From assembly GCF_023746535.1 (NCBI RefSeq), contig NZ_CP098747.1:3833501-3897500 (forward strand): a stretch of 64,000 nt of DNA, written 5' to 3'. This stretch comes from Sneathiella marina. Lineage in GTDB: Bacteria; Pseudomonadota; Alphaproteobacteria; Sneathiellales; Sneathiellaceae. The notes below the pieces were generated by a model. It did no database searches. It was not told the origin of the DNA and saw only the letters and a list, made by a program, of their open reading frames with translations. Position 1 is the stretch's first letter, and each line of letters begins with the position of its first letter. This document shows positions 1 to 64,000 of this stretch, in pieces. The position numbers were made by a program, and so were the translations under genes.

Positions 1-17
1 CACCCTATGACCGATAG

Positions 18-1724
18 ATGACTGCGACGAGCATCATAAAAGCAGCCCGAAAACCTTTGAAACGGTTTTTTACAGTCGGCCGTTTGCGTCTGGTGAGCGG
101 ACTGGTACTGATGGTGTTTCTTACCGGTCACCTACTCAATCATTCTTTGGGGCTTATTTCACTTAATGCCATGGAAATCGGCAGGGTAGTCTTTCTTGAC
201 ATCTGGCGGAGCCTGCCGGGAACCATTCTGCTGATCGCCGCGATTGCCGTTCATATGATCTTGGTGTTTGCCAAGATGCTATCAATCCATTCCTATCGTC
301 GGCTACCTGCCCGTGAAATCATACAGATCGTCATGGGCTTCGCCATACCACCCCTGATCCTTTTACATATTGTCGGCACCCGGGTTGTGCATGAGATTTA
401 CGGCATAGATGACAGCTACGCCTTCGTATTGTTCAGCCTGTGGGTCGCCACGCCGCTGCAAGCCCTGTTGCAAAGCGCGGCCTTGATTTTCGCCTGGGTG
501 CATGGCTGCCTTGGCGTCCATTTCTGGTTACGGTTGAAGCCATGGTACAGCTCAGCGTTCCCGATCTTATACAGTCTCTCCCTAGCATTACCGATACTGG
601 CGCTAACAGGATTTATCAATGGCGCCAACGAAGTAGAAGATCTGTTTTCAGATGCCGCCTGGAGAACTGCTTTTTTTGCGGAAATGAACCTGCCAGAGGG
701 CCTGGTCGGTTGGGCATATGGGATCCGCGACCAAGGGCTGCGCCTTATGATCGTCGGCCTGGTCCTGTTGGGGGCAAGCCGATTATTCTGGATCGCTCAT
801 TTTAAGCGAAAGAAGCTGATTACGGTTTCCTACCCGGATGGTAAAACCGTTTCCGCACCTCCTGGAATTACTGTTCTCGAGGCAAGCAACCTTGGTAATA
901 TTCCACATGCTTCTGTTTGTGGCGGGCGGGGTCGTTGCTCAACTTGCCGGATCAGAGTCATTGAGGGAGAAATGGATCTGGAACCGCCAAGCGAACGAGA
1001 AGCTGCGGTTCTTAAGCGCGTCGGTGCCGTTGACGGGACCCGGCTCGCCTGTCAGGTAAAACCTGCCACGGATATCTCCGTGGTCCCGCTCCTTCCCGCC
1101 AAATCCACGCCGCAGCAGGGATTTAATCAGCCAGGCTATCTGCATGGGCAGGAAAAGGAAATTGCCATCCTGTTTGCTGACTTAAGGTCCTTTACCAAAT
1201 TCTCAGAACAAAAACTTCCTTATGACGTTGTTTTCGTGATCAACCAGTATTTTCGTCACATGGGAGAAGCGATTGAAGCGAGCGGCGGCCATCTTGACAA
1301 GTTTATTGGTGACGGTGTGATGGCCTTGTTCGGGTTAGACGACACTCCTGAAATCGCAAGCCAGAAAGCACTTGATGCCGCAATGGCCATGGCAGCCGAG
1401 CTTGAGATAATGAACAGCAACCTTAAGTCCGACTTACCCAGCCCTCTTCGAATCGGGATTGGACTGCATTTGGGTCAAGTAATTGTCGGCAAGATGGGGT
1501 ATGGCAACGCCACCTCCATCACAGCCATTGGTGACGCGGTCAATACGGCAAGCCGTCTTGAAACCATGAACAAAGAATTTTCAAGCCAGCTTATATTCTC
1601 GAGCGAGCTCGCCAAACGATCCGGTCGAGATTTTTCCAATATACGTTCTGAAGAAGTGATGGTGCGCGGTCGCGAAGAGACCATCGCAATCTACGTAGTA
1701 GAAGACGCCAAAATCATGACCTAA
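18..1724 (+). CDS. Membrane adenylate cyclase with heme-anchor-like and [2Fe-2S] ferredoxin domains
   Basis: Predicted class III cyclase making cAMP from ATP at the inner membrane. Residues about 20-260 form a multi-helix membrane region rich in intramembrane histidines (H38, H41, H79, H117, H125, H162, H168), resembling the cytochrome b anchor of succinate dehydrogenase. Residues about 268-360 are a ferredoxin domain with C301, C307, C310 and C345, the usual 2Fe-2S spacing. Residues about 380-565 are the cyclase domain: metal ligands D388 and D432, K428 and D506 as adenine-selecting residues, and N509 and R513 for the transition state. The same architecture is known in rhizobial CyaC, a quinone/redox-responsive cyclase. 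The ATG sits in an ATGA overlap with a possible stop of an upstream frame, so it may be the last gene of an operon. Redox control here is inferred. Confidence 0.9.
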   Translation: MTATSIIKAARKPLKRFFTVGRLRLVSGLVLMVFLTGHLLNHSLGLISLNAMEIGRVVFLDIWRSLPGTILLIAAIAVHMILVFAKMLSIHSYRRLPAREIIQIVMGFAIPPLILLHIVGTRVVHEIYGIDDSYAFVLFSLWVATPLQALLQSAALIFAWVHGCLGVHFWLRLKPWYSSAFPILYSLSLALPILALTGFINGANEVEDLFSDAAWRTAFFAEMNLPEGLVGWAYGIRDQGLRLMIVGLVLLGASRLFWIAHFKRKKLITVSYPDGKTVSAPPGITVLEASNLGNIPHASVCGGRGRCSTCRIRVIEGEMDLEPPSEREAAVLKRVGAVDGTRLACQVKPATDISVVPLLPAKSTPQQGFNQPGYLHGQEKEIAILFADLRSFTKFSEQKLPYDVVFVINQYFRHMGEAIEASGGHLDKFIGDGVMALFGLDDTPEIASQKALDAAMAMAAELEIMNSNLKSDLPSPLRIGIGLHLGQVIVGKMGYGNATSITAIGDAVNTASRLETMNKEFSSQLIFSSELAKRSGRDFSNIRSEEVMVRGREETIAIYVVEDAKIMT

Positions 1725-1751
1725 CGTCGCTAAAATAACGAACGCTGGAGG

Positions 1752-2135
1752 CTACATGCCGCGGGCCATGCTTCCTTCCTTGATTTTCTGGCCGCCCATA
1801 ATATGCACATGAAAATGTGGAACCAGCTGACCGGCGTTTGGCCCGTTATTGGAGACTACTCTGTACCCGTTCTCATCAAGACCGAGGTTTCGGGCAATTT
1901 CACCGACTTTTTTAAAGAAATTCCCTATTTCCTCGGCCGTTCCATTTGCGGAAAAATCATCCATATCCACATAAGGACGTTTTGGAATAACCAAAACATG
2001 TATCGGTGTCTTCGGGGCTATGTCGTTGAAAGCGAGAATACTCTCGTCTTCAAATACAGTTGCATTAGGAATTTCTCCGCGTAGTATTTTTGCAAAAATA
2101 TTTTCGTCGTCATAAGCCATTTTTATATCTTTCAT
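1752..2135 (-). CDS. HIT family nucleotide-binding hydrolase (Hint-like)
   Basis: Small histidine-triad protein of the Hint branch, a family that hydrolyses nucleoside phosphoramidates and acyl-AMP compounds in the cytosol. The signature H107-F-H109-V-H111 lies near the C-terminus, with the conserved N-terminal IFAKILRGEIP stretch and the central PxTPxHxLVIPK stretch. The start overlaps the hisE stop as ATGA; a second ATG six codons later (MAYDD) is the more usual family start, giving 121 residues. It is the last gene of the his operon, and hisE-HIT adjacency is common in alphaproteobacteria. The physiological substrate cannot be read from sequence. Confidence 0.92.
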   Translation of the reverse strand: MKDIKMAYDDENIFAKILRGEIPNATVFEDESILAFNDIAPKTPIHVLVIPKRPYVDMDDFSANGTAEEIGNFFKKVGEIARNLGLDENGYRVVSNNGPNAGQLVPHFHVHIMGGQKIKEGSMARGM

Positions 2136-2461
2136 TTCGTCGAACGAGCTGCTTTTTCGGCCAAACCCGACAAACCTTCCCGATCCGCCAATCTGGCATA
2201 TATTTCTGCAGGATCAACCCCGGCATCCGCCCACAGAACACACAAATGATAGAGTAAATCCGCACTTTCTGAAATAATCTCTTCCCGATCCTTCAAGACC
2301 GCCCCGATGGCGAGTTCAACAGCTTCCTCGCCGACCTTCTGAGCTATTTTTTTCGACCCTTTACTATATAGCTTTGCCGTATAAGAGCTGTTTGGGTCCG
2401 CACCCTTCCGACTTAAAACCGTCGCATGGAGTCTATCGAGTATATGGGCACCATTTGACAT
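2132..2461 (-). CDS. hisE: Phosphoribosyl-ATP pyrophosphatase
   Basis: Second step of histidine synthesis: hydrolysis of phosphoribosyl-ATP to phosphoribosyl-AMP and pyrophosphate. The 109-residue protein has the MazG-like all-helical fold signature: KVGEEAVEL at 42-50 and a downstream SESADLLYHL segment providing the acidic Mg2+ ligands. Length matches stand-alone HisE rather than the HisIE fusion, and no hisI is in the window. It follows hisF by 9 bases and overlaps the HIT gene by 4, so it is translated from the same leftward mRNA. Confidence 0.95.
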   Translation of the reverse strand: MSNGAHILDRLHATVLSRKGADPNSSYTAKLYSKGSKKIAQKVGEEAVELAIGAVLKDREEIISESADLLYHLCVLWADAGVDPAEIYARLADREGLSGLAEKAARSTK

Positions 2462-2470
2462 TTTTGCCTC

Positions 2471-3229
2471 CTAGAGTCGAACCGCAATGCCGGCATCTTG
2501 CATTGCCTGCTTTGCTTCACCAATAGTAAATTCACCAAAATGGAAGATAGATGCCGCCAACACAGCCGTTGCATGTCCTTCCCGAATGCCTTCTGCCAAA
2601 TGATCGAGTGTCCCCACGCCGCCAGAGGCAATCACCGGGACAGAAACAGCATCAGCAATCGCGCTCGTCAAAGGAATATTAAACCCCGAGCGCGTCCCAT
2701 CCCTGTCCATTGATGTCAAAAGTATTTCACCCGCACCGTATTCAGCCATACGCTGCGCCCACTCTACGGCGTCAATCCCTGTTTCTTCTCGACCACCGTG
2801 AGTAAAGATCTCAAATTTTCCTGGCTTCGTTTGTTTGGCATCGATGGCAACAACAATACATTGATTGCCAAACTGCATGGCCGCCTCACGGACCAGTTCC
2901 GGACGGGTTACAGCCGCACTATTAATGGATACCTTGTCGGCGCCAGCCAATAATAATTTTCGGACATCTTCCACTTGCCGGACACCGCCGCCGACTGTGA
3001 GCGGCATAAAACATTGTTCCGCTGTGCGATTTACCACATCATAAATTGTATCACGGTTGTCAGACGTCGCCGTGATATCCAGAAAACACAGCTCATCTGC
3101 ACCCTGGGCATCATATATTCGAGCCTGCTCAACAGGATCACCGGCGTCAATCAGATCTACAAAATTGACGCCTTTTACCACCCGGCCATCTTTGACGTCC
3201 AGACAGGGTATAACCCGAGATTTAAGCAT
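2471..3229 (-). CDS. hisF: Imidazole glycerol phosphate synthase, cyclase subunit
   Basis: Cyclase half of IGP synthase; uses ammonia supplied by HisH to convert PRFAR to imidazole glycerol phosphate plus AICAR. TIM barrel of 252 residues with the catalytic aspartates D11 (in IPCLDV) and D130 (in VVAIDAK), and phosphate-binding loops at TVGGG and IASGGVG. I start it at the ATG at 3229 ([12 protein letters not shown]), which overlaps the hisA end by 8 bases; the open frame continues 27 codons upstream inside hisA, but those residues have no counterpart in HisF. Partner hisH lies two genes upstream. Confidence 0.96.
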
Positions 3230-3956
3230 GTTCACCCCGGACAAGCGCCATCGCTTCACCTGGGTCAATCCGGCCATCATACAGGGCCCTACCAATAATA
3301 ACGCCTTCAATACCGCTATCTGTATGGGTTAAGAGACCTTCAATATCAGCGATAGAAGCCACCCCGCCGGATGCGATAACCGGAATATTTATTGCATCGG
3401 CCAAAGCACGTGTTGCTTCCAGATTGACGCCTTGCAATGCGCCATCTCGATCAATATCGGTATAGATTATAGCTTCAACGCCAACATCTTCAAATTTCCG
3501 GGCGAGGTCGAGGGCGGTTGTTTCGCTCGTCTCCGCCCATCCTTCAACGGCAACGCGACCGTCTCGCGCGTCAATACCAACAGCAATATGGCCAGGAAAG
3601 GCCCTACAAGCGTCAACAACCATCGCTGGATCACGAAGCGCTACAGTGCCCAAAATCACTCGTTTGAGGCCTTTTTGCAGCCACATATCAATCGTCGCAA
3701 GATCTCGAATTCCACCGCCCAGCTGAACGGGAACATCCGTCGCGGACAATATATTTTCGACAGCTGACGCATTAACGGGTTTACCCTCAAAGGCCCCATT
3801 TAGGTCAACCAGATGCAACCGGTTGAAACCTGCATCCTTGAAACTGCGCGCCTGGTCGGCTGGATCATTGTTGAATATGGTTGCGGCGTCCATTTCACCC
3901 CGCAATAATCGCACACAGTTTCCGTCCTTTAGATCAATAGCTGGATAAATATTCAT
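3222..3956 (-). CDS. hisA: ProFAR isomerase
   Basis: Isomerises ProFAR to PRFAR by an Amadori rearrangement, feeding HisF/HisH. The 244-residue TIM barrel carries the paired catalytic aspartates D8 (MNIYPAID) and D129 (AVGIDA) and the phosphate loops at QLGGGI and IASGGV, mirroring HisF, its evolutionary relative. Its stop overlaps the hisF start by 8 bases and its start overlaps the acetyltransferase stop by 4, indicating translational coupling. Confidence 0.96.
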
Positions 3957-4507
3957 GCTGGCTCGACCATCCCGAGATCTTTTTTATAGTAATAGCCATC
4001 GACAAATTTTACACCGTTCCATGCATATTTTTCTTTGACCGCCCAGCGTTCATACCCATTATTTTCCAGCAAGGATATTGCTGCGGATTGAGTCTCACGT
4101 ACATCAACCTCCAGGATTTTGAAATCCTGTGCAATGGCACTTTGCTCAATAACCGCCAACAGCCCTATGGCCAAACCGTGCCCTCGCGCGTAGGGGGCAA
4201 TAAAAAATGTCGCGACTTGAGCAATATGCCCACTCGCTTCATTGTTTGAAAATGGCTTCACCAGTTGACCCGACCCGACAATCCGACCTTCAAAGCGGGC
4301 GCAATAAAGCTCTCGAACGGGAACAATCAGAACCCCTTTCCAGAAAGCTTCCTGAACGGCACGCCGTGGCGGCGTTAGCCAACCAAATCCATTTCCATCG
4401 ATAATGGCCTGGTCTGCGGCATCACATAGATCATCGAGATCTGACTGCTCAAATTCATTTATTGTTTCAATAACTGGCTGGCTGATTGTTCTGCTATTCT
4501 CAGACAT
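3953..4507 (-). CDS. GNAT family acetyltransferase inside the his operon
   Basis: A 184-residue GCN5-related N-acetyltransferase. The acetyl-CoA pyrophosphate loop is at R108-G-H-G-L-A113, preceded by the beta-strand [10 protein letters not shown] and followed by the C-terminal NNGYERW segment found in many GNATs. It sits directly between hisH (0-base gap) and hisA (4-base overlap), so it must be co-translated with the pathway. Its acceptor substrate is unknown: a histidine intermediate, an amino acid or a protein are all possible. No signal peptide or membrane helix is seen. Confidence 0.88.
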
Positions 4508-5149
4508 TTAGGGCTTCCATTTCAGAAAATTGGTAATCAAGGTGAGTCCTGTTTCCTGGCTTTTCTCGGGGTGAAATTGAGTTCCAATCATATTATCGCG
4601 TCCAATAATCGCTGTCACGTCACCACCGTATTCAACGCGTGCCAAAACATGCCCCGGGTTTGCAGTGGTCATTTGGTAACTATGCACAAAATACGTATGT
4701 TGGCCGTTTTCCATACCGTCAAAGAGTGGGTGTGTCGACTGAAGTGAAAGTTCATTCCAACCCATATGCGGAATTTTCAAGGAAGGATCCGTCGGGGCAA
4801 GTTTGACGACATCACCGGCAATCCAATCGAAACCCTCGGTTACCCCATATTCGATTCCCCGCGTTGCCATTAGCTGCATACCTACGCAAATACCGAAAAA
4901 CGGCCTGCCTTTTTCTATAACGGCATCAACCAGGGCTTCTTCCATACCCCTTACTGCATTCAGGCCAGATTTACAGGCTTTAAAAGCCCCAACACCCGGA
5001 AGGACAATTCGATCCGCGTGACGAACCCTGCTAGGGTCGCGTGTCACCACGATTTCCATGTCAAGGTCCGCTTCACTGACGGATCGCTCAAACGCTTTCG
5101 CGGCAGATCGCAAATTGCCCGAACCGTAATCAATTATTACTGTTTCCAT
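4508..5149 (-). CDS. hisH: Imidazole glycerol phosphate synthase, glutamine amidotransferase subunit
   Basis: Class I glutaminase that supplies ammonia to HisF. Catalytic triad visible: nucleophile C88 in FFGICVGMQ, then H193 and E195 in TQFHPEKS; the oxyanion region PGVGAF is at 51-56. Its 213 residues match the family. The stop abuts the acetyltransferase start. A 104-base gap separates it from hisB, in which I see no gene. Confidence 0.96.
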
Positions 5150-5253
5150 AATAAACTTAATTCCGCAAATAGATCACTACAATGATCCCAATTTTGGCTG
5201 AGAATCAAAAGAATCACGCCTGTCCAGAGTGCATAAAATCGAGACGATATAAT

Positions 5254-5853
5254 TTACAGGCTTCCGCCCAGCACACCTTTGGTCGACGGGACAGCATCAG
5301 ATCGGCGAGCATCAATTTCCACCGCATCTCGCAAGGACCGGGCCAAAGCCTTGAAACAACTCTCGATAATATGGTGATTGTTTTCACCGTAGAGATTTTC
5401 AACATGCAAAGTAATACCAGCCGCCTGCGCAAAGGCTTGGAACCACTCTTTAAACAACTCGGTGTCCATGTCGCCTAGTTTATCCCGGCTAAACGCGACG
5501 TTCCAGATAAGATACGGGCGATTTGATACATCGAGGGCAACCCTTGTCAGCGTTTCATCCATGGGGATGAGCGCGGAAGCATACCGACGAATTCCCTTCA
5601 AATCCCCAATCGCCTGCGAAAACGCTTCGCCTATGGCGATACCTGTATCTTCTGTCGTATGATGGAAATCAATATGAAGATCACCGGTTGCCCGGACTTT
5701 AAGATCCATCAGACTATGGCGCGATAGTTGCTCCAGCATATGATCAAGAAAGCCTATACCAGTCTGGACATCATAGGTTCCCGTACCATCAAGATCCAAC
5801 CAAACCTCAATCTCGGTCTCTTTTGTTGCCCGTTTTACACTACCTTCACGCAT
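5254..5853 (-). CDS. hisB: Imidazoleglycerol-phosphate dehydratase
   Basis: Dehydrates imidazole glycerol phosphate to imidazole acetol phosphate. At 199 residues it is the monofunctional form without a histidinol phosphatase domain. The Mn-binding histidine motifs are present: [18 protein letters not shown] in the first half and NNHHIIES in the second, plus [13 protein letters not shown] good Shine-Dalgarno sequence (GGAAGGAT on the minus strand) precedes the ATG at 5853. It is the first clear his gene of the leftward operon; hisG, hisD, hisC and hisI are not in the window. Confidence 0.96.
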
Positions 5854-5897
5854 AACTTATCCTTCCAGGCCATCAATCATTCCGAACCTTTGGCGAC

Positions 5898-5926
5898 GAT
5901 ATAGCAGTATCAGGACAGAATTCCAA
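5898..5926 (-). promoter_or_regulatory. Candidate promoter of the his operon
   Basis: On the minus strand a TTGGAA box (5926-5921) and a TATATC box (5903-5898) are 17 bases apart, about 45 bases upstream of hisB. Both match four of six positions of the sigma-70 consensus. No histidine-rich leader peptide or attenuator was recognised. Confidence 0.4.
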
Positions 5927-5960
5927 GCAATAGAGAGATTTTGCAGTCAATGTGCCTGCC

Positions 5961-6236
5961 TTAGATGAGGATCTCTTCTTTCTCCTTCGTTCCAAACGAG
6001 CCAGCACTTCCTGCACCATCGGAATGATTGTCCTGTGTACCTGCTGTAGAGGCGTCCCTTTTGATCAATTTTTCGGCGAGATTCAGCGCAAATTCTATTC
6101 GCTCTGCTAGCTCTTCGAGCTCTTTGTACCTGTCATTTTGTGCATCTACCAAAATATAACTAAGTATTTCAAAAATCGCGCGAAGATTAGAGGCGCTATC
6201 TTCTTCAAGGCCGGTTCGGTTATCCGGGTTATTCAT
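5961..6236 (-). CDS. Small helical protein of unknown function
   Basis: I do not recognise this 91-residue protein. Residues about 15-60 are charged and predicted helical, including a Glu/Leu-rich amphipathic stretch (ELEELAERIEFALNLAEKL). The C-terminal 30 residues are Gly/Ser/Asp-rich and probably disordered. There is no signal peptide, membrane helix or cysteine. It lies upstream of hisB on the same strand, 107 bases away, and divergent from hslV. The frame is open with an ATG at 6236, but coding status rests on length, orientation and composition only. Confidence 0.6.
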   Translation of the reverse strand: MNNPDNRTGLEEDSASNLRAIFEILSYILVDAQNDRYKELEELAERIEFALNLAEKLIKRDASTAGTQDNHSDGAGSAGSFGTKEKEEILI

Positions 6237-6351
6237 CGAAACTTTCCCTCCAAATCATGGTCATTACCGAAATAAGGACGCGCTCCATCAGTAAATGTGA
6301 ACTTCCTATTGGTGAAAAGTAGATGTTTATGCCGGGTTGGCGCCTTTGCAT

Positions 6352-6381
6352 CTTGACCCTCGCGTTAAAATGGTTACATCG
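6352..6381 (+). promoter_or_regulatory. Possible hslVU promoter
   Basis: A CTTGACC box (6352-6358) is followed 15-17 bases later by GTTACATC (6373-6380). The CTTG-type -35 fits alphaproteobacterial RpoH or sigma-70 promoters; the -10 is a weak match to either. hslVU is a heat-shock operon in most proteobacteria, which motivates the call. Confidence 0.3.
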
Positions 6382-6419
6382 TCTTGGACGAGTAAATGAA
6401 CTTAACAAAAGAAATAATC

Positions 6420-6980
6420 ATGTCTGAAAATCCACCAAGCTGGCGCGGAACAACCATTTTATCGGTTCGTAAGAACGGAACTGTCGTTGTCGCCGGAGAT
6501 GGCCAGGTTTCTCTCGGTCAAACTGTCATCAAAGGAAATGCCCGTAAAGTGCGCCGTATTGGCGCCGCTCAGGATGTTATTGTCGGTTTTGCCGGCGCGA
6601 CAGCAGATGCGTTTACGTTGTTTGAGCGCCTGGAAGGAAAGCTGGAGCAGCATCCGGGAAACTTGACCCGTGCCTGCGTTGAACTCGCAAAGGATTGGCG
6701 CACGGATAAATATCTGCGCCGTTTGGAAGCAATGATGGCTGTAGCAGATGCCACCACATCCTTGATTCTGACCGGCAACGGAGATGTTCTGGAGCCGGAA
6801 GATGGTATTATCGCCATTGGTTCCGGAGGCAACTTTGCGTTGGCCGCCGCCAGAGCGTTGGTTGACCTTGATGATATGGAAGCCGAGGATATTGCAAGAA
6901 GATCCCTGAAAATTGCTGCAGAAATCTGCGTCTATACGAACGAAAATTTAATTGTTGAAAGTATCCAAAATAATGTCTGA
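6420..6980 (+). CDS. hslV: ATP-dependent protease HslVU, peptidase subunit
   Basis: Proteasome-like threonine peptidase forming a double hexameric ring capped by HslU. The conserved core begins [12 protein letters not shown]11 after the short N-terminal segment should become the catalytic N-terminal threonine once that segment is removed. AGDGQVSLG and the AIGSGG loop are intact. I prefer the ATG at 6420 (MSENPP); an in-frame ATG at 6396 preceded by GGACGAG would add eight residues and cannot be excluded. The stop overlaps the hslU start by 8 bases, ensuring paired synthesis. Confidence 0.95.
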
Positions 6981-8283
6981 CTTATCACCACGTGAAATAG
7001 TTTATGAACTAGATCGCCATATCATTGGACAGGCTGACGCGAAACGGTCCGTTTCGATTGCTTTGCGTAATCGCTGGCGCCGTCAGCAACTCCCTGAAGA
7101 CATGCGTGAAGAGGTGCTTCCAAAGAATATTTTGATGATCGGACCCACAGGTGTTGGTAAAACCGAAATTTCGCGGCGATTGGCAAAGCTTGCCCATGCG
7201 CCCTTTTTGAAAGTTGAAGCCACAAAATTCACTGAAGTCGGGTATGTTGGACGGGATGTCGAACAAATTGTGCGCGATCTTATTGAAATTGCCCTCAACA
7301 TGGTCCGCGATGATCAGCGGGAACAAGTTGTTGCCAAGGCAGAGCTTGCAGCTGAGGAACGTGTCCTCAATGCATTAGTCGGTGAAAAATCTTCGTCAGA
7401 TACCCGCCAAAAATTTCGCAAAATGCTGAGAGAAGGCGAGCTCGACGATAAGGAAATAGAGCTTGAGCTCCTTGATACCGGAAGCTCCGGAATGCCTACA
7501 TTTGATATTCCGGGAATGCCGGGCGCGCAAATGGGCATGCTCAATATCAACGACATGCTGGGTAAGTTAGGCGGTCCGCGGACGAAATCCCGTAAGCTAA
7601 CTGTCAAGGATAGCTACAAACTCCTGATCGACGAGGAAAGCGATAAGCTGCTGGATGAGGAAGGTGTCGTTCGCGAAGCTATTTCGCTTGTCGAAAATAA
7701 CGGAATTGTTTTTCTGGATGAGATCGACAAGATCTGTGCACGCAGTGATCGACAAGGGGCGGACGTCAGCCGCGAGGGTGTCCAACGCGATCTGCTGCCC
7801 CTTATTGAAGGAACAATTGTCAGCACCAAATACGGGACAATTCGAACCGATCATATCCTTTTTATCGCTTCCGGCGCATTTCATATCGCCAAACCCTCCG
7901 ATCTTCTGCCGGAACTTCAAGGCAGGCTTCCAATCCGCGTTGAGTTGCGGGCACTGACGAAAGAGGATTTCAAGCGCATTTTAACGGAGCCTGAAGCAAG
8001 CCTGATAAAACAGTATGTCGCTTTATTGGAAACAGAAGAAGTTGCTCTCAATTTCAAGGATGACGCCATCGAGGAGATTGCAACCATCTCCGCCGATGTC
8101 AACGCAGCTGTGGAGAACATCGGCGCCCGTAGGCTGCACACCGTTCTTGAACGCGTCCTGGAGGAAATCAGCTTTACGGCTTCTGACAAGAGCGGCGTAA
8201 CAGTAGATATTGACGCCGCTTACGTCCGAGAGCATTTAGGTGAATTGACAACAAACATGGATCTCTCGAAATTTATTCTCTAG
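6973..8283 (+). CDS. hslU: ATP-dependent protease HslVU, ATPase subunit
   Basis: AAA+ unfoldase that feeds substrates to HslV. The 436 residues from the ATG at 6973 ([10 protein letters not shown]) match the family. Walker A is G57-PTGVGKT64; the Walker B and sensor region is [10 protein letters not shown], followed by the LLPLIEG and [14 protein letters not shown] segments. An intermediate I-domain insert spans roughly residues 110-235. The C-terminus ends in LSKFIL, the tail that docks between HslV subunits to activate it. An upstream in-frame Met inside hslV is not used in homologues. Confidence 0.96.
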
Positions 8284-8303
8284 GCGCTATATTCACATTG
8301 ACG

Positions 8304-8328
8304 CCGGATGGAAATGGTATCCATCCGG
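8304..8328 (+). terminator. Perfect 9-bp hairpin between convergent genes
   Basis: CCGGATGGA (8304-8312) pairs with TCCATCCGG (8320-8328) across a 7-base loop, 20 bases after the hslU stop and before the convergent crotonase stop. No T-run follows on either strand, so it may act as a bidirectional mRNA 3'-end stabiliser rather than a classic intrinsic terminator. Confidence 0.45.
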
Positions 8329-8348
8329 TAAAATCCATAAGGAAAAAT

Positions 8349-9104
8349 TCAGGTTCCAGTGAAATTTGCGACCCGTTTTTCTGCCAACGCCTGTCGCCCT
8401 TCCGTAAAATCATTGGATTGCAAACAGGCTTTTTGCGCGGCGCGGGCCTTTACCATATCAAGTTCCCCGCGAGCAATGTCGTTTAACGTCTCTTTCATTC
8501 CCCTTAAACTCAATGGTGCGAGTGACGATATTGAATCAGCCAATTGGGTTGTCCGCACATCCAATTCTGACGGATCAACCAGATAATCCAAAAAACCGAT
8601 GGCCTTTAATTCTTCTGCAGACATTTTTTCGCACGCCAGAAAAAACCGTTTCGCTGGACCAAGGCCAAGCCGTGCGACAGCCCGGGCCAGACCCGTTGGT
8701 GGGTAATGGATACCAATACGAGCTGGTGGAATAAAGCAGCTCATTCCAGTGACACCAATCCTAAAATCACAAGACATGGCTAAATCCGCACCCCCACCGT
8801 AAACACCCCCGTTCAATGCGCAAATCGTCGGAAAAGGAAGAGTTTCAACAATATTCGTCAGCATTTCCAAGGGGTTTTCATCAAAATTATAGCGCCCCAA
8901 TTCTCCAAGATCAGCGCCAGCGCAAAAGCTCTTCCCGGTTCCGGTGAGGATAGCGACCCGCAAGTCGGCATTATCCGTTTGCTTTTCCAGCGCCTCGCGT
9001 AACCCCATCATTGTCGTCGGTGATAGAATATTATGCTGTTCAGGATTATCCAGTCGCACTGTTAGAGTGGTATTTTCAACGTTGATATGAAAAGATGTGC
9101 TCAT
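8349..9104 (-). CDS. Enoyl-CoA hydratase/isomerase (crotonase) family protein
   Basis: A 251-residue crotonase-fold acyl-CoA enzyme. Both oxyanion-hole segments are present: SFCAGADL at 59-66 and GGVYGGGADLAMSCD at 99-113. In the segment that normally carries the first catalytic glutamate of hydratases (PE in xxPExxLG), this protein reads PPARIGIHYPP, so that acid appears to be missing; hydratase activity is therefore doubtful and an isomerase, thioesterase or other crotonase reaction is possible. It stands alone, convergent with hslU, and its pathway is unclear. Confidence 0.88.
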   Translation of the reverse strand: MSTSFHINVENTTLTVRLDNPEQHNILSPTTMMGLREALEKQTDNADLRVAILTGTGKSFCAGADLGELGRYNFDENPLEMLTNIVETLPFPTICALNGGVYGGGADLAMSCDFRIGVTGMSCFIPPARIGIHYPPTGLARAVARLGLGPAKRFFLACEKMSAEELKAIGFLDYLVDPSELDVRTTQLADSISSLAPLSLRGMKETLNDIARGELDMVKARAAQKACLQSNDFTEGRQALAEKRVANFTGT

Positions 9105-9212
9105 GGTCCGCGGTCCTGCTTTCTTATTATTAAGGTATTCGCTTGACCATATAAGGTTGAAAGAGAATGTACCACGAGAAATGAAATTCGGGTCGATTAA
9201 GGTTGAACAGTC

Positions 9213-10064
9213 ATGAGTATGCGTCGTCTTCGAATGGGATTAAACACTATCTTAGGATATCAGAAGCAAGGATTTTTTATTCCATATCGATATGCCGATA
9301 GTTTGCCCAGCGCCGGCAATCGCGGTCCGTACAGCCAAATTGACGCATTTATGAAGGAAAAAGAGCCGGAATTCCTCAGCTGCCTGAAATCCCTTGACCA
9401 ATATAAATCAACATTTTCCGCTTTCGGCCAACAGCCGCCGCCTGCCCCCCGCTGGGAGCAGGACTGGTTTCCCAGGTTAGATGCCGCCGTTGCTTACGGA
9501 ATAGTTCGCAGCCATCACCCTACCCGCATCATCGAGGTAGGATCCGGGCATTCGACGCGTTTTATGATGCAAGCAATTCAAGATGGGTCTCTTTCAACCA
9601 AATTCACGTCCATTGACCCGGCGCCTCGCGCAACCATTGAAACGCTTCCTATCGAAGTTGTACGCGATACTGTGCAGCAAGCACCGATTGATTTATTTTC
9701 GGATTTGCGTTCGGGAGATATTCTTTTTATCGACTCCAGCCATATTTCCATGCCTGGGTCAGATGTAGATCTCCTCTTTCTCGAAATCCTGCCGCGCCTC
9801 CCTGCTGGTATTCTCATCCATATTCACGATATTTTTCTCCCCGACGATTATCCCGAACATTGGGATTGGCGCGGATATAACGAACAACAGGCAATTGCGC
9901 CTTATTTCCTGGGAGGAGGATATGATGTCGTTTTCTCAAGCGCTTATGTTACAAGTCGTATGAAGGCTGTCTTTGACGCATCCTTTATTTCGAAGCTACC
10001 AATAAGGGGCGGGGCTGTAGAAACAAGTTTATGGCTACGGAAAAACAAGATCACGGATATATGA
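9213..10064 (+). CDS. Class I SAM-dependent methyltransferase-like protein
   Basis: A 283-residue protein with a Rossmann-type glycine motif (IIEVGSGHST, 106-115), an acidic residue after strand 2 (SIDPAPR) and a DILFIDSSH strand 4 at 169-177, the pattern of the Methyltransf_24 group often associated with polysaccharide or small-molecule methylation. H173-like metal or substrate residues are suggested by the HIHDIF segment at about 203-208. No membrane helices are seen. Start is the ATG at 9213 with a weak AAGG upstream; a second ATG lies two codons on. The acceptor is unknown. Confidence 0.8.
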   Translation: MSMRRLRMGLNTILGYQKQGFFIPYRYADSLPSAGNRGPYSQIDAFMKEKEPEFLSCLKSLDQYKSTFSAFGQQPPPAPRWEQDWFPRLDAAVAYGIVRSHHPTRIIEVGSGHSTRFMMQAIQDGSLSTKFTSIDPAPRATIETLPIEVVRDTVQQAPIDLFSDLRSGDILFIDSSHISMPGSDVDLLFLEILPRLPAGILIHIHDIFLPDDYPEHWDWRGYNEQQAIAPYFLGGGYDVVFSSAYVTSRMKAVFDASFISKLPIRGGAVETSLWLRKNKITDI

Positions 10065-10109
10065 CTTCTTGTGTGTTCAAATTAAGCGATTAAGGCGCAT
10101 ATTCCGAAC

Positions 10110-11459
10110 ATGTGGCAACAAGTAAAAAAAACAATCCTAGGGGATGAAATCCAAGGGCAGCTCCCTGGTCGGGTGAAAGACGCGATTGAGCGTCAACAAA
10201 CTCAGTCGGAGATATTGATTGCCTGGGTACAGGTATTTATCGTCCTGACCTTTTCGACGCTCTACGGTCTGTCGCCGAAAACTTTTTCATCGGACGCCAT
10301 GTTCGCACCTGTCCCCTATGCTCTTGCAGCTTATGGCATATTCACATTGTTCCGGCTCGCACTTGCTTATTCCGGCCGGGTTGGGCCGGTATTTCTTTCT
10401 CTGTCCGTTGTCGCAGACATGGTTTTGCTGATGTTTCTCATTTGGAGCTTTCATGTCCAGTATGAACAACCGGCGTCTTTCTATCTGAAATCTCCGACTC
10501 TTCTGTATGTTTTCATTTTCATTGCCCTTCGTGCCTTGCGTTTTGAGGCAGCCTACGTGTTGTTGGCTGGCGCCTCGGCGGCCATTGGTTGGATGATCCT
10601 GCTCGGCTATGCCGTTTTCTTTGATGATGGTATGACCAATGTTACCCGAGATTACGTCGTCTATACGATGTCTCACAAAATACTTCTGGGAGCGGAGTTT
10701 GACAAAGTCATTAGTATTGTCGTTGTCACATTAATCTTGGCCCTGGTCATTGTCAGGGGCCGCAAGCTTTTGATAAATTCTGTCGCACAAGCCACGGCAG
10801 CCGAAGATTTATCCAGGTTCTTCTCTCCCGAAATTGCCGATCAGATAACCCATTCAGAAGGCTGGATCGAACCTGGTAAAGGGGAAGCACGGACCGCGGC
10901 AATTCTACATTGCGATTTACAGGGTTTCACAAAGCTGTCCATGGAAAGGCCGGCCAATGAAGTCATCTCGCTATTGGCGGAGTATCAGTCCCGAATGGTG
11001 CCGGTAATTCAACGGCATGGCGGAACCATCGATAAATTCCTCGGGGATGGTATTTTAGCCACCTTTGGCGCAGCCGTATCTACAGATCATTACGCCGCAG
11101 ATTGTCTTCGGGCGATGGAAGATCTCGTGGATGAAGCCGGGCATTGGTCTCGAGATCGTGAGGAAGAGGGTAAACTCGCCATGACAATTCGGTTCACTTC
11201 CGCCGTTGGCCCCATTGTTTTTGGCGCTGTGGGCGATGACAGTAGACTGGAATACACCGTCATTGGAGAGCCGGTAAATCTTGCGGCCAAATTGGACAAA
11301 CATGCCAAAGATGAAAAGGCCAACGCGGTCACCACGCGCGGCGCTGTCGATGCGGCTCAATTACAGGGCTATCTGCCGCGCGCGCATTTGGAAACACGAA
11401 AAAGCCGATCCGTAGAGGGGGTTAGCGGAACAGTGGACCTCGTTATTATATCCCCTTAA
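10110..11459 (+). CDS. Membrane-bound class III adenylate/guanylate cyclase
   Basis: N-terminal residues about 35-220 contain five or six hydrophobic helices; a short linker (LSRFFSPEIADQI) leads to a class III catalytic domain at about 260-445. Metal ligands D269 and D313 and base-contact K309 are present. In the second substrate motif the usual IGDxVNxAxR reads IGEPVNLAAK, so E386 replaces the adenine-selecting Asp and K394 replaces the transition-state Arg. Activity and nucleotide preference therefore need testing; cAMP is the default guess. It follows the methyltransferase by 45 bases and is convergent with the ABC operon. Confidence 0.87.
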   Translation: MWQQVKKTILGDEIQGQLPGRVKDAIERQQTQSEILIAWVQVFIVLTFSTLYGLSPKTFSSDAMFAPVPYALAAYGIFTLFRLALAYSGRVGPVFLSLSVVADMVLLMFLIWSFHVQYEQPASFYLKSPTLLYVFIFIALRALRFEAAYVLLAGASAAIGWMILLGYAVFFDDGMTNVTRDYVVYTMSHKILLGAEFDKVISIVVVTLILALVIVRGRKLLINSVAQATAAEDLSRFFSPEIADQITHSEGWIEPGKGEARTAAILHCDLQGFTKLSMERPANEVISLLAEYQSRMVPVIQRHGGTIDKFLGDGILATFGAAVSTDHYAADCLRAMEDLVDEAGHWSRDREEEGKLAMTIRFTSAVGPIVFGAVGDDSRLEYTVIGEPVNLAAKLDKHAKDEKANAVTTRGAVDAAQLQGYLPRAHLETRKSRSVEGVSGTVDLVIISP

Positions 11460-11473
11460 ATTGCCTGGTATGC

Positions 11474-12658
11474 TTACTTGTAAGGATCTGCGGCATCACG
11501 CAATCCATCCCCCAAGAAATTGAACGCCAGGACAACCAGGATCACCGGTACCACGGGGTAAATCAGCCACGGCGTCGTCGCCACCGCGTTGATATTGGTC
11601 GTTTCATTCAACAACACACCCCACGAAGTAATGGGCGGTCGCAATCCGAGGCCTAAGAAGGACAAAGCCGTTTCCCCCAGAATCATACTTGGCACCGCAA
11701 GGCTGGCGCTGGCAATCAAATGGCTGGCGAAGGAGGGCAATAAGTGACGTCCGATAATCCGTTGCGGCGGGGCACCCATAAGCTGCGCTGCCGTACAGAA
11801 ATCCTCTTCCCGAAGCGACAGGAATTTCGATCTTACAGCACGCGCCAAGCCCGGCCAATCAAGCAACCCGAGAATTACTGTCAGCCCAAAGAATACCAGA
11901 ATGGGCGACCAAGTGACCGGTAGAGCCGCCGATAGTGCAAGCCAAAGCGGCAGTTGCGGAATAGATTTCAATAGCTCTATGGTCCGCTGAATAACATTAT
12001 CGATCCAGCCGCCATAATATCCCGATATTCCGCCGAGAATAATACCAAGCGTAAAACTGATAATAATTCCGATAAGCCCAATGGTCAGGGAAATCCGCGT
12101 TCCATAGATTATCCGCGACAGAATATCCCTGCCTAGCCGATCCGTTCCCAGCCAGAAGAAAGTCGCTCTTTTTTTATCTGCTGCACAAACCAAATGCGAC
12201 GAGGCATTAAATAGTCCCCAGAATTTATATTCATCCCCGGAACAGAAAAAGCGCAAAGGATAGACCTGTTTATGATTTATCTGATACTCCCTTTTCAGGG
12301 TCTCACGGTTGAGCTTTTGTTTATAACCGTAAACAAACGGTCCAACAAATTCCCCTTCATGGAATAAATGAATGGCCTGCGGCGGGGCAAATATAAATTT
12401 CGTATTTCTACCATGCAAGTCATAGGGCGCCAGAAACTCGGATATCAAAATCGAAAGGTAAAAAAGCAACAATATAATGCCGCTGATCACCGCCACGCGA
12501 TGGCGGCGGAACTTCCACCACATCATCTGCCATTGAGACGCCATGTAAAAGCGTTCCTGCTCCGGCGACAGGGCTTCGACTGAATAGGGGTCAAACGGTT
12601 CGTCAGAATGCCAATGTTCTAACGGTTGTTCTTTGTTTGAACCGGTAGTGTCCGTCAT
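11474..12658 (-). CDS. ABC importer inner-membrane permease (DppC/OppC class) with large periplasmic loop
   Basis: Permease of the peptide/opine/oligosaccharide class. TM1 is at about 55-78, followed by a long periplasmic loop to about 165 containing C139 and C158, which could form a disulfide, and then WLGTDRLGRDILSRI, the conserved entry to the five-helix core. The EAA loop contacting the ATPase is AAQLMGAPPQRIIGRHLLP. The 394 residues exceed the common 280-340 because of the loop. Start overlaps the partner permease stop by 4 bases; it is the last gene of the long leftward operon. Confidence 0.92.
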   Translation of the reverse strand: MTDTTGSNKEQPLEHWHSDEPFDPYSVEALSPEQERFYMASQWQMMWWKFRRHRVAVISGIILLLFYLSILISEFLAPYDLHGRNTKFIFAPPQAIHLFHEGEFVGPFVYGYKQKLNRETLKREYQINHKQVYPLRFFCSGDEYKFWGLFNASSHLVCAADKKRATFFWLGTDRLGRDILSRIIYGTRISLTIGLIGIIISFTLGIILGGISGYYGGWIDNVIQRTIELLKSIPQLPLWLALSAALPVTWSPILVFFGLTVILGLLDWPGLARAVRSKFLSLREEDFCTAAQLMGAPPQRIIGRHLLPSFASHLIASASLAVPSMILGETALSFLGLGLRPPITSWGVLLNETTNINAVATTPWLIYPVVPVILVVLAFNFLGDGLRDAADPYK

Positions 12659-13683
12659 TTCGTCGCCCCCCCTGACAGTCGAATACGCGGATCCAGAACC
12701 GCGAGGAGCACATCCGAGACAAACATGCCAATAACCGTTAATAATGCCAGGAACATCAAAAGTGAACCAGCCATATACTGATCCTGGTTTTGCAATGCTT
12801 CAAGCAACAATGGACCGACGGTCGGTAAACTCAAAACCATGCTGACGATCACTGATCCGGAAATAACATCCGGTAAAAGATTACCGATATCAGCAATAAA
12901 CGGATTGAGCGACATGCGGATTGGATATTTGACCAGAGCTTTTAGTCTCGGCACACCCTTGGCACGTGCAGTGGTCACATATTGTTTTTGCAATTCATCC
13001 AGTAAATTTGCCCGCAATCGCCTAATCATGGACGCTGTGCCACTCGTTCCAATGACGATAACCGGAATCAACATATGATCCATGATTGACAGGGCTTTAT
13101 CAAATGACCATGGCTGATCGACATACTTGTCATCCATAAGCCCGCCAATGGAAATGCCAAAATACACATTTGCATAATACAGAAGCACCATGGCCAGCAA
13201 AAAGTTGGGCGTCGCCAGTCCCAGATAGCCGACAAGCGTAAATCCGTAGTCGCCAATGGAATATTGCCGCGTTGCCGAATATACCCCGATGGGAAAGGCG
13301 ACAATATAAATGAAGACAATCGTCGAGAAATTGATCAGGAAAGATAAACCAAGCCGATCGCCGATAACTTCTCGCACCGGCAGATCATATGCGAAAGATT
13401 GACCCCAGTCTCCCTGTATCATACCTGAAAAACCATTCGGGCCGGGCCAGAACCCCATCCAGATGGCATATTGTTCTATGAGTGGTTTATCTAGCGAATA
13501 TTGCTCCCTGTAAAAGGCTATTTTCGCGAGGGCAGAGGCCGATTCACCTTGCGATTTTAGTTCTTCGAGCTGATTAGACAGATAGTCGCCCGGCGGCAAC
13601 TGAATGATAATAAACGTCAGAATACTGATTACCAACAAGGTCGGTATCATAACCAGTACTCTGTGTACAAAGTAAGTAAACAT
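12655..13683 (-). CDS. ABC importer inner-membrane permease (DppB/OppB class)
   Basis: A 342-residue six-helix permease beginning with the typical MFTYFVHRVLVMIPTLLVIS helix. It has a long first periplasmic loop, the SFLINFSTIVFIYIVAFPIGVYSA core helices, and an EAA-type loop TTARAKGVPRLKALVKYPIR. It pairs with the adjacent DppC-type permease to form the channel. A 165-base gap separates it from the binding-protein gene upstream; that gap holds a small hairpin (13705-13719) but no gene. Confidence 0.92.
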   Translation of the reverse strand: MFTYFVHRVLVMIPTLLVISILTFIIIQLPPGDYLSNQLEELKSQGESASALAKIAFYREQYSLDKPLIEQYAIWMGFWPGPNGFSGMIQGDWGQSFAYDLPVREVIGDRLGLSFLINFSTIVFIYIVAFPIGVYSATRQYSIGDYGFTLVGYLGLATPNFLLAMVLLYYANVYFGISIGGLMDDKYVDQPWSFDKALSIMDHMLIPVIVIGTSGTASMIRRLRANLLDELQKQYVTTARAKGVPRLKALVKYPIRMSLNPFIADIGNLLPDVISGSVIVSMVLSLPTVGPLLLEALQNQDQYMAGSLLMFLALLTVIGMFVSDVLLAVLDPRIRLSGGATK

Positions 13684-13848
13684 TCAGCCCCGCTCTATGA
13701 GGTGCCGACTTCGTGTCGGTTCAACCCCGCTCCCCATTTGCATTTTTCACTTAAAACGATGCCATCGTCAACAAATCGTCGGCAATCGGCGTAAAGTTAT
13801 TTATTTTCTTATCAAAATTGCTGCTATTCAAACCCGCTTGCATTCAAA

Positions 13849-15747
13849 TTATTTATCGAACCAAAATAGATCCGGATGATAGATCCCGAACTGCGCCCCT
13901 GGATTCCAGTTAAAAATTGCTTCTTCGGGAACGTTCTTGAGCGTGTTCTTGACAATGATAGGCTGCAAAATAGCGCCAACGATACCAATGGTGAATTGCT
14001 GCTCTGCATGAATATCGAGCATTTCCCGCCAAATCGCCGCCTTCTCTTCCGTATCAGTAGATTTCAGCCATTTGTCATAGAGGTCATATAAGAGGATGGC
14101 TTCGGGTATGTCGATGGGCTCACCGGACTTACCCTTTGTTTCGTGATACTGGCCCCATTTCGGCCATTGATAGCTGATCTGATTGGTCGGCGCCCGTGTG
14201 GCTGGGCTGGATGCCGCGTTGGGAATGCCATTTTCAAACCCGGCCCAGACCGACATCACGGTTTCACCAGAGAAGATACGATTGCGAAATACTGCGCGTT
14301 GCGATGGCTTGGTAAATACGGAGATACCTATTTCCTGCCACGCTTCATTTACCAGCTCAAGAATATCCGATTGCTCTGTGGTCTCGCCGGCTGTTTCTAT
14401 AACGATGACAAATTTCTCGCCATCTGGAAGAAGCCGATGGCCGTCTTCATCGCGATCCGTCAGTCCCATCTCGTCGAGTAACTCATTTGCCATATCCGGA
14501 TCATATTCCGCCCATTTGGTGCGTAATTCTTCAGTATAGAAGTCACTTTGTTCCTGAACCGCATTATTCCCCTCAACTGCCAAGCCGAAGAACAGAGTAT
14601 CATTGATTTCTTCACGGTCGATGGCCAGAGACAGCGCCCGCCGGAACCTCACGTCGCGCATATACCCGCGCCACATCTCACTCTCTGCATTGAGATTTGG
14701 GAATAGTACGAAATGAGAGCCACGAACAGTCGGCCAAAGCAAAGTCTTGTAATTTGACCGCTCTTCGTTTTCTTTCAGAAATGTTGCATCCTGAAGCTGT
14801 ATGCCTCGAGCCTGCAAATCCGTGTCCCCTGACGCCGCTTTAGCGGAAATCAACTTTCCTTCCGATACATTGAATATGAGTTCATCAATATAGGGCAGCT
14901 GGCGACCTTCTGTATCAACCCTGTGAAAATAAGGATTTCTTTCACCCACAAAGCGCGTTGCCGGCGACGCTGTTGTGTTGCGCCATGGTTGTAATGTCGG
15001 CAGGTTGGGATTGTCAAACTTGTACAGGTTGTCGTTACGATTATGTTCCGATGCCCAGGACTTCATTTTGATCTTTTGGATTTTATTAAGCTTGGAAACA
15101 TCAATATATTTCTCATGAAATCTTTTCAGATAGTGAGCCGGGCTATAAATCAGCAGAGGCGAGGCGCCCGCCAGAAGCGGTAAAAAATTCGGATTTGGTG
15201 CCTCCCATGTATAGATAACCGTTTGCGCATCCGGAAACTCGACTTTCGGCAACTTCCCGCCTACCAAAAGCTCTGCCGGGGGGCCTGCAGGGAACAGCTT
15301 CATGTTGCCTGCGACATCCTCCCACCAATATCTAAAGTCTTCTGACGTAAAGGGAGCACCGTCCGACCATTTGTGACCGGCCCGGAGTTTCAGTGTAAAC
15401 TTCCGGCCTTCCGTCACTTCAAATGATTCCAAAATATCGGCCTCAAGTTCTAAGTCCACTGTATATCCAACAAGACGTGCATAGCCATAAACAAACATCA
15501 GTTTGACATCTGATGGATTACCGATCAGCGTATGCAGGCGGCCTCCATATTTTCCCAATTCCTGGCCTTCTCCAGGCTCAACAACAAGTGGCACTGAGGG
15601 TAGTCTTTCGGCAACGGGCGAAAGTTCGCCTTTCGCCACCGCGGGCTTGAAAAAAGGAACTTCGGTTGCATGCACCTGACTCCAGACCAATAGCACAAGA
15701 GCACCTGCTACTAAATTCATCCCTTGCTTCAAAAATCCTGACATCAA
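13849..15747 (-). CDS. Extracytoplasmic solute-binding protein, family 5 (peptide/oligosaccharide type)
   Basis: Periplasmic binding protein of 632 residues. A signal peptide is clear: a short charged start, hydrophobic core AGALVLLVWS, and a likely cleavage after VHA near residue 27. No lipobox cysteine is seen. The family hallmark regions FTSEDFRYWWEDV and DVRFRRALSLAIDREEIN are present. It is larger than OppA/DppA (about 510-540), in the size range of the rhizobial alpha-galactoside and muropeptide-type binding proteins, so peptides, muropeptides or oligosaccharides are candidate ligands. Start overlaps the ATPase stop by 4. Confidence 0.93.
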   Translation of the reverse strand: MMSGFLKQGMNLVAGALVLLVWSQVHATEVPFFKPAVAKGELSPVAERLPSVPLVVEPGEGQELGKYGGRLHTLIGNPSDVKLMFVYGYARLVGYTVDLELEADILESFEVTEGRKFTLKLRAGHKWSDGAPFTSEDFRYWWEDVAGNMKLFPAGPPAELLVGGKLPKVEFPDAQTVIYTWEAPNPNFLPLLAGASPLLIYSPAHYLKRFHEKYIDVSKLNKIQKIKMKSWASEHNRNDNLYKFDNPNLPTLQPWRNTTASPATRFVGERNPYFHRVDTEGRQLPYIDELIFNVSEGKLISAKAASGDTDLQARGIQLQDATFLKENEERSNYKTLLWPTVRGSHFVLFPNLNAESEMWRGYMRDVRFRRALSLAIDREEINDTLFFGLAVEGNNAVQEQSDFYTEELRTKWAEYDPDMANELLDEMGLTDRDEDGHRLLPDGEKFVIVIETAGETTEQSDILELVNEAWQEIGISVFTKPSQRAVFRNRIFSGETVMSVWAGFENGIPNAASSPATRAPTNQISYQWPKWGQYHETKGKSGEPIDIPEAILLYDLYDKWLKSTDTEEKAAIWREMLDIHAEQQFTIGIVGAILQPIIVKNTLKNVPEEAIFNWNPGAQFGIYHPDLFWFDK

Positions 15748-17636
15748 AGCCTTAACTCCTTCGCGTCTGTTTCTTCGCTTACGCGGACATAATGTCCTTC
15801 TCCAATATCCATCATGACCGGACTACTGCTCGTATTCACGGTAAAAGGTTGTGGCCATAATTCCGGGTTCGATGCCTTCTCCTCAACCAAATGGGAAAAA
15901 TCCAGCCTTCTGTTTGGATCCGGTTCCGGGACAGCCGCAAGAAGTCGCTTGGTATAGGGATGTACCGGGTTTTTAAATAATACATCCTTCGGCGCCGTCT
16001 CGACCAGTCGGCCTTTACACATCACGGCAATTCGATCTGCAATGTAATCAACCACCGCCAGATTATGCGAGATAAACAAATATGTCAGCCCCAACTCTTT
16101 CTGGAGATCTTTCAGTAGATTCAAAATTTGCGCTTGAATGGATACATCCAACGCCGACACCGGTTCATCGCATATAAGCAAATCGGGTTTCAAAGCGAGA
16201 GATCGGGCAATCCCAATGCGTTGCCGTTGTCCACCCGAAAAAGAATGCGGATAGCGCCGTAAAAATCGAATGTCTAATCCCACCAGGGTCATCAATTCTT
16301 TCACTGTTTCTTCGCGTTCCGTAACGGTTCCCACGTTATGGATGACCAGTGGTTCCGAAATGATATCAAATACCGTCATACGCGGATTTAACGATGAAAA
16401 GGGGTCCTGAAAGATAAACTGGACCTTGTTTCTATAATCAAACAGCTCTTCGCCTTTTAGCGCCAGGACATCAACGTCCCGTCCACGGTCATTATAAGTC
16501 ACCGATCCGTCGCTTGCCGACAAGGCCCTCAAAATCAGCTTGGACAAAGTCGTTTTGCCACAACCGGACTCACCGACAAGACCGAGACATTCGCCAGGGC
16601 GAATAAAAAAGCTAACATTATCCACCGCAAGAATCTCACCACCGGGTTTGGAACCAAATAACGTGGATTTCCGCGTCGTAAAGGTTTTAGACAAATTCCG
16701 AACATCCAAAATCGGACTCTCATCGCCGCTTATAATCTCGCGGGGGTTGGCTTGCTCAAGAAAGCGACTGTTTTTGTCGCGCTTGATTTCACGAATTGGC
16801 GTCAGACGTTCTCCCGGTTTCATGTTAAACCTCGGGATGGCCCGCATAAGCGCTTTGAGATAGGGATGCTCCGGCGCGGCAAAGATATCGTCAAGGGTCC
16901 CTTGTTCCATGATCTTACCATGATACATGACAACAATTTCATCAGCCATGCTTGCGACGACTCCAAGGTCGTGGGTAATCATCAAAATGGCCATGCCAAG
17001 CTGTTTCTGCAGACCCTGCATCAAATCCAGTATCTGCGCCTGTATAGTCACATCCAGCGCCGTGGTTGGTTCATCGGCAATCAGGAGGGCTGGCTTACAG
17101 ATCATTGCCATCGCAATCATTGCCCGCTGGCGTAACCCGCCTGATAGTTCAAATGGATAGGTGTGCAGCGCTCCTTCCGGATCAGGAAAACCGACCAGTC
17201 GCAACATATCAATCGTAATTTGCTGGCCTTCTTCCTTGGTTTTCTCATGATGAAGATGCAGAGCTTCGGATATCTGATCACCAATCGTATGCAGCGGCGA
17301 CAGGGATGTCATTGGCTCCTGAAAGATGATCGAGATACGTCCACCACGGATATTTCGCATTTCCTTGCTATCAGGCTTCAACTTCGCGATATCGTAGAAA
17401 ACACCTGGTTTTTCAGGATCGAAAAACAAAATTTCGCCGCCGGTAATATGTGCGGGCTTGGGCAGAATAGACATAATAGCCTGACTGATAACCGATTTTC
17501 CGGAGCCAGACTCGCCAACCAGCGCAACTGTTTTTCCTTCCGGGACTCGAAAACTCACCCCTTCGACAGCCTTGATAACACCCTCTGCTACCCGGAACTC
17601 GACTTTTAAATCTCTGACGAGGAGAACATTTGCCAT
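15744..17636 (-). CDS. ABC importer ATPase with two fused nucleotide-binding domains
   Basis: Tandem ATPase of 630 residues like YejF/GsiA, energising the two permeases. Domain 1 has Walker A G41-ESGSGKS48, signature [14 protein letters not shown] (the Q is L) and Walker [13 protein letters not shown]. Domain 2, after about residue 320, has GESGCGKTT, canonical [14 protein letters not shown] and [12 protein letters not shown]. Each domain ends with an oligopeptide-transporter C-terminal region. It precedes the binding-protein gene in the order of transcription, which is unusual but leaves the transporter complete: ATPase, receptor, two permeases. Confidence 0.95.
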
Positions 17637-18151
17637 TAACTAAAGGTCCCTTTGACGTAGAACGGGTTTTCTGGAGAACCGGATATTCGCAGCGCCCGTA
17701 AATTGCGGATCGTCGATGCATCAAAAACAACCCCGTTCATGGACGCAGCCACATGGGCCAGCTTCACCAGTTCATCAAATTCTGAAATTGTTGAATCAAT
17801 ACCCAATCCCAAACCCTTGCCTTTCAATTTGAGATGCATCCAACCCGCTTCCCGATCACGACGCGTCGAGTAATAGCTAAGTTTGAAGCCTCCCAACTCC
17901 TCCCATTTGATAGCCCTGTTAATGGGGCCGATCATGTTTATTCCAATTTGATTGACCTCTAATCGGGTCAATTGTCGGATTATTGCCCGCACTCCATAGC
18001 AAAAAAACAATACTGCCAGAAATGCCAACAAATAAACAATGACAGAAGAAGGGTTTAACAACAAGAGCGGAACTGATGTTAAAGCAAGTCCGAATAACGC
18101 CCGGAAATAACTCCCAAGCAAGTCTTGAAAGGAATAGGCAAAAACTTTCAT
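17636..18151 (-). CDS. Small membrane protein of unknown function
   Basis: Unrecognised 171-residue protein. Two hydrophobic helices lie in the first 60 residues (LFGLALTSVPLLLL and VIVYLLAFLAVLFFCYGVRAI), followed by a cytosolic region resembling small PH-like or DUF membrane domains (repeating INMIGP, WEELGGFKLSYYST and LKLKGKGLGLGIDS beta-rich stretches). The stop overlaps the ATPase start by one base (TAATG) and it begins 3 bases after the deacetylase stop. It therefore bridges the glycan genes and the ABC importer in one transcript, hinting at a linking role; function unknown. Confidence 0.75.
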   Translation of the reverse strand: MKVFAYSFQDLLGSYFRALFGLALTSVPLLLLNPSSVIVYLLAFLAVLFFCYGVRAIIRQLTRLEVNQIGINMIGPINRAIKWEELGGFKLSYYSTRRDREAGWMHLKLKGKGLGLGIDSTISEFDELVKLAHVAASMNGVVFDASTIRNLRALRISGSPENPFYVKGTFS

Positions 18152-18154
18152 CGG

Positions 18155-18991
18155 TCAGCTATTATCATCGGCAGGCTCCGCTTCTACTTTAGGCAGAATA
18201 ATATCTTCCGAGATTTCATCGATCAGAGCAATTGCCGCCGGTAAGGGAATCCATCTGACACTAGAATGATTGCATAAAAATGACATGAGCTGATAAATTT
18301 GCGCCCATACCTCTTCATCATGCACCAAATGATGGGTCAGCAAACCGGTCGGTTCTCGTGGATCTGCGCGACCGGTTCTCCGCGCAATCAAATGTTCCAG
18401 AACCATCGTCAAAATCTGGTCTGTTTCAAGGGAGCTGCGACTCCCACGCCAATCTATAGGATCAACATGGGCATTGATTTCCACCATACCGGCTACTGGC
18501 ACCGCCTTGGACCGTTGTTTATATCTCGAAAGCCCAATATACCCCAATTTGGGTAACTGTTGAAGCACCTTGTCATCAATTCTATTCCAAGGAGGCACAA
18601 AGAACGGTAAAAATTGATCACCAAATAGCTGGCTCAGAATGCTTTGGCCGTTTTGAAGATCGGCCTCCATTTCCACAATTGGCCTGATGTTGGAAAATTC
18701 CGATTTTTTTTCTTTTGGATCCGCATAGTTGTGATGATGAAACCCATGCTGCAGGATAAAACAATCCGGTACGTGATCTGTCAGGGTCGAATCAACGGCT
18801 TCCGGTATGACCGCCAGTGCCAGCGGAATATTAAAATGATCTCGAAGACTGATCAGGCGGTCGAGGGCCGGCGAGGGCGCCACGAGATCATCATCCCGCC
18901 ACCAGAATGTCGCCAAGCGCTTCTCTGACGTCCATAAATCAAGTTCAGCAGTGAGGTCCTGCCAGCTGGTCACGTAATATCTCCGGTCCAT
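18155..18991 (-). CDS. Polysaccharide deacetylase-like protein
   Basis: A 278-residue NodB-superfamily protein. The early motif W-R32-D33-D34-D35 after the first beta strand and the Q-H82-G-F-H85-H86-H87 cluster after AVIPEAV fit the metal-binding motifs 1 and 2 of this fold. A later PPWNR segment corresponds to motif 3. No signal peptide is seen, so it would act in the cytosol on a sugar nucleotide, glycolipid or short glycan, unlike secreted chitin deacetylases. The start lies inside the preceding glycosyltransferase (22-base overlap). Confidence 0.83.
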   Translation of the reverse strand: MDRRYYVTSWQDLTAELDLWTSEKRLATFWWRDDDLVAPSPALDRLISLRDHFNIPLALAVIPEAVDSTLTDHVPDCFILQHGFHHHNYADPKEKKSEFSNIRPIVEMEADLQNGQSILSQLFGDQFLPFFVPPWNRIDDKVLQQLPKLGYIGLSRYKQRSKAVPVAGMVEINAHVDPIDWRGSRSSLETDQILTMVLEHLIARRTGRADPREPTGLLTHHLVHDEEVWAQIYQLMSFLCNHSSVRWIPLPAAIALIDEISEDIILPKVEAEPADDNS

Positions 18992-20124
18992 TTCCTGATT
19001 AAATCAACGGAATTTGCCCCACCATCTGTATTGATGTGAGCTGTCGCCGGTGGCCCGGCAAGTGCATCTTCAACTTTTACCGCAAGAATTTCAGCGGTCA
19101 GGCCATTTTCGTCGGCGATCTGCAACACCCCTTTCTGTGCCAGCAACCGGGCCCGCAAGGTTTGCTCGGTTTCAAGACCACCGGCATATGGGACAATAAC
19201 CGCCCGACATTTCGCATAGAGGACCTCCATGACCGTATTATAGCCGCCCTGACTGATGGACAGGGTGCAATTCATCAACAAAGTCGTGAAATCTTTTCGC
19301 GCCCGCTCGACAATGACGCCGTCCGGCGCCAAGGCCAACAACTCCTCAAAAATGCTGTCTTCAACGGTTGCACCAACCATCATCCGCCATGTCATATTTC
19401 TGGCCGATGTCAATGCGCGTGCTTTCATGGCTGTCTTCAACAAATCAGTCCCCACTGCACCGCCGCCGCTGGAAACTATTACTTCGCCGTCCCCTGGTGC
19501 TCCCGCTGGGCCTTTGACGCCCGTCCGATCCACCACATATCCTGTATAGAACAATCGATCCTGAATTCGGCTGGTATGCGGAAAAGTTTGATCGAGGGAG
19601 ATCAAGTCCGGATCTCCGTGAACCAGAACATAATTGAAATAGGTTTCAACCAGAGACAGCATTTCATCATTCCGACCGGGCTTGTTCTGCGCAACAAGGA
19701 TATCTCTGACGGAAGAAATGATCAGCGGCGGGCGGTCGGCAGCTTTAGCAGCGTCGAGAAGAGGCAACAGCTCAAACCTCATCTGACGGCGACCAAAGGG
19801 GAACAACTCAAACATCAGGATATCTGGCTTAACCTCCCGCCAAAGATCAAGCAGGATACCTGCCCGCTTTTGCCGCCAGTCATCATCGATCTGCTCCCCA
19901 TCTTCATCTACCAGCACTTTGAAAAACAAATCTGTCGCCCGGGTCGCTGGCAGCTGTACTAGTCGGGCGCCTCCCATATCGATATCAATCTTGTGGCCGC
20001 CGGATACCACCGTGACGTCAAAACCCGCCCTTACCATATTGCGAGTGAGAGTGGCTGCCCGACGTAAATGACCAATTCCCAGAAGGTGCTGGACATAAAA
20101 AAGTACTTTCTTCGGGGAAGACAT
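18970..20124 (-). CDS. MurG-like (GT28-type) glycosyltransferase
   Basis: A 384-residue GT-B protein. The N-terminal GIGHLRRAATLTRNM segment corresponds to the glycine-rich acceptor loop of MurG-type enzymes. The C-terminal half has a predicted donor site SISQGGYNTVMEVLYAKCRAVIVPY followed by ETEQTLRARLL, close in layout to the UDP-sugar site of MurG. It is not MurG itself: the linkage and substrates are unknown and it lies in a non-mur cluster. Similar proteins are annotated in databases as predicted glycosyltransferases (COG4671). Confidence 0.85.
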   Translation of the reverse strand: MSSPKKVLFYVQHLLGIGHLRRAATLTRNMVRAGFDVTVVSGGHKIDIDMGGARLVQLPATRATDLFFKVLVDEDGEQIDDDWRQKRAGILLDLWREVKPDILMFELFPFGRRQMRFELLPLLDAAKAADRPPLIISSVRDILVAQNKPGRNDEMLSLVETYFNYVLVHGDPDLISLDQTFPHTSRIQDRLFYTGYVVDRTGVKGPAGAPGDGEVIVSSGGGAVGTDLLKTAMKARALTSARNMTWRMMVGATVEDSIFEELLALAPDGVIVERARKDFTTLLMNCTLSISQGGYNTVMEVLYAKCRAVIVPYAGGLETEQTLRARLLAQKGVLQIADENGLTAEILAVKVEDALAGPPATAHINTDGGANSVDLIRKWTGDIT

Positions 20125-20129
20125 ATCGG

Positions 20130-20711
20130 TTATTTGCTTTCCAGATTAATATTAATACGCTCGGGGCGGATAACCCCTGTCTCTTCCAGAGTAAAAAGAT
20201 GCCCTGCAGACCAGTTAAACTCAACTGGTAATTCTTCGGTCATATCCCAATCATAGGCGAGGGACTGGGCTGCGCGGATGACGCCTTTATGCGTGACTGC
20301 AATCGTGTCGCCCTCAAGGTTCTTCAGCCAGGGTTTGAGACGCGCAACAACCATTGCCGGAGATTCTCCGCCCGGAGGTGTCATATGACACCCTCGCGCT
20401 TCAATTTCGGCCATATCCGACCCATAAAGTTGCCGGAGTTCCGAGATGGTCCTGCCTTCCCATTTACCCCAATCCATTTCAATCAGGGCCGGTTCTTGTC
20501 GAATCAATCGCGCGCCGAGCAATTGCGCCGTTTCCCGGGTGCGGCCAAGTGGGCTGACCGACCAAGCATAATCCTTAAACTCATTGGGTATAGCGCATTT
20601 TTTCAAATGCCTGATCCCATCCTCGCATAAGGGAATATCCCGTCGGCCTTGAAGCTTTTTCTCAAGGTTCCATTGCGTTTTGCCATGTCGAATAAACAGG
20701 ATACGCTTCAT
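20130..20711 (-). CDS. Histidine phosphatase superfamily protein
   Basis: Branch-1 histidine phosphatase, 193 residues. The phospho-acceptor motif is R8-H9-G10 in FIRHGKTQWN, with R57 (SPLGRTRETA), the acid donor near E78 (IEMDWGKWEG) and the second catalytic H141 (VTHKG). The family includes sugar-phosphate and CobC-type phosphatases. Placed between two glycosyltransferases with a 4-base overlap upstream and a 5-base gap downstream, a role on a sugar phosphate or polyprenyl/sugar intermediate is plausible but unproven. Confidence 0.9.
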   Translation of the reverse strand: MKRILFIRHGKTQWNLEKKLQGRRDIPLCEDGIRHLKKCAIPNEFKDYAWSVSPLGRTRETAQLLGARLIRQEPALIEMDWGKWEGRTISELRQLYGSDMAEIEARGCHMTPPGGESPAMVVARLKPWLKNLEGDTIAVTHKGVIRAAQSLAYDWDMTEELPVEFNWSAGHLFTLEETGVIRPERININLESK

Positions 20712-21841
20712 TTCAGCACTTTCCCAATATAGTGCTTCAGGGTTTTGGCTGCCTTTTCCAGACCGCGCTCTGATCGCACAAACTGATGTGCAGCTTCGGA
20801 CATTTTCCCGCGAACAGATAAAGAAGCCAGTAAAAAATCCACTGCCTCGGCAAACGCCCCAAAATCCCCCTCTTCTGTCAGCAAACCTGTCTGCCCGTCT
20901 TTCACCACATCCGGAACCCCTCTTATTTTACCGGCCACAACCGGCAGCCCGCACACTTGCGCTTCCAAAAACGCCATTCCATAGGCTTCGCCATGGGCAG
21001 GCCATACATAGACATCGGCAAATCTGTATACCGCAGGTAATATTGATGACGGTTGTTGCCCTAAATAGACAATTCTATCCACGAAAGGCGATAGCAACTT
21101 TTCGATATCTTCACGGCGATCCCCATCGCCTACGATCAGCAGCTGCCAGTCATCCGTCTTGAGCAACGGCAGCATCAATCCTATCTGCTCATAGGACATA
21201 AACTTATCACCGCTCCGCATCATAGCGACCGCAAGCAAGTTCTTTTTATCCCGCTGACCTCCAGCTGCGACCACGAGGTCTTCAACCCTCACATTTTCAT
21301 TTGCCTCTGTAAGAAAGGCTTCTGTGTCAAGAAACGGCGGTAGGAATACCAATTGACTATCATCGGCAATAAGCGACTTGAGACAAGCACCGTCCAGATT
21401 TGTCATGTGAAACACACAGGCCGCCTGAGTAATTGCCCTGGCCGCCGCATCATAGCCCGGCTTCCACGGTCCATTTGCCTGTTTCGGGGCGTGACTGGCT
21501 TCGGCAATAAAATATGGGATGTTCAATTTTTCACAGACATATGGTCCGATCCAATCCGGGGATTTGTGATAAACATGGTAGGTGAACCAGCCTTCGGGCA
21601 TTTGCGCTGGATCTGCCCGCCATGCCGTAACTAGTCTTTCGGCTTCAACGCGCCCCTTACGTTCATTGCCCGCCTGGATCGCTGCGTCTCCTGATGTCTC
21701 CAGGCTGCGTAGGCGGGAAACAAGTTCAAGATCAAAGCCGGCATTTTCCAGTGCCTTCCAAAGCAATCTGCCCATCCGACGATCGCCGGACGGGGTTGGG
21801 TGATCCGGTGGTTTCATGGGGGCATAAAATGCAAGCTTCAC
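20708..21841 (-). CDS. Glycosyltransferase family 4 protein
   Basis: Retaining GT-B glycosyltransferase of 377 residues. The C-terminal donor domain has the E-x7-E motif in EAYGMAFLE, followed by CGLPVVAGKIRGVPDVV and the QTGLL loop. The N-terminal acceptor domain starts MKLAFYAPMKPPDHPTPSGDRRMGR, with a glycine-containing first loop. No signal or membrane helix; presumably peripheral on the cytosolic face. Start and stop each overlap a neighbour by 4 bases. Confidence 0.9.
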   Translation of the reverse strand: MKLAFYAPMKPPDHPTPSGDRRMGRLLWKALENAGFDLELVSRLRSLETSGDAAIQAGNERKGRVEAERLVTAWRADPAQMPEGWFTYHVYHKSPDWIGPYVCEKLNIPYFIAEASHAPKQANGPWKPGYDAAARAITQAACVFHMTNLDGACLKSLIADDSQLVFLPPFLDTEAFLTEANENVRVEDLVVAAGGQRDKKNLLAVAMMRSGDKFMSYEQIGLMLPLLKTDDWQLLIVGDGDRREDIEKLLSPFVDRIVYLGQQPSSILPAVYRFADVYVWPAHGEAYGMAFLEAQVCGLPVVAGKIRGVPDVVKDGQTGLLTEEGDFGAFAEAVDFLLASLSVRGKMSEAAHQFVRSERGLEKAAKTLKHYIGKVLK

Positions 21842-23079
21842 AAGGCGCCTCCCAGTTTATCCGCCAGCTTTCCAATCCATTTGCCGGCATCAAATTGCGC
21901 CCTTAATTTCATGTTGCCCGCCACTGCAAGTTTTTCCCGCAGCTGCGGATCGCGGCAAAATTGAAGTATGGCGGCGGTCAATGCAGCTGGCGTCCGCTCC
22001 GGCACCAGCAAGCCCGTTTCATTTTCAATAATAAGTTCCGAAATCGCCGATACATCTGTCGCAATAACCGGTAGCCGCTGGCTTTGCGCCTCCATCAATA
22101 CATTGGGCAGACCGTCACGATCTCCATCTTCAGCTATTCGGCTCGCCAGCACAAAAATATCAGCGGCCTGCAACGCCAGCAGGACATCTTTCTGCGCCAG
22201 GGCACCACGCCATTGAACCCGGTCGGCAATTCCTAAATCAGCTGCTTGAGCTTTGAGCTGCGGCAGCAACGGACCTCCACCAATATGTGAAAAAGTCCAG
22301 TTTACTTCGGGCGGAAGTGCTGCCAAGGCGGTCAGCAGATCATCATATCCTTTTTTTATGACGGCGCGCCCGACTGACAGGAGCCTGACAGGATCAGCCA
22401 CTTCTGACCCATTCCGCGTGAATTCACGCATTTCAAATTCCGCAAACCGAGATAAATCCAGCCCGTGATACATCAACTCGACTTTCGCCCCATCGCGGGC
22501 AAGGCCCGACAGATATTTCGTATTCACCGACGTGCAGGTTACCAGCCATTGTAAATCATCCAGTTTTTCCCGCAGTTCCCATTCCGGTGAAGTCCAGATA
22601 TCCTTTGCATGGGCAGAACAGCTCCAGCGCAGATCCCGTATCATCGCGGCATATCTGGCAACAGATGCCGGAGTATGCAAAAAATGCGCATAAATCTGGG
22701 AGACTGTCTGTGGCAATTCGGCCGCCAATACCAGAGCTTGTCCGAATCTGCGTATTCTGTTGGGCGTCCGGTCTCGCCTCAAATCTTTCAACCATGTTTT
22801 TTTTGCCTGCTTATATCCGGGATAGTGTCGAACAACCTGCCAGGCCCTAAAAATCCGGATCGGCTCCTGATATAAATATTCCGGCAGATAATTCACAGGC
22901 GCCGCAATCTCATCATGGATAGGGTGGGTCTTGGTATCCGTCGGGTGGCGCAACGATATAAGCTGTAAATTTACACCGCGCTTCTGCAAAGCAAGCAGCT
23001 CCTGTGCAATAAATGTCTCTGAGAGGCGTGGATAGCCTTTTAAAACAACAGCGACTACCGGTAGTTTCTGATCATGCAC
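21838..23079 (-). CDS. Glycosyltransferase family 4 protein
   Basis: A 413-residue GT-B enzyme and first gene of the leftward cluster. The donor-site motif is D-x7-E (DGLPNVLME) preceded by ASRIAEDGDR, a variant common in colanic-acid-type (WcaL-like) transferases; LSVGRAVIKKGYDDL marks the start of the C-terminal domain. The N-terminus contains PRLSETFIAQEL, the acceptor loop typical of that group. The divergent 238-base region upstream presumably holds its promoter. Confidence 0.9.
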   Translation of the reverse strand: MHDQKLPVVAVVLKGYPRLSETFIAQELLALQKRGVNLQLISLRHPTDTKTHPIHDEIAAPVNYLPEYLYQEPIRIFRAWQVVRHYPGYKQAKKTWLKDLRRDRTPNRIRRFGQALVLAAELPQTVSQIYAHFLHTPASVARYAAMIRDLRWSCSAHAKDIWTSPEWELREKLDDLQWLVTCTSVNTKYLSGLARDGAKVELMYHGLDLSRFAEFEMREFTRNGSEVADPVRLLSVGRAVIKKGYDDLLTALAALPPEVNWTFSHIGGGPLLPQLKAQAADLGIADRVQWRGALAQKDVLLALQAADIFVLASRIAEDGDRDGLPNVLMEAQSQRLPVIATDVSAISELIIENETGLLVPERTPAALTAAILQFCRDPQLREKLAVAGNMKLRAQFDAGKWIGKLADKLGGAL

Positions 23080-23317
23080 AGATTTTATTTTCCCAAGATT
23101 ATAAGAATTCCGAACAGTCTTTGTTAAGGGCTCGCACGTGGAATATCAACAAACAATCCGAATGCGGCATCAAGGATTGGCTTTTGTTTCCCGATCCCCA
23201 TCCTGCCGCAAAGCAAATTTCCTTCTTGCGGCAAGGGCCGAAACTGTGAAAAACTAGGCGAAATATATTATCATTCTTCTGAAGTGATAATTGAAGTAGG
23301 CAGCCGGGCGATCATTT
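23080..23317. promoter_or_regulatory. Divergent control region with two inverted repeats
   Basis: This region separates the glycosyltransferase operon (left) from the degenerate ABC gene (right). TGCCGCAA (23204-23211) and TTGCGGCA (23226-23233) form an 8-bp inverted repeat, and TGCGGCA also occurs at 23163-23169. A second palindrome, ATTATCA (23267-23273) and TGATAAT (23285-23291), is 11 bases apart and ends 26 bases before the ABC start. They could be operators or leader hairpins. No convincing sigma-70 promoter stands out. Confidence 0.45.
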
Positions 23318-25972
23318 ATGGAACACAGTATTTATAAGTATATTCTGCAGCATAGCAAAAAGCAGCAAGTCATACTTACGATAATGGCCATTCTGTCCTT
23401 TCCTTTTCTTTATGTTTATTTGCAGATACCAGCAATTATTATTGATAAAGCCATTTCAGCCAAAGACATCTCTTACCCAGTGGAATATTTCGGCTTCGAA
23501 ATAGATCAGCTTGCCTATCTGTATATGATGGTCGGGGTTTTTCTGTTGCTCGTGATCATTAATCAGGGCTTCAAATATATTATAAATGTATACCAGGGAA
23601 TCTCGGGGGAGCGCATGCTACGCCGTCTGAGGTTCCAGCTCTATAGTCGGATCCTGCGATTCCCGATGCCCACATTTAAAAAGAAAAGTCCTGGTGAAAT
23701 CATTCCAATGATTACGGCGGAAGTCGAACCATTGGGAGGATTTATTGGCGAGGCCTTTGCGGTTCCGATTTTTCAGGGCGGATATCTGCTGGTTATCATC
23801 AGTTTCCTGATTATCCAGAACTGGATTATGGCTGTCGCTGCAATTGCCCTTTACCCGCTACAAGCCTATTTTATTCCCAAGTTACAGAAAAAAGTTAATT
23901 TATTGGGAAAACAGCGCGTCAAGCTGGTTCGTGTTCTATCGGATCAAATCGGCGAAACGGTGAACGGAGCGGAAGAGGTTCATTCCCACGATGGTTCCAA
24001 CTTTCTAAGAGCCCGTTTTTCAAACCAGCTGGACAGCATTTATACCGTCCGCTATCGCATTTACATCCTGAAGTTTATTGTCAAATTCCTGAACAATTTC
24101 ATTCAGCAGCTTGGCCCCTTTTTCTTCTACGGGATCGGCGGCACCATGGTCATCAACGGTACTTTGGAAATTGGTGTTCTGGTTGCGGCCATCGGCGCAC
24201 ACAAGGAAATGGCGGCCCCCTGGAAAGAACTGCTGGCCTATTACCAGCGGCGTGAAGATGCCCGGATAAAATATGAACAGGTTGTCGAACAGTTTGAGCC
24301 CGCTGGCATGCGCGATGAAAGCAATCAGCTGGAGGAGCCAGAGGTTCTTCCGACACTTGATGGTGAAATGGTCGGCAGCAATATTGTCCTTGCCGATGAC
24401 ACTGGTTCCACATTACTGGAAGGCCTGAATGTTCGATTTGGCCTCAAGGAACGTGTCGCAATTGTCGGTCCGGCCGGATCCGGACGTGAAGCCCTCACAC
24501 GGGTGCTGGCCAGAATCATTGACCCCGATAGAGGTAATTTGACAGCTGGCAGCATCGATTTAACCCAAGCCCCCGAAGCAATTGTCGGACGCCGCTTTGC
24601 CTATGTGGGGCAGCATGGATATGTCTTCAATTCGACTTTGGGCGACAATCTTTTCTTCGGCTTGAAACATCGCCCGCTTCAGGAAAGCACCTATGAAGGC
24701 GCGGACAAAGCGCGACGAGAATTATATATTTCTGAAGCCAAGCTCACCGGGAATTCCGTTGATGATATGAACGCCAACTGGCTGGACTATGATCTTGCCT
24801 GCGTCAAAGATTCACACAGTCTCGACGTCCGCGCCCTGGATGTGTTGGCCATGGTGGATCTGAGTGAGGATGTATATCAACTGGGATTGCGCAGCGCCAT
24901 CGATCCGTTGGAATTCCCTGAAGCTGCGGAACTTATTCTCGCAGCTCGACGGCGCTTTTTCGAAAAGATTGAAAGCGACCCAAGTCTCAAGAATATGATC
25001 GAGGCATTTGAGCGGGATAGTTACAATACCAATGCGACCTTGGCTGAAAATCTCCTTTTCGGCACACCGGTCGGAACAGCTTTCGATTTGGATCGCATGG
25101 CGGAAAATTCCTATGTTCAGAAAATTATTGAAGACGCGGACCTAACCGAAACCTTCTTGCGTATGGGGTATCAAGTTGCATCTCTGATGGTCGAACTATT
25201 TGCCGGTTTGCCACCGGATCATGAATTCTTCCAGCTTTATGGTTTTATTTCCTCTGACGATTTGCCGGAATATCAAGCCATGAACAGCCGCATCGATTGG
25301 GATCATCTTGACCAACTACGGGAAGAAGACCGACTGAGATTTATGTCGCTACCCTTTAAGGTGATTCCGTCTCGCCATCGCCTTGGCGTATTGACAGATG
25401 ATATTCAGGAAAAAATCGTCAAGGCACGACATCAGTTTGCTGAAAACCTGCCGGACGAGCTGAAAGGCAGCGTCGCCTTCTTCAATGCCGATACTTATAG
25501 TGCCGCCACTAACCTGCAGGACAATATCCTGTTTGGTAAAATTTCCTTTGGCTACGCACAGGCCGCAGAGAAGATTGGCGCAGTTCTGGCCACCGTCGTG
25601 GAAGAAATGGATTTGAAACGGACAATTAGCGCCGTCGGCCTGAATTTCAGTGTTGGCACTGCTGGTGCGCGCCTGAGTGCTGTACAGCGACAGAAACTTT
25701 GTCTGGCACGGGCGATCATCAAACACCCGGATATGCTTATCCTAAATCAGGCAACCTCCTCTTTTGATGCGGCGACCGAACAACGCCTTATGAAAAACAT
25801 ATTGCAAGAGTTTAAAGGGCGCGGATTGGTCTGGTCATTGGATCATGCGGATAAAACAATGAATTTTGATCAAGTATTGGTATTGAAAAGTGGCAAGATC
25901 CAGGAAATGGGATCCCCAGAAAAATTATTTCCAGGCGGCGTAGAATCAGATGAAATGCTGTCGAATGCATAA
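23318..25972 (+). CDS. ABC exporter-like protein with degenerate, expanded ATPase domain
   Basis: An 884-residue protein. Residues about 15-310 form a six-helix exporter transmembrane domain. The nucleotide-binding region starts near 350 but departs from consensus: Walker A is GPAGSGRE (384-391, Lys replaced by R390), the signature is LSAVQ (786-790) for LSGGQ, and Walker B LILNQAT ends in N810-Q811 where D-E is expected; H843 of the switch is kept. Between the Q-loop (Q432) and signature lies an insert of nearly 300 residues. The post-Q-loop motif TLxxNLxFG occurs three times (439-448, 573-582, 731-740), suggesting internal duplication. Downstream, 18 bases on, is a cyclic-nucleotide-binding gene. 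Transport function and ATP hydrolysis are uncertain. Confidence 0.88.
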   Translation: MEHSIYKYILQHSKKQQVILTIMAILSFPFLYVYLQIPAIIIDKAISAKDISYPVEYFGFEIDQLAYLYMMVGVFLLLVIINQGFKYIINVYQGISGERMLRRLRFQLYSRILRFPMPTFKKKSPGEIIPMITAEVEPLGGFIGEAFAVPIFQGGYLLVIISFLIIQNWIMAVAAIALYPLQAYFIPKLQKKVNLLGKQRVKLVRVLSDQIGETVNGAEEVHSHDGSNFLRARFSNQLDSIYTVRYRIYILKFIVKFLNNFIQQLGPFFFYGIGGTMVINGTLEIGVLVAAIGAHKEMAAPWKELLAYYQRREDARIKYEQVVEQFEPAGMRDESNQLEEPEVLPTLDGEMVGSNIVLADDTGSTLLEGLNVRFGLKERVAIVGPAGSGREALTRVLARIIDPDRGNLTAGSIDLTQAPEAIVGRRFAYVGQHGYVFNSTLGDNLFFGLKHRPLQESTYEGADKARRELYISEAKLTGNSVDDMNANWLDYDLACVKDSHSLDVRALDVLAMVDLSEDVYQLGLRSAIDPLEFPEAAELILAARRRFFEKIESDPSLKNMIEAFERDSYNTNATLAENLLFGTPVGTAFDLDRMAENSYVQKIIEDADLTETFLRMGYQVASLMVELFAGLPPDHEFFQLYGFISSDDLPEYQAMNSRIDWDHLDQLREEDRLRFMSLPFKVIPSRHRLGVLTDDIQEKIVKARHQFAENLPDELKGSVAFFNADTYSAATNLQDNILFGKISFGYAQAAEKIGAVLATVVEEMDLKRTISAVGLNFSVGTAGARLSAVQRQKLCLARAIIKHPDMLILNQATSSFDAATEQRLMKNILQEFKGRGLVWSLDHADKTMNFDQVLVLKSGKIQEMGSPEKLFPGGVESDEMLSNA

Positions 25973-25990
25973 AATTAAAGGAGATCTTCG

Positions 25991-26446
25991 ATGAGCCTTA
26001 AAGAAGAAGTTGAAATCCTGCGGCAAATCCCTTTATTTGCGAAAATTGAGCCGTCAAAAATCAAATTACTCGCCTTCACTTCTGAACGGCTGACTTTCCA
26101 GCCTGGCGACCTGGTCTGTAAACAAGGCGACAATGGCGATGCCGCGTATTTTATTATGGCCGGAAGCGCTGATGTCATTGTCGATACGCCGTCGGGCCCT
26201 CTCACCGTTGCGACCTTGAGTAAAAATGACGTGGTCGGTGAAATTGCCATTTTGATCGATATCCCGCGGACCGCAACAATCCAGGCGGCAACAGAGCTGA
26301 CAACTTTGAAAATTACCAAAGACGTGTTTTTCCGGATGGTTACCGAATTTCCGGAAATGGCCGTTGAAATGATGCGGGTTTTGGCGGAAAGACTGGTCCG
26401 CACCACAGCCGAACTCCAAAAAGCCAAGGAAAACAATGGCTCCTGA
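25991..26446 (+). CDS. Stand-alone cyclic-nucleotide-binding domain protein
   Basis: A 151-residue single-domain protein. The beta-roll residues and phosphate-binding cassette G83-E84-I-A ... R93-T-A-T96 are intact, so it should bind cAMP or cGMP. After the domain comes only a C-terminal helix (MAVEMMRVLAERLVRTTAELQKAKE); no DNA-binding helix-turn-helix, unlike Crp. A strong AAGGAG lies 8 bases before the ATG at 25991, only 18 bases past the ABC stop, so the pair are co-expressed. A regulatory partner for the ABC-like protein is the natural inference. Confidence 0.9.
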   Translation: MSLKEEVEILRQIPLFAKIEPSKIKLLAFTSERLTFQPGDLVCKQGDNGDAAYFIMAGSADVIVDTPSGPLTVATLSKNDVVGEIAILIDIPRTATIQAATELTTLKITKDVFFRMVTEFPEMAVEMMRVLAERLVRTTAELQKAKENNGS

Positions 26447-26471
26447 TCAGCAAGACACTTGACCATGCTGC

Positions 26472-26504
26472 AGGAGCCGCATATGCAGAGCTCCTAATTG
26501 TTTT
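26472..26504 (+). terminator. Possible weak terminator
   Basis: AGGAGC (26472-26477) pairs with GCTCCT (26490-26495) around a 12-base loop, followed by AATTGTTTT. The loop is long and the T-run interrupted, so partial termination between the cyclic-nucleotide protein and the next gene is the most that can be claimed. Confidence 0.3.
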
Positions 26505-26519
26505 CAGGGTGGATATGAG

Positions 26520-27617
26520 ATGAAGATTGGCGTTCCGAAAGAAATCAAGCCTCAGGAAGGTCGTGTTGCCTTACTCCCGGAGCAGGTTGAGAATCTAACC
26601 GGCGACGGAGAGGAGGTTTTTGTTCAAAAAGATGCGGGACTGTTATCGGGGATTTCCGATCAGGATTATTCGGCCGCAGGTGCCACCATATGCCAAACCG
26701 CTGCAGAGATATTCGAGGCAGCCGAGCTGATTGTGAAGGTAAAAGAAATTCTGCCCGCGGAATTCGATCTTCTGCAAAAACATCATATTCTTCTCACCAA
26801 CATCCATTCAGCCAACGACCGCCCGCAGCTGGACCAGCTTCTGAAAGTCGGACTGACGGCCATTGCCGCAGAAGATACCCATCAGTTCGGCTCTCCCAAT
26901 TGCCCGCTTGCCGGCGAGGTTGGAGCATTTGAAGGCGTGCGCTTATCTCTGGCACATCACGGCGGAACCGGGCGTCATTTCATGTCTCATTTTGGTGCCC
27001 CTGTCTCCAAGGCAATTGTTCTGGGTCTTGGGCATGTGGGCCGTGGCGCCCTCAGGACGCTTCTTTCCCTCGGTGTGGAAGTGGTTGGCTTGGACATTAA
27101 TCCCGGGGCCCGCAAGCAGGCCAGTCTGGATTGGCACAATGCGCATTTTCGCGCCGACGATATTGCCAACCTACATGACTATCTCGGTGCAGCGGACATG
27201 ATCTTCAACTGCGTCATGTGGCCAAAACATCGCAACGATCATCTGATCCATCGTAGCGACCTGGCGCGGCTCAAGCCTACGGCCGTTATTGTCGATATTT
27301 CCTGCGATGAGGGCGGGGCCATTGAGACAAGTCGGCCAACCAGCTGGCAGGATCCAGTATATGTTGAAGATGGCATTCGCCATTTCTGTGTCGATAATAT
27401 ACCGGGTGCTGTTCCCATTTCATCCTCCGCCGGATACGCCAGCGCCCTGCTGCCCCATATCAAATCCATTGCGAAACATGGCGTTCTGGAAGCCTGCCGC
27501 CGCGATCTCTGGCTCGCGCAGGGTTTGAACTGTGTTGACGGTATCCTGACATTGGAAGAAGCGGCCCGGGTTCAAGGCCGCGATTTCACGCCGGCGGCAG
27601 AAATCCTCAATAAATAG
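26520..27617 (+). CDS. Alanine dehydrogenase family protein
   Basis: A 365-residue member of the AlaDH/PNT family, which interconverts L-alanine and pyruvate with NAD. Substrate and catalytic positions are recognisable: R15 (GRVAL), K73/K75 (IVKVKE), H96 (LLTNIHSAND) and D263 (DISCDEGG). The Rossmann loop is GLGHVG at 169-174 with D192 after the second strand, favouring NAD. The segment HFCVDNIPGAVPISSSAGYASA follows the alanine dehydrogenase pattern. It is divergent from classic Ald around 145-165, so another 2-oxo acid or amino acid is possible. It precedes the AmpG-like gene by 19 bases. Confidence 0.82.
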   Translation: MKIGVPKEIKPQEGRVALLPEQVENLTGDGEEVFVQKDAGLLSGISDQDYSAAGATICQTAAEIFEAAELIVKVKEILPAEFDLLQKHHILLTNIHSANDRPQLDQLLKVGLTAIAAEDTHQFGSPNCPLAGEVGAFEGVRLSLAHHGGTGRHFMSHFGAPVSKAIVLGLGHVGRGALRTLLSLGVEVVGLDINPGARKQASLDWHNAHFRADDIANLHDYLGAADMIFNCVMWPKHRNDHLIHRSDLARLKPTAVIVDISCDEGGAIETSRPTSWQDPVYVEDGIRHFCVDNIPGAVPISSSAGYASALLPHIKSIAKHGVLEACRRDLWLAQGLNCVDGILTLEEAARVQGRDFTPAAEILNK

Positions 27618-27636
27618 GAAATTATACAAGGACATC

Positions 27637-28947
27637 ATGACCAATTGGCTGTCGGCCCTATCCATCTACCGCGATACCCGTATCCTTGCCATCACTTTTC
27701 TCGGGTTTTCGTCGGGTGTGCCGCTGCTCCTCTCCGGCAGCATACTGCAAGCTTGGCTGACGCAAGAAGATGTTGATCTTACGTCCATTGGTTTGTTCTC
27801 TCTGGTCGGATTGCCTTATACACTGAAATTCCTGTGGGCTCCGCTTATTGACAATTTGCGAATTCCGCTTCTGGACAAATTATTGGGGCGTCGTCGAAGC
27901 TGGCTTGTTTTTTTGCAAGTCTGCCTTATCGGCGCAACAGTTTTCCTGGCATTCAGCAATCCCAAGGCGGACCTTCTGCAGGTGGCCGTCGCTGCCCTCA
28001 TCGTTGCTTTCGCATCTGCCTCTTACGATATTATTGTCGATGCATTTCGGATCGAGATTTGCGACGATAAAAATATGGCAGCAGGCGCGGCAACTTATGT
28101 ATATGGGTACCGGGTTGCCATGTGGTTGACCGGTTTCAGCAGCTTCTTTATCGCCGCTTATTTTGGTTGGAGCGTCAGCTATTTGGTCATGTCCGGCTTC
28201 ATTCTTGTTGGCACGGTTACGGCGTTGCTAACGCGTGAACCCGTTACTCAAGCGCAATCTCACCAACCGGAGCAGTTTCAAAATCGCCAAGATTACCGCC
28301 AATGGCTGGAACAATCGGTGATCGCGCCTTTTCTGGATTTCATGCGCAAGCCCCACTGGTTGGTCATTATCCTTTTCACAATCCTTTATAAATTCGGCGA
28401 TAGCCTAGCAGGCGCGATGACGAATCCATTCTATATTCAAACCGGATTCTCGCTTACAGAAATTGCGGAGATCGTAAAGACCTTTGGCACCGTCGCCACT
28501 TTCATCGGGCTGTTTTTTGGCGGATGGCTCCTTGCGGCAACGACAATGTACAAATCGCTCTGGATATGCGGTCTGCTGCAAATGTTTTCCAATTTACTCT
28601 TCGCGGCGCAAGCCAGCATTGGACATGATCTCGCGTTTCTTGCCATCACAATTGGCATAGAAAATATAGCGGGCGGGATGGGAACAGCGGTCTTCGTTGC
28701 ATATCTGTCCAGTCTTTGTAATATATCCTATACCGCAACCCAGTATGCCTTGCTCACGTCGTTGACAGCTGTGGCGCGTACGGTGTTGGTGGCGCCTGCA
28801 GGGTGGCTGGCGGATCAGGTTGGCTGGTTCGAATTTTTTCTGGTTACGACTGCTGCGGCGATCCCGGGACTGGTTTTACTTTGGTGGTTATCCCGAATAC
28901 AGCCAGCACCAAAAAAACAAGAGGCATCCCAAATGTCCGTGGAGTAA
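27637..28947 (+). CDS. AmpG-like major facilitator permease
   Basis: A 436-residue transporter with about twelve hydrophobic helices. The first helices read ILAITFLGFSSGVPLLLSGSILQAWL and PYTLKFLWAPLID, the AmpG signature for import of anhydromuropeptides; a DAFRIEICDDKNMAAGAA loop and MGTAVFVAYLSSLCN segment also match. It lies between an alanine dehydrogenase gene and an acyl-CoA ligase (2-base gap), so its assignment to peptidoglycan recycling rests on the family alone; other AmpG-like carriers transport different substrates. Confidence 0.87.
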   Translation: MTNWLSALSIYRDTRILAITFLGFSSGVPLLLSGSILQAWLTQEDVDLTSIGLFSLVGLPYTLKFLWAPLIDNLRIPLLDKLLGRRRSWLVFLQVCLIGATVFLAFSNPKADLLQVAVAALIVAFASASYDIIVDAFRIEICDDKNMAAGAATYVYGYRVAMWLTGFSSFFIAAYFGWSVSYLVMSGFILVGTVTALLTREPVTQAQSHQPEQFQNRQDYRQWLEQSVIAPFLDFMRKPHWLVIILFTILYKFGDSLAGAMTNPFYIQTGFSLTEIAEIVKTFGTVATFIGLFFGGWLLAATTMYKSLWICGLLQMFSNLLFAAQASIGHDLAFLAITIGIENIAGGMGTAVFVAYLSSLCNISYTATQYALLTSLTAVARTVLVAPAGWLADQVGWFEFFLVTTAAAIPGLVLLWWLSRIQPAPKKQEASQMSVE

Positions 28948-28949
28948 AA

Positions 28950-30482
28950 ATGAATATAGCAAACCTACTACAACGAACAGCCCGAACCTATCCGGATTTG
29001 CCAGCGCTTGCTCATGGGCAAGACATTACCGCCACGTATCATCAATTCGATGAAGAATCCGCGGCTTTAGCCGGTGTCTTGCGAAATGATATGGGATTGC
29101 AGGCGGGTGATCGTGTAGCCCTGATCATGAAAAATCATCCAGAATACTGGATCGCTTTATTCGCAATATGGCGTGCCGGTCTTGTTGCCGTTCCCGTCAA
29201 TGCAAAACTTCATATCAATGAATTTCGCTATATTCTGGAAAATTCCGACAGCCGGTTGTGTTTTGCGACAGCCGAACTTGGCGACCAATTGCAACCGCTT
29301 ATTGACGAACTGCCAGACCTAGAAAGGGTTCTTTGCATTCAGGAGCAGGGTTATCAAAACTTGAAACTTGGGCCCGCTTTACCACTTCAATCCGTCAGGC
29401 CCGATGACCTTGCCTGGCTTTTTTACACGTCAGGAACAACGGGGAAGCCAAAGGGCGCAATGATCAGCCACCGCAACCTTCTCGTTGCGACCTTAAGCTA
29501 TTTTGCGGATATCACGTCCTTAAGTCCCGGTGATGCCGTAATTCATGCAGCACCCCAGACTCATGGGTCTGGCCTGTACGGCCTGCCGCTGGTTGCCAAA
29601 GCCGGAATACAGGTCACGCCTGTAAGTGGCGGCTTCGATCCGGCCGAAACGCTGGATTTGATCGCTCATTTCCCCAATTCCTGCTTTTTCTTTGCCCCGA
29701 CGATGGTACATCGCCTGATCGCCAGCCCGGCATTTGCAAGCGCGGATACCAGCAATTTAAAGCTTATTGTTTATGGCGGTGGCCCTATGTATGAAGCGGA
29801 TATTCGCCAAGCAATCGAGGCAATTGGGCCAAAATTTGCGCAGATTTACGGACAAGGCGAAGCTCCGATGACAATCACCGGATTGTCTTCCTCTCTCATC
29901 GAAAACGATACGCATCCCAGAAGAAGTGAAATCCTTGCCTCGGTTGGCACCGAAAGAACAGATGTTGAGGTGCAAATCTTTGATCAGGATGACAATCCGC
30001 TCCCGACTGGTGAGATCGGCGAAATTGTTGTCCGTGGTGACGTTGTAATGCTTGGATATTGGAAAAACCAGGAAGCGACGGACGAGACATTACGCGGCGG
30101 GTGGCTTCATACAGGCGACATGGGATGTTTCGACGAAGAGGGTTTTCTGACATTGAAAGACCGATCCAAGGATATGATAATATCCGGCGGTACCAACATT
30201 TATCCACGTGAAATAGAAGAAGCGCTGCTGACCTACCCGTTAGTCGAGGAAGTGTCCGTTATCGGTCGACCGCATAGTGATTGGGGAGAAGAAGTTGTAG
30301 CTTTCGTCGTGTGCGCAAATGCAGCACAAATTGAGCCCCGCGACCTCGATAGCCATTGTATTCAACACATCGCCCGTTTCAAACGTCCGAAGGAATATTT
30401 CTTTGTGAAAGATCTCCCTAAAAATAATTATGGGAAAGTACTCAAAACTGAACTTCGTGAGAGATTGAAAATCAAAAATTAA
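28950..30482 (+). CDS. AMP-forming acyl-CoA synthetase
   Basis: Adenylate-forming ligase of 510 residues; activates a carboxylic acid with ATP and transfers it to CoA. P-loop motif T160-SGTTGKPKG169, YGQGEAPM as the A5 region, GWLHTGDMG and LKDRSKDMIISGG hinge, and catalytic K496 (NNYGKVLK) are all present. I use the ATG at 28950, which has GGAG five bases upstream directly at the AmpG stop; the frame extends 49 codons into AmpG but that part has no family counterpart. Chain-length preference cannot be told. Confidence 0.92.
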   Translation: MNIANLLQRTARTYPDLPALAHGQDITATYHQFDEESAALAGVLRNDMGLQAGDRVALIMKNHPEYWIALFAIWRAGLVAVPVNAKLHINEFRYILENSDSRLCFATAELGDQLQPLIDELPDLERVLCIQEQGYQNLKLGPALPLQSVRPDDLAWLFYTSGTTGKPKGAMISHRNLLVATLSYFADITSLSPGDAVIHAAPQTHGSGLYGLPLVAKAGIQVTPVSGGFDPAETLDLIAHFPNSCFFFAPTMVHRLIASPAFASADTSNLKLIVYGGGPMYEADIRQAIEAIGPKFAQIYGQGEAPMTITGLSSSLIENDTHPRRSEILASVGTERTDVEVQIFDQDDNPLPTGEIGEIVVRGDVVMLGYWKNQEATDETLRGGWLHTGDMGCFDEEGFLTLKDRSKDMIISGGTNIYPREIEEALLTYPLVEEVSVIGRPHSDWGEEVVAFVVCANAAQIEPRDLDSHCIQHIARFKRPKEYFFVKDLPKNNYGKVLKTELRERLKIKN

Positions 30483-30569
30483 AAGGGATTGTCAGATCCG
30501 CACCAATCTATAGAATAGCCGGCCACATCTTTCCCTCCTGTATCGTCCAGATTTGCCGGACTCTCACTC

Positions 30570-31472
30570 ATGAATCAAAAACCAGTTATTGCCGCGCGTG
30601 GTTTGAAAAAGAAATATGGGGACACTGAAGTCGTCAAAGGAATTGATTTTTCTGTCGACGCTGCGCAATGCTTCGGTTTGCTTGGCCCAAATGGCGCTGG
30701 GAAATCGACAACCATGCGGATGATTATGGGCTTGTCACATATAAGCGGCGGTTCGCTCGAAGTTTTTGGCATGCCTGTCGATAAAATGCCCAGAAAAGCA
30801 AAAGCAAAAATTGGTTTGGTTCCGCAAGAAACCAATCTCGACCCCGATATCAGTGTGACAGAAAACCTAGAGGCCTTTGGCCGGTATTTTGCTTTGCCAA
30901 ATAATGTTATTGCCGAACGCGTGCCTAAATTATTGGAGTTCATGCAACTTAGTGACAAGAGCAATGCGCCGGTTGTCGCCCTATCTGGCGGTATGAAACG
31001 AAGATTGATCGTTGCCCGGGCCTTGATCGGCGATCCCGAGCTGGTGATTTTGGATGAGCCGACAACAGGCCTTGACCCGCAAGCCCGGGTTCTAATCTGG
31101 AAGCAGCTTACGGACTTGAAAAAACAGGGCCGCACATTATTGCTGACCACTCACTACATGGATGAGGCTCAGCGTTTATGCGATCAAATTGTTATCATTG
31201 ACGAAGGAAACATCCTCGATCAAGGGACACCTCAGGAGCTGATTGATCGCCATGTAAAAGGTCATGTCTTCGAGGTTCAAAAACCTCATCACGCGACGTC
31301 GTCACCGGAAAAGTGGGATAGTGAGGATATTGGCGATTCTATCCTTTATTTTGTGCATGATACCGTTGAATTTATTGATGATCTGCCGGAAGAGGCCTCC
31401 TACCTGCACCGTCCGGCAAACCTGGAAGATGTTTTTCTTCGCCTGACTGGCCGAATTCTTCGGGACAACTGA
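30570..31472 (+). CDS. ABC-2 type exporter ATPase (NodI/DrrA-like)
   Basis: A 300-residue ATPase with full motifs: Walker A G39-PNGAGKS46, signature LSGGMKRRL, Walker B LVILDEPTTGLDP and switch TTHYMDEA. The length and C-terminal extension fit the NodI/CcmA-like exporters. The 87-base gap upstream could hold a promoter, though I see no clear one. The permease starts 5 bases downstream. The substrate is unknown; the NodI resemblance does not imply Nod factor. Confidence 0.93.
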   Translation: MNQKPVIAARGLKKKYGDTEVVKGIDFSVDAAQCFGLLGPNGAGKSTTMRMIMGLSHISGGSLEVFGMPVDKMPRKAKAKIGLVPQETNLDPDISVTENLEAFGRYFALPNNVIAERVPKLLEFMQLSDKSNAPVVALSGGMKRRLIVARALIGDPELVILDEPTTGLDPQARVLIWKQLTDLKKQGRTLLLTTHYMDEAQRLCDQIVIIDEGNILDQGTPQELIDRHVKGHVFEVQKPHHATSSPEKWDSEDIGDSILYFVHDTVEFIDDLPEEASYLHRPANLEDVFLRLTGRILRDN

Positions 31473-31477
31473 CAAAA

Positions 31478-32254
31478 ATGCTCATTCCAAATCCAAAATA
31501 TGTTCTCGCCATTACGGTTCGACAATATCTCATTTTCTTGAAATTCATTGTTCCAAATTTAGTATCCAATGTGGCGAACCCGCTGTTATTCCTCTTCGCG
31601 TTCGGATTTGGTCTCGGGCAGTTTATCGACACAATGGACGGCATGAGCTACCTGACCTTCGTTATTGCCGGAATGATTGCATATTCGGCTGCCTTTTCTG
31701 CAAGTTTTGAGACCACAATCGGGTCTTTTACGCGGTATTTCAATATGGGTATTTGGGATGCGATCCTGTCAACGCCGGTGACCCTGACTGAGCTTCTTAT
31801 GGGGGAGGTTTTATGGGCGGCAGTCAAAGCCCTTATTTCGGCTTTAAGCGTTTTGGCCGTTGGCTTGATCTGGGGCGGTGTCCCGTCAATTTCAGGTGCT
31901 CTGATCGCTTTGCCATTCGTTTTTATTGCCTCGATATGCTTTGCCTGCGTTGGCCTTCTGGCGACGGCCTATGCCAAGGGATATGATTTTTTCAGTTACT
32001 TCTTTACGTTCTGGATTACACCCATGTTCGTCTTTTGCGGTGTATTCTTTGATATCAACCGGTTTCCAGAAGTAATTCAATGGTTCGCATGGTTTTTCCC
32101 CATGACCCATCTCATCGCAGCAATCAGACCCCTCATTGCCGGGTTGCCGGTAGAGGGTCAAATGCTCGCGTTTCATACGGCTTATATTATCGCCATGAGC
32201 GTAATCTCGTTTATCCTGGCAAACAGGAAGATGCGGCAGCGCCTGTTCGATTAG
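31478..32254 (+). CDS. ABC-2 type exporter permease (NodJ-like)
   Basis: A 258-residue protein with six predicted helices. Conserved features of the ABC2 membrane family are seen: the LRF-like N-terminal amphipathic segment, NPLLFLFAFGFGLG, the MGIWDAILSTPVTLTELLMGEVLW coupling region and the C-terminal WFFPMTHLIAAIRPL stretch. Paired with the preceding ATPase it would form a complete two-subunit exporter of a lipid, glycan or small molecule. Convergent with maeB. Confidence 0.92.
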   Translation: MLIPNPKYVLAITVRQYLIFLKFIVPNLVSNVANPLLFLFAFGFGLGQFIDTMDGMSYLTFVIAGMIAYSAAFSASFETTIGSFTRYFNMGIWDAILSTPVTLTELLMGEVLWAAVKALISALSVLAVGLIWGGVPSISGALIALPFVFIASICFACVGLLATAYAKGYDFFSYFFTFWITPMFVFCGVFFDINRFPEVIQWFAWFFPMTHLIAAIRPLIAGLPVEGQMLAFHTAYIIAMSVISFILANRKMRQRLFD

Positions 32255-32278
32255 GGATAAGCTGGGTGTAGGGGTTTA

Positions 32279-34543
32279 TTACTGGCCCGCCTCATGAGCC
32301 GCCAATGCCGCCATATTAACCAAATCGGAAACCGTGGCACCAATCGGGACAATTTGAACCGGCTTTGACAATCCAACCAATAACGGACCGATCACGGTGC
32401 TTTCGCCCAATGATGACATAAGTTTAGAGGCAATATTTGCAGAATGAAGCCCCGGCATAATCAGAACATTTGCCGGTCCGGAAAGGCGACAAAAAGGATA
32501 CATGGCCATGAGTTCGGGGTTAAGCGCAACATCCGCGGACATATCCCCGTCGTACTCGAAATCAAGCTCTTCCTTATCCAACAAACATACCGCTTCACGA
32601 ATTCGATCAGAGGTTATATGTTGCGGATTGCCAAAATTGGAATAGGACAATAGCGCGACACGCGGCTCATGCCCGAGGCGACGGGCCACTTCCACAGCTT
32701 CTTTGGATATTTGAACGAGCTCTTCTGCCGTAGGTAGGTTTGTGACAGTCGTATCCGCCATGAACACAGTACGATCACGACCAACAATAACAGAAACACC
32801 TGCAATCCGCTGACCTTCTTTTGGGTCGATTACTTTCTGAATTTCCTTGAACGCAACAGAAAAACGACGGGTTACACCCGTTAGAACCGCATCCGCATCT
32901 CCCATTGCAACCATGCAAGAGGCGAAAATGTTCCGATCCCTGTTGACCAGGCGAACACAATCGCGGAACAAGTATCCTTGCCGTTGCAGTCTTGCGAATA
33001 GAAAGTCATGATATTTCTCGCGGTCTTCCATTTCACTCGCGTTATAAATCTCTAAACTATTAGCGCCTTCGACGCCAATTTCGTTCATTATCTTATGAAT
33101 TTCGTCTTTGCGCCCGATCAGGACAGGAATACCGTACCCTGCCTTTTGGAACTCGACGGCCGCCCGAATGACCTTTTCTTCCTCGCCTTCCGCGAAGACA
33201 ACACGGCGGGGAGCGGCGCGAACCTCATCCATGATCAATTGAAGCGATCCTGCCGTCGGATCCAGACGGGCCCGCAATTCATTGCGATAGGCATGTTCGT
33301 CAATAATCGGGCGTCGTGCGACACCTGATTCCATCGCCGCTTTGGCGACTGCCATGGGAACATGGCTGATCAGTCGCGGATCAAATGGCACGGGAATGAT
33401 ATATTCTGGTCCGTAAACAGGCCGCTGACCCTTATAGGCGGCCGCCACTTCATCAGGCACATCTTCCCGGGCCAATTCGGCCAGCGCTTCAGCCGCCGCA
33501 ATCTTCATGGCCTCATTAATCGTCGTCGCCCGGACATCAAGCGCGCCTCGAAATATATAGGGAAATCCCAGAACGTTGTTGACCTGGTTTGGAAAATCAG
33601 ACCGGCCTGTGGCAACAATAGCATCGTCGCGGACTTCCGCTATTTCTTCAGGCCTGATTTCAGGGTCAGGGTTAGCCATGGCAAAAACAATTGGCTTCTC
33701 CGCCATGGATTTCACCATGTCTTTCGTTACCGCGTCCTTCACGGACAGGCCCAAAAAGACATCGGAACCTGCCATCGCTTCCTCCAATGTTCTCGCTTCC
33801 GTCTCGACGGCGTGAGCGGACTTCCATTGATTCATGCCTTCTTCACGGCCCTGAAAAATCACGCCTTTCGTGTCACATAATATGGCATTTTCATGGGGAA
33901 GGCCCATGGCCTTGATAAGCTCAAGACAGGCAATTGCCGCCGCCCCGGCTCCGTTCACGACCACTTTCACATTCTTTATGCTGCGACCAGTAAGATCCAG
34001 TGCATTGATAAGCCCCGCAGCGCAAATAATTGCTGTTCCATGCTGGTCATCATGGAAGACGGGAATATCCATTAATTCGCGCAGGCGCTGCTCAATGATA
34101 AAACATTCCGGTGCCTTGATATCTTCAAGATTGATTCCGCCAAAGCTTGGCCCCATCAAGCGGACACTATTGACGAACTCGTCGACATCTTCGGTATCCA
34201 GCTCCAAATCGAAGCAGTCCAAGTCGGCAAATCGTTTGAAAAGGACAGCCTTTCCCTCCATTACAGGTTTCGATCCTAAAGCGCCAAGATTCCCAAGACC
34301 TAAAACCGCTGTGCCATTTGAGATAACGGCGACACGATTGCCTTTTGTCGTATAGTCGTAGACTGTTTCAGGATCTTCGGCGATGGCGAGGCAGGGAGCC
34401 GCGACACCAGGTGAATATGCCAACGACAAGTCATGCTGGGTTGTCATTGCTTTCGTGGCAATAATTTCCATTTTCCCGGGTTTCCCCTGCGCGTGGTAAC
34501 GCAAGGCTTCATCATACTGTCCGGAATCCCGTTTATCACTCAT
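32279..34543 (-). CDS. maeB: NADP-dependent malic enzyme with phosphotransacetylase-like C-terminal domain
   Basis: Oxidative decarboxylation of malate to pyruvate, providing NADPH. The 754 residues comprise the malic enzyme catalytic and NAD(P)-binding parts (about 1-420: SLAYSPGVAAPC, HDDQHGTAIICAAGL, VNGAGAAAIA) and a C-terminal phosphotransacetylase-related domain (about 430-750) that in other MaeB enzymes serves regulation by acetyl-CoA rather than catalysis. Divergent from mutS; the 95-base gap must contain both promoters, and a 6-bp hairpin lies at 34601-34617. Confidence 0.96.
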   Translation of the reverse strand: MSDKRDSGQYDEALRYHAQGKPGKMEIIATKAMTTQHDLSLAYSPGVAAPCLAIAEDPETVYDYTTKGNRVAVISNGTAVLGLGNLGALGSKPVMEGKAVLFKRFADLDCFDLELDTEDVDEFVNSVRLMGPSFGGINLEDIKAPECFIIEQRLRELMDIPVFHDDQHGTAIICAAGLINALDLTGRSIKNVKVVVNGAGAAAIACLELIKAMGLPHENAILCDTKGVIFQGREEGMNQWKSAHAVETEARTLEEAMAGSDVFLGLSVKDAVTKDMVKSMAEKPIVFAMANPDPEIRPEEIAEVRDDAIVATGRSDFPNQVNNVLGFPYIFRGALDVRATTINEAMKIAAAEALAELAREDVPDEVAAAYKGQRPVYGPEYIIPVPFDPRLISHVPMAVAKAAMESGVARRPIIDEHAYRNELRARLDPTAGSLQLIMDEVRAAPRRVVFAEGEEEKVIRAAVEFQKAGYGIPVLIGRKDEIHKIMNEIGVEGANSLEIYNASEMEDREKYHDFLFARLQRQGYLFRDCVRLVNRDRNIFASCMVAMGDADAVLTGVTRRFSVAFKEIQKVIDPKEGQRIAGVSVIVGRDRTVFMADTTVTNLPTAEELVQISKEAVEVARRLGHEPRVALLSYSNFGNPQHITSDRIREAVCLLDKEELDFEYDGDMSADVALNPELMAMYPFCRLSGPANVLIMPGLHSANIASKLMSSLGESTVIGPLLVGLSKPVQIVPIGATVSDLVNMAALAAHEAGQ

Positions 34544-34638
34544 CGAACTGCGCCCTTGTCTTTTTCATACTCAATTATGGCCAGAAAAAATTTATACAAA
34601 GCTGTTGGCAAAACAGCCTGCTATGTTAGTTTTCCTTC

Positions 34639-37308
34639 ATGCCTACCTTAGTCAAAACCAAGTCGCAACCGAATAAATCAGTGACCCCTATGATGGAACA
34701 GTATCTCGCCATCAAAGAGGATCACCCTGATAGCCTGCTTTTTTATCGCATGGGTGATTTTTACGAACTGTTTTTTAACGACGCTGAGGTCGCCTCCGCG
34801 TCTTTGAATATAGCCCTGACTAAACGTGGAAAGCATGCCGGTCAAGATATTCCCATGTGCGGCGTGCCTGTGCATGCAGCAGATGGATACCTGCAAAAAT
34901 TGATCCGCAATGGGCATCGTGTTGCGGTGGCCGAACAAACGGAAAGCCCCGCCGAAGCGAAGAAGCGCGGATACAAGTCGGTTGTTGCTCGGGAAGTTGT
35001 ACGGCTTGTGACACCAGGGACAATCACCGAAGAGTCTCTCCTGGATTCGCGATCACATAATTTTCTCGTTGCGCTTGCCCGTGTTGGGAAAGTCTATGCA
35101 ATTGCCTGGCTCGATATATCCACCGGTGATTTTTCCGCTACCGCTATTTCCATGGACGACATAGGTGCTCAGGTATCGAGATTGGATCCCGGTGAAATCC
35201 TGATGTCGGATCGTTGGCTGGATGAGGCGGTCTTTCGTGAGCTGGGCCAGGACTGGCAGAAAAATTTGACTCCCTTACCCTCAGTCAGGTTCGACAGCCA
35301 AAGTGGCGAGCGCAGACTACAAGCGCTTTTCGATGTCAAAACCCTTGATGCGTTTGGGACATTCAGCCGCGCCGAACTTGCGGCCTGCGGGGCTCTGGTA
35401 GATTATGTGGAACTGACCCAAAAAGGTAAGTTTCCCCTTATCAAACCACCGACGCAGCAACTCAGTAGCGATGTTATGTCCATCGATGCGGCGACCCGGC
35501 GCAATTTGGAAATGACACGTACCATGACCGGCGATCGACAAGGAAGCCTGTTATCCGTGATTGACCGAACCATAACCGGTGCTGGTGGCCGGAAGTTGAC
35601 CGGAGACATTGCCAGCCCCTCAACCTCACCTGAGTTGATCCACCGGCGGCTTGATATGGTGACCTTTTTTGAACAGAGTGACTCCCGGCGGGAGAGGTTG
35701 CGAGACATCCTTCGGCGCTGCCCCGATACGGAGCGGGCGCTATCACGATTATCCCTCGGGCGCGGCGGCCCGCGGGACCTCGCCGTCATTCGGGATGGAT
35801 TGGCTGAAACAACAAACCTGCGTCAGGCATTGGCTGGAAATGGCTTAGAGGAACCACCTGAAGGGATTGTTCTGGCAGGAGAACAGTTGGGGTATCACGC
35901 AGAGCTTGTAGATCTTCTAACCCGCTCGCTCGCACCGGACTTGCCTCTATTAACTCGAGATGGTGGATTTATCGGGAAAGGCTACCGAGCTGATCTCGAT
36001 GAATTCAAGGCATTGCGAGACGAGAGCCGTCGCCATATTGCCAATTTGCAAGCTCGATATGCTGCTCAGGTAAAAGTGCCCTCTTTAAAAATCAAACATA
36101 ACAATGTCCTCGGCTATTTCATCGAAATCACTCCGCGATTCGTTGACAATATGGAAGAGAGTTTCATCCACAGGCAAACAATGGCGAACGCAGTTCGGTA
36201 TTCAACCGTCGAGCTAGGAGAACTGGAAGACAAGATTTCGCGGGCCGCGGATCGGGCACTGGCCCTCGAACTAACTTTGTATGACGAACTTGCTAAAGCG
36301 GTAACAGATTGCGGTGCAAATATCCTGTCTGCTGCTGAGGCCATGGCACAGGTCGATGTCGCTGCAAGTCACGCACAACTTGCCAAGGAAAATGATTATT
36401 GCCGCCCCCTTGTGGATGAGGGTGTTGCCTTCGATATTAAAGGCGGACGCCATCCGGTTGTTGAAGCCGCCTTGCAGGCCGCAGCCGAAACTTCCTTCGT
36501 TGCCAATGATTGTAATCTGAATGAAGACCAGCGTCTTTGGCTGCTAACCGGCCCTAATATGGCGGGTAAAAGTACTTTCCTACGCCAAAACGCGTTGATC
36601 GCAATCATGGCGCAGATAGGGGCATATGTACCGGCAGCTTCGGCACATATCGGAATTGTTGACCGTCTTTTCAGCCGTGTCGGTGCTGCCGATGATTTGG
36701 CACGGGGCAGATCCACATTTATGGTGGAAATGGTTGAAACCGCCTCAATCCTGAATCAGGCGGGTTCAAGAGCCCTCGTCATACTAGACGAAATAGGCCG
36801 GGGGACAGCAACGTTTGATGGCCTGTCAATTGCCTGGGCGACAGTCGAGAATCTCCATGATGTAAATAAATGCCGCGCCTTGTTCGCCACGCATTATCAC
36901 GAGCTCACTGCCCTCGGATCAAAACTTCCAGCTCTCTCGAACCACAGCATGCGGGTCCGAGAATGGAAAGGGGATGTCATATTCCTGCACGAGGTTGGTG
37001 AAGGATCCGCTGACAGATCCTATGGGATACAGGTTGCCAAGCTTGCGGGCTTGCCGAAAGCTGTTGTAAAACGCGCCGAAAATGTTTTGGAAGCTCTCGA
37101 ACAGAAAGATCAAACATCCGCATCGACGCGGCTTGCCAACGACTTGCCCCTCTTTGCAACCGTAATTGAAGAAGTCTCAACGCCCAATGTTTCTGAAACT
37201 GTTTCACCGATTTTGGAAAAGCTGGAATTGATAAGCGTCGATGACTTGTCACCTCGTGATGCGCTGGATCTTCTATATGAACTAAAAGAATTATGCCCTG
37301 ATAAATAA
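34639..37308 (+). CDS. mutS: DNA mismatch repair protein MutS
   Basis: Recognises mismatches and short loops and recruits MutL. The 889 residues are typical of MutS1. The mismatch-wedging F41-Y-E43 motif (GDFYELF) is intact, the clamp and lever domains lie in the middle, Walker [10 protein letters not shown] is near 638-646, and [14 protein letters not shown] (Walker B and signature) follows. The extreme C-terminus (about 860-889) carries the tetramerisation-type [15 protein letters not shown] segment. In many alphaproteobacteria mutS lies directly beside glnD; here three genes intervene. Confidence 0.97.
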
Positions 37309-37396
37309 TCTAAAGAGTGACAAGCCTCTATCCGCGTTCTAGTCTGGCGCCAAACTCAGACACACAACAGAAAAATAACAAGAATGGAGAAGTCGA

Positions 37397-38167
37397 ATGT
37401 TTGATTTATCTGGAAAAACCGCTGTTATTACCGGATCCAGTAAGGGAATAGGAAAAGCCATCGCCCACCGCATGGCTATGGCTGGTGCCAAAGTCACCAT
37501 TTCAAGCCGGAAAGCCGATATTTGCGAAGAGGTTGCCGCCGAGATTAACGCCGGAATTCCTGAAGGCAGTACGGGTGAGGCTGTTTCAATCCCTTGCAAT
37601 ATTAACTCCAAGGAGTCCTTGCAAAATCTGGTCGACGAAACGAAAGCCAAATTCGGTGATATTCATACACTGGTTTGTAATGCGGCACTCAATCCATATT
37701 TCGGGCCATCAGCCGATTGCCCGGATGAGGCCTTTGATAAAATTATGTCCAGCAACATAAAATCCAATCACTGGCTATGTAATATGGTGTTGCCGGAAAT
37801 GAAACAACGTAAAGATGGTGCCATAATCATTGTTTCGTCCATTGGCGGGATTAGAGGTTCTGCAGTACTTGGCGCCTATTGTATTTCTAAAGCGGCTGAT
37901 ATGCAGCTTGTCCGTAATCTGGCCGTCGAGCATGGACCGGACAACATCCGAGTCAATGCCATTGCACCGGGCCTGATCCAAACGAACTTTGCCCGGGCCT
38001 TATGGGAAAACCCGGAAATACTGAAACAGGCGACATCCCGCGCGCCCTTGCAGCGGATTGGACAACCTGATGAAATTGCTGGTGCCGCCGTTTTTATGGC
38101 GTCCGACGCAGGAACATTCCTGACCGGTCAAACGCTCACAATCGATGGTGGACAGACCATCACCTGA
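37397..38167 (+). CDS. SDR family oxidoreductase
   Basis: Classical short-chain dehydrogenase of 256 residues. Cofactor loop TGSSKGIG at 12-19, NAA at about 95-97, active-site S148 and Y161-x3-K165 are all present. R38 and K39 after the second strand favour NADP(H). The substrate is not determined; relatives act on 3-oxoacyl and hydroxyacyl compounds. GGAG 8-12 bases upstream supports the start. Ends 6 bases from the convergent exporter gene. Confidence 0.9.
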   Translation: MFDLSGKTAVITGSSKGIGKAIAHRMAMAGAKVTISSRKADICEEVAAEINAGIPEGSTGEAVSIPCNINSKESLQNLVDETKAKFGDIHTLVCNAALNPYFGPSADCPDEAFDKIMSSNIKSNHWLCNMVLPEMKQRKDGAIIIVSSIGGIRGSAVLGAYCISKAADMQLVRNLAVEHGPDNIRVNAIAPGLIQTNFARALWENPEILKQATSRAPLQRIGQPDEIAGAAVFMASDAGTFLTGQTLTIDGGQTIT

Positions 38168-38173
38168 CAATCT

Positions 38174-38800
38174 CTAGATTGCCGCCACTTGCCCTAAAAG
38201 CAAATTGGCGGCGACAGCAAACATCATCAAGGCAACAATCGTATCCAGAACCCGGCTTGCAGCCGGGTTCTTCATGATCGGCGTTAACATTCTTGCGCTA
38301 TAACCGACACTAAAAAACCAGACAAATGACGCGGCAATTGCGCCGATGACAAAATGGATTCTAGCAGCAAATTCGTAGCCAGCGGCTATGGATCCCAGCA
38401 AGACGACCGTGTCCAGATAAACGTGAGGGTTTAACAACCCAAAGGCCAGTGTCAACATGATTGCCTTTTTCCGAGAAGACACAATTTTTTGGTCCGCCTC
38501 CGCAATAAGCGGCTTCGGCCAAATTGCCCGCCAAGCCGACATTAAGCCAAACCCAACGAGGAAAAGGGCACCGCCCCAAGCTGCCCAGGGCACCAACCAG
38601 GGAAAAGCCGCTATTGTCGATCCCAGTCCGAGAGCGCCAACCAGGATTAAAAATCCGTCAATAAAAGAGGACAGCAGGCAAACAATAAAAACCTGATCAC
38701 GTGCCATCCCCTGGCGCAGAACAAATAAATTCTGGGCACCAATGGCAATGATCAAGGCGGCGCCAAGTATGGCGCCGTTTATCAGGGCGGAAAACTCCAT
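38174..38800 (-). CDS. LysE/ArgO family amino-acid exporter
   Basis: A 208-residue inner-membrane protein with six hydrophobic helices. The N-terminal INGAILGAALIIAIGAQNLFVLRQG segment is the signature of LysE/ArgO, which export basic amino acids; FGLLNPHVYLDTVVLLGS is the conserved central motif. It starts directly after the DUF1801 stop, so the two are co-transcribed. No LysG/ArgP-type regulator is adjacent. Confidence 0.92.
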   Translation of the reverse strand: MEFSALINGAILGAALIIAIGAQNLFVLRQGMARDQVFIVCLLSSFIDGFLILVGALGLGSTIAAFPWLVPWAAWGGALFLVGFGLMSAWRAIWPKPLIAEADQKIVSSRKKAIMLTLAFGLLNPHVYLDTVVLLGSIAAGYEFAARIHFVIGAIAASFVWFFSVGYSARMLTPIMKNPAASRVLDTIVALMMFAVAANLLLGQVAAI

Positions 38801-39232
38801 TCAGGAGGGCTTTTTAGAGGTTTTTTTGCGTTGATGATAGGTAAGGGCGGCGACAATAAATTCTTCCAAGACCTCTTTCTCAAAATCATCGGTCGAGGCA
38901 AATAGTAATGCACGTGATCCGCTATAGCGGAATGCCTTCGGATGCGATTTTTTGAAATCCTTCACAAGAGACGTCTGACAATGAACGTAAAGACCATACT
39001 CCTCTTCATTCCCTGACGGCGCGAGGCGTATGGTTGTTCCACTTCTGCTTTTGCTCGTCAGATAACTTGGAACGCCCCATTTCAGCGTTTCTTCAATTTC
39101 GCCAACGCCTTCGGTACGACTTGCCGCCTCCAGTATCAATTGCCGCAGGCCGAGGAGTTTTGATCGAATAGGCTTGGGAAATGCCTTAAAGGCAGCGGCG
39201 ACGGACAAATCTTCAATGTCAAAATGCTTCAT
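38801..39232 (-). CDS. DUF1801 domain protein
   Basis: A 143-residue protein of the YdhG/YjbR-like DUF1801 group. Conserved features: the N-terminal helix up to FPKPIRSKLLGLRQLILEAA, then EIEETLKWGVPSYL and the YGLYVHCQTSLV strand pair. The C-terminus is lysine-rich. Cytosolic. The family has no firm biochemical role. It is first in a two-gene unit with the LysE exporter, transcribed away from glnD across a 152-base gap. Confidence 0.82.
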   Translation of the reverse strand: MKHFDIEDLSVAAAFKAFPKPIRSKLLGLRQLILEAASRTEGVGEIEETLKWGVPSYLTSKSRSGTTIRLAPSGNEEEYGLYVHCQTSLVKDFKKSHPKAFRYSGSRALLFASTDDFEKEVLEEFIVAALTYHQRKKTSKKPS

Positions 39233-39384
39233 TGCAAACGATCTTTCAAAGGGACGACAACGCTCTGATTGCGTATTTTCGAGAAATTTCCCGTGTTTTT
39301 TGCTAAATATAAGCTAGCTTAGTGTTTAAAGCAGTTTAAGTTGCACCCTTATCAAATTCAAGATGAACTCTATACCGGATCCTT

Positions 39385-42177
39385 ATGGAAAAGATTCCAA
39401 ATCGAAAAGAAATAATAAACCGCAAATTGCTGATCACGGAGATTGACAGCATTGCGGCGGAATATTCACCGACAAGCTTCGAATTCAGACGCGAGCTTCT
39501 GGAGAAATTAAAATCGGTTTTGGAAGGCGGGACCAAGGAACTCGAGCGCCGTTTTCTGGAATCCAACAAAGGTCGGCCGGCGATGTACGCCAATTCCTTT
39601 CTGATCGATCAGATCATTCGAACCATTTATGATGTCGCGTCCAAGAATGTTTATCGCCTGAGTAATCCCACGCCGGAGGAAACCCTGTCCATCGTTGCGG
39701 TTGGTGGCTATGGACGCGGTGAATTGGCGCCTTACTCAGATGTGGATTTGCTGTTTTTATTTCCCTACAAGCAAACGTCCTGGTGTGAGCAGGTTATAGA
39801 ATTTACACTTTATATGCTTTGGGATCTGGGGTTGAAGGTAGGACACTCAACCCGCAATGTGGATGAATGCATTCGCCTCGCAAAAAAAGATGTGACAATC
39901 CAAACCGCCCTTCTGGAAGCCCGGCATCTTTGGGGGGATCAGGAACTGTTCGCCGAAATGCGTCAAAAATACATGAAAGAGATCGTTGCCGGCAACAGCA
40001 AGGATTTTATTGAAGCCAAATTACAGGAAAGAGGGGAGCGGCATGAAAGGTTTGGCAACTCCCGCTACGTCGTCGAGCCCAATATCAAGGAAGGAAAAGG
40101 CGGCTTGCGAGATCTGCAAACCTTGTTCTGGATCGCCAAATTTCTCCATGGAACCACAGAAATTTCACGATTAGTGGAACTCGGCGTGTTTACGGAGAAA
40201 GAACGCCGCCGATTTACAAAAGCCTCCAATTTTCTGCGAACCGTCCGCTGTCATCTGCATTATCTGGCGAAGCGTCCCGAAGAGCGCATAACCTTTGACA
40301 TGCAACCGGAGCTCGCCCAGCGCATGGGCTATAAAGATCACGCCGGAACCCTTGGTGTTGAGCGCTTTATGAAGCATTACTTTCTGGTAGCGAAAGACGT
40401 AGGAGATCTGACCCGCATTTTTTGCGCCAATCTGGAAGCCGAGCAGCAGAAAAAAAGCAGGTTTGCCATTACCCGCTTCGGCTTGAGGCGTAGAAAGCTG
40501 AAAGGGTATCGTGTAGAGAGCGGCCGCCTCAATGTCACCAGTGATGATGATTTTAAAAATGCGCCGGTCAAGATGCTGGATCTGTTTCACTTGGCTCAGG
40601 AAAAGCAACTGGACGTTCATCCGAACGCTTTGCGGCTCATCCGTCAGGACCTGAAGTTGATCAATCGCAAATTACGGGCCGATAAAACAGCCAATCGTCT
40701 CTTCCTTGACATGCTGACGAGCCGCAACGATCCGGAAACAACATTGCGACGGCTGAATGAAGCAGGGGTCTTTGGGCGCTTTATTCCCGATTTCGGACGG
40801 GTGGTCGCGCAGATGCAGCACGATATGTATCATGTCTATACGGTCGATGAACATACGATCCGCGCCATCGGTATTTTATCGCAAATCGAATCCGGGTTGC
40901 TAATAGAAGATCATCCCTTGTCCCATAAGATATTACCAAAGGTCCTGTCGAGAAATGTCCTGTACTGCGCCGTCCTTATTCACGACATAGCGAAAGGAAG
41001 AGGCGGTGACCATTCCATACTCGGGGCGGAAGTTGCAGAAAAACTATGCCCCAGATTAGGATTGTCCGCGTCCGATACGGAAACCGTGGCCTGGCTTGTC
41101 CGCTACCACCTGGCGTTCAGTAATTTTGCCTTCAAGCGGGATATTTCGGACCCGAAAACCGTGGAAGATTTTGCCAAGATCGTCCAAAGCCCGGAACGGC
41201 TGCGGCTGCTGCTTATTCTGACTGTGGTCGATATCAGGGCTGTTGGGCCGAAAGTGTGGAACGGCTGGAAAGGTCAGCTGTTGCGCGAGCTGTATTACGC
41301 CAGTGAAACGGCGTTAACGGGTGGGCATATTTCCGAAGGCCGAGAAGAAAGGGCGAAACATCTGCAGGAAAACCTGACGACGGCTTTAAAGGGCTGGAAA
41401 AAAGCGGATATCGAAAAACAAATCAACCGTTTCTATCCTTCCTATTGGATGGCAACTAACAGCGAAGACCAAATTGCCCATGCGAAGCTCATGCGAAAGG
41501 CGGATAAAAAGGGGAAACTTTTCACGGTAGATGCGAAAAGCGATCCCTTTCGATCAATAACAGAGGTCACCATCTTTACGGCCGACCATCCCGGATTATT
41601 TGCCCGCGTTACCGGTGCCATGTCGATCACGGGCGCCAATATCGTTGATGCCAAGATACATACGACGACCGATGGAATGGCACTTGATACCTTCTTTATT
41701 CAGGATTCCGACGGTAAGGTTTTCGATGCGGGAGAGCGTATGAAGAAACTCCGTGTTGCCATCGAGGCGACCTTGCAAGGCGACAGGAAGCCCCATGTGG
41801 AAATCATCGATCGTCGCAAATCCAGCTTGCCCAGCAGAACGCAGGTGTTCAAGGTCCAGCCCTCGGTGCTTCTCGACAACAAGGCGTCCAACACCCATAC
41901 AGTTATCGAACTGATGGGCCGGGACCGCCCCGGCCTTCTGGCCGAGCTTTCGCGCACCTTGTTCACCTTGTCCTTGACCATTTCATCCGCTCATATTGCC
42001 ACATATGGCGAGCGCGCCGTTGATGTATTTTATGTAAAAGATAGTTTCGGCCATAAAATCACCAACAAGGTAAAGCTCAGTAACATTGAGAAAAAGCTGG
42101 TGCTTGCCTTAACAGATAAAATCGCTTCCGGTACAAGGGGAGTCAAATCAAAAAAGAAAGCTACTGCCACGGGGTGA
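39385..42177 (+). CDS. glnD: [Protein-PII] uridylyltransferase/uridylyl-removing enzyme
   Basis: Sensor of glutamine that modifies PII. At 930 residues it has the usual four-part layout: nucleotidyltransferase domain with G107-GYGRGEL and D119/D121 (SDVDLLF), an HD hydrolase domain at about 530 (LIHDIAKGRGGDH), and two C-terminal ACT domains starting near 725 (TIFTADHPGLFARVTG) and 838 (ELMGRDRPGLLAELS). The ATG at 39385 is preceded by GGA only. It is followed by murJ after a short duplicated spacer, the order common in alphaproteobacteria. Confidence 0.97.
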   Translation: MEKIPNRKEIINRKLLITEIDSIAAEYSPTSFEFRRELLEKLKSVLEGGTKELERRFLESNKGRPAMYANSFLIDQIIRTIYDVASKNVYRLSNPTPEETLSIVAVGGYGRGELAPYSDVDLLFLFPYKQTSWCEQVIEFTLYMLWDLGLKVGHSTRNVDECIRLAKKDVTIQTALLEARHLWGDQELFAEMRQKYMKEIVAGNSKDFIEAKLQERGERHERFGNSRYVVEPNIKEGKGGLRDLQTLFWIAKFLHGTTEISRLVELGVFTEKERRRFTKASNFLRTVRCHLHYLAKRPEERITFDMQPELAQRMGYKDHAGTLGVERFMKHYFLVAKDVGDLTRIFCANLEAEQQKKSRFAITRFGLRRRKLKGYRVESGRLNVTSDDDFKNAPVKMLDLFHLAQEKQLDVHPNALRLIRQDLKLINRKLRADKTANRLFLDMLTSRNDPETTLRRLNEAGVFGRFIPDFGRVVAQMQHDMYHVYTVDEHTIRAIGILSQIESGLLIEDHPLSHKILPKVLSRNVLYCAVLIHDIAKGRGGDHSILGAEVAEKLCPRLGLSASDTETVAWLVRYHLAFSNFAFKRDISDPKTVEDFAKIVQSPERLRLLLILTVVDIRAVGPKVWNGWKGQLLRELYYASETALTGGHISEGREERAKHLQENLTTALKGWKKADIEKQINRFYPSYWMATNSEDQIAHAKLMRKADKKGKLFTVDAKSDPFRSITEVTIFTADHPGLFARVTGAMSITGANIVDAKIHTTTDGMALDTFFIQDSDGKVFDAGERMKKLRVAIEATLQGDRKPHVEIIDRRKSSLPSRTQVFKVQPSVLLDNKASNTHTVIELMGRDRPGLLAELSRTLFTLSLTISSAHIATYGERAVDVFYVKDSFGHKITNKVKLSNIEKKLVLALTDKIASGTRGVKSKKKATATG

Positions 42178-42203
42178 TTAAATCCGCCAACGGGTGATTT
42201 AAT
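42166..42203 (+). repeat. Imperfect 18-bp direct repeat across the glnD stop
   Basis: The 18 bases at 42166-42183 recur at 42186-42203 with 15 identities and a 20-base period. The first copy contains the glnD stop codon; the second lies just before the murJ ribosome-binding site (GAGGGG). A simple tandem duplication is the likeliest origin. Confidence 0.6.
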
Positions 42204-42215
42204 GAGGGGTATTGT

Positions 42216-43772
42216 ATGAGTTTGCTTAAGTCTGTCGCCACCGTCGGCGGTTATACGATGATCAGTCGTGTTCTGGGCTTTTTGCGGGATATCCTGATGG
42301 CGACGGTGCTGGGCGCCGGGCCGGTTGCGGACGCCTTCTTTGTCGCTTTTCGCATTCCGAACATGTTTCGCCGACTGGTCGCGGAAGGTGCTTTTTCAGC
42401 GGCTTTCGTTCCGATGTTTGCCCGCAAACTGGAAGCGGAGGGGAAATCCCCCGCGTTGGAATTTGCCGGTCACAGCCTGAGCATCCTTGTGGGATTTCTT
42501 CTGGTCTTCTCCGCGTTGTTCATGATTTTCATGCCCTTTATGATGCAGTTTCTGGCGCCGGGCTTTGCCGTGGATGGCGACAAATTCAATCTTGCGGTCG
42601 AGTTTACCCGCATCACATTCCCCTATTTGACCGCCATGGCCATTGTCGCGCTACTGGGCGGAGTGCTCACCGCCTTTTACAGGTTCGCCGCGATGGCCGC
42701 GGCGCCCATCTTGCTCAATATTATTCTGATAGGCTGCCTTTTGACCGCCATGGGACAAAGTGACCGCGACACGGGAACTCTTATCTCCTGGGGCGTGGCC
42801 GCCGCCGGTATCGCCCAGGTTATCTTCCTTGTGGTGGCCTGCGCCCGTCAGGATATCAAGATCAAAATCGGCCGCCCGCGCCTCAATAAGGATGTGAAAC
42901 GACTGTTGAAGCTCATGCTTCCCGGCGCCCTCGGCGCCGGTGTCATGCAAATAAACATCCTGGTCGGGACCATCATCGCCTCGTTTCTGGCAACGGGCTC
43001 CATCTCCTATTTATATTATGCGGATCGTGTTTATCAACTTCCTCTCGGGGTGATCGGCATTGCCGTTGGCACCGCCTTGTTGCCCCTGTTGTCCCGACAG
43101 ATCCGGGCTGGCGAAGAGCAAACGGCCATCGGCAGCCTCAACCGGGCCATCGAGCTCTCGTTGCTGCTGACCCTGCCCGCCGCTGCCGCACTGATGGTGA
43201 TCCCGTCCCAGATAACGTCCGTGCTGTTTCAGCATGGCGAGTTCACGGTTGCCGCAAGCGAGGCCACCGCCGCCGCCCTGTTTGCCTTTTCCTCAGGGTT
43301 GCCGGCATATGTTCTGGTTAAAATACTGGCCCCGGCCTTCTTCGCCCGCGAGGATACGACAACGCCCGTCGTTGTCGGCGTTATCGCCATGGCGGCCAAT
43401 GTCATTCTGAGCCTTCTTCTGATACAGGAATTTTCCCATGTGGGCATCGCCATTGCGACGTCTCTTTCTTCCTGGCTCAATGCCGCCATTCTCCTGATCC
43501 TTCTGGTTCGGCGCGGTCATTATCGCAGCGACTACAGGCTACTCCGCAGATCTGCGGGCATGGTCCTTGCCTCGGCGGTTATGGGCGGTGGCTTGTGGTT
43601 TGCCGCCGACATACTGCATCCACACTTCTCAAGCGATCTGACGTCACGGATCATCGCCCTGGCAAGCCTGATCGCAGGCGGAGCGGGTCTTTATGCCGTT
43701 ACAGCCTTGCTGACGGGCGCCGCCCGGCTGACAGATCTGAAAAGCATGCTGAAACGGCGCGCCGATCGATAA
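42216..43772 (+). CDS. murJ: Lipid II flippase MurJ
   Basis: Moves lipid II across the inner membrane for peptidoglycan assembly. The 518 residues form about fourteen helices of the MOP superfamily. The start TMISRVLGFLRDILMATVLGAGPVADAFFVAFRIPNMFRR-type region (residues 15-54) is diagnostic, with R18, R24 and R52 among the conserved charged residues. GAGGGG seven bases before the ATG at 42216 is a good ribosome-binding site. It is co-directional with glnD and trpS. Confidence 0.96.
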   Translation: MSLLKSVATVGGYTMISRVLGFLRDILMATVLGAGPVADAFFVAFRIPNMFRRLVAEGAFSAAFVPMFARKLEAEGKSPALEFAGHSLSILVGFLLVFSALFMIFMPFMMQFLAPGFAVDGDKFNLAVEFTRITFPYLTAMAIVALLGGVLTAFYRFAAMAAAPILLNIILIGCLLTAMGQSDRDTGTLISWGVAAAGIAQVIFLVVACARQDIKIKIGRPRLNKDVKRLLKLMLPGALGAGVMQINILVGTIIASFLATGSISYLYYADRVYQLPLGVIGIAVGTALLPLLSRQIRAGEEQTAIGSLNRAIELSLLLTLPAAAALMVIPSQITSVLFQHGEFTVAASEATAAALFAFSSGLPAYVLVKILAPAFFAREDTTTPVVVGVIAMAANVILSLLLIQEFSHVGIAIATSLSSWLNAAILLILLVRRGHYRSDYRLLRRSAGMVLASAVMGGGLWFAADILHPHFSSDLTSRIIALASLIAGGAGLYAVTALLTGAARLTDLKSMLKRRADR

Positions 43773-43906
43773 GCGGTTGACGCATAGTCTCCGTCCTGCA
43801 ATAACCGCGTTTCATTTTTGGGGTCACCCCCGATCTCCAGCCTCGATGGCCTGATCGACAGGTCCGTCAATCAGAGGCTCGTGTCCAAAGCGTGAGGAGC
43901 TTTTAC

Positions 43907-44905
43907 ATGTCGCGAATTTTTTCTGGCGTTCAGCCAACTGGAAACCTGCATCTTGGCAATTATCTGGGCGCAATCCGGAATTTTGTCGGCCTTCAGGAAA
44001 ATTACGAATGCATTTATTGCGCCGTCGATATGCATGCCATCACCGTCTGGCAGGATCCGGCCGCCTTGCGCAGTAACACCCGGGAAGTCGCGGCCGCCTA
44101 TCTCGCGGCAGGCGTCGACCCGAAAACCTCCATTATCTTTGCTCAAAGCAACGTCCCCGCCCATGCGGAACTCGCCTGGATTTTCAATTGTATCGCCCGC
44201 CTCGGATGGTTGAACCGGATGACGCAGTTCAAGGAGAAAGCAGGCAAAAACCGTGAAAATGCCTCTCTGGGCCTGTATGCATATCCATCCCTGATGGCGG
44301 CGGATATTCTCGCCTACAAGGCCACCCATGTGCCGGTTGGCGAGGACCAGAAACAGCATCTTGAATTGACACGAGATATCGCCCAGAAATTCAATAACGA
44401 TTATGGCGTGGATCTCTTCCCCATTGTCGAGCCGCTGATTTTCGGTGAAGCGACCCGGGTTATGTCGTTGCGGGACGGATCCAAAAAAATGTCGAAATCC
44501 GATCCCAGCGATTATTCCAGGATTACCTTTACAGATGACCGCGACACCATCGCCAAGAAGCTGCGCAAGGCCCGGACGGATGCTGATCCGCTCCCCGGCA
44601 GTGAAGAAGGTCTGGAAAACCGTCCGGAAGCGGCCAATCTGGTCGGTATTTACGCGGCCCTGGCGGAGAGCAGCAAGCAAGACGTGCTGACCGAATTCGG
44701 CGGATCACAATTTTCCACCTTCAAGCCTATCTTGACGGAGCTTGCCGTTGAGAAATTCGGCCCGGTTGGTGAGGAGATGAAACGGCTGATGGCCGATCCG
44801 GGACATGTGGACGCCATCTTAAAAGAGGGCGCGGCGCGGGCGCACAAGCTGACCGAGCCGGTGATGAGGGAAGTCAAAGAAGTTGTTGGGTTTATTGCGC
44901 CGTGA
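43907..44905 (+). CDS. trpS: Tryptophanyl-tRNA synthetase
   Basis: Class Ic aminoacyl-tRNA synthetase of 332 residues. The HIGH-type motif is T11-GNLHLGNY19 and the KMSKS loop is at about 193-199. I use the ATG at 43907: GAGGAGC lies at a good distance and the protein starts [12 protein letters not shown] as in relatives; an in-frame GTG 15 bases upstream would overlap that Shine-Dalgarno site. No tryptophan-rich leader was found in the 134 bases after murJ. Confidence 0.97.
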
Positions 44906-44906
44906 T

Positions 44907-44987
44907 CAGATGCGGCATCTGTAGCTTGTAACTCCCGGCTGAAATACTTACATTCAGGCATGGTACAGCAGGTAATCGCAGTATTTC
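44907..44987 (+). other. Leader hairpin and 8-bp inverted repeat before DUF2333 gene
   Basis: CAGATG (44907-44912) pairs with CATCTG (44916-44921) two bases after the trpS stop, with no T-run. Further on GAAATACT (44941-44948) and AGTATTTC (44980-44987) form an inverted repeat whose second arm abuts the GGGGCGGA ribosome-binding site of the next gene. Either could shape the mRNA; neither is a proven control element. Confidence 0.35.
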
Positions 44988-45001
44988 ATGGGGCGGAATA
45001 A

Positions 45002-45985
45002 ATGAGTGAGATAGGCAATAGCGGTCCGGAAAAGAAAAGGATCGGCACCAACCGGGTTGGAGCGGCGGCGAAGCGCAGTTGGAAACCAATTGCCCTTATC
45101 CTTCTTTTCATTGTTGTCGCCTATTATCCCGTCGGCATGTTCATGATCAACAACATCGAGGATGATGTTGATTTCACACCGAGCGGGGAAAATGTTGTGG
45201 CCGGTGGCAGCAAGGCCGTCGATATGATGGCGGGGCTGATTGACCGGGAAATCAACGTCAATCGATGGACCGCCAATGATCCGTTTTTCATGCCCTCTGC
45301 GGCACTTGATAATATGCCCAATTACCAGCAGGGTGTCATTTCCGCGCTTGCCCGTTTCAGTTTCGAGCTGACGGACCAGATCGGGCGCACACGGGGGTCA
45401 AGCCAAACGGATCCGGACCTTCAGGAAGCGGCGGGACTGCTGCAATATTCCGGGACCAAATGGGCATGGGATCCCTCTATTTCCTGGCTGCCCACGGCAG
45501 CGTCGGAAGAGCAATATGAAAAAGCCCGTAAATCCCTGATCAAGTATAATCAGCGTTTGGCCGCCGGCAACGCGGTCTTTGAAAAGCGGGCCGACAACCT
45601 GCTGGCGACTCTGGACCGGATCGCCCTCGATATCGGATCATCAACCGCTGCCATTGATCAACATATCGACGAAAACGCCGGAAGCTTCATCGATTTCAAG
45701 GCAGATGATCTGTTCTATGACATCAAGGGCCAAAGCTACGGCTATTACATGATCCTGAAATCCCTTGCCCAGGACTACGAAACCCTGATCAAGGAACGGG
45801 AGCTTGGCAATGCCTGGGCCCAGATGCTGAGCAGCCTGAAATCGGTCATCGAGCTTAACCCGATCGTTGTCGTCAATGCAGCACCGGATTCCCAGTTTCT
45901 TCCCAATCATCTTGCGGCTCAGGGGTTCTATGTTCTGCGGGCGCGGGCTCAGCTACAGGAAATCAGTAACATTCTCTTGAAATAA
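45002..45985 (+). CDS. DUF2333 family membrane-anchored protein
   Basis: A 327-residue protein with one N-terminal membrane helix (PIALILLFIVVAYYPVGMFM, about 29-48) and a large, mostly helical domain, probably periplasmic. The segments LIDREINVNRWTANDPFFMPS and NMPNYQQGVISALARFSFEL are typical of DUF2333, found in many proteobacteria with no assigned role. GGGGCGGAATAA precedes the ATG. It is followed by the stress protein gene 54 bases on. A cell-envelope role is a guess from topology. Confidence 0.85.
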   Translation: MSEIGNSGPEKKRIGTNRVGAAAKRSWKPIALILLFIVVAYYPVGMFMINNIEDDVDFTPSGENVVAGGSKAVDMMAGLIDREINVNRWTANDPFFMPSAALDNMPNYQQGVISALARFSFELTDQIGRTRGSSQTDPDLQEAAGLLQYSGTKWAWDPSISWLPTAASEEQYEKARKSLIKYNQRLAAGNAVFEKRADNLLATLDRIALDIGSSTAAIDQHIDENAGSFIDFKADDLFYDIKGQSYGYYMILKSLAQDYETLIKERELGNAWAQMLSSLKSVIELNPIVVVNAAPDSQFLPNHLAAQGFYVLRARAQLQEISNILLK

Positions 45986-46039
45986 CTGTAATGATAGTGG
46001 CAGGATAATCTCCAAGAGATAATGACTGATGGAGCCTTT

Positions 46040-46528
46040 ATGACGGACGAAAGCCAGACAGAGACTATGCGAAACAAGTTTCTTGTTGTCGTGGATGATA
46101 CGCCTGAATGCACATCTGCAATCCGGTTTGCCTGCCGGCGAGCCTGGCATGTCGGGGGCGGCGTCATGTTGTTATATGTTATCGAACCCCCCGAATTCCA
46201 GCACTGGATGGGTGTGGAACAGGCCATGCGTGAAGAAGCGCGCGAGGCTGCCGAAGACCGGCTTCAGTCTCTTGCCGAAGAAATCCAGAAGGAAACGACC
46301 ATTATTCCGGAATTCGTGATCAGAGACGGTTTCACAAAAGAGCAGGTGCTCTCGTTAATAGAAGAAGACCCCGATGTCCGAATTCTGGTGCTTGCGGCAT
46401 CCCCCGATACCGGCGGTCCGGGACCATTGGTCAAAAGCCTTGTCGGTGAAATGTCGGGCACCTTTGCCATCCCGATCACTGTCGTACCGGGAAACCTGAC
46501 GACACGGCAGTTGGATGCGGTTACCTAG
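46040..46528 (+). CDS. Universal stress protein family
   Basis: UspA-fold protein of 162 residues. The first strand NKFLVVVDDTPE and the ATP-binding pattern G-x2-G-x9-G near the C-terminus (GGPGPLVKSLVGEMSGTF) are visible, so the nucleotide-binding subgroup is likely. I prefer the ATG at 46040, which has GGAG five bases upstream; an in-frame ATG at 46022 would add six residues. In related genomes this gene stands after trpS and before nfuA and tsaB. Confidence 0.88.
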   Translation: MTDESQTETMRNKFLVVVDDTPECTSAIRFACRRAWHVGGGVMLLYVIEPPEFQHWMGVEQAMREEAREAAEDRLQSLAEEIQKETTIIPEFVIRDGFTKEQVLSLIEEDPDVRILVLAASPDTGGPGPLVKSLVGEMSGTFAIPITVVPGNLTTRQLDAVT

Positions 46529-46847
46529 TTTTTCGTACATATTTTTGTAGTAATTCGGTTGTTTTGGCGCAGAACGATTCGTATTTTCGCCTGGAATATT
46601 TCGTCTAAAATTGTGGTAAAATGTTTGATAGCTCCCTATCTATTTGAAAGATTTGGGTAAATTTCTACTAAAAAATCCGGTCTTGATATCGTAAAATTGT
46701 TGGGACATAGTCCGGCTCCCGGTTGAGGGATGTATAAAGCGCGTAAAACACTATATGTTGTTGGTAACGAAGGTTGAACATACTATTTATTGTGGTAAAT
46801 TAGGTAATGTCACGATTTAAGTACAATAGTATGGTGCAATTTGTGGA
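46529..46847. promoter_or_regulatory. AT-rich 319-base intergenic region
   Basis: No open frame or RNA gene was recognised. TTGTGGTAAA occurs exactly at 46611-46620 and 46790-46799, with looser GGTAA variants at about 46655, 46762 and 46803. A candidate promoter for the following gene is TTGAAC (46774-46779) and TAAATT (46796-46801) with a 16-base spacer. The region is clearly more AT-rich than its neighbours and marks the start of the accessory block. Confidence 0.4.
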
Positions 46848-47846
46848 ATGCAATTAATCAAAGCTGGTTTCAAATCCAATAAGCTGATGACCCTGGTCGG
46901 GCTGATGCTGGCGATCGCCTATGTGCTTCCGGAATTAACGGACAGCACATATGATATGCGTAATGCCTCATATGGTCAGTCCAGGTTGCTGGCTGCCAAA
47001 GGCATCCCTTTGCCCATACGGAAACCGGGAAACCTCCCGTATGTTGAGCAACCCATTCAAGTTGATATCGGCTCCCTGGAAGCGGAATGGTCCAACGCGG
47101 ATTTCGACCTGGGCCATATTCGTTATGGGCAGGCTGTACCGAGATTATTTGTCGATCAGATCCCCGTCGATATTCTGGACATTCAGGATGTGGAGAAACG
47201 GAAACAGGTTTTCATTTCTGTTGTCTTGCCGCTCATCCTGAATAATAACGAGAAGACACTGTCCCAGCGGGATCGCCTCATGTCCCTTATCTCTGCCCGG
47301 AAATCTGGCCAGACCTTGCTTGCTGCCGATGAAAACTGGCTGCAGAATCTGGCCACACGCTACCGCGAAGACCCCTATCAGCTTGACAGCTTGTTGCTGA
47401 AAGTGGACGCCATACCTGTCTCCATGGCGCTGGCTCAGGCGGTTGAGGAATCCGGTTGGGGTACATCGCGCTTTGCCAGAGAAGGCAACGCCCTTTTCGG
47501 CCAGCGGGTCTGGGGACAAGGCAAGGGTATCGTACCGGCGCAACGGGCAGAGGGGGAGACATATGAGGTCCGGGCTTTCGACACCTTGTCCGAGTCCATC
47601 TCTTCCTACAGCCACAACCTCAATGTGCATCCCTCTTATGAAATGTTTCGGACGGAACGCGCCCGTCGATCGGGCGAGCCGGATAACCCTTTAAACGGCT
47701 ACAAGCTCACCGAAACCCTGACGACCTATTCGGAGCGGGGGCAGGATTATATCAATGCCCTGCAAAACCTCATTCAGGCAAATCGATTTGACCAGCTTGA
47801 AAATGCCCAACTGGTGCGCGAACGCCTGGCTGGCAACCGTCTCTAA
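46848..47846 (+). CDS. Bax-like glucosaminidase-domain protein
   Basis: A 332-residue protein with an N-terminal hydrophobic helix (LMTLVGLMLAIAYVLPEL, about 13-30) acting as signal anchor, then a spacer and a C-terminal glucosaminidase-like domain. The motif SMALAQAVEESGWGTSRFA places the predicted catalytic acid at E201, followed by GNALFGQ and the SYSHNLNVHPSYEMFR segment of Bax/FlgJ-type enzymes. Expected to cut peptidoglycan glycan strands in the periplasm. It is isolated, with its own AT-rich upstream region and terminator. Confidence 0.87.
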   Translation: MQLIKAGFKSNKLMTLVGLMLAIAYVLPELTDSTYDMRNASYGQSRLLAAKGIPLPIRKPGNLPYVEQPIQVDIGSLEAEWSNADFDLGHIRYGQAVPRLFVDQIPVDILDIQDVEKRKQVFISVVLPLILNNNEKTLSQRDRLMSLISARKSGQTLLAADENWLQNLATRYREDPYQLDSLLLKVDAIPVSMALAQAVEESGWGTSRFAREGNALFGQRVWGQGKGIVPAQRAEGETYEVRAFDTLSESISSYSHNLNVHPSYEMFRTERARRSGEPDNPLNGYKLTETLTTYSERGQDYINALQNLIQANRFDQLENAQLVRERLAGNRL

Positions 47847-47893
47847 TTTTCCGCAAGATTCCCTTTTTTTAACGTAACATGACCCAGCTCATT

Positions 47894-47931
47894 ACCGGGC
47901 CTTCAGCCGGCCCGGTGGGTATCTATTTTTT
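47894..47931 (+). terminator. Intrinsic terminator after the Bax-like gene
   Basis: ACCGGGCC (47894-47901) pairs perfectly with GGCCCGGT (47909-47916) over a 7-base loop, followed after nine bases by six consecutive T (47926-47931). It lies 48 bases past the stop codon. Confidence 0.65.
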
Positions 47932-48049
47932 CCGGATGCTATTCTCCTCGCAATCTCGGCGCAGATATGAAAAACTATGGGTCAACTCAGCAGCGGTTAT
48001 GACAGAGGAACACCGGATAACCTGCTGGGAATAAGAAAAGGGAGTTCTC

Positions 48050-48820
48050 ATGGACCGCGTAAAAGACAAAATCACACTTATCACGGGCGCAGCACAAGGC
48101 ATTGGCCTGGCCACAGCGCGCCTCTTCATTGCCGAGGGTGCGACCGTTATCCTTGCCGATCTCAATGCCGATGCCGGTTCTGCCGCCGCAGAAGAACTTG
48201 GCGAGAAAGCGCATTTTATGCCATTGGATGTCAGCAATGCCGATCAATGGGATCAAGTCGTTGGTGATATTGTTGCCACGCATGGCCGGTTGGATATTCT
48301 GGTCAATAACGCCGGTATATTGGCGACGGGAAAGCGTCAAACCATTGAGGATACGGACCTGGAGCAATGGCGGGCTATTCAAACTGTCAATGTGGAAGGA
48401 GTCTTCCTTGGCTGCCAGAATGCTGTCCGGCATATGAAGGAAACGGGCGGTGCCATTGTCAACCTGTCCTCCGTCGCCGCGATCATTGGCACCCCCCAGC
48501 TGATTGCCTATGGCGCGTCAAAAGCCGCAGTACGGCAAATGACCAAGTCCGTGGCCATCCATTGTACGTTGCGAAAATACCCGATCCGCTGCAATTCGGT
48601 GCATCCGGATCCAATCCGCACCGCCATGGGAGATGAGTTGATGACCATGTATGACGGTGATTTGAAATCCGGCTGGGACAATATTGAAAACCGTATCCCC
48701 ATCGGCACGCCCGGTGAGCCGATTGATATCGCCAATAGCGTCTTGTTCCTGGCCTCCGATGAGGCCCGTCATATGACCGGGTCAGAACTTGTTATTGATG
48801 GCGGTCTGACGGCGACTTAA
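48050..48820 (+). CDS. SDR family oxidoreductase
   Basis: Classical SDR of 256 residues with TGAAQGIG at 12-19, NNAG at 86-89, S140/S141 and Y154-x3-K158. D37 at the end of strand 2 favours NAD over NADP. The C-terminal MTGSELVIDGG segment is typical of the 3-oxoacyl reductase/cyclopentanol dehydrogenase-like group. A GGGAG site precedes the ATG. It is followed by an Ldh2-type dehydrogenase 34 bases on, suggesting a short catabolic unit for a hydroxy acid or sugar acid. Confidence 0.9.
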   Translation: MDRVKDKITLITGAAQGIGLATARLFIAEGATVILADLNADAGSAAAEELGEKAHFMPLDVSNADQWDQVVGDIVATHGRLDILVNNAGILATGKRQTIEDTDLEQWRAIQTVNVEGVFLGCQNAVRHMKETGGAIVNLSSVAAIIGTPQLIAYGASKAAVRQMTKSVAIHCTLRKYPIRCNSVHPDPIRTAMGDELMTMYDGDLKSGWDNIENRIPIGTPGEPIDIANSVLFLASDEARHMTGSELVIDGGLTAT

Positions 48821-48854
48821 AAAAGATTTCAACAAAGAAACGGATATACCTTAT

Positions 48855-49907
48855 ATGCTTATAGATCATCAACGGCTGGCTGAAACCGTCAGAAAAATAC
48901 TGACGACGGCCGGCAGCAATGCCGACGAGGCGGCCATTGTCGCTGACCACCTGGTTCTCGCCAACCTGTCGGGTCATGACAGCCATGGCGTCGGGATGAT
49001 TCCCAACTATATGCGCAATATCCAGTCCGGTTACCTCAACCCCAACCAACATGCCGAAAAAGTCCGCCATGACGGCTCCATTCTGGTGTTCGACGGGAAG
49101 GCGGGCTATGGGCAGGTTGTTGCACGGGATGCGATGATAGAGGGCATAAATGTTTCACGTGAAACAGGTGTTGCCATCGTCGCCCTTCGCAATGCCCATC
49201 ATATTGGCCGGGTCGGTACTTATGGGGAACAATGTGCCGATGCCGGCCTGGTTTCCCTGCATTTTGTCAATGTCACCGGCCATATGCCGCTTGTCGCCCC
49301 CCATCCCGGTGCGGATGCACGATTTGGCACCAACCCCATTTGTATTTCCCTGCCCGATACGGAGAACGAGCCGCGGATCATTCTCGATTTCGCTACCAGC
49401 AAAGTTGCCCTGGGGAAAATGCGCGTTGCCAATAACCGCGGCGAACAAGTGGCGGAGGGCCTGCTGCTGGATAAAGATGGAAATCCCACCACGGATCCGG
49501 GTGTCATGTGGGAAGAGGAGGTCGGCGCGCTTCTGCCGATCGGTGAGCATAAGGGCTATGGTCTTGCGCTGATGTGTGAGCTGTTGTCCGGTGCCATAGG
49601 CGGCGGCGGAACGTTGCAGCCGGAAAATGTCCGCGATACGCGCATTATCAACAACATGCTGTCGATTGTGATCGACCCGAGCCGCCTGACAGATCCGACC
49701 TACATCGCCCATGAAATGAAGGAAATGTGCGATTATGTCCGGCAGTCACCGCCGCGTGCCGGGCATGACGAGGTTATTCTTCCCGGCGATCCGGAACGCC
49801 GCCATCGCCGCCACCGCATTGAAAACGGCATCGACGTGGATGACGAAACCTGGCGGCAAATCGTCGAGGCGGCGGGGGAAATGGGCGCCGATATCACCTC
49901 CATCTAA
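48855..49907 (+). CDS. Malate/L-lactate/ureidoglycolate dehydrogenase (Ldh2) family protein
   Basis: A 350-residue NAD(P)-dependent 2-hydroxyacid dehydrogenase of the non-Rossmann Ldh2 family. The conserved HDSHG (41-45, H44 proposed catalytic), the ALRNAHHIGRVG segment and the DFATSKVALGK, HKGYGLALMCELLSGA segments are all present. Substrates in the family include malate, sulfolactate, ureidoglycolate and sugar acids; the paired SDR and nearby aldolase make a sugar-acid or aldonate route plausible. The Shine-Dalgarno sequence is weak. Confidence 0.92.
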   Translation: MLIDHQRLAETVRKILTTAGSNADEAAIVADHLVLANLSGHDSHGVGMIPNYMRNIQSGYLNPNQHAEKVRHDGSILVFDGKAGYGQVVARDAMIEGINVSRETGVAIVALRNAHHIGRVGTYGEQCADAGLVSLHFVNVTGHMPLVAPHPGADARFGTNPICISLPDTENEPRIILDFATSKVALGKMRVANNRGEQVAEGLLLDKDGNPTTDPGVMWEEEVGALLPIGEHKGYGLALMCELLSGAIGGGGTLQPENVRDTRIINNMLSIVIDPSRLTDPTYIAHEMKEMCDYVRQSPPRAGHDEVILPGDPERRHRRHRIENGIDVDDETWRQIVEAAGEMGADITSI

Positions 49908-49932
49908 CCGGGAGGCGACACCGCGATGCGGG

Positions 49933-50700
49933 TTATTTCTTTAACGTCGCAAGCAGGTCATTGGCCGCCGTGGCCAGCAACCCGACATCGCCGGCGCAGA
50001 GGAGGAAATCAAATCCGTCCGCGAATAGCTGGTTGGTCTCAACGGTGCCTTTTGAGATACAGCCGAGAAATGCCGGGCTGGCGATAATCTTGTCGCGGGC
50101 TTCCTCAAACAGGGCCTTAACCTCAGGGTCCTCAAATTCAGCAAGTTTATTGATGCTGGCGGAAAGATCATTGGGGCCGATAAACAGCATATCGACACCG
50201 TCGACTGCTGCGATTTCCTCGATATTGCCAACGGCTTCCTTGGTTTCGATCTGGCAAATAATCATCAGTTCGCTATCGAGATTTTTTCGGTACCGGGAGG
50301 CGGTTCGCCCATACCCACCGGCCCGCGCCGCACCAAAACCGGCACTGCGAATACCTGTGGGCGGATAGCGACAGGCCTGAACTGCGGCGCGTGCCTCTTC
50401 TGCCGTATTGACCGAGGGCACCATGATGCCATCGACGCCCATATCCAGCGCCCGTTTAATCAGGACAGTGTCATTCCACGGAACCCGCATCAGGACCGTC
50501 ATATCGCTGACCGAGCGAACGGCCCGATGCTGGTCAACCGCGGTTGTCAGACTCCCGGAGCCATGCTCATGGTCAATCATCACCGCATCAAAACCGGTTC
50601 CGCCGATGATTTCAGCCGCATCGCTTGAATTTGAAAACAGCCAGCACGCCGCCGCTTTTTCGCCGGCTTTGAGTTTCTTCTTGAGTTTATTCTGGTCCAT
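49933..50700 (-). CDS. HpcH/HpaI family aldolase
   Basis: Class II pyruvate-type aldolase of 255 residues that cleaves 2-keto-3-deoxy acids. Metal and catalytic residues are recognisable: D43-H44-E45-H46 (catalytic His), R72 in MRVPWND, metal ligand E152 (IETKEAV) and D178 (IGPNDLS). Relatives act on 2-keto-3-deoxy-L-rhamnonate, 4-hydroxy-2-oxoheptanedioate or citramalyl-type substrates. It is convergent with the Ldh2 gene, so shared transcription is excluded although shared pathway is possible. Confidence 0.92.
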   Translation of the reverse strand: MDQNKLKKKLKAGEKAAACWLFSNSSDAAEIIGGTGFDAVMIDHEHGSGSLTTAVDQHRAVRSVSDMTVLMRVPWNDTVLIKRALDMGVDGIMVPSVNTAEEARAAVQACRYPPTGIRSAGFGAARAGGYGRTASRYRKNLDSELMIICQIETKEAVGNIEEIAAVDGVDMLFIGPNDLSASINKLAEFEDPEVKALFEEARDKIIASPAFLGCISKGTVETNQLFADGFDFLLCAGDVGLLATAANDLLATLKK

Positions 50701-50713
50701 GGATGTCCTCTGA

Positions 50714-51766
50714 TCAGCGGCCGATGGCCGCCGGAATATAAAATAATGATCCGAACCAGCGCCAGCGCCGATCCGGTCCGGGTAACGTACAATTTATGCG
50801 GCCCCGCCCTGTTTTGAACGCGGTAGAGAGCCGGACTTCAATGCGCGACGCCCCAATTTTTTCGATCGGAACCGCGCCGCCCGTTTGACTGGAGGCAAAG
50901 CAGGAAAGCGTTTTGAGATTGCCATAATCTTCCGTGATGGTAAATCCAAAATTAGGCGGATTACGGGTTAGTATATTATCAGACGGTGTCACGTCCTTGA
51001 CCCGAAGCGGCAAGGCATTTGCCGCCAGGCGAAAACGACCAATTCCCCCGTAATTTTCGCTCATGGCGAAGCGCGGCAATTCAAAACGGTCATGCCCGGA
51101 ATAGGCGACACCTGACTGCTGCCCGAAGGCGGCCATAAAACCTGTCTTGCGGATAACAGCTTTTATCTCGTCACCATATTCCCCGTAAGGATAGGCGAAG
51201 ATCGCCGGTATAAACCCCAGCTCAGCCTCGAACCGCGCACTCGCCGTATCAATATCCTTTTCAACATTGGCAATGGAGAGCAATGGATAATGGGCATGGG
51301 AATGGCCGTGATGACCGATATGGACGCCATTATCGCGTAAATCGCGAATTTGATCCCAGGTCATGTAACCCGGGGACGCGCTATCAACCCCCTCCGTTGC
51401 AACGAAAACCGTAAAGGGCAGATTGGCTTCTTTCAATAAGGGCCAAGCGACATCAAAAACGGAGCGATAGGCATCATCAACGGTCAGGGCGACCGTTCTG
51501 TCGGGAAGCGCCTCCCCTTTTTCCAACCGATCGACAATCTCGTTCAGCGGTAACACTGTATATCCGCCGGTTTTGAGCTCCTGAATATGCTCCTTGAATT
51601 GCTCGACCTTGATATTGGTTGCCGGATATTGCTCCTCGCCAAATCGGTGATACATGATCACACTGGCCCAATCGGCGGACAGGGCAAGGGTCGGTAAAAC
51701 CAGACTGCCAACCATCAGGCAAGTGGTCATAAGTGCCGTTTTTACAAATTTTGAAAGAATATGCAT
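50714..51766 (-). CDS. Secreted polysaccharide deacetylase (NodB domain)
   Basis: A 350-residue protein with a signal peptide (hydrophobic TTCLMVGSLVLPTLALSA, likely cleavage near residue 31). NodB motif 1 is TVD97-D98AYR, and motif 2 is in HIGHHGHSHAHYPLL (H155 and H159 as metal ligands), with FAYPYGEYGDE as motif 3. Domain spans about 85-250; a beta-rich C-terminal region follows. It should remove N- or O-acetyl groups from an extracytoplasmic glycan such as peptidoglycan or exopolysaccharide. It is transcribed leftward, 13 bases before the aldolase gene. Confidence 0.92.
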   Translation of the reverse strand: MHILSKFVKTALMTTCLMVGSLVLPTLALSADWASVIMYHRFGEEQYPATNIKVEQFKEHIQELKTGGYTVLPLNEIVDRLEKGEALPDRTVALTVDDAYRSVFDVAWPLLKEANLPFTVFVATEGVDSASPGYMTWDQIRDLRDNGVHIGHHGHSHAHYPLLSIANVEKDIDTASARFEAELGFIPAIFAYPYGEYGDEIKAVIRKTGFMAAFGQQSGVAYSGHDRFELPRFAMSENYGGIGRFRLAANALPLRVKDVTPSDNILTRNPPNFGFTITEDYGNLKTLSCFASSQTGGAVPIEKIGASRIEVRLSTAFKTGRGRINCTLPGPDRRWRWFGSLFYIPAAIGR

Positions 51767-51798
51767 GCCTGTTTCTCGTCTTCATCAATTCAACTGTT

Positions 51799-52362
51799 TT
51801 ACATCATTTCGGCGCCGGACGCAGCATCCGATAAGGTAGGGTAACGCCGAGGTCTAAACAATTGGTAATGCCACCATTCGTTCCGGTAAAAATCCCAGTC
51901 GGCGGCGGTCATAATTCCAAGTAGAATTGCCCTGTTCTTTTGCGCTTGGGCTGAAACACCAAGCGCCCCGTGATGGGACAAATCCGTCATGGCATCAAAT
52001 TCCGTCCCCATTTCCAACTCCTGCCCGGCGGTGTCCAGCAAGGTCAGATCAATGGCTGCCCCGCGCGAATGCGGCGACCCATTGCTTGGATGGGAAAGAT
52101 AGAGAGGGTCAGGTGTATGATCCCAAAGCGCCTGAACGGCCTCGGTTGGCCGAAATCCGTCATACAGCCGAAAGCGAAACCCCATAGCGGCCGCCAACTG
52201 GATAGCCTGTTCCAGTTTTTCCGCCGCCTCTTCATTCAAAAAACAGACCGCTCTTTTATATACAGGGGCTGCCGTAAAATTATTGCTGGAGGCATATCGG
52301 ATATCCAAATCCACATCATATTTTTCCGGCGTAATTTCGATCAATGTCATGGCGGTCATCAT
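51799..52362 (-). CDS. D-Ala-D-Ala dipeptidase (VanX/DdpX family)
   Basis: Zinc peptidase of 187 residues. The zinc-binding motif S96-x-H98-x2-G101-x-A103-x-D105 and the catalytic E162-W-W-H165 motif are intact, and R71 (YDGFRP) matches the transition-state arginine of VanX. No signal peptide, so it acts in the cytosol, as expected of VanX/DdpX, which hydrolyse D-alanyl-D-alanine. No vanHA or ddp transporter genes are near; a role in cell-wall dipeptide salvage is more likely than glycopeptide resistance. Confidence 0.93.
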   Translation of the reverse strand: MMTAMTLIEITPEKYDVDLDIRYASSNNFTAAPVYKRAVCFLNEEAAEKLEQAIQLAAAMGFRFRLYDGFRPTEAVQALWDHTPDPLYLSHPSNGSPHSRGAAIDLTLLDTAGQELEMGTEFDAMTDLSHHGALGVSAQAQKNRAILLGIMTAADWDFYRNEWWHYQLFRPRRYPTLSDAASGAEMM

Positions 52363-52454
52363 CTCAGTGCTTGTTTACTTGAAATTCGGTTGGATTGAGC
52401 GTAACACTCCACTCGAAACAGACCCTACATGGCCATTTGCCGGAACACAATAAC

Positions 52455-53180
52455 ATGAAAATACTGGCTCTCGATACGGCATTGAATGCCTGTTCTGTCG
52501 CGATCCTGGATGGCGACAATGTGCAGGCCCATGTGCATGAGAAACGCGCCCGTGGCCATGCGGAAACCCTGATGCCTTTAATCCAGGACCTGATGAAGTC
52601 CTGCGGGACACAATTTTCTGACCTGGATTTAATCGCAGTCACGGTTGGGCCAGGCACCTTCACCGGGTTGCGAATTGGCCTTGCAGCAGCCCGCGGCATC
52701 GCTCTTGCAGCGGCGAAACCCTGCCGCGGCATCACCACATTGGAGGCCCTCGCGGCCAGTGTCCCCGCAAACGTTTCACAAGGCCGGCCGATTATCGCCA
52801 CCGCCGATGCCCGCCGCCGCGAAATTTATGCGCAGGTTTTTTCCGATGGGCAATCAGCTGGTCTCATGGCACCACAAACCGAGCCCATCGCCCTGCCCCT
52901 TGTGGCAGCGGACAGTTTTTTGACAATGGACGAGGCTTTGATCATTGGATCCGGCGGACCGTTATTGGCAGCTCATCCGGATTTCGACGCAAAGCGTTTC
53001 CAAATCTCTGATCTTGATCCGGATCCGGATGCCATCCTTGTCGGAAGGCTGGCCGCCACGCGCCCGATCCCCAGACCATCCGATGGCCCGCCCGCACCGC
53101 TTTATCTTCGGGCACCGGATGCTAAACTGCCCGGCGGGAAAGATCCGGCACCCGCCGGGGAACCGACGGATCGTTCATGA
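52455..53180 (+). CDS. tsaB: tRNA threonylcarbamoyladenosine synthesis protein TsaB
   Basis: ASKHA-fold protein of 241 residues that partners TsaD and TsaE in t6A37 formation on ANN-decoding tRNAs. I start at the ATG at 52455 (MKILALDTALNACSVA), where homologues begin; the open frame extends 20 codons upstream without family similarity. D7 of the first phosphate loop and GPGTFTGLRIGLA (residues 65-77) are present. Stop overlaps the rimI start as ATGA, the standard tsaB-rimI pairing. Confidence 0.95.
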   Translation: MKILALDTALNACSVAILDGDNVQAHVHEKRARGHAETLMPLIQDLMKSCGTQFSDLDLIAVTVGPGTFTGLRIGLAAARGIALAAAKPCRGITTLEALAASVPANVSQGRPIIATADARRREIYAQVFSDGQSAGLMAPQTEPIALPLVAADSFLTMDEALIIGSGGPLLAAHPDFDAKRFQISDLDPDPDAILVGRLAATRPIPRPSDGPPAPLYLRAPDAKLPGGKDPAPAGEPTDRS

Positions 53181-53650
53181 GCAGACCCGACCTGAAAATC
53201 GAGTTTATTGAAACCGCCAGCCATGCCGGTCTCGCAGCGGCCCTGCATCAGCAGTGTTTTGCAAAACCCTGGGACGAGGCCTCTTTCATCTCAGCCATGA
53301 GCATTCCTGGTACCGTACTTGTGCTCGCCAGTCAGGAGAACGAACCGGTTGCCCTCGCTTTATATCGATATATCGGAACGGAAGCTGAAATTTTGACGCT
53401 GGGTGTTCTTCCTGACTTTCGAAAGCGCAATATCGCCAGCACCCTGCTTGATCGGGGCGGATCATATTTGAATGAGAGGCAGATAGAGACTCTCTGGCTT
53501 GACGTCGGTTGTCGCAATCATGCCGCACTCTGTCTCTATAAATCCCAAGGGTTTGAAGAAGCGGGCCGACGGAGAAATTACTATAATGAATCAGGCAATA
53601 AAGAAGATGCAATTGTCATGAGACGGCGGATCTCATCTGTAGAACCGTGA
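53177..53650 (+). CDS. rimI: Ribosomal protein S18 alanine N-acetyltransferase
   Basis: GNAT protein of 157 residues. The acetyl-CoA loop is F-R-K-R-N-I-A within LTLGVLPDFRKRNIA, and the C-terminal LYKSQGFEEAGRRRNYY segment with the active Tyr region matches RimI. Overlap with tsaB supports the name. The usual RxxGxG loop is slightly altered (RKRNIA), as in other alphaproteobacterial RimI proteins. It ends before an AT-rich intergenic region. Confidence 0.92.
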   Translation: MSRPDLKIEFIETASHAGLAAALHQQCFAKPWDEASFISAMSIPGTVLVLASQENEPVALALYRYIGTEAEILTLGVLPDFRKRNIASTLLDRGGSYLNERQIETLWLDVGCRNHAALCLYKSQGFEEAGRRRNYYNESGNKEDAIVMRRRISSVEP

Positions 53651-53862
53651 AATTCCGATGAAAAACTAATAATGCGACAATTAATATGATTTTTTTACAG
53701 CCCTTCAAGAAAATACGAAAAGAAAATTAGAAATAATTTTACTAAATATAGTAGGGAAGCAATTTTTTTTTGAAAATAGTATCTTTGTTACTGATCCTTT
53801 ATTGCACTACTATTTCTGATCCATTATAAGACAGTCAGAATTTCAATGGAGGTCAGTGATAC
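53651..53862. promoter_or_regulatory. AT-rich mucR upstream region with direct repeats
   Basis: CTGATCCTTTAT (53791-53802) and CTGATCCATTAT (53816-53827) match at 11 of 12 bases with a 25-base period. The whole gap is very AT-rich with long T-runs (for example 53763-53771). MucR proteins bind AT-rich DNA and often repress their own gene, so these are candidate autoregulatory sites. GGAGG (53848-53852) is the ribosome-binding site of the next gene. Confidence 0.5.
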
Positions 53863-54279
53863 ATGTCTGAAGATATAGATAAATTGGAGCTTCTTGCCCT
53901 AACAACGGATATTGTGACATCACATTTATCGCGCAACTCCGTCGAAGCCACAGAAATTCCAGAGCTTATAAAGGATATCTACGCGACATTGGCGACCATC
54001 GGTGACGCAGAGCAGGAAATGGACAAACCGCAACCGGCCGTCTCCATTCGCAAATCCATTCATCCCGACTACATCATCTGTCTTGAAGATGGCAAAAAGC
54101 TGAAAATGTTGAAACGCCACTTGAAAACATCCTATGACATGAGCCCTGAAGATTACAGACAGCGCTGGGGACTGCCAGTGGATTATCCTATGGTTGCCCC
54201 CAATTATGCTATCCAGCGCCGTGACCTTGCCAAGAAAATCGGCCTTGGTACGCGAAGAAAACGGGCAAATAGCAACTAG
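53863..54279 (+). CDS. MucR/Ros family transcriptional regulator
   Basis: A 138-residue DNA-binding protein of the Ros/MucR prokaryotic zinc-finger family. The core reads SIHPDYIICLEDGKKLKMLKRHL, then MSPEDYRQRWGLPVDYPMVAPNYAIQR, all typical. Of the four zinc ligands, C73 and H86 are present, the second Cys is D76, and the position five after H86 is Y91, not His. Some family members are known to fold without metal; this may be one. In relatives MucR controls exopolysaccharide, motility and cell-cycle genes. Confidence 0.92.
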   Translation: MSEDIDKLELLALTTDIVTSHLSRNSVEATEIPELIKDIYATLATIGDAEQEMDKPQPAVSIRKSIHPDYIICLEDGKKLKMLKRHLKTSYDMSPEDYRQRWGLPVDYPMVAPNYAIQRRDLAKKIGLGTRRKRANSN

Positions 54280-54374
54280 ATACGACTTTCGCTGGCTCAA
54301 AAAGAAAATTTGTATAAAATCAACAGCGGTTGGTGTCGCGCTGACCATTTTATGTTTTTCAGTCAGGGGATTTT

Positions 54375-54860
54375 ATGCCATCTCGTCTTGAACAAATATG
54401 CGTCGAAAAAGGTCTGAGAATGACAGGACAGCGCCGTGTCATCGCCCGCGTCCTCTCGGAATCTCAGGATCATCCGGATGTAGAACTGGTGTATAAGCGA
54501 GCCGTTGACATTGATGACACCATTAGCATTTCTACTGTTTACCGTACGGTTCGCATGTTTGAAGAAAATGGAATTCTGGAGCGGCATGATTTTGGGGATG
54601 GCCGCGCCCGGTATGAAGAAGTCTCGGATCAGCATCATGACCACTTGATCAATGTTCAAACTGGTCAGGTGATTGAATTTACCAGCGACAAGATTGAAGA
54701 ACTCCAGAAAAAAATCGCCGCCGAATTGGGGTTTGAACTTATTGATCATCGTCTCGAGCTATATGGCAAACCCCTATCGCAGAAAGCCGGGCAAACGGTG
54801 CCGGCTGAGGAATCTGTCGTGAATATGCAGCAGACATCACTTAACAAGAAAACCGACTGA
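54375..54860 (+). CDS. fur: Fur family metalloregulator (Fur/Mur)
   Basis: A 161-residue winged-helix repressor. LRMTGQRRVIARVL and STVYRTVRMFEE form the DNA-binding domain; metal-site histidines H33, H87, H88, H90 and H125 are visible in HPDVEL, DQHHDHL and IDHR. The CxxC pairs of the structural zinc site are absent (VQTGQVIEF replaces them), as in alphaproteobacterial Fur/Mur, which often respond to manganese. Which metal it senses here is undetermined. Located downstream of mucR and upstream of plsC. Confidence 0.92.
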   Translation: MPSRLEQICVEKGLRMTGQRRVIARVLSESQDHPDVELVYKRAVDIDDTISISTVYRTVRMFEENGILERHDFGDGRARYEEVSDQHHDHLINVQTGQVIEFTSDKIEELQKKIAAELGFELIDHRLELYGKPLSQKAGQTVPAEESVVNMQQTSLNKKTD

Positions 54861-54888
54861 GCGTTTTCAGTCTCGTCTTGATTGGCCC

Positions 54889-55674
54889 ATGACCATACTC
54901 AAATCCATATGTATCATTATTGCTGTTTTTCTTTGGACGGGCCTGCTCGCGCCTTTCCAGATACTGGTTCTCCTCTTTTTCAAGAAGCATCGGTACAAAA
55001 TACCGCAAATTTACCATGCCGGGCTGTGTCGGCTGCTGCAAGTCGAGGTTATCGTTTCAGGGGAAATCAGCCAGCTGCGGCCAACGCTGTTCGTCCTGAA
55101 TCATATTTCCTGGCTTGATATCCCTGTTGTTGGAAAAGTGATTCCCGGCAATTTCGTCGCCAAAACTGACGTGGAAAACTACCCGTTGGTCGGCGCGGTC
55201 TCAAAGCTTCAGGAAACCATCTTTATTGAGCGCACCCGCCCTTCCATCATGGGCCATAAAGGGGAAATGCAGGGGCATCTGGAAAATGGCGACAATCTTA
55301 TTCTGTTTCCTGAAGGAACCTCGTCCAACGGTATCATCCTGCAACCGTTCAAAAGCTCCTATCTGGCGTTGGCGGAGCGGGAAATCGAAGGTCGGCATTT
55401 ACCGGTACAGCCGGTGACCATCGCCTATAGCCGCCACCGGAACATGTCACTGACACGGGGTAACATGAGCGTTGTTGCCTGGGTCGGCGACGAAGAACTG
55501 CTCGCCCATGTCTGGGCTTTTCTTCGAACCGGGAAAGTGACGGCGGAACTTCGGTTTCATAAACCCGTGACCATCGACGACTATGATTCTCGAAAAACCC
55601 TCGCAAGTGATTGTCAATTGACCATTGCCATGGGGTTAAGCCGGGCCTTGACCGGCCGGACAGAAGCTGAATAA
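54889..55674 (+). CDS. plsC: 1-acylglycerol-3-phosphate O-acyltransferase family protein
   Basis: Lysophospholipid acyltransferase of 261 residues with an N-terminal membrane helix. Catalytic H72-x4-D77 (NHISWLD) and the phosphate-binding F140-PEGTSS are intact; TIFIERTRP matches the third acyltransferase block. Expected to acylate lysophosphatidic acid, although related enzymes acylate ornithine lipids (OlsA), which I cannot exclude. Starts 28 bases after fur and is followed by a hairpin terminator. Confidence 0.9.
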   Translation: MTILKSICIIIAVFLWTGLLAPFQILVLLFFKKHRYKIPQIYHAGLCRLLQVEVIVSGEISQLRPTLFVLNHISWLDIPVVGKVIPGNFVAKTDVENYPLVGAVSKLQETIFIERTRPSIMGHKGEMQGHLENGDNLILFPEGTSSNGIILQPFKSSYLALAEREIEGRHLPVQPVTIAYSRHRNMSLTRGNMSVVAWVGDEELLAHVWAFLRTGKVTAELRFHKPVTIDDYDSRKTLASDCQLTIAMGLSRALTGRTEAE

Positions 55675-55714
55675 CCAAGGCTTTCTCTACATTTTGGGTG
55701 GAAAATCAGTGAAT

Positions 55715-55740
55715 GCTGGCGAAAGCAGCTTTTTCTTCTA
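55715..55740 (+). terminator. Probable terminator after plsC
   Basis: A short stem GCT(G)GC / GCAGC with a GAAA tetraloop (55715-55729) is followed by TTTTTCTTCTATTTTTT. The stem is small, but the GNRA loop and T-rich tail fit an intrinsic terminator. Confidence 0.5.
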
Positions 55741-55774
55741 TTTTTTGCATATTACTGATAAATTATTCATGATA

Positions 55775-55803
55775 TTGACTTCTTTTTTATGTAAGGATCA
55801 TGT
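55775..55803 (+). promoter_or_regulatory. Possible miaB promoter
   Basis: TTGACT (55775-55780) lies 17 bases before TCATGT (55798-55803), about 30 bases upstream of the miaB start. The -35 is good, the -10 poor. Confidence 0.3.
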
Positions 55804-55834
55804 TCGATATAATCCGTCAGGTCAGTGAGGAAAA

Positions 55835-57196
55835 GTGACCAAAAAACTTTATATTTCGACATATGGCTGCCAGATGAATGTTTATGATTCCGCCCGGATG
55901 GCGGATATCATGGCGCCGCTGGGCTATTCCCTGACTGAAAAACCGGAAGGCGCCGATATGGCGATCCTGAATACCTGTCATATTCGGGAAAAAGCCTCCG
56001 AAAAAACCTTCTCCGAGTTGGGGCGCTTACGCAATATGAGGTCCAAAAAGCTGGACCGGGACGATGGCGACATGGTTATTGCTGTCGCCGGTTGCGTCGC
56101 CCAGGCCGAAGGCGCCGAAATCATGAAACGCGCCCCGTATGTGAATATGGTTTTTGGGCCGCAGTCCTACCATCTGCTCCCGCAAATGGTGGCTCAGGCC
56201 TCCCGCGGGGCCGGACATATTCTGGAAACAGATTTTCCGGTTGATGCAAAATTTGATCATTTGCCGAGCGAAGCAATCGATACAAATCTCAGCGCCTTTT
56301 TGACCGTTCAGGAAGGCTGCGATAAATTTTGCGCCTTCTGCGTCGTCCCTTACACACGCGGCGCGGAATTTTCACGCCCGGTTGCGCATATCGTGGCGGA
56401 AGCAAAACGCATGATTGCCGGGGGTACGCAGGAAATAACGCTCCTTGGCCAGAATGTGAACGCCTATCATGGTACGCTTGAAAGCGGCGCCTCCGCCACT
56501 CTCGCCGAGCTGATTTACCGGCTTGCTGAATTGGATGGGCTTAAGCGCTTGCGCTACACAACCTCCCATCCGTTGGAAATGAGTGAGGATCTGCTGCGGG
56601 CGCATCGGGATGTTGATGTTCTTATGCCGTATCTGCATTTACCCGTGCAAGCCGGTTCCGACCGGATACTGGACGCCATGAATCGGCGACACACCGCACA
56701 GGAATACCGGGCAATTATTGATAAACTTCGAGACTACAGGCCGGATCTGGCCCTGTCCGGTGATTTTATCGTTGGCTTCCCCGGCGAGAGCGACAAGGAT
56801 TTTGAAGATACATTGCAACTGGTTCGCGATGTGGATTATGCGCAAGCCTACAGCTTCAAATATAGCCCGCGTCCGGGAACGCCCGCCGCCGGGCTGGACG
56901 GCCAGATGATACCCGAAGATGTGAAGTCGGAGCGACTGGCCGAGCTCCAACGATTGCTAAACGCGCAACAGCTTGCCTATAATCAGTCGTTTGTCGGGCG
57001 GGAAATCAAGGTTCTTCTGGAACGCGAGGGGAAACGCGACGGCCAATTGGTCGGCCGAAGCCCCTATATGCAATCCGTTTTTGTACCATCCCCGTCTCAT
57101 CGGATCGGGCGTATTGCGACTGTCATTGTCCAAGAGGGAAATGCGAACTCTCTGCGCGGCGAACTTAAACCTGGTAATGTCGCAGATGCGGCGTAG
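55835..57196 (+). CDS. miaB: tRNA-2-methylthio-N6-dimethylallyladenosine synthase
   Basis: Radical-SAM methylthiotransferase of 453 residues modifying A37 of tRNAs. N-terminal auxiliary cluster cysteines C12, C48 and C87; radical-SAM C162-x3-C166-x2-C169 ([10 protein letters not shown]); TRAM RNA-binding domain from about 385. The start is GTG at 55835 with GAGGA upstream. It begins the conserved miaB-phoH-ybeY-corC-lnt run and its stop is 8 bases from the phoH start. Confidence 0.97.
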
Positions 57197-57204
57197 GAAC
57201 AAAC

Positions 57205-58236
57205 GTGCCTAAAAATCAATCGAGTACTAACACCGTCGCGGCAAAATCAGACACAACAATATTAGAATTTGATGACAATCATCTGCTTGCGCAGCTGGTT
57301 GGTGAGCATGATCGATATCTTGCCCGCATTGAACAGGCTCTTGAAGTTTCCGTCACAACGCGCGGGAATAAAATGGCGGTATCCGGATCCAAATCTGCGA
57401 AAGCTGCCACCAAGAAAGTGCTTCTGGACCTTTATCGCCGGCTGGAAAAGGGTATGGACGTTACGGAGGGCGATGTAGATGGCGCCATTCGCATGGCAAA
57501 TGATGCACCGGCAAATGATGGCAGCCGCTCATCAGTTTCTGAAAGCAGCGCGATGATCGTGACGAAACGCCGCCGTATCACACCGCGCTCTAACAATCAG
57601 GGCATCTATGTAAAATCGCTGCAAACCAATGAACTGGTTTTCGGGCTGGGCCCTGCGGGGACAGGTAAAACCTATCTGGCCGTTGCCAATGCCGTGGCGA
57701 TGCTGATCGAAAACAAGGTGGATCGCCTTATTTTAGCGAGGCCCGCTGTTGAGGCTGGTGAAAAACTGGGCTTTTTACCCGGCGACATGCGGGATAAAAT
57801 TGACCCATATTTGCGCCCCCTCTATGACGCTCTTTACGATATGCTGCCCGCTGAGGAAGTTGTCAAACGGCTGGAAAACGGGGAAATTGAAGTCGCGGCT
57901 CTGGCCTTTATGAGAGGACGCACTCTGGCAAATGCTGCTATCATTCTGGATGAAGCGCAAAACACGACGCCGGTTCAGATGAAAATGCTGCTAACGCGCA
58001 TGGGTGAAAACTCTCGAATGGCGGTGACCGGCGACCTGAGCCAAATTGATTTGCCGCTTGGCATGAAATCGGGGCTGCACGAGGCCGTCGATATTCTTAA
58101 AGGGGTCAAAGGCGTGGATTTTATCAATTTTGGCGAATCCGATGTTGTACGGCACCCCTTGGTGACCCGTATTGTGCGGGCATATGGTGAACATGACCGT
58201 GAAAAGCAACTGGGTTTGAAGCCGCGTAACAGCTAA
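57205..58236 (+). CDS. phoH: PhoH-like ATPase
   Basis: A 343-residue P-loop protein (PhoL/YbeZ type). Walker A GPAGTGKT lies near 149-156, Walker B IILDEAQN near 248, and the MKMLLTRMGENSRMAVTGD motif follows. An N-terminal KH-like region precedes the ATPase. It begins with GTG after AGGA. Pairing with ybeY is widespread and the two are linked to rRNA processing and ribosome quality control. Confidence 0.95.
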   Translation: MPKNQSSTNTVAAKSDTTILEFDDNHLLAQLVGEHDRYLARIEQALEVSVTTRGNKMAVSGSKSAKAATKKVLLDLYRRLEKGMDVTEGDVDGAIRMANDAPANDGSRSSVSESSAMIVTKRRRITPRSNNQGIYVKSLQTNELVFGLGPAGTGKTYLAVANAVAMLIENKVDRLILARPAVEAGEKLGFLPGDMRDKIDPYLRPLYDALYDMLPAEEVVKRLENGEIEVAALAFMRGRTLANAAIILDEAQNTTPVQMKMLLTRMGENSRMAVTGDLSQIDLPLGMKSGLHEAVDILKGVKGVDFINFGESDVVRHPLVTRIVRAYGEHDREKQLGLKPRNS

Positions 58237-58283
58237 GAATACCGCCTGTGGGGCCCTCATCTGTCGCGAAATTGAGACTAAAT

Positions 58284-58868
58284 ATGTTGTCCGATACCAA
58301 ACAAACTCCCGTACCATTTACCATCGATATTGCGACCAATATCGAAAGCGACGATTGGTATAGCTTGCTGGAGAGCTTTGATTCAATTACGCATCGAGTG
58401 ATTGACAAAACTCTGGGGGGTTACTGTCGGAAACATGGGTTCGAAAAACTGACGGATGTGACAGGGGCCATTGTAGAAGTCAGCCTTGTGTTTACAAATG
58501 ATGACAGTATCAAGCGTCTCAACAGCGACTATCGAGAAAAAGACAATCCGACAAATGTGCTTTCTTTCCCGGATACGGAATTGAACGCAAACACCTTAAA
58601 AGAATCCGCTGTTACGGACGAGCCTCTTATACTTGGGGATATTGTCTTTGCTCTGGAAACCATTCGACAGGAATCGCAAACCCAAAACAAGAAGTTTGAA
58701 AATCATGTACTACATCTTTTAGTTCATGGACTTTTACATCTTGTCGGCTACGATCATATAGAACAAGATGAAGCTGATATTATGGAAGAACTTGAAATTG
58801 GGATTTTACGTGAGTTTGACATTGATAATCCGTATATATCACCTGACAACAAAAAAGGAATTTCGTAA
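58284..58868 (+). CDS. ybeY: Endoribonuclease YbeY, 16S rRNA maturation factor
   Basis: Zinc metalloprotein of 194 residues acting on the 3' end of 16S rRNA. The metal motif H148-GLLH152-LVGYD-H158 is intact, and R/N residues in YREKDNPTNVLSFP are conserved. I choose the ATG at 58284; an in-frame GTG at 58248, 12 bases after phoH, would add 12 residues but the ATG has GAG seven bases upstream. The N-terminal 35 residues are longer than in E. coli. Confidence 0.94.
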   Translation: MLSDTKQTPVPFTIDIATNIESDDWYSLLESFDSITHRVIDKTLGGYCRKHGFEKLTDVTGAIVEVSLVFTNDDSIKRLNSDYREKDNPTNVLSFPDTELNANTLKESAVTDEPLILGDIVFALETIRQESQTQNKKFENHVLHLLVHGLLHLVGYDHIEQDEADIMEELEIGILREFDIDNPYISPDNKKGIS

Positions 58869-58874
58869 ACCAAA

Positions 58875-59795
58875 ATGAGTGATCACGTCTCTCCGCCGGA
58901 TTCTCCAGAAACGCGCGATGAAACCGAAACGGACGTTGCAAGCAATAGCATGCTACAGGTGCTCAAGCGGCTTTTGGGTTTGGGGCAGCAATCTGACCAA
59001 AGTGTCAGGTCGACATTGGAAGAATTGATCGAGGAACATGATGATCCCGAACAATCGATAAACGCCTCCGAAAAGATGATGTTGACCAATATTCTGAGCT
59101 TTAGTGAGCTCAGTATCAGCGATGTCATGATCCCGAGGGCCGATATCGAAGCAGTTGATGCGGCGCTGCCCCTTAAAGAAGTTGTCGAACGTTTCAAGGA
59201 CACCAGCCATTCCCGTCTTCCCGTTTTTGAGGACGGTTTGGATAATGTCGTCGGGATGTTTCATATTAAGGATTTGATAAATTTCTGGAATGATCCGGAC
59301 GCGAGTAACTGGCAAAATTTCCGCCGAGAAATTTTATTCGTTCCTCCCTCCATGTCCGTGCCGGATTTGCTGTTGAAAATGCGGGCAAATCATATTCACA
59401 TGGCGGCCGTGGTCGATGAGTATGGCGGAATAGATGGCTTGGTAACCATCGAGGATTTAGTCGAAGAGATCGTTGGCGACATTGAAGATGAACATGATGC
59501 CCAAGAAGGTCCGCTTATCACAGTCGCGAGTAACGGAATGCTGGAGGCGGATGCGCGCGCGTCTATCGAAGAACTGGAATCTCTGCTGGAAGTGGATCTG
59601 TTACCCGAAGATGAAGATGATGAAGTCGACAGTGTCGGTGGCCTCGTATTTCAACTGGCCGGCCAGATCCCGACCCGAGGAGAAATCATATCGCATTCCA
59701 GTGGTCTCGATTTCGAGATTTTGGATGCAGATCCCCGAAAGGTCAAAAAAGTCCGTATCCGGCGGCGCCCCAAGTTGATGAGTTCGGCCGAATGA
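58875..59795 (+). CDS. corC: CorC/HlyC family CBS-domain protein
   Basis: A 306-residue cytosolic protein: an acidic N-terminal stretch, a tandem CBS pair at about 75-200 (VMIPRADIEAVDAA and VDEYGGIDGLVTIEDLVEEIVGDIEDEHD), then a CorC_HlyC C-terminal domain. It lacks the DUF21 transmembrane part, so it is the short CorC type linked to Mg2+/Co2+ homeostasis. Starts 6 bases after ybeY; its stop overlaps the lnt start as ATGA. Confidence 0.93.
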   Translation: MSDHVSPPDSPETRDETETDVASNSMLQVLKRLLGLGQQSDQSVRSTLEELIEEHDDPEQSINASEKMMLTNILSFSELSISDVMIPRADIEAVDAALPLKEVVERFKDTSHSRLPVFEDGLDNVVGMFHIKDLINFWNDPDASNWQNFRREILFVPPSMSVPDLLLKMRANHIHMAAVVDEYGGIDGLVTIEDLVEEIVGDIEDEHDAQEGPLITVASNGMLEADARASIEELESLLEVDLLPEDEDDEVDSVGGLVFQLAGQIPTRGEIISHSSGLDFEILDADPRKVKKVRIRRRPKLMSSAE

Positions 59796-61375
59796 TATCC
59801 CTCAATGAGTGGATCCAAGGCCTTACTTTCTTAAAAAAAGCACTTCTCGCCTTTCTGTTGGGGCTGATGGTCGCCGCCGCGTTGCCGCCTGTCCATCTCG
59901 TCTTTCTTTTACCTGTTAGCTTTACGGGTCTCATCCTGATACTCAGCGGCGCCAAAAACCGCAAGCAAGCGTTTTTCGTAGGCTGGTGGTTTGCCTGGGG
60001 CCAGTTTATCGCCGGCCTCTACTGGATCGGCGTTGCCTTCACCATTGATGCCGATGCGCATGCCGCCTTGATGCCATTACCAGTGTTGGCATTGCCCGCC
60101 TTTCTTGCCATATTTCCGGGTCTGGCAACACTTGCGACCCATATGACGAAGGTAGAATCGGTTGGACGAATCTTCATTTTCACCAGTTTCTGGATTTTAT
60201 CGGAATATGTTCGCGGCACTATATTTACAGGATTTCCCTGGAATCTTGTTGGCTATAGCTGGACATTTTTCCTGCCCGTTCTCCAATCAACGGCATACAT
60301 TGGCATTTACGGCCTGACCCTCCTGACGGTATTGGTAAGCTGCCTACCCGCTTTACTTGCCGATCGCCACATACCAAAATCCACTGCCATAAGGTTCATT
60401 GCAACCGGCGGCATGGTTTTCATTCTCATATTTGTCGCCGGACAATGGCGTCTCAACGAGCAGACAACAGACGTCTATTCCGAGAAAAAAATTCGCATCA
60501 TTCAGCCGAATATCCGTCAAGCCGATAAATGGAAACCGCATCTTCGTCGGAACCATCTGTTAAAAACAATCACCTTGAGCCAAACCGAAAACGGTTTTCA
60601 TCCGGACTACCTGATCTGGCCCGAAACGGCAGTCCCCTATTTCCTGACTACATCTGACCAGCTTAAAGCTCAGCTAACGGAATTTGTCCCGCAAGGCGGT
60701 GCAATTGTAACCGGTGCACCGCGTCACAACCCTGAAACAAATCAGTATTGGAATAGTGTGCATGTTCTTGACGGTGACGGGCAGATAAAGCAGACATATG
60801 ACAAGCAACATCTGGTACCGTACGGGGAATATCTGCCGCTGCGCAATTGGTTGAAAGCAACGGGCCTGATGAAACTAATTCCTGTCTTGGATCAGATGTC
60901 AGATTTTGCCATTCCGGAAGCAGGAGCGCCCAAAGTCATTTCGCTTTCCGGCTTACCGCCGGCAAGGGTCATGATCTGCTATGAAATTGCTTTTCCATGG
61001 GAGGTTGTGCCAAATACGCAATTTTCCTGGATCCTAAATGCGACAAATGATGGCTGGTTTGGGAATACTTCCGGCCCCTATCAACATCTTGCCATTACAA
61101 TAACCCGAGCGGTTGAACACGGAAAACCAGTTATTCGAGCCGCCAACACAGGGATTTCAGCAATCATTGATCCCTATGGGAATATTGTTCAAAAACTGGA
61201 CCTGAACGAAACCGGTATCATCGACGGTTATATTCCAATGCCCACGGAAACTATTACATTTTATGGCAATGTAGGCGAAATTGTCCCGGCTATAATGACC
61301 CTTATTTTGTTTATTATTGGGGTATATTATGGACGGTTTCGATCTCGCTATAAAAACACGAGTTTTCTTGACTAG
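59792..61375 (+). CDS. lnt: Apolipoprotein N-acyltransferase
   Basis: Third enzyme of lipoprotein maturation, adding the N-acyl chain to the cysteine. The 527 residues comprise about six to seven N-terminal helices, a nitrilase-like periplasmic domain, and a final C-terminal helix. Catalytic triad by position: E278 (WPETAVPYF), K338 (YDKQHLVPYGEYLP) and C396 (VMICYEIAFP). The stop codon lies within a candidate promoter of the next gene. Confidence 0.96.
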   Translation: MISLNEWIQGLTFLKKALLAFLLGLMVAAALPPVHLVFLLPVSFTGLILILSGAKNRKQAFFVGWWFAWGQFIAGLYWIGVAFTIDADAHAALMPLPVLALPAFLAIFPGLATLATHMTKVESVGRIFIFTSFWILSEYVRGTIFTGFPWNLVGYSWTFFLPVLQSTAYIGIYGLTLLTVLVSCLPALLADRHIPKSTAIRFIATGGMVFILIFVAGQWRLNEQTTDVYSEKKIRIIQPNIRQADKWKPHLRRNHLLKTITLSQTENGFHPDYLIWPETAVPYFLTTSDQLKAQLTEFVPQGGAIVTGAPRHNPETNQYWNSVHVLDGDGQIKQTYDKQHLVPYGEYLPLRNWLKATGLMKLIPVLDQMSDFAIPEAGAPKVISLSGLPPARVMICYEIAFPWEVVPNTQFSWILNATNDGWFGNTSGPYQHLAITITRAVEHGKPVIRAANTGISAIIDPYGNIVQKLDLNETGIIDGYIPMPTETITFYGNVGEIVPAIMTLILFIIGVYYGRFRSRYKNTSFLD

Positions 61376-61396
61376 TACATTTTTTATACCAATACT
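61368..61396 (+). promoter_or_regulatory. Candidate promoter for the XRE regulator gene
   Basis: TTGACT (61368-61373) and AATACT (61391-61396) have a 17-base spacer. The -35 overlaps the last codons of lnt. A transcript starting near 61403 would carry a leader of about 80 bases. Confidence 0.4.
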
Positions 61397-61483
61397 GTCC
61401 GCGTAAATTGAAGGCATGCTTATTCCCAGACAACGGTGTGTTTTTAATTTGGACTATAGAATTGAGTATTGGGGGAATTTTTT

Positions 61484-61891
61484 ATGCCAAATCATCCGGT
61501 AGATGCACATGTCGGAAGTCGCGTACGCTTGCGCCGAACTCTTCTGGGCCTAAGCCAGCAAAAGCTCGGGCGAGACCTCGGTCTTACTTTTCAACAAATT
61601 CAAAAGTACGAGCGTGGAACGAACCGGATCGGCGCGAGCCGACTGTATGAACTGAGCGAAATTCTGGATGTACCGCTCTCCTTTTTCTTTGACGAAATGC
61701 CCAGGGATTCACTCTCGACAAGCGGCGGCCTCGCCGACCCTGAAAAAGCATTTGAACATCAATATATGTCTAAAAGAGAAACATTGGAGTTAGTTCGGGC
61801 ATACTACAAAATTACAGATCTAGAAGTAAGAAAACGAATTTTTGAAGTGATCAAATCCATCGCCCATCAACAAGACCAAGCAAATCAATAG
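61484..61891 (+). CDS. XRE family helix-turn-helix regulator
   Basis: A 135-residue DNA-binding protein. The helix-turn-helix spans about residues 8-65: GSRVRLRRTLLGLSQQKLG, then TFQQIQKYERGTNRIGASRLYELS. The C-terminal half (LVRAYYKITDLEVRKRIFEVIKSI) is helical and conserved in alphaproteobacterial relatives next to metK. I use the ATG at 61484 with GGGGGAA upstream; the open frame extends five codons further to a TTG. Autoregulation or control of metK is plausible from position but not shown. Confidence 0.9.
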   Translation: MPNHPVDAHVGSRVRLRRTLLGLSQQKLGRDLGLTFQQIQKYERGTNRIGASRLYELSEILDVPLSFFFDEMPRDSLSTSGGLADPEKAFEHQYMSKRETLELVRAYYKITDLEVRKRIFEVIKSIAHQQDQANQ

Positions 61892-61919
61892 GGGCGGAAC
61901 CTCACATTTTTACAAACCC

Positions 61920-61947
61920 TTGACCCTGTACCGAATATGAGTAGAGT
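61920..61947 (+). promoter_or_regulatory. Candidate metK promoter
   Basis: TTGACC (61920-61925) and TAGAGT (61942-61947) have a 16-base spacer, leaving a leader of about 90 bases before the GTG start. I could not fit SAM-II, SAM/SAH or other SAM riboswitch patterns to that leader. Confidence 0.4.
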
Positions 61948-62041
61948 GCGGCTAAACCAAATGTAATTAATTTGGGAATGTTGTCCTGTTTAATTGCGCA
62001 ATATTATCAGTACAATAATTCTTAAGTGAGAGGATATTCGG

Positions 62042-63211
62042 GTGCCGAGTCAAAATTACCTTTTTACAAGTGAATCTGTGTCTGAAGGACACCCAGATAA
62101 AGTTTGCGATCGCATTTCTGACAGTATCGTAGATTTGTACCTGTCGCATGATCCGTTCGCCCGGGTTGCCTGTGAAACCCTGACAACAACGAACCGGATT
62201 GTCCTCGCCGGAGAGGTTCGTGGGCCAGCGTCCATTACCAAGGCAATGATTGAAGAAACCGCGCGAGCCGCGGTCAAAGACATTGGGTATGAGCAAGACG
62301 GTTTTCATTGGCGAAATGCGGCAGTCGATGTTTTCCTGCATGAGCAATCAGCGGATATCGCCCAAGGTGTTGATGCCGCAGGCAATAAAGACGAAGGCGC
62401 CGGAGACCAGGGAATTATGTTTGGCTATGCGGTCAATGAAACAGATGTACTGATGCCCGCCCCCATATATTATTCCCATGGAATATTGAAGCGGCTGGCG
62501 GAAGTACGCCATAGCGGCGCGGAAAAAGGACTGGGGCCTGATTCAAAAAGCCAGGTAACGCTCGTCTATGAAAATGGGAAACCCGTTCGGGCTGCCTCAG
62601 TCGTCGTGTCAACACAGCATGACGAAAATCTTGACACAGACGCCGTCCGGGAAATTGTTCGTAAATATGTTACAGATGTATTGCCTGATGGCTGGATGTG
62701 CCCGGAAGATGAGTTTTACGTCAACCCGACCGGAAATTTCGTCATCGGAGGACCGGACGGAGACGCCGGATTAACAGGCCGGAAAATTATTGTCGATACT
62801 TATGGCGGCGCAGCTCCCCATGGCGGCGGCGCTTTTTCGGGCAAAGATCCGACCAAGGTAGATCGTTCTGCCGCTTACGCGTCGAGATATCTGGCAAAGA
62901 ATGTCGTTGCGGCGGGTCTCGCTGATAAATGCTGCCTTCAGGTTTCCTACGCGATCGGGGTTTCAAAACCTTTGTCTTTGTATGTGGACCTTTATGGAAC
63001 CGGCCGCGTCGACGAAGACAAACTCGCCAAAACACTGATGGACACCATGGATTTAAGCCCGCGAGGTATTCGCGAGCATCTGGGCCTCAATAAACCAATT
63101 TACGCCCGGACAGCCGCCTATGGTCATTTTGGACCTGCACCTGACGCGGATGGCGGGTTTTCTTGGGAAAAAACGGACCTTGCCGATAGTTTGCGATCTA
63201 CATTGGGCTAG
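62042..63211 (+). CDS. metK: S-adenosylmethionine synthetase
   Basis: Makes SAM from ATP and methionine; a cytosolic tetramer. The 389 residues carry the usual signatures: [13 protein letters not shown] (ATP and Mg), [12 protein letters not shown] (ATP-binding hexapeptide-containing loop) and [20 protein letters not shown] (P-loop-like). The start is GTG at 62042, with AGAGGA 8-13 bases upstream. It is followed by trmB, which consumes SAM, 14 bases on. Confidence 0.97.
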
Positions 63212-63225
63212 GCAGTATTTCTAAA

Positions 63226-63927
63226 ATGGAACCTAATCGGGACAAACGGATCCTGTATGGACGCCGCCGTGGAAAACCACTCCGAAAAGGTCAGCAGGCG
63301 CTCATCGAGCATGAGCTTCCAGGATTATTGGTGCCCATGCGAGAAGAGGCACTTGATCTGGCGGCGCTGTTCGGCTCAGGTTTTGATAAATACTGGTTGG
63401 AGGTCGGTTTTGGCAGCGGCGAACATCTGGCCTGGCAAGCGCATGAAAACCCGGATACGGGAATTTTGGGATGTGAGCCTTTTATTAACGGTGTTGCCAC
63501 ATTGCTGGGAAAGCTCAAGTCAGATCAGTCAACAAATGTCCGAATTCATCCAGATGCAGCTGAACCCCTCATCGGGAAATTACCCGAAAATACAATAGAT
63601 CGATGCTTTGTTTTATTTGCTGATCCCTGGCCCAAAAGCAATCACAATAAGCGGCGATTCGTATCAACTACCAATATTGCGGCACTGGCCCGAGTCATGA
63701 AGTCCGGTGCCGAGCTCAGAATAGCAACTGATCATGTTGATTACGGCGCCTGGATTCTTTGGCATATGCTGCAGTCCACCCGTTTCGACTGGATCGCGGA
63801 AACCCCCGGAGACTGGCGGGTTCGCAGTGCAGACTGGCCGCCTACCCGGTACGAACAAAAAGCCATTCAAAAAGGACTTAAGCCCGTCTATTACAGATTT
63901 CGCCGCAATGACCAGGCCTGGTCGTAA
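63226..63927 (+). CDS. trmB: tRNA (guanine-N7-)-methyltransferase
   Basis: SAM-dependent enzyme making m7G46 in tRNA, 233 residues. YGRRRGKPL at the N-terminus, the SAM loop EVGFGSGEHL at about 59-68, the catalytic region FADPWPKSNHNKRR and the C-terminal TRYEQKAIQKG segment all match TrmB. It closes the metK unit; the 73 bases after it contain no recognisable gene start before the window ends, although rimP usually follows in related genomes. Confidence 0.96.
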   Translation: MEPNRDKRILYGRRRGKPLRKGQQALIEHELPGLLVPMREEALDLAALFGSGFDKYWLEVGFGSGEHLAWQAHENPDTGILGCEPFINGVATLLGKLKSDQSTNVRIHPDAAEPLIGKLPENTIDRCFVLFADPWPKSNHNKRRFVSTTNIAALARVMKSGAELRIATDHVDYGAWILWHMLQSTRFDWIAETPGDWRVRSADWPPTRYEQKAIQKGLKPVYYRFRRNDQAWS

Positions 63928-64000
63928 CGGGATCGAAGAAAAAGCTTGGCTTTGGCAGTTTCTAGGCTATTATACGGGAAATACATACTGTTCGCTCACC

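Follow-up and report, generated by a model that had tools for sequence, protein, structure and literature searches.

The open reading frame at 23318..25972 (+ strand) of the window, that is, the whole stretch of 64,000 nucleotides of Sneathiella marina DNA analysed here, encodes a pseudo-ATPase ABC-exporter-like protein of 884 aa (psABC), which on balance we take to be the ABC-exporter-fold part of a conserved pathway for a surface glycan and to be under cyclic-nucleotide control via a partner subunit. This view draws on the computed psABC family, the loss of its catalytic residues, its fold, the triplication of part of its ATPase domain, its partnership with a cyclic-nucleotide-binding (CNBD) protein and its co-inheritance with the glycosyltransferase GT4b.

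RESULTS

Fold and nucleotide site of psABC

The ABC-exporter membrane domain, delimited by Pfam ABC_membrane and family conservation, covers residues ~10-325 (23345..24292, +), of which residues 37-291 match PF00664 at 4.6e-24, with 86 bits against a cut-off of 28. The NBD core consists of an N-terminal half with a degenerate A-loop and Walker A (GPAGSGRE; 24350..24631, +) and a C-terminal half with LSAVQ, LILNQ, SSFD and LDHA (25673..25927, +), and the NBD matches Pfam ABC_tran (PF00005, 9.6e-15) split in two pieces. The best NCBIfam match is MsbA (TIGR02203, 5.6e-52), which at 177 bits is far below the cut-off of 602. In structural alignment, the full-length model, which is of middling quality (pLDDT 73, pTM 0.64), covers the ComA NBD 3vx4 in full (239 residues) at 1.9 A with a Z of 27, and its top matches include TmrAB and TM287/288; as modelled, the NBD fold is retained and its core is complete. 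The 4.07-Mb genome has one full-length copy of psABC and encodes nine further ABC_membrane proteins.

The sequence-only reading had described an eroded ATPase beside a retained membrane domain, and sequence and Pfam bear out each residue named for the window protein: R390 within the Walker A GPAGSGRE, the signature LSAVQ at 786-790, the amides N810 and Q811 in the Walker B LILNQ, and the H-loop residue H843. The retention of His, however, does not extend to the family, in which it occurs in just 11 of the 81 members whose alignment underlies all nucleotide-site counts given here. The LSGGQ signature was found in 0/81 members. The Walker A lysine is present in 25/81 and the S/T after it in 6/81, an acid (D/E) replacing this Mg2+-coordinating residue in 68/81; the Walker B Asp and Glu are present in 11/81 and 33/81, respectively, the A-loop aromatic in 4/81 and the Q-loop Gln in 23/81, and the D-loop Asp is retained in 75/81. 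Walker A K[ST] occurs together with Walker B DE in only three members (L104-L106), the signatures of which are VSQTL or MSQTL. Homologues combining K, LSGGQ and DE were looked for among the 81 members and none was found, and the canonical set of Walker A K[ST], Walker B DE and LSGGQ is likewise absent from the window protein. Canonical Walker A/B, signature and H-loop were found in 6/6 sampled ordinary exporters from the same genome. Beyond residue 345, 23 positions of psABC are nearly invariant, seven of them in NxxFG motifs and none catalytic; L786, at signature position 1, is the sole nucleotide-motif position among them.

The pseudo-ATPase reading thus has strong support from sequence, with 0/81 members carrying the canonical set, and because the catalytic motifs are lost across these members psABC is predicted to be without ATPase activity. 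Some members could still bind ATP, since the lysine persists in 25 and L104-L106 have both K[ST] and DE. At residues 390-391 (window 24485-24490), the family mostly has [RK][DE] for Walker A K[ST]. Conservation of an acid where Mg2+ would be coordinated suggests a newly acquired structural function, such as a salt bridge.

Partial triplication between Q-loop and signature

Three TLxxNLxFG motifs had been reported in the same reading, along with nearly 300 extra residues between Q-loop and signature and a duplication of partial ATPase domains. The motifs are all present (TLGDNLFFG, 440-448; TLAENLLFG, 574-582; NLQDNILFG, 732-740), but the third starts with N and departs from the strict consensus; the core common to all three is NxxFG (444-448, 578-582 and 736-740). 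Its Asn is kept in 79, 81 and 81 of the 81 members in the first, second and third motif, respectively, and G740 in 81/81. The distance from Q432 to L786 is 354 residues versus ~55 in exporters of the same genome, so that the extra length is indeed ~300 residues.

Profile comparisons delimit three repeat segments, S1 (residues 425-545, with the Q-loop, TLGDNLFFG and helices; 24590..24952, +), S2 (residues 546-640, with TLAENLLFG; 24953..25237, +) and S3 (residues 705-785, with NLQDNILFG; 25430..25672, +), the last of which runs into the signature position. When sub-alignments of the family were compared with hhalign, S2 matched S3 at P 2.8e-14, S1 matched S2 at 1.5e-6 and S1 matched S3 at 2.9e-5. 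Scans along psABC placed S3 on 541-636 (P = 3e-16) and 421-516 (P = 8e-6), with nothing comparable in windows wholly outside S1-S3 (P above 0.02). A Q-loop-to-signature profile, for which six ordinary exporters encoded in the psABC genome were used, matched psABC at 425-560 (8e-8), 555-660 (3e-5) and 715-785 (7e-7), and did not match any control region (P 0.15 or more). Because these comparisons join S1-S3 to one another and to the normal Q-loop/helical-subdomain segment, the segments are homologous and the partial triplication is real.

The copied unit is, however, this Q-loop/helical-subdomain segment rather than a half domain complete with a beta core. In the model, a helix begins with each motif (441-449, 575-580 and 733-738), and residues 440-780 are modelled as almost all helical with short strands only, so that a second beta core is not apparent in the insert and two half NBD folds were rejected. 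psABC thus has one intact NBD fold with extra Q-loop/helical segments rather than extra half NBDs. When modelled alone, the insert (440-726) was poorly folded (pLDDT 57), with no PDB match at E <= 0.001.

Distribution, selection and relatives

Full-length psABC homologues were found in 131/385 sampled Alphaproteobacteria genomes, a few of them split over contigs. They were also found in most Sneathiella genomes, in Ferrovibrio and on rhizobial megaplasmids, the last with 263 plasmid records. Outside this class, a draw of 398 genomes from across the phylum yielded only one match, a TMD-only protein. Among Sneathiella psABC pairs with estimable dS, dN/dS is 0.03-0.05 for the gene as a whole and does not exceed 0.1 in any part of it. 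Mean pairwise identity is highest in the membrane domain, at 55% versus 39-45% elsewhere, and this domain has many invariant polar and charged residues in the 81-member alignment. The family is under strong purifying selection.

A TMD-only paralogue, of about 400 aa, has no NBD, carries an extra N-terminal part and shares 38-41% identity with the membrane domain of psABC; because of long branches, its position in the tree is unsure. It lies in copper-resistance islands (L168:7542-8816; L170:7515-8726; L171:7000-8199; L172:10925-12148), and in all four loci a multicopper oxidase, CopB and/or a copper P-type ATPase is encoded nearby. These paralogues show that relatives of the psABC membrane domain are maintained without an ATPase. 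To our knowledge, no ABC membrane domain without an NBD has been described in connection with copper.

In Sinorhizobium meliloti, the psABC homologue is on pSymB at 841.7-844.4 kb. The copy of strain 1021 (841723-844435; L166) has 2713 bases versus 2712 in strain 2011 (841727-844438 of NC_020560), and its frame is broken; the extra base is either a sequencing error or a strain-specific frameshift. SMb20813, termed an msbA homologue (PMC10945364), is likely the S. meliloti copy. The gene msbA2 was rejected as the homologue, its operon mapping elsewhere, near 938 kb of pSymB.

Cyclic-nucleotide-binding partner and glycan genes

The next gene after psABC (25991..26446, +) encodes a stand-alone CNBD protein of 151 aa (Pfam cNMP_binding, 8.5e-18) with a complete phosphate-binding cassette (GEIAILIDIPRTAT), which is closest by sequence to the CNBDs of kinases and channels. 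Among 43 psABC loci, a CNBD gene directly follows psABC in 39 (25 found by script and 14, with overlapping stop-to-stop ORF ends, judged adjacent on inspection) and is fused to the psABC C-terminus in three, the remaining locus (L147) having no CNBD near psABC. Fusions were additionally found in L102, L103, L107, L111 and L112, of which L102 is from the same genome as L124, one of the 43 loci. The cassette, G-E...R-[TS]-A, is conserved at G83 (43/43), E84 (42/43), R93 (43/43), T/S94 (42/43) and A95 (42/43). The earlier suggestion of a cyclic-nucleotide link is thus much strengthened by a partner adjacent or fused in 42/43 loci and by its invariant ligand pocket; the gating itself is putative.

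A class III adenylate/guanylate cyclase (10110..11459, +; Pfam Guanylate_cyc, 5.6e-11) adjoins the importer genes described below and is a possible source of the cyclic nucleotide. Cyclases also occur near psABC in several rhizobial clusters. A second class III cyclase in the window (18-1724, +) has a 2Fe-2S ferredoxin (Fer2) domain, possibly making it redox-sensing, and is 44% identical to the cyclase beside the psABC cluster of Phyllobacterium.

Divergent from psABC lies the gene for the GT4-type glycosyltransferase GT4b (21838..23079, −), which shows near-perfect co-occurrence with psABC. It is followed in the same operon, on the same strand, by further conserved neighbours, encoding the GT4-type glycosyltransferase GT4a (20708..21841), a histidine-phosphatase family protein (20130..20711), a GT28/MurG-like glycosyltransferase (18970..20124), a polysaccharide-deacetylase-like protein (18155..18991; its Pfam match, 0.0021, is below the cut-off), a 171-aa protein without a Pfam match (17636..18151) and an oligopeptide-type ABC importer with two permeases, SBP_bac_5 and a double-NBD ATPase (11474..17636). 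Of the 43 loci, 34 have GT4b, 32 have GT4a, 29 have the importer ATPase and 28 have the phosphatase. No second half-exporter gene was seen in these loci among the conserved neighbours derived from the window. In the 385 class genomes, GT4b was found in 124/131 with psABC versus 1/254 without it, a count that ignores phylogeny. The co-occurrence is partly a product of linkage; GT4b was also present, at at least 51% identity, in 10/10 tested psABC genomes with unlinked or only partly linked clusters. Such co-inheritance suggests that cyclic nucleotides control a conserved pathway for a surface glycan.

DISCUSSION

Considering these results, we propose the following scenario for psABC. The protein is built on the type IV ABC-exporter fold, with the membrane domain retained and an NBD that preserves its fold but, judged by sequence, no longer has the residues for ATP binding and hydrolysis, and the partly triplicated stretch between Q-loop and signature gives an enlarged helical platform. 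The CNBD subunit, adjacent or fused, may dock on this platform, and its binding of cAMP or cGMP, rather than an ATP cycle, may switch the membrane domain. psABC would serve the surface-glycan pathway of the co-inherited glycosyltransferases, either by passing a glycan or lipid-linked precursor through the inner membrane or by keeping the glycosyltransferases at this membrane. The most specific form of this scenario, in which the ATP cycle has been abandoned and a CNBD seated on the triplicated platform switches the membrane domain and controls glycan export, making psABC a cyclic-nucleotide-gated ABC protein, is put forward tentatively.

The main rival, which we consider rather unlikely, holds that psABC transports nothing and is a membrane scaffold or receptor that gathers or controls glycosyltransferases upon cyclic-nucleotide binding. 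The dead NBD, the enlarged helical platform and the CNBD partner would all suit such a role, as would the near-perfect co-inheritance with a GT4 enzyme of cytosolic type, and the SUR proteins are a precedent for a regulatory role of ABC proteins. However, no part of psABC is better conserved than the membrane domain, and this conservation, with its many invariant polar and charged residues, suggests more than anchoring.

It is doubtful that psABC is instead the degenerate half of a heterodimeric exporter, with hydrolysis carried out by an active exporter encoded elsewhere in the genome and the CNBD only tuning it. In favour of this, degenerate half-transporters are known (PMC7756269), TmrAB and TM287/288 are among the top structural matches, and the genome encodes nine other ABC_membrane proteins. 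On the other hand, the 43 loci have no second half-exporter among their conserved neighbours and the partner in 42 of them is a CNBD instead; moreover, known degenerate halves usually still bind ATP, whereas psABC has lost A-loop, Walker A and signature alike. Less probable still is an MsbA-type lipid or glycan flippase with drifted motifs that still binds and perhaps weakly hydrolyses ATP. The match to MsbA, although far below its cut-off, the 25 members with the Walker lysine, the K[ST] and DE of L104-L106 and the D-loop Asp would fit this, but not the absence of LSGGQ from all members, the acid in place of the Mg2+-coordinating S/T, the Walker B Asp in only 11 members or the A-loop aromatic in only four. 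The catalytic motifs lost in the window protein could also mean that an ordinary exporter has left a decaying copy or a pseudogene here, but this is ruled out for practical purposes because full-length homologues are widespread (131/385 genomes), dN/dS is about 0.04 and synteny is conserved.

The database label of psABC proteins, ‘ABC transporter ATP-binding protein’, thus stands against a canonical ATPase site in none of the 81 proteins examined. If psABC proteins work, the ABC-exporter fold would in their case operate with no hydrolysis of ATP, and the CNBD sensor would be its likely control. About one in three of the Alphaproteobacteria sampled carry the family, among them rhizobia that are genetic models (S. 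meliloti pSymB), and the surface-glycan pathway tied to it is directly testable. No description of the psABC family was found in the literature on degenerate, cyclic-nucleotide-linked and pseudo ABC transporters, a coverage mostly outside subscription journals.

To judge from its sequence, psABC has the fold of the ABC exporter superfamily but lacks what defines an active ABC transporter. It shares the membrane domain and complete NBD fold with type IV ABC exporters (MsbA, Sav1866, ComA/PCAT1) and differs from them in having canonical sets in 0/81 members, an insert of ~300 residues with two extra Q-loop/helical segments, and a CNBD partner. In SUR1/SUR2 and CFTR (ABCC8/9 and ABCC7), the ABC fold serves regulation or gating rather than pumping. 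The likeness to psABC is in the way of working only; SUR and CFTR retain ATP binding and one active site, whereas the nucleotide sensor of psABC is a separate CNBD. Bacterial cyclic-nucleotide-gated channels (SthK; MlotiK1 of Mesorhizobium) also join a membrane protein to a CNBD, which the psABC CNBD matches by sequence, but theirs is a six-helix potassium channel with voltage-sensor and pore, whereas the membrane part of psABC has the ABC exporter fold (ABC_membrane). The degenerate-site heterodimers (TM287/288, TmrAB, BmrCD, TAP, MsRv1273c/72c) have a non-canonical signature and Walker B like psABC. Known degenerate exporters, however, pair a dead site with a live one (PMC7756269), whereas for psABC no active partner gene was seen among the conserved neighbours in the 43 loci, and Walker A and the A-loop are lost as well. 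Finally, S. meliloti MsbA2 (SMb21191) belongs to the exporter-type ABC proteins and has ties to glycosyltransferases and to an unknown polysaccharide (PMC3687685, PMC12239276); although encoded by a separate gene from the psABC homologue, it resembles psABC in its tie to glycosyltransferases.
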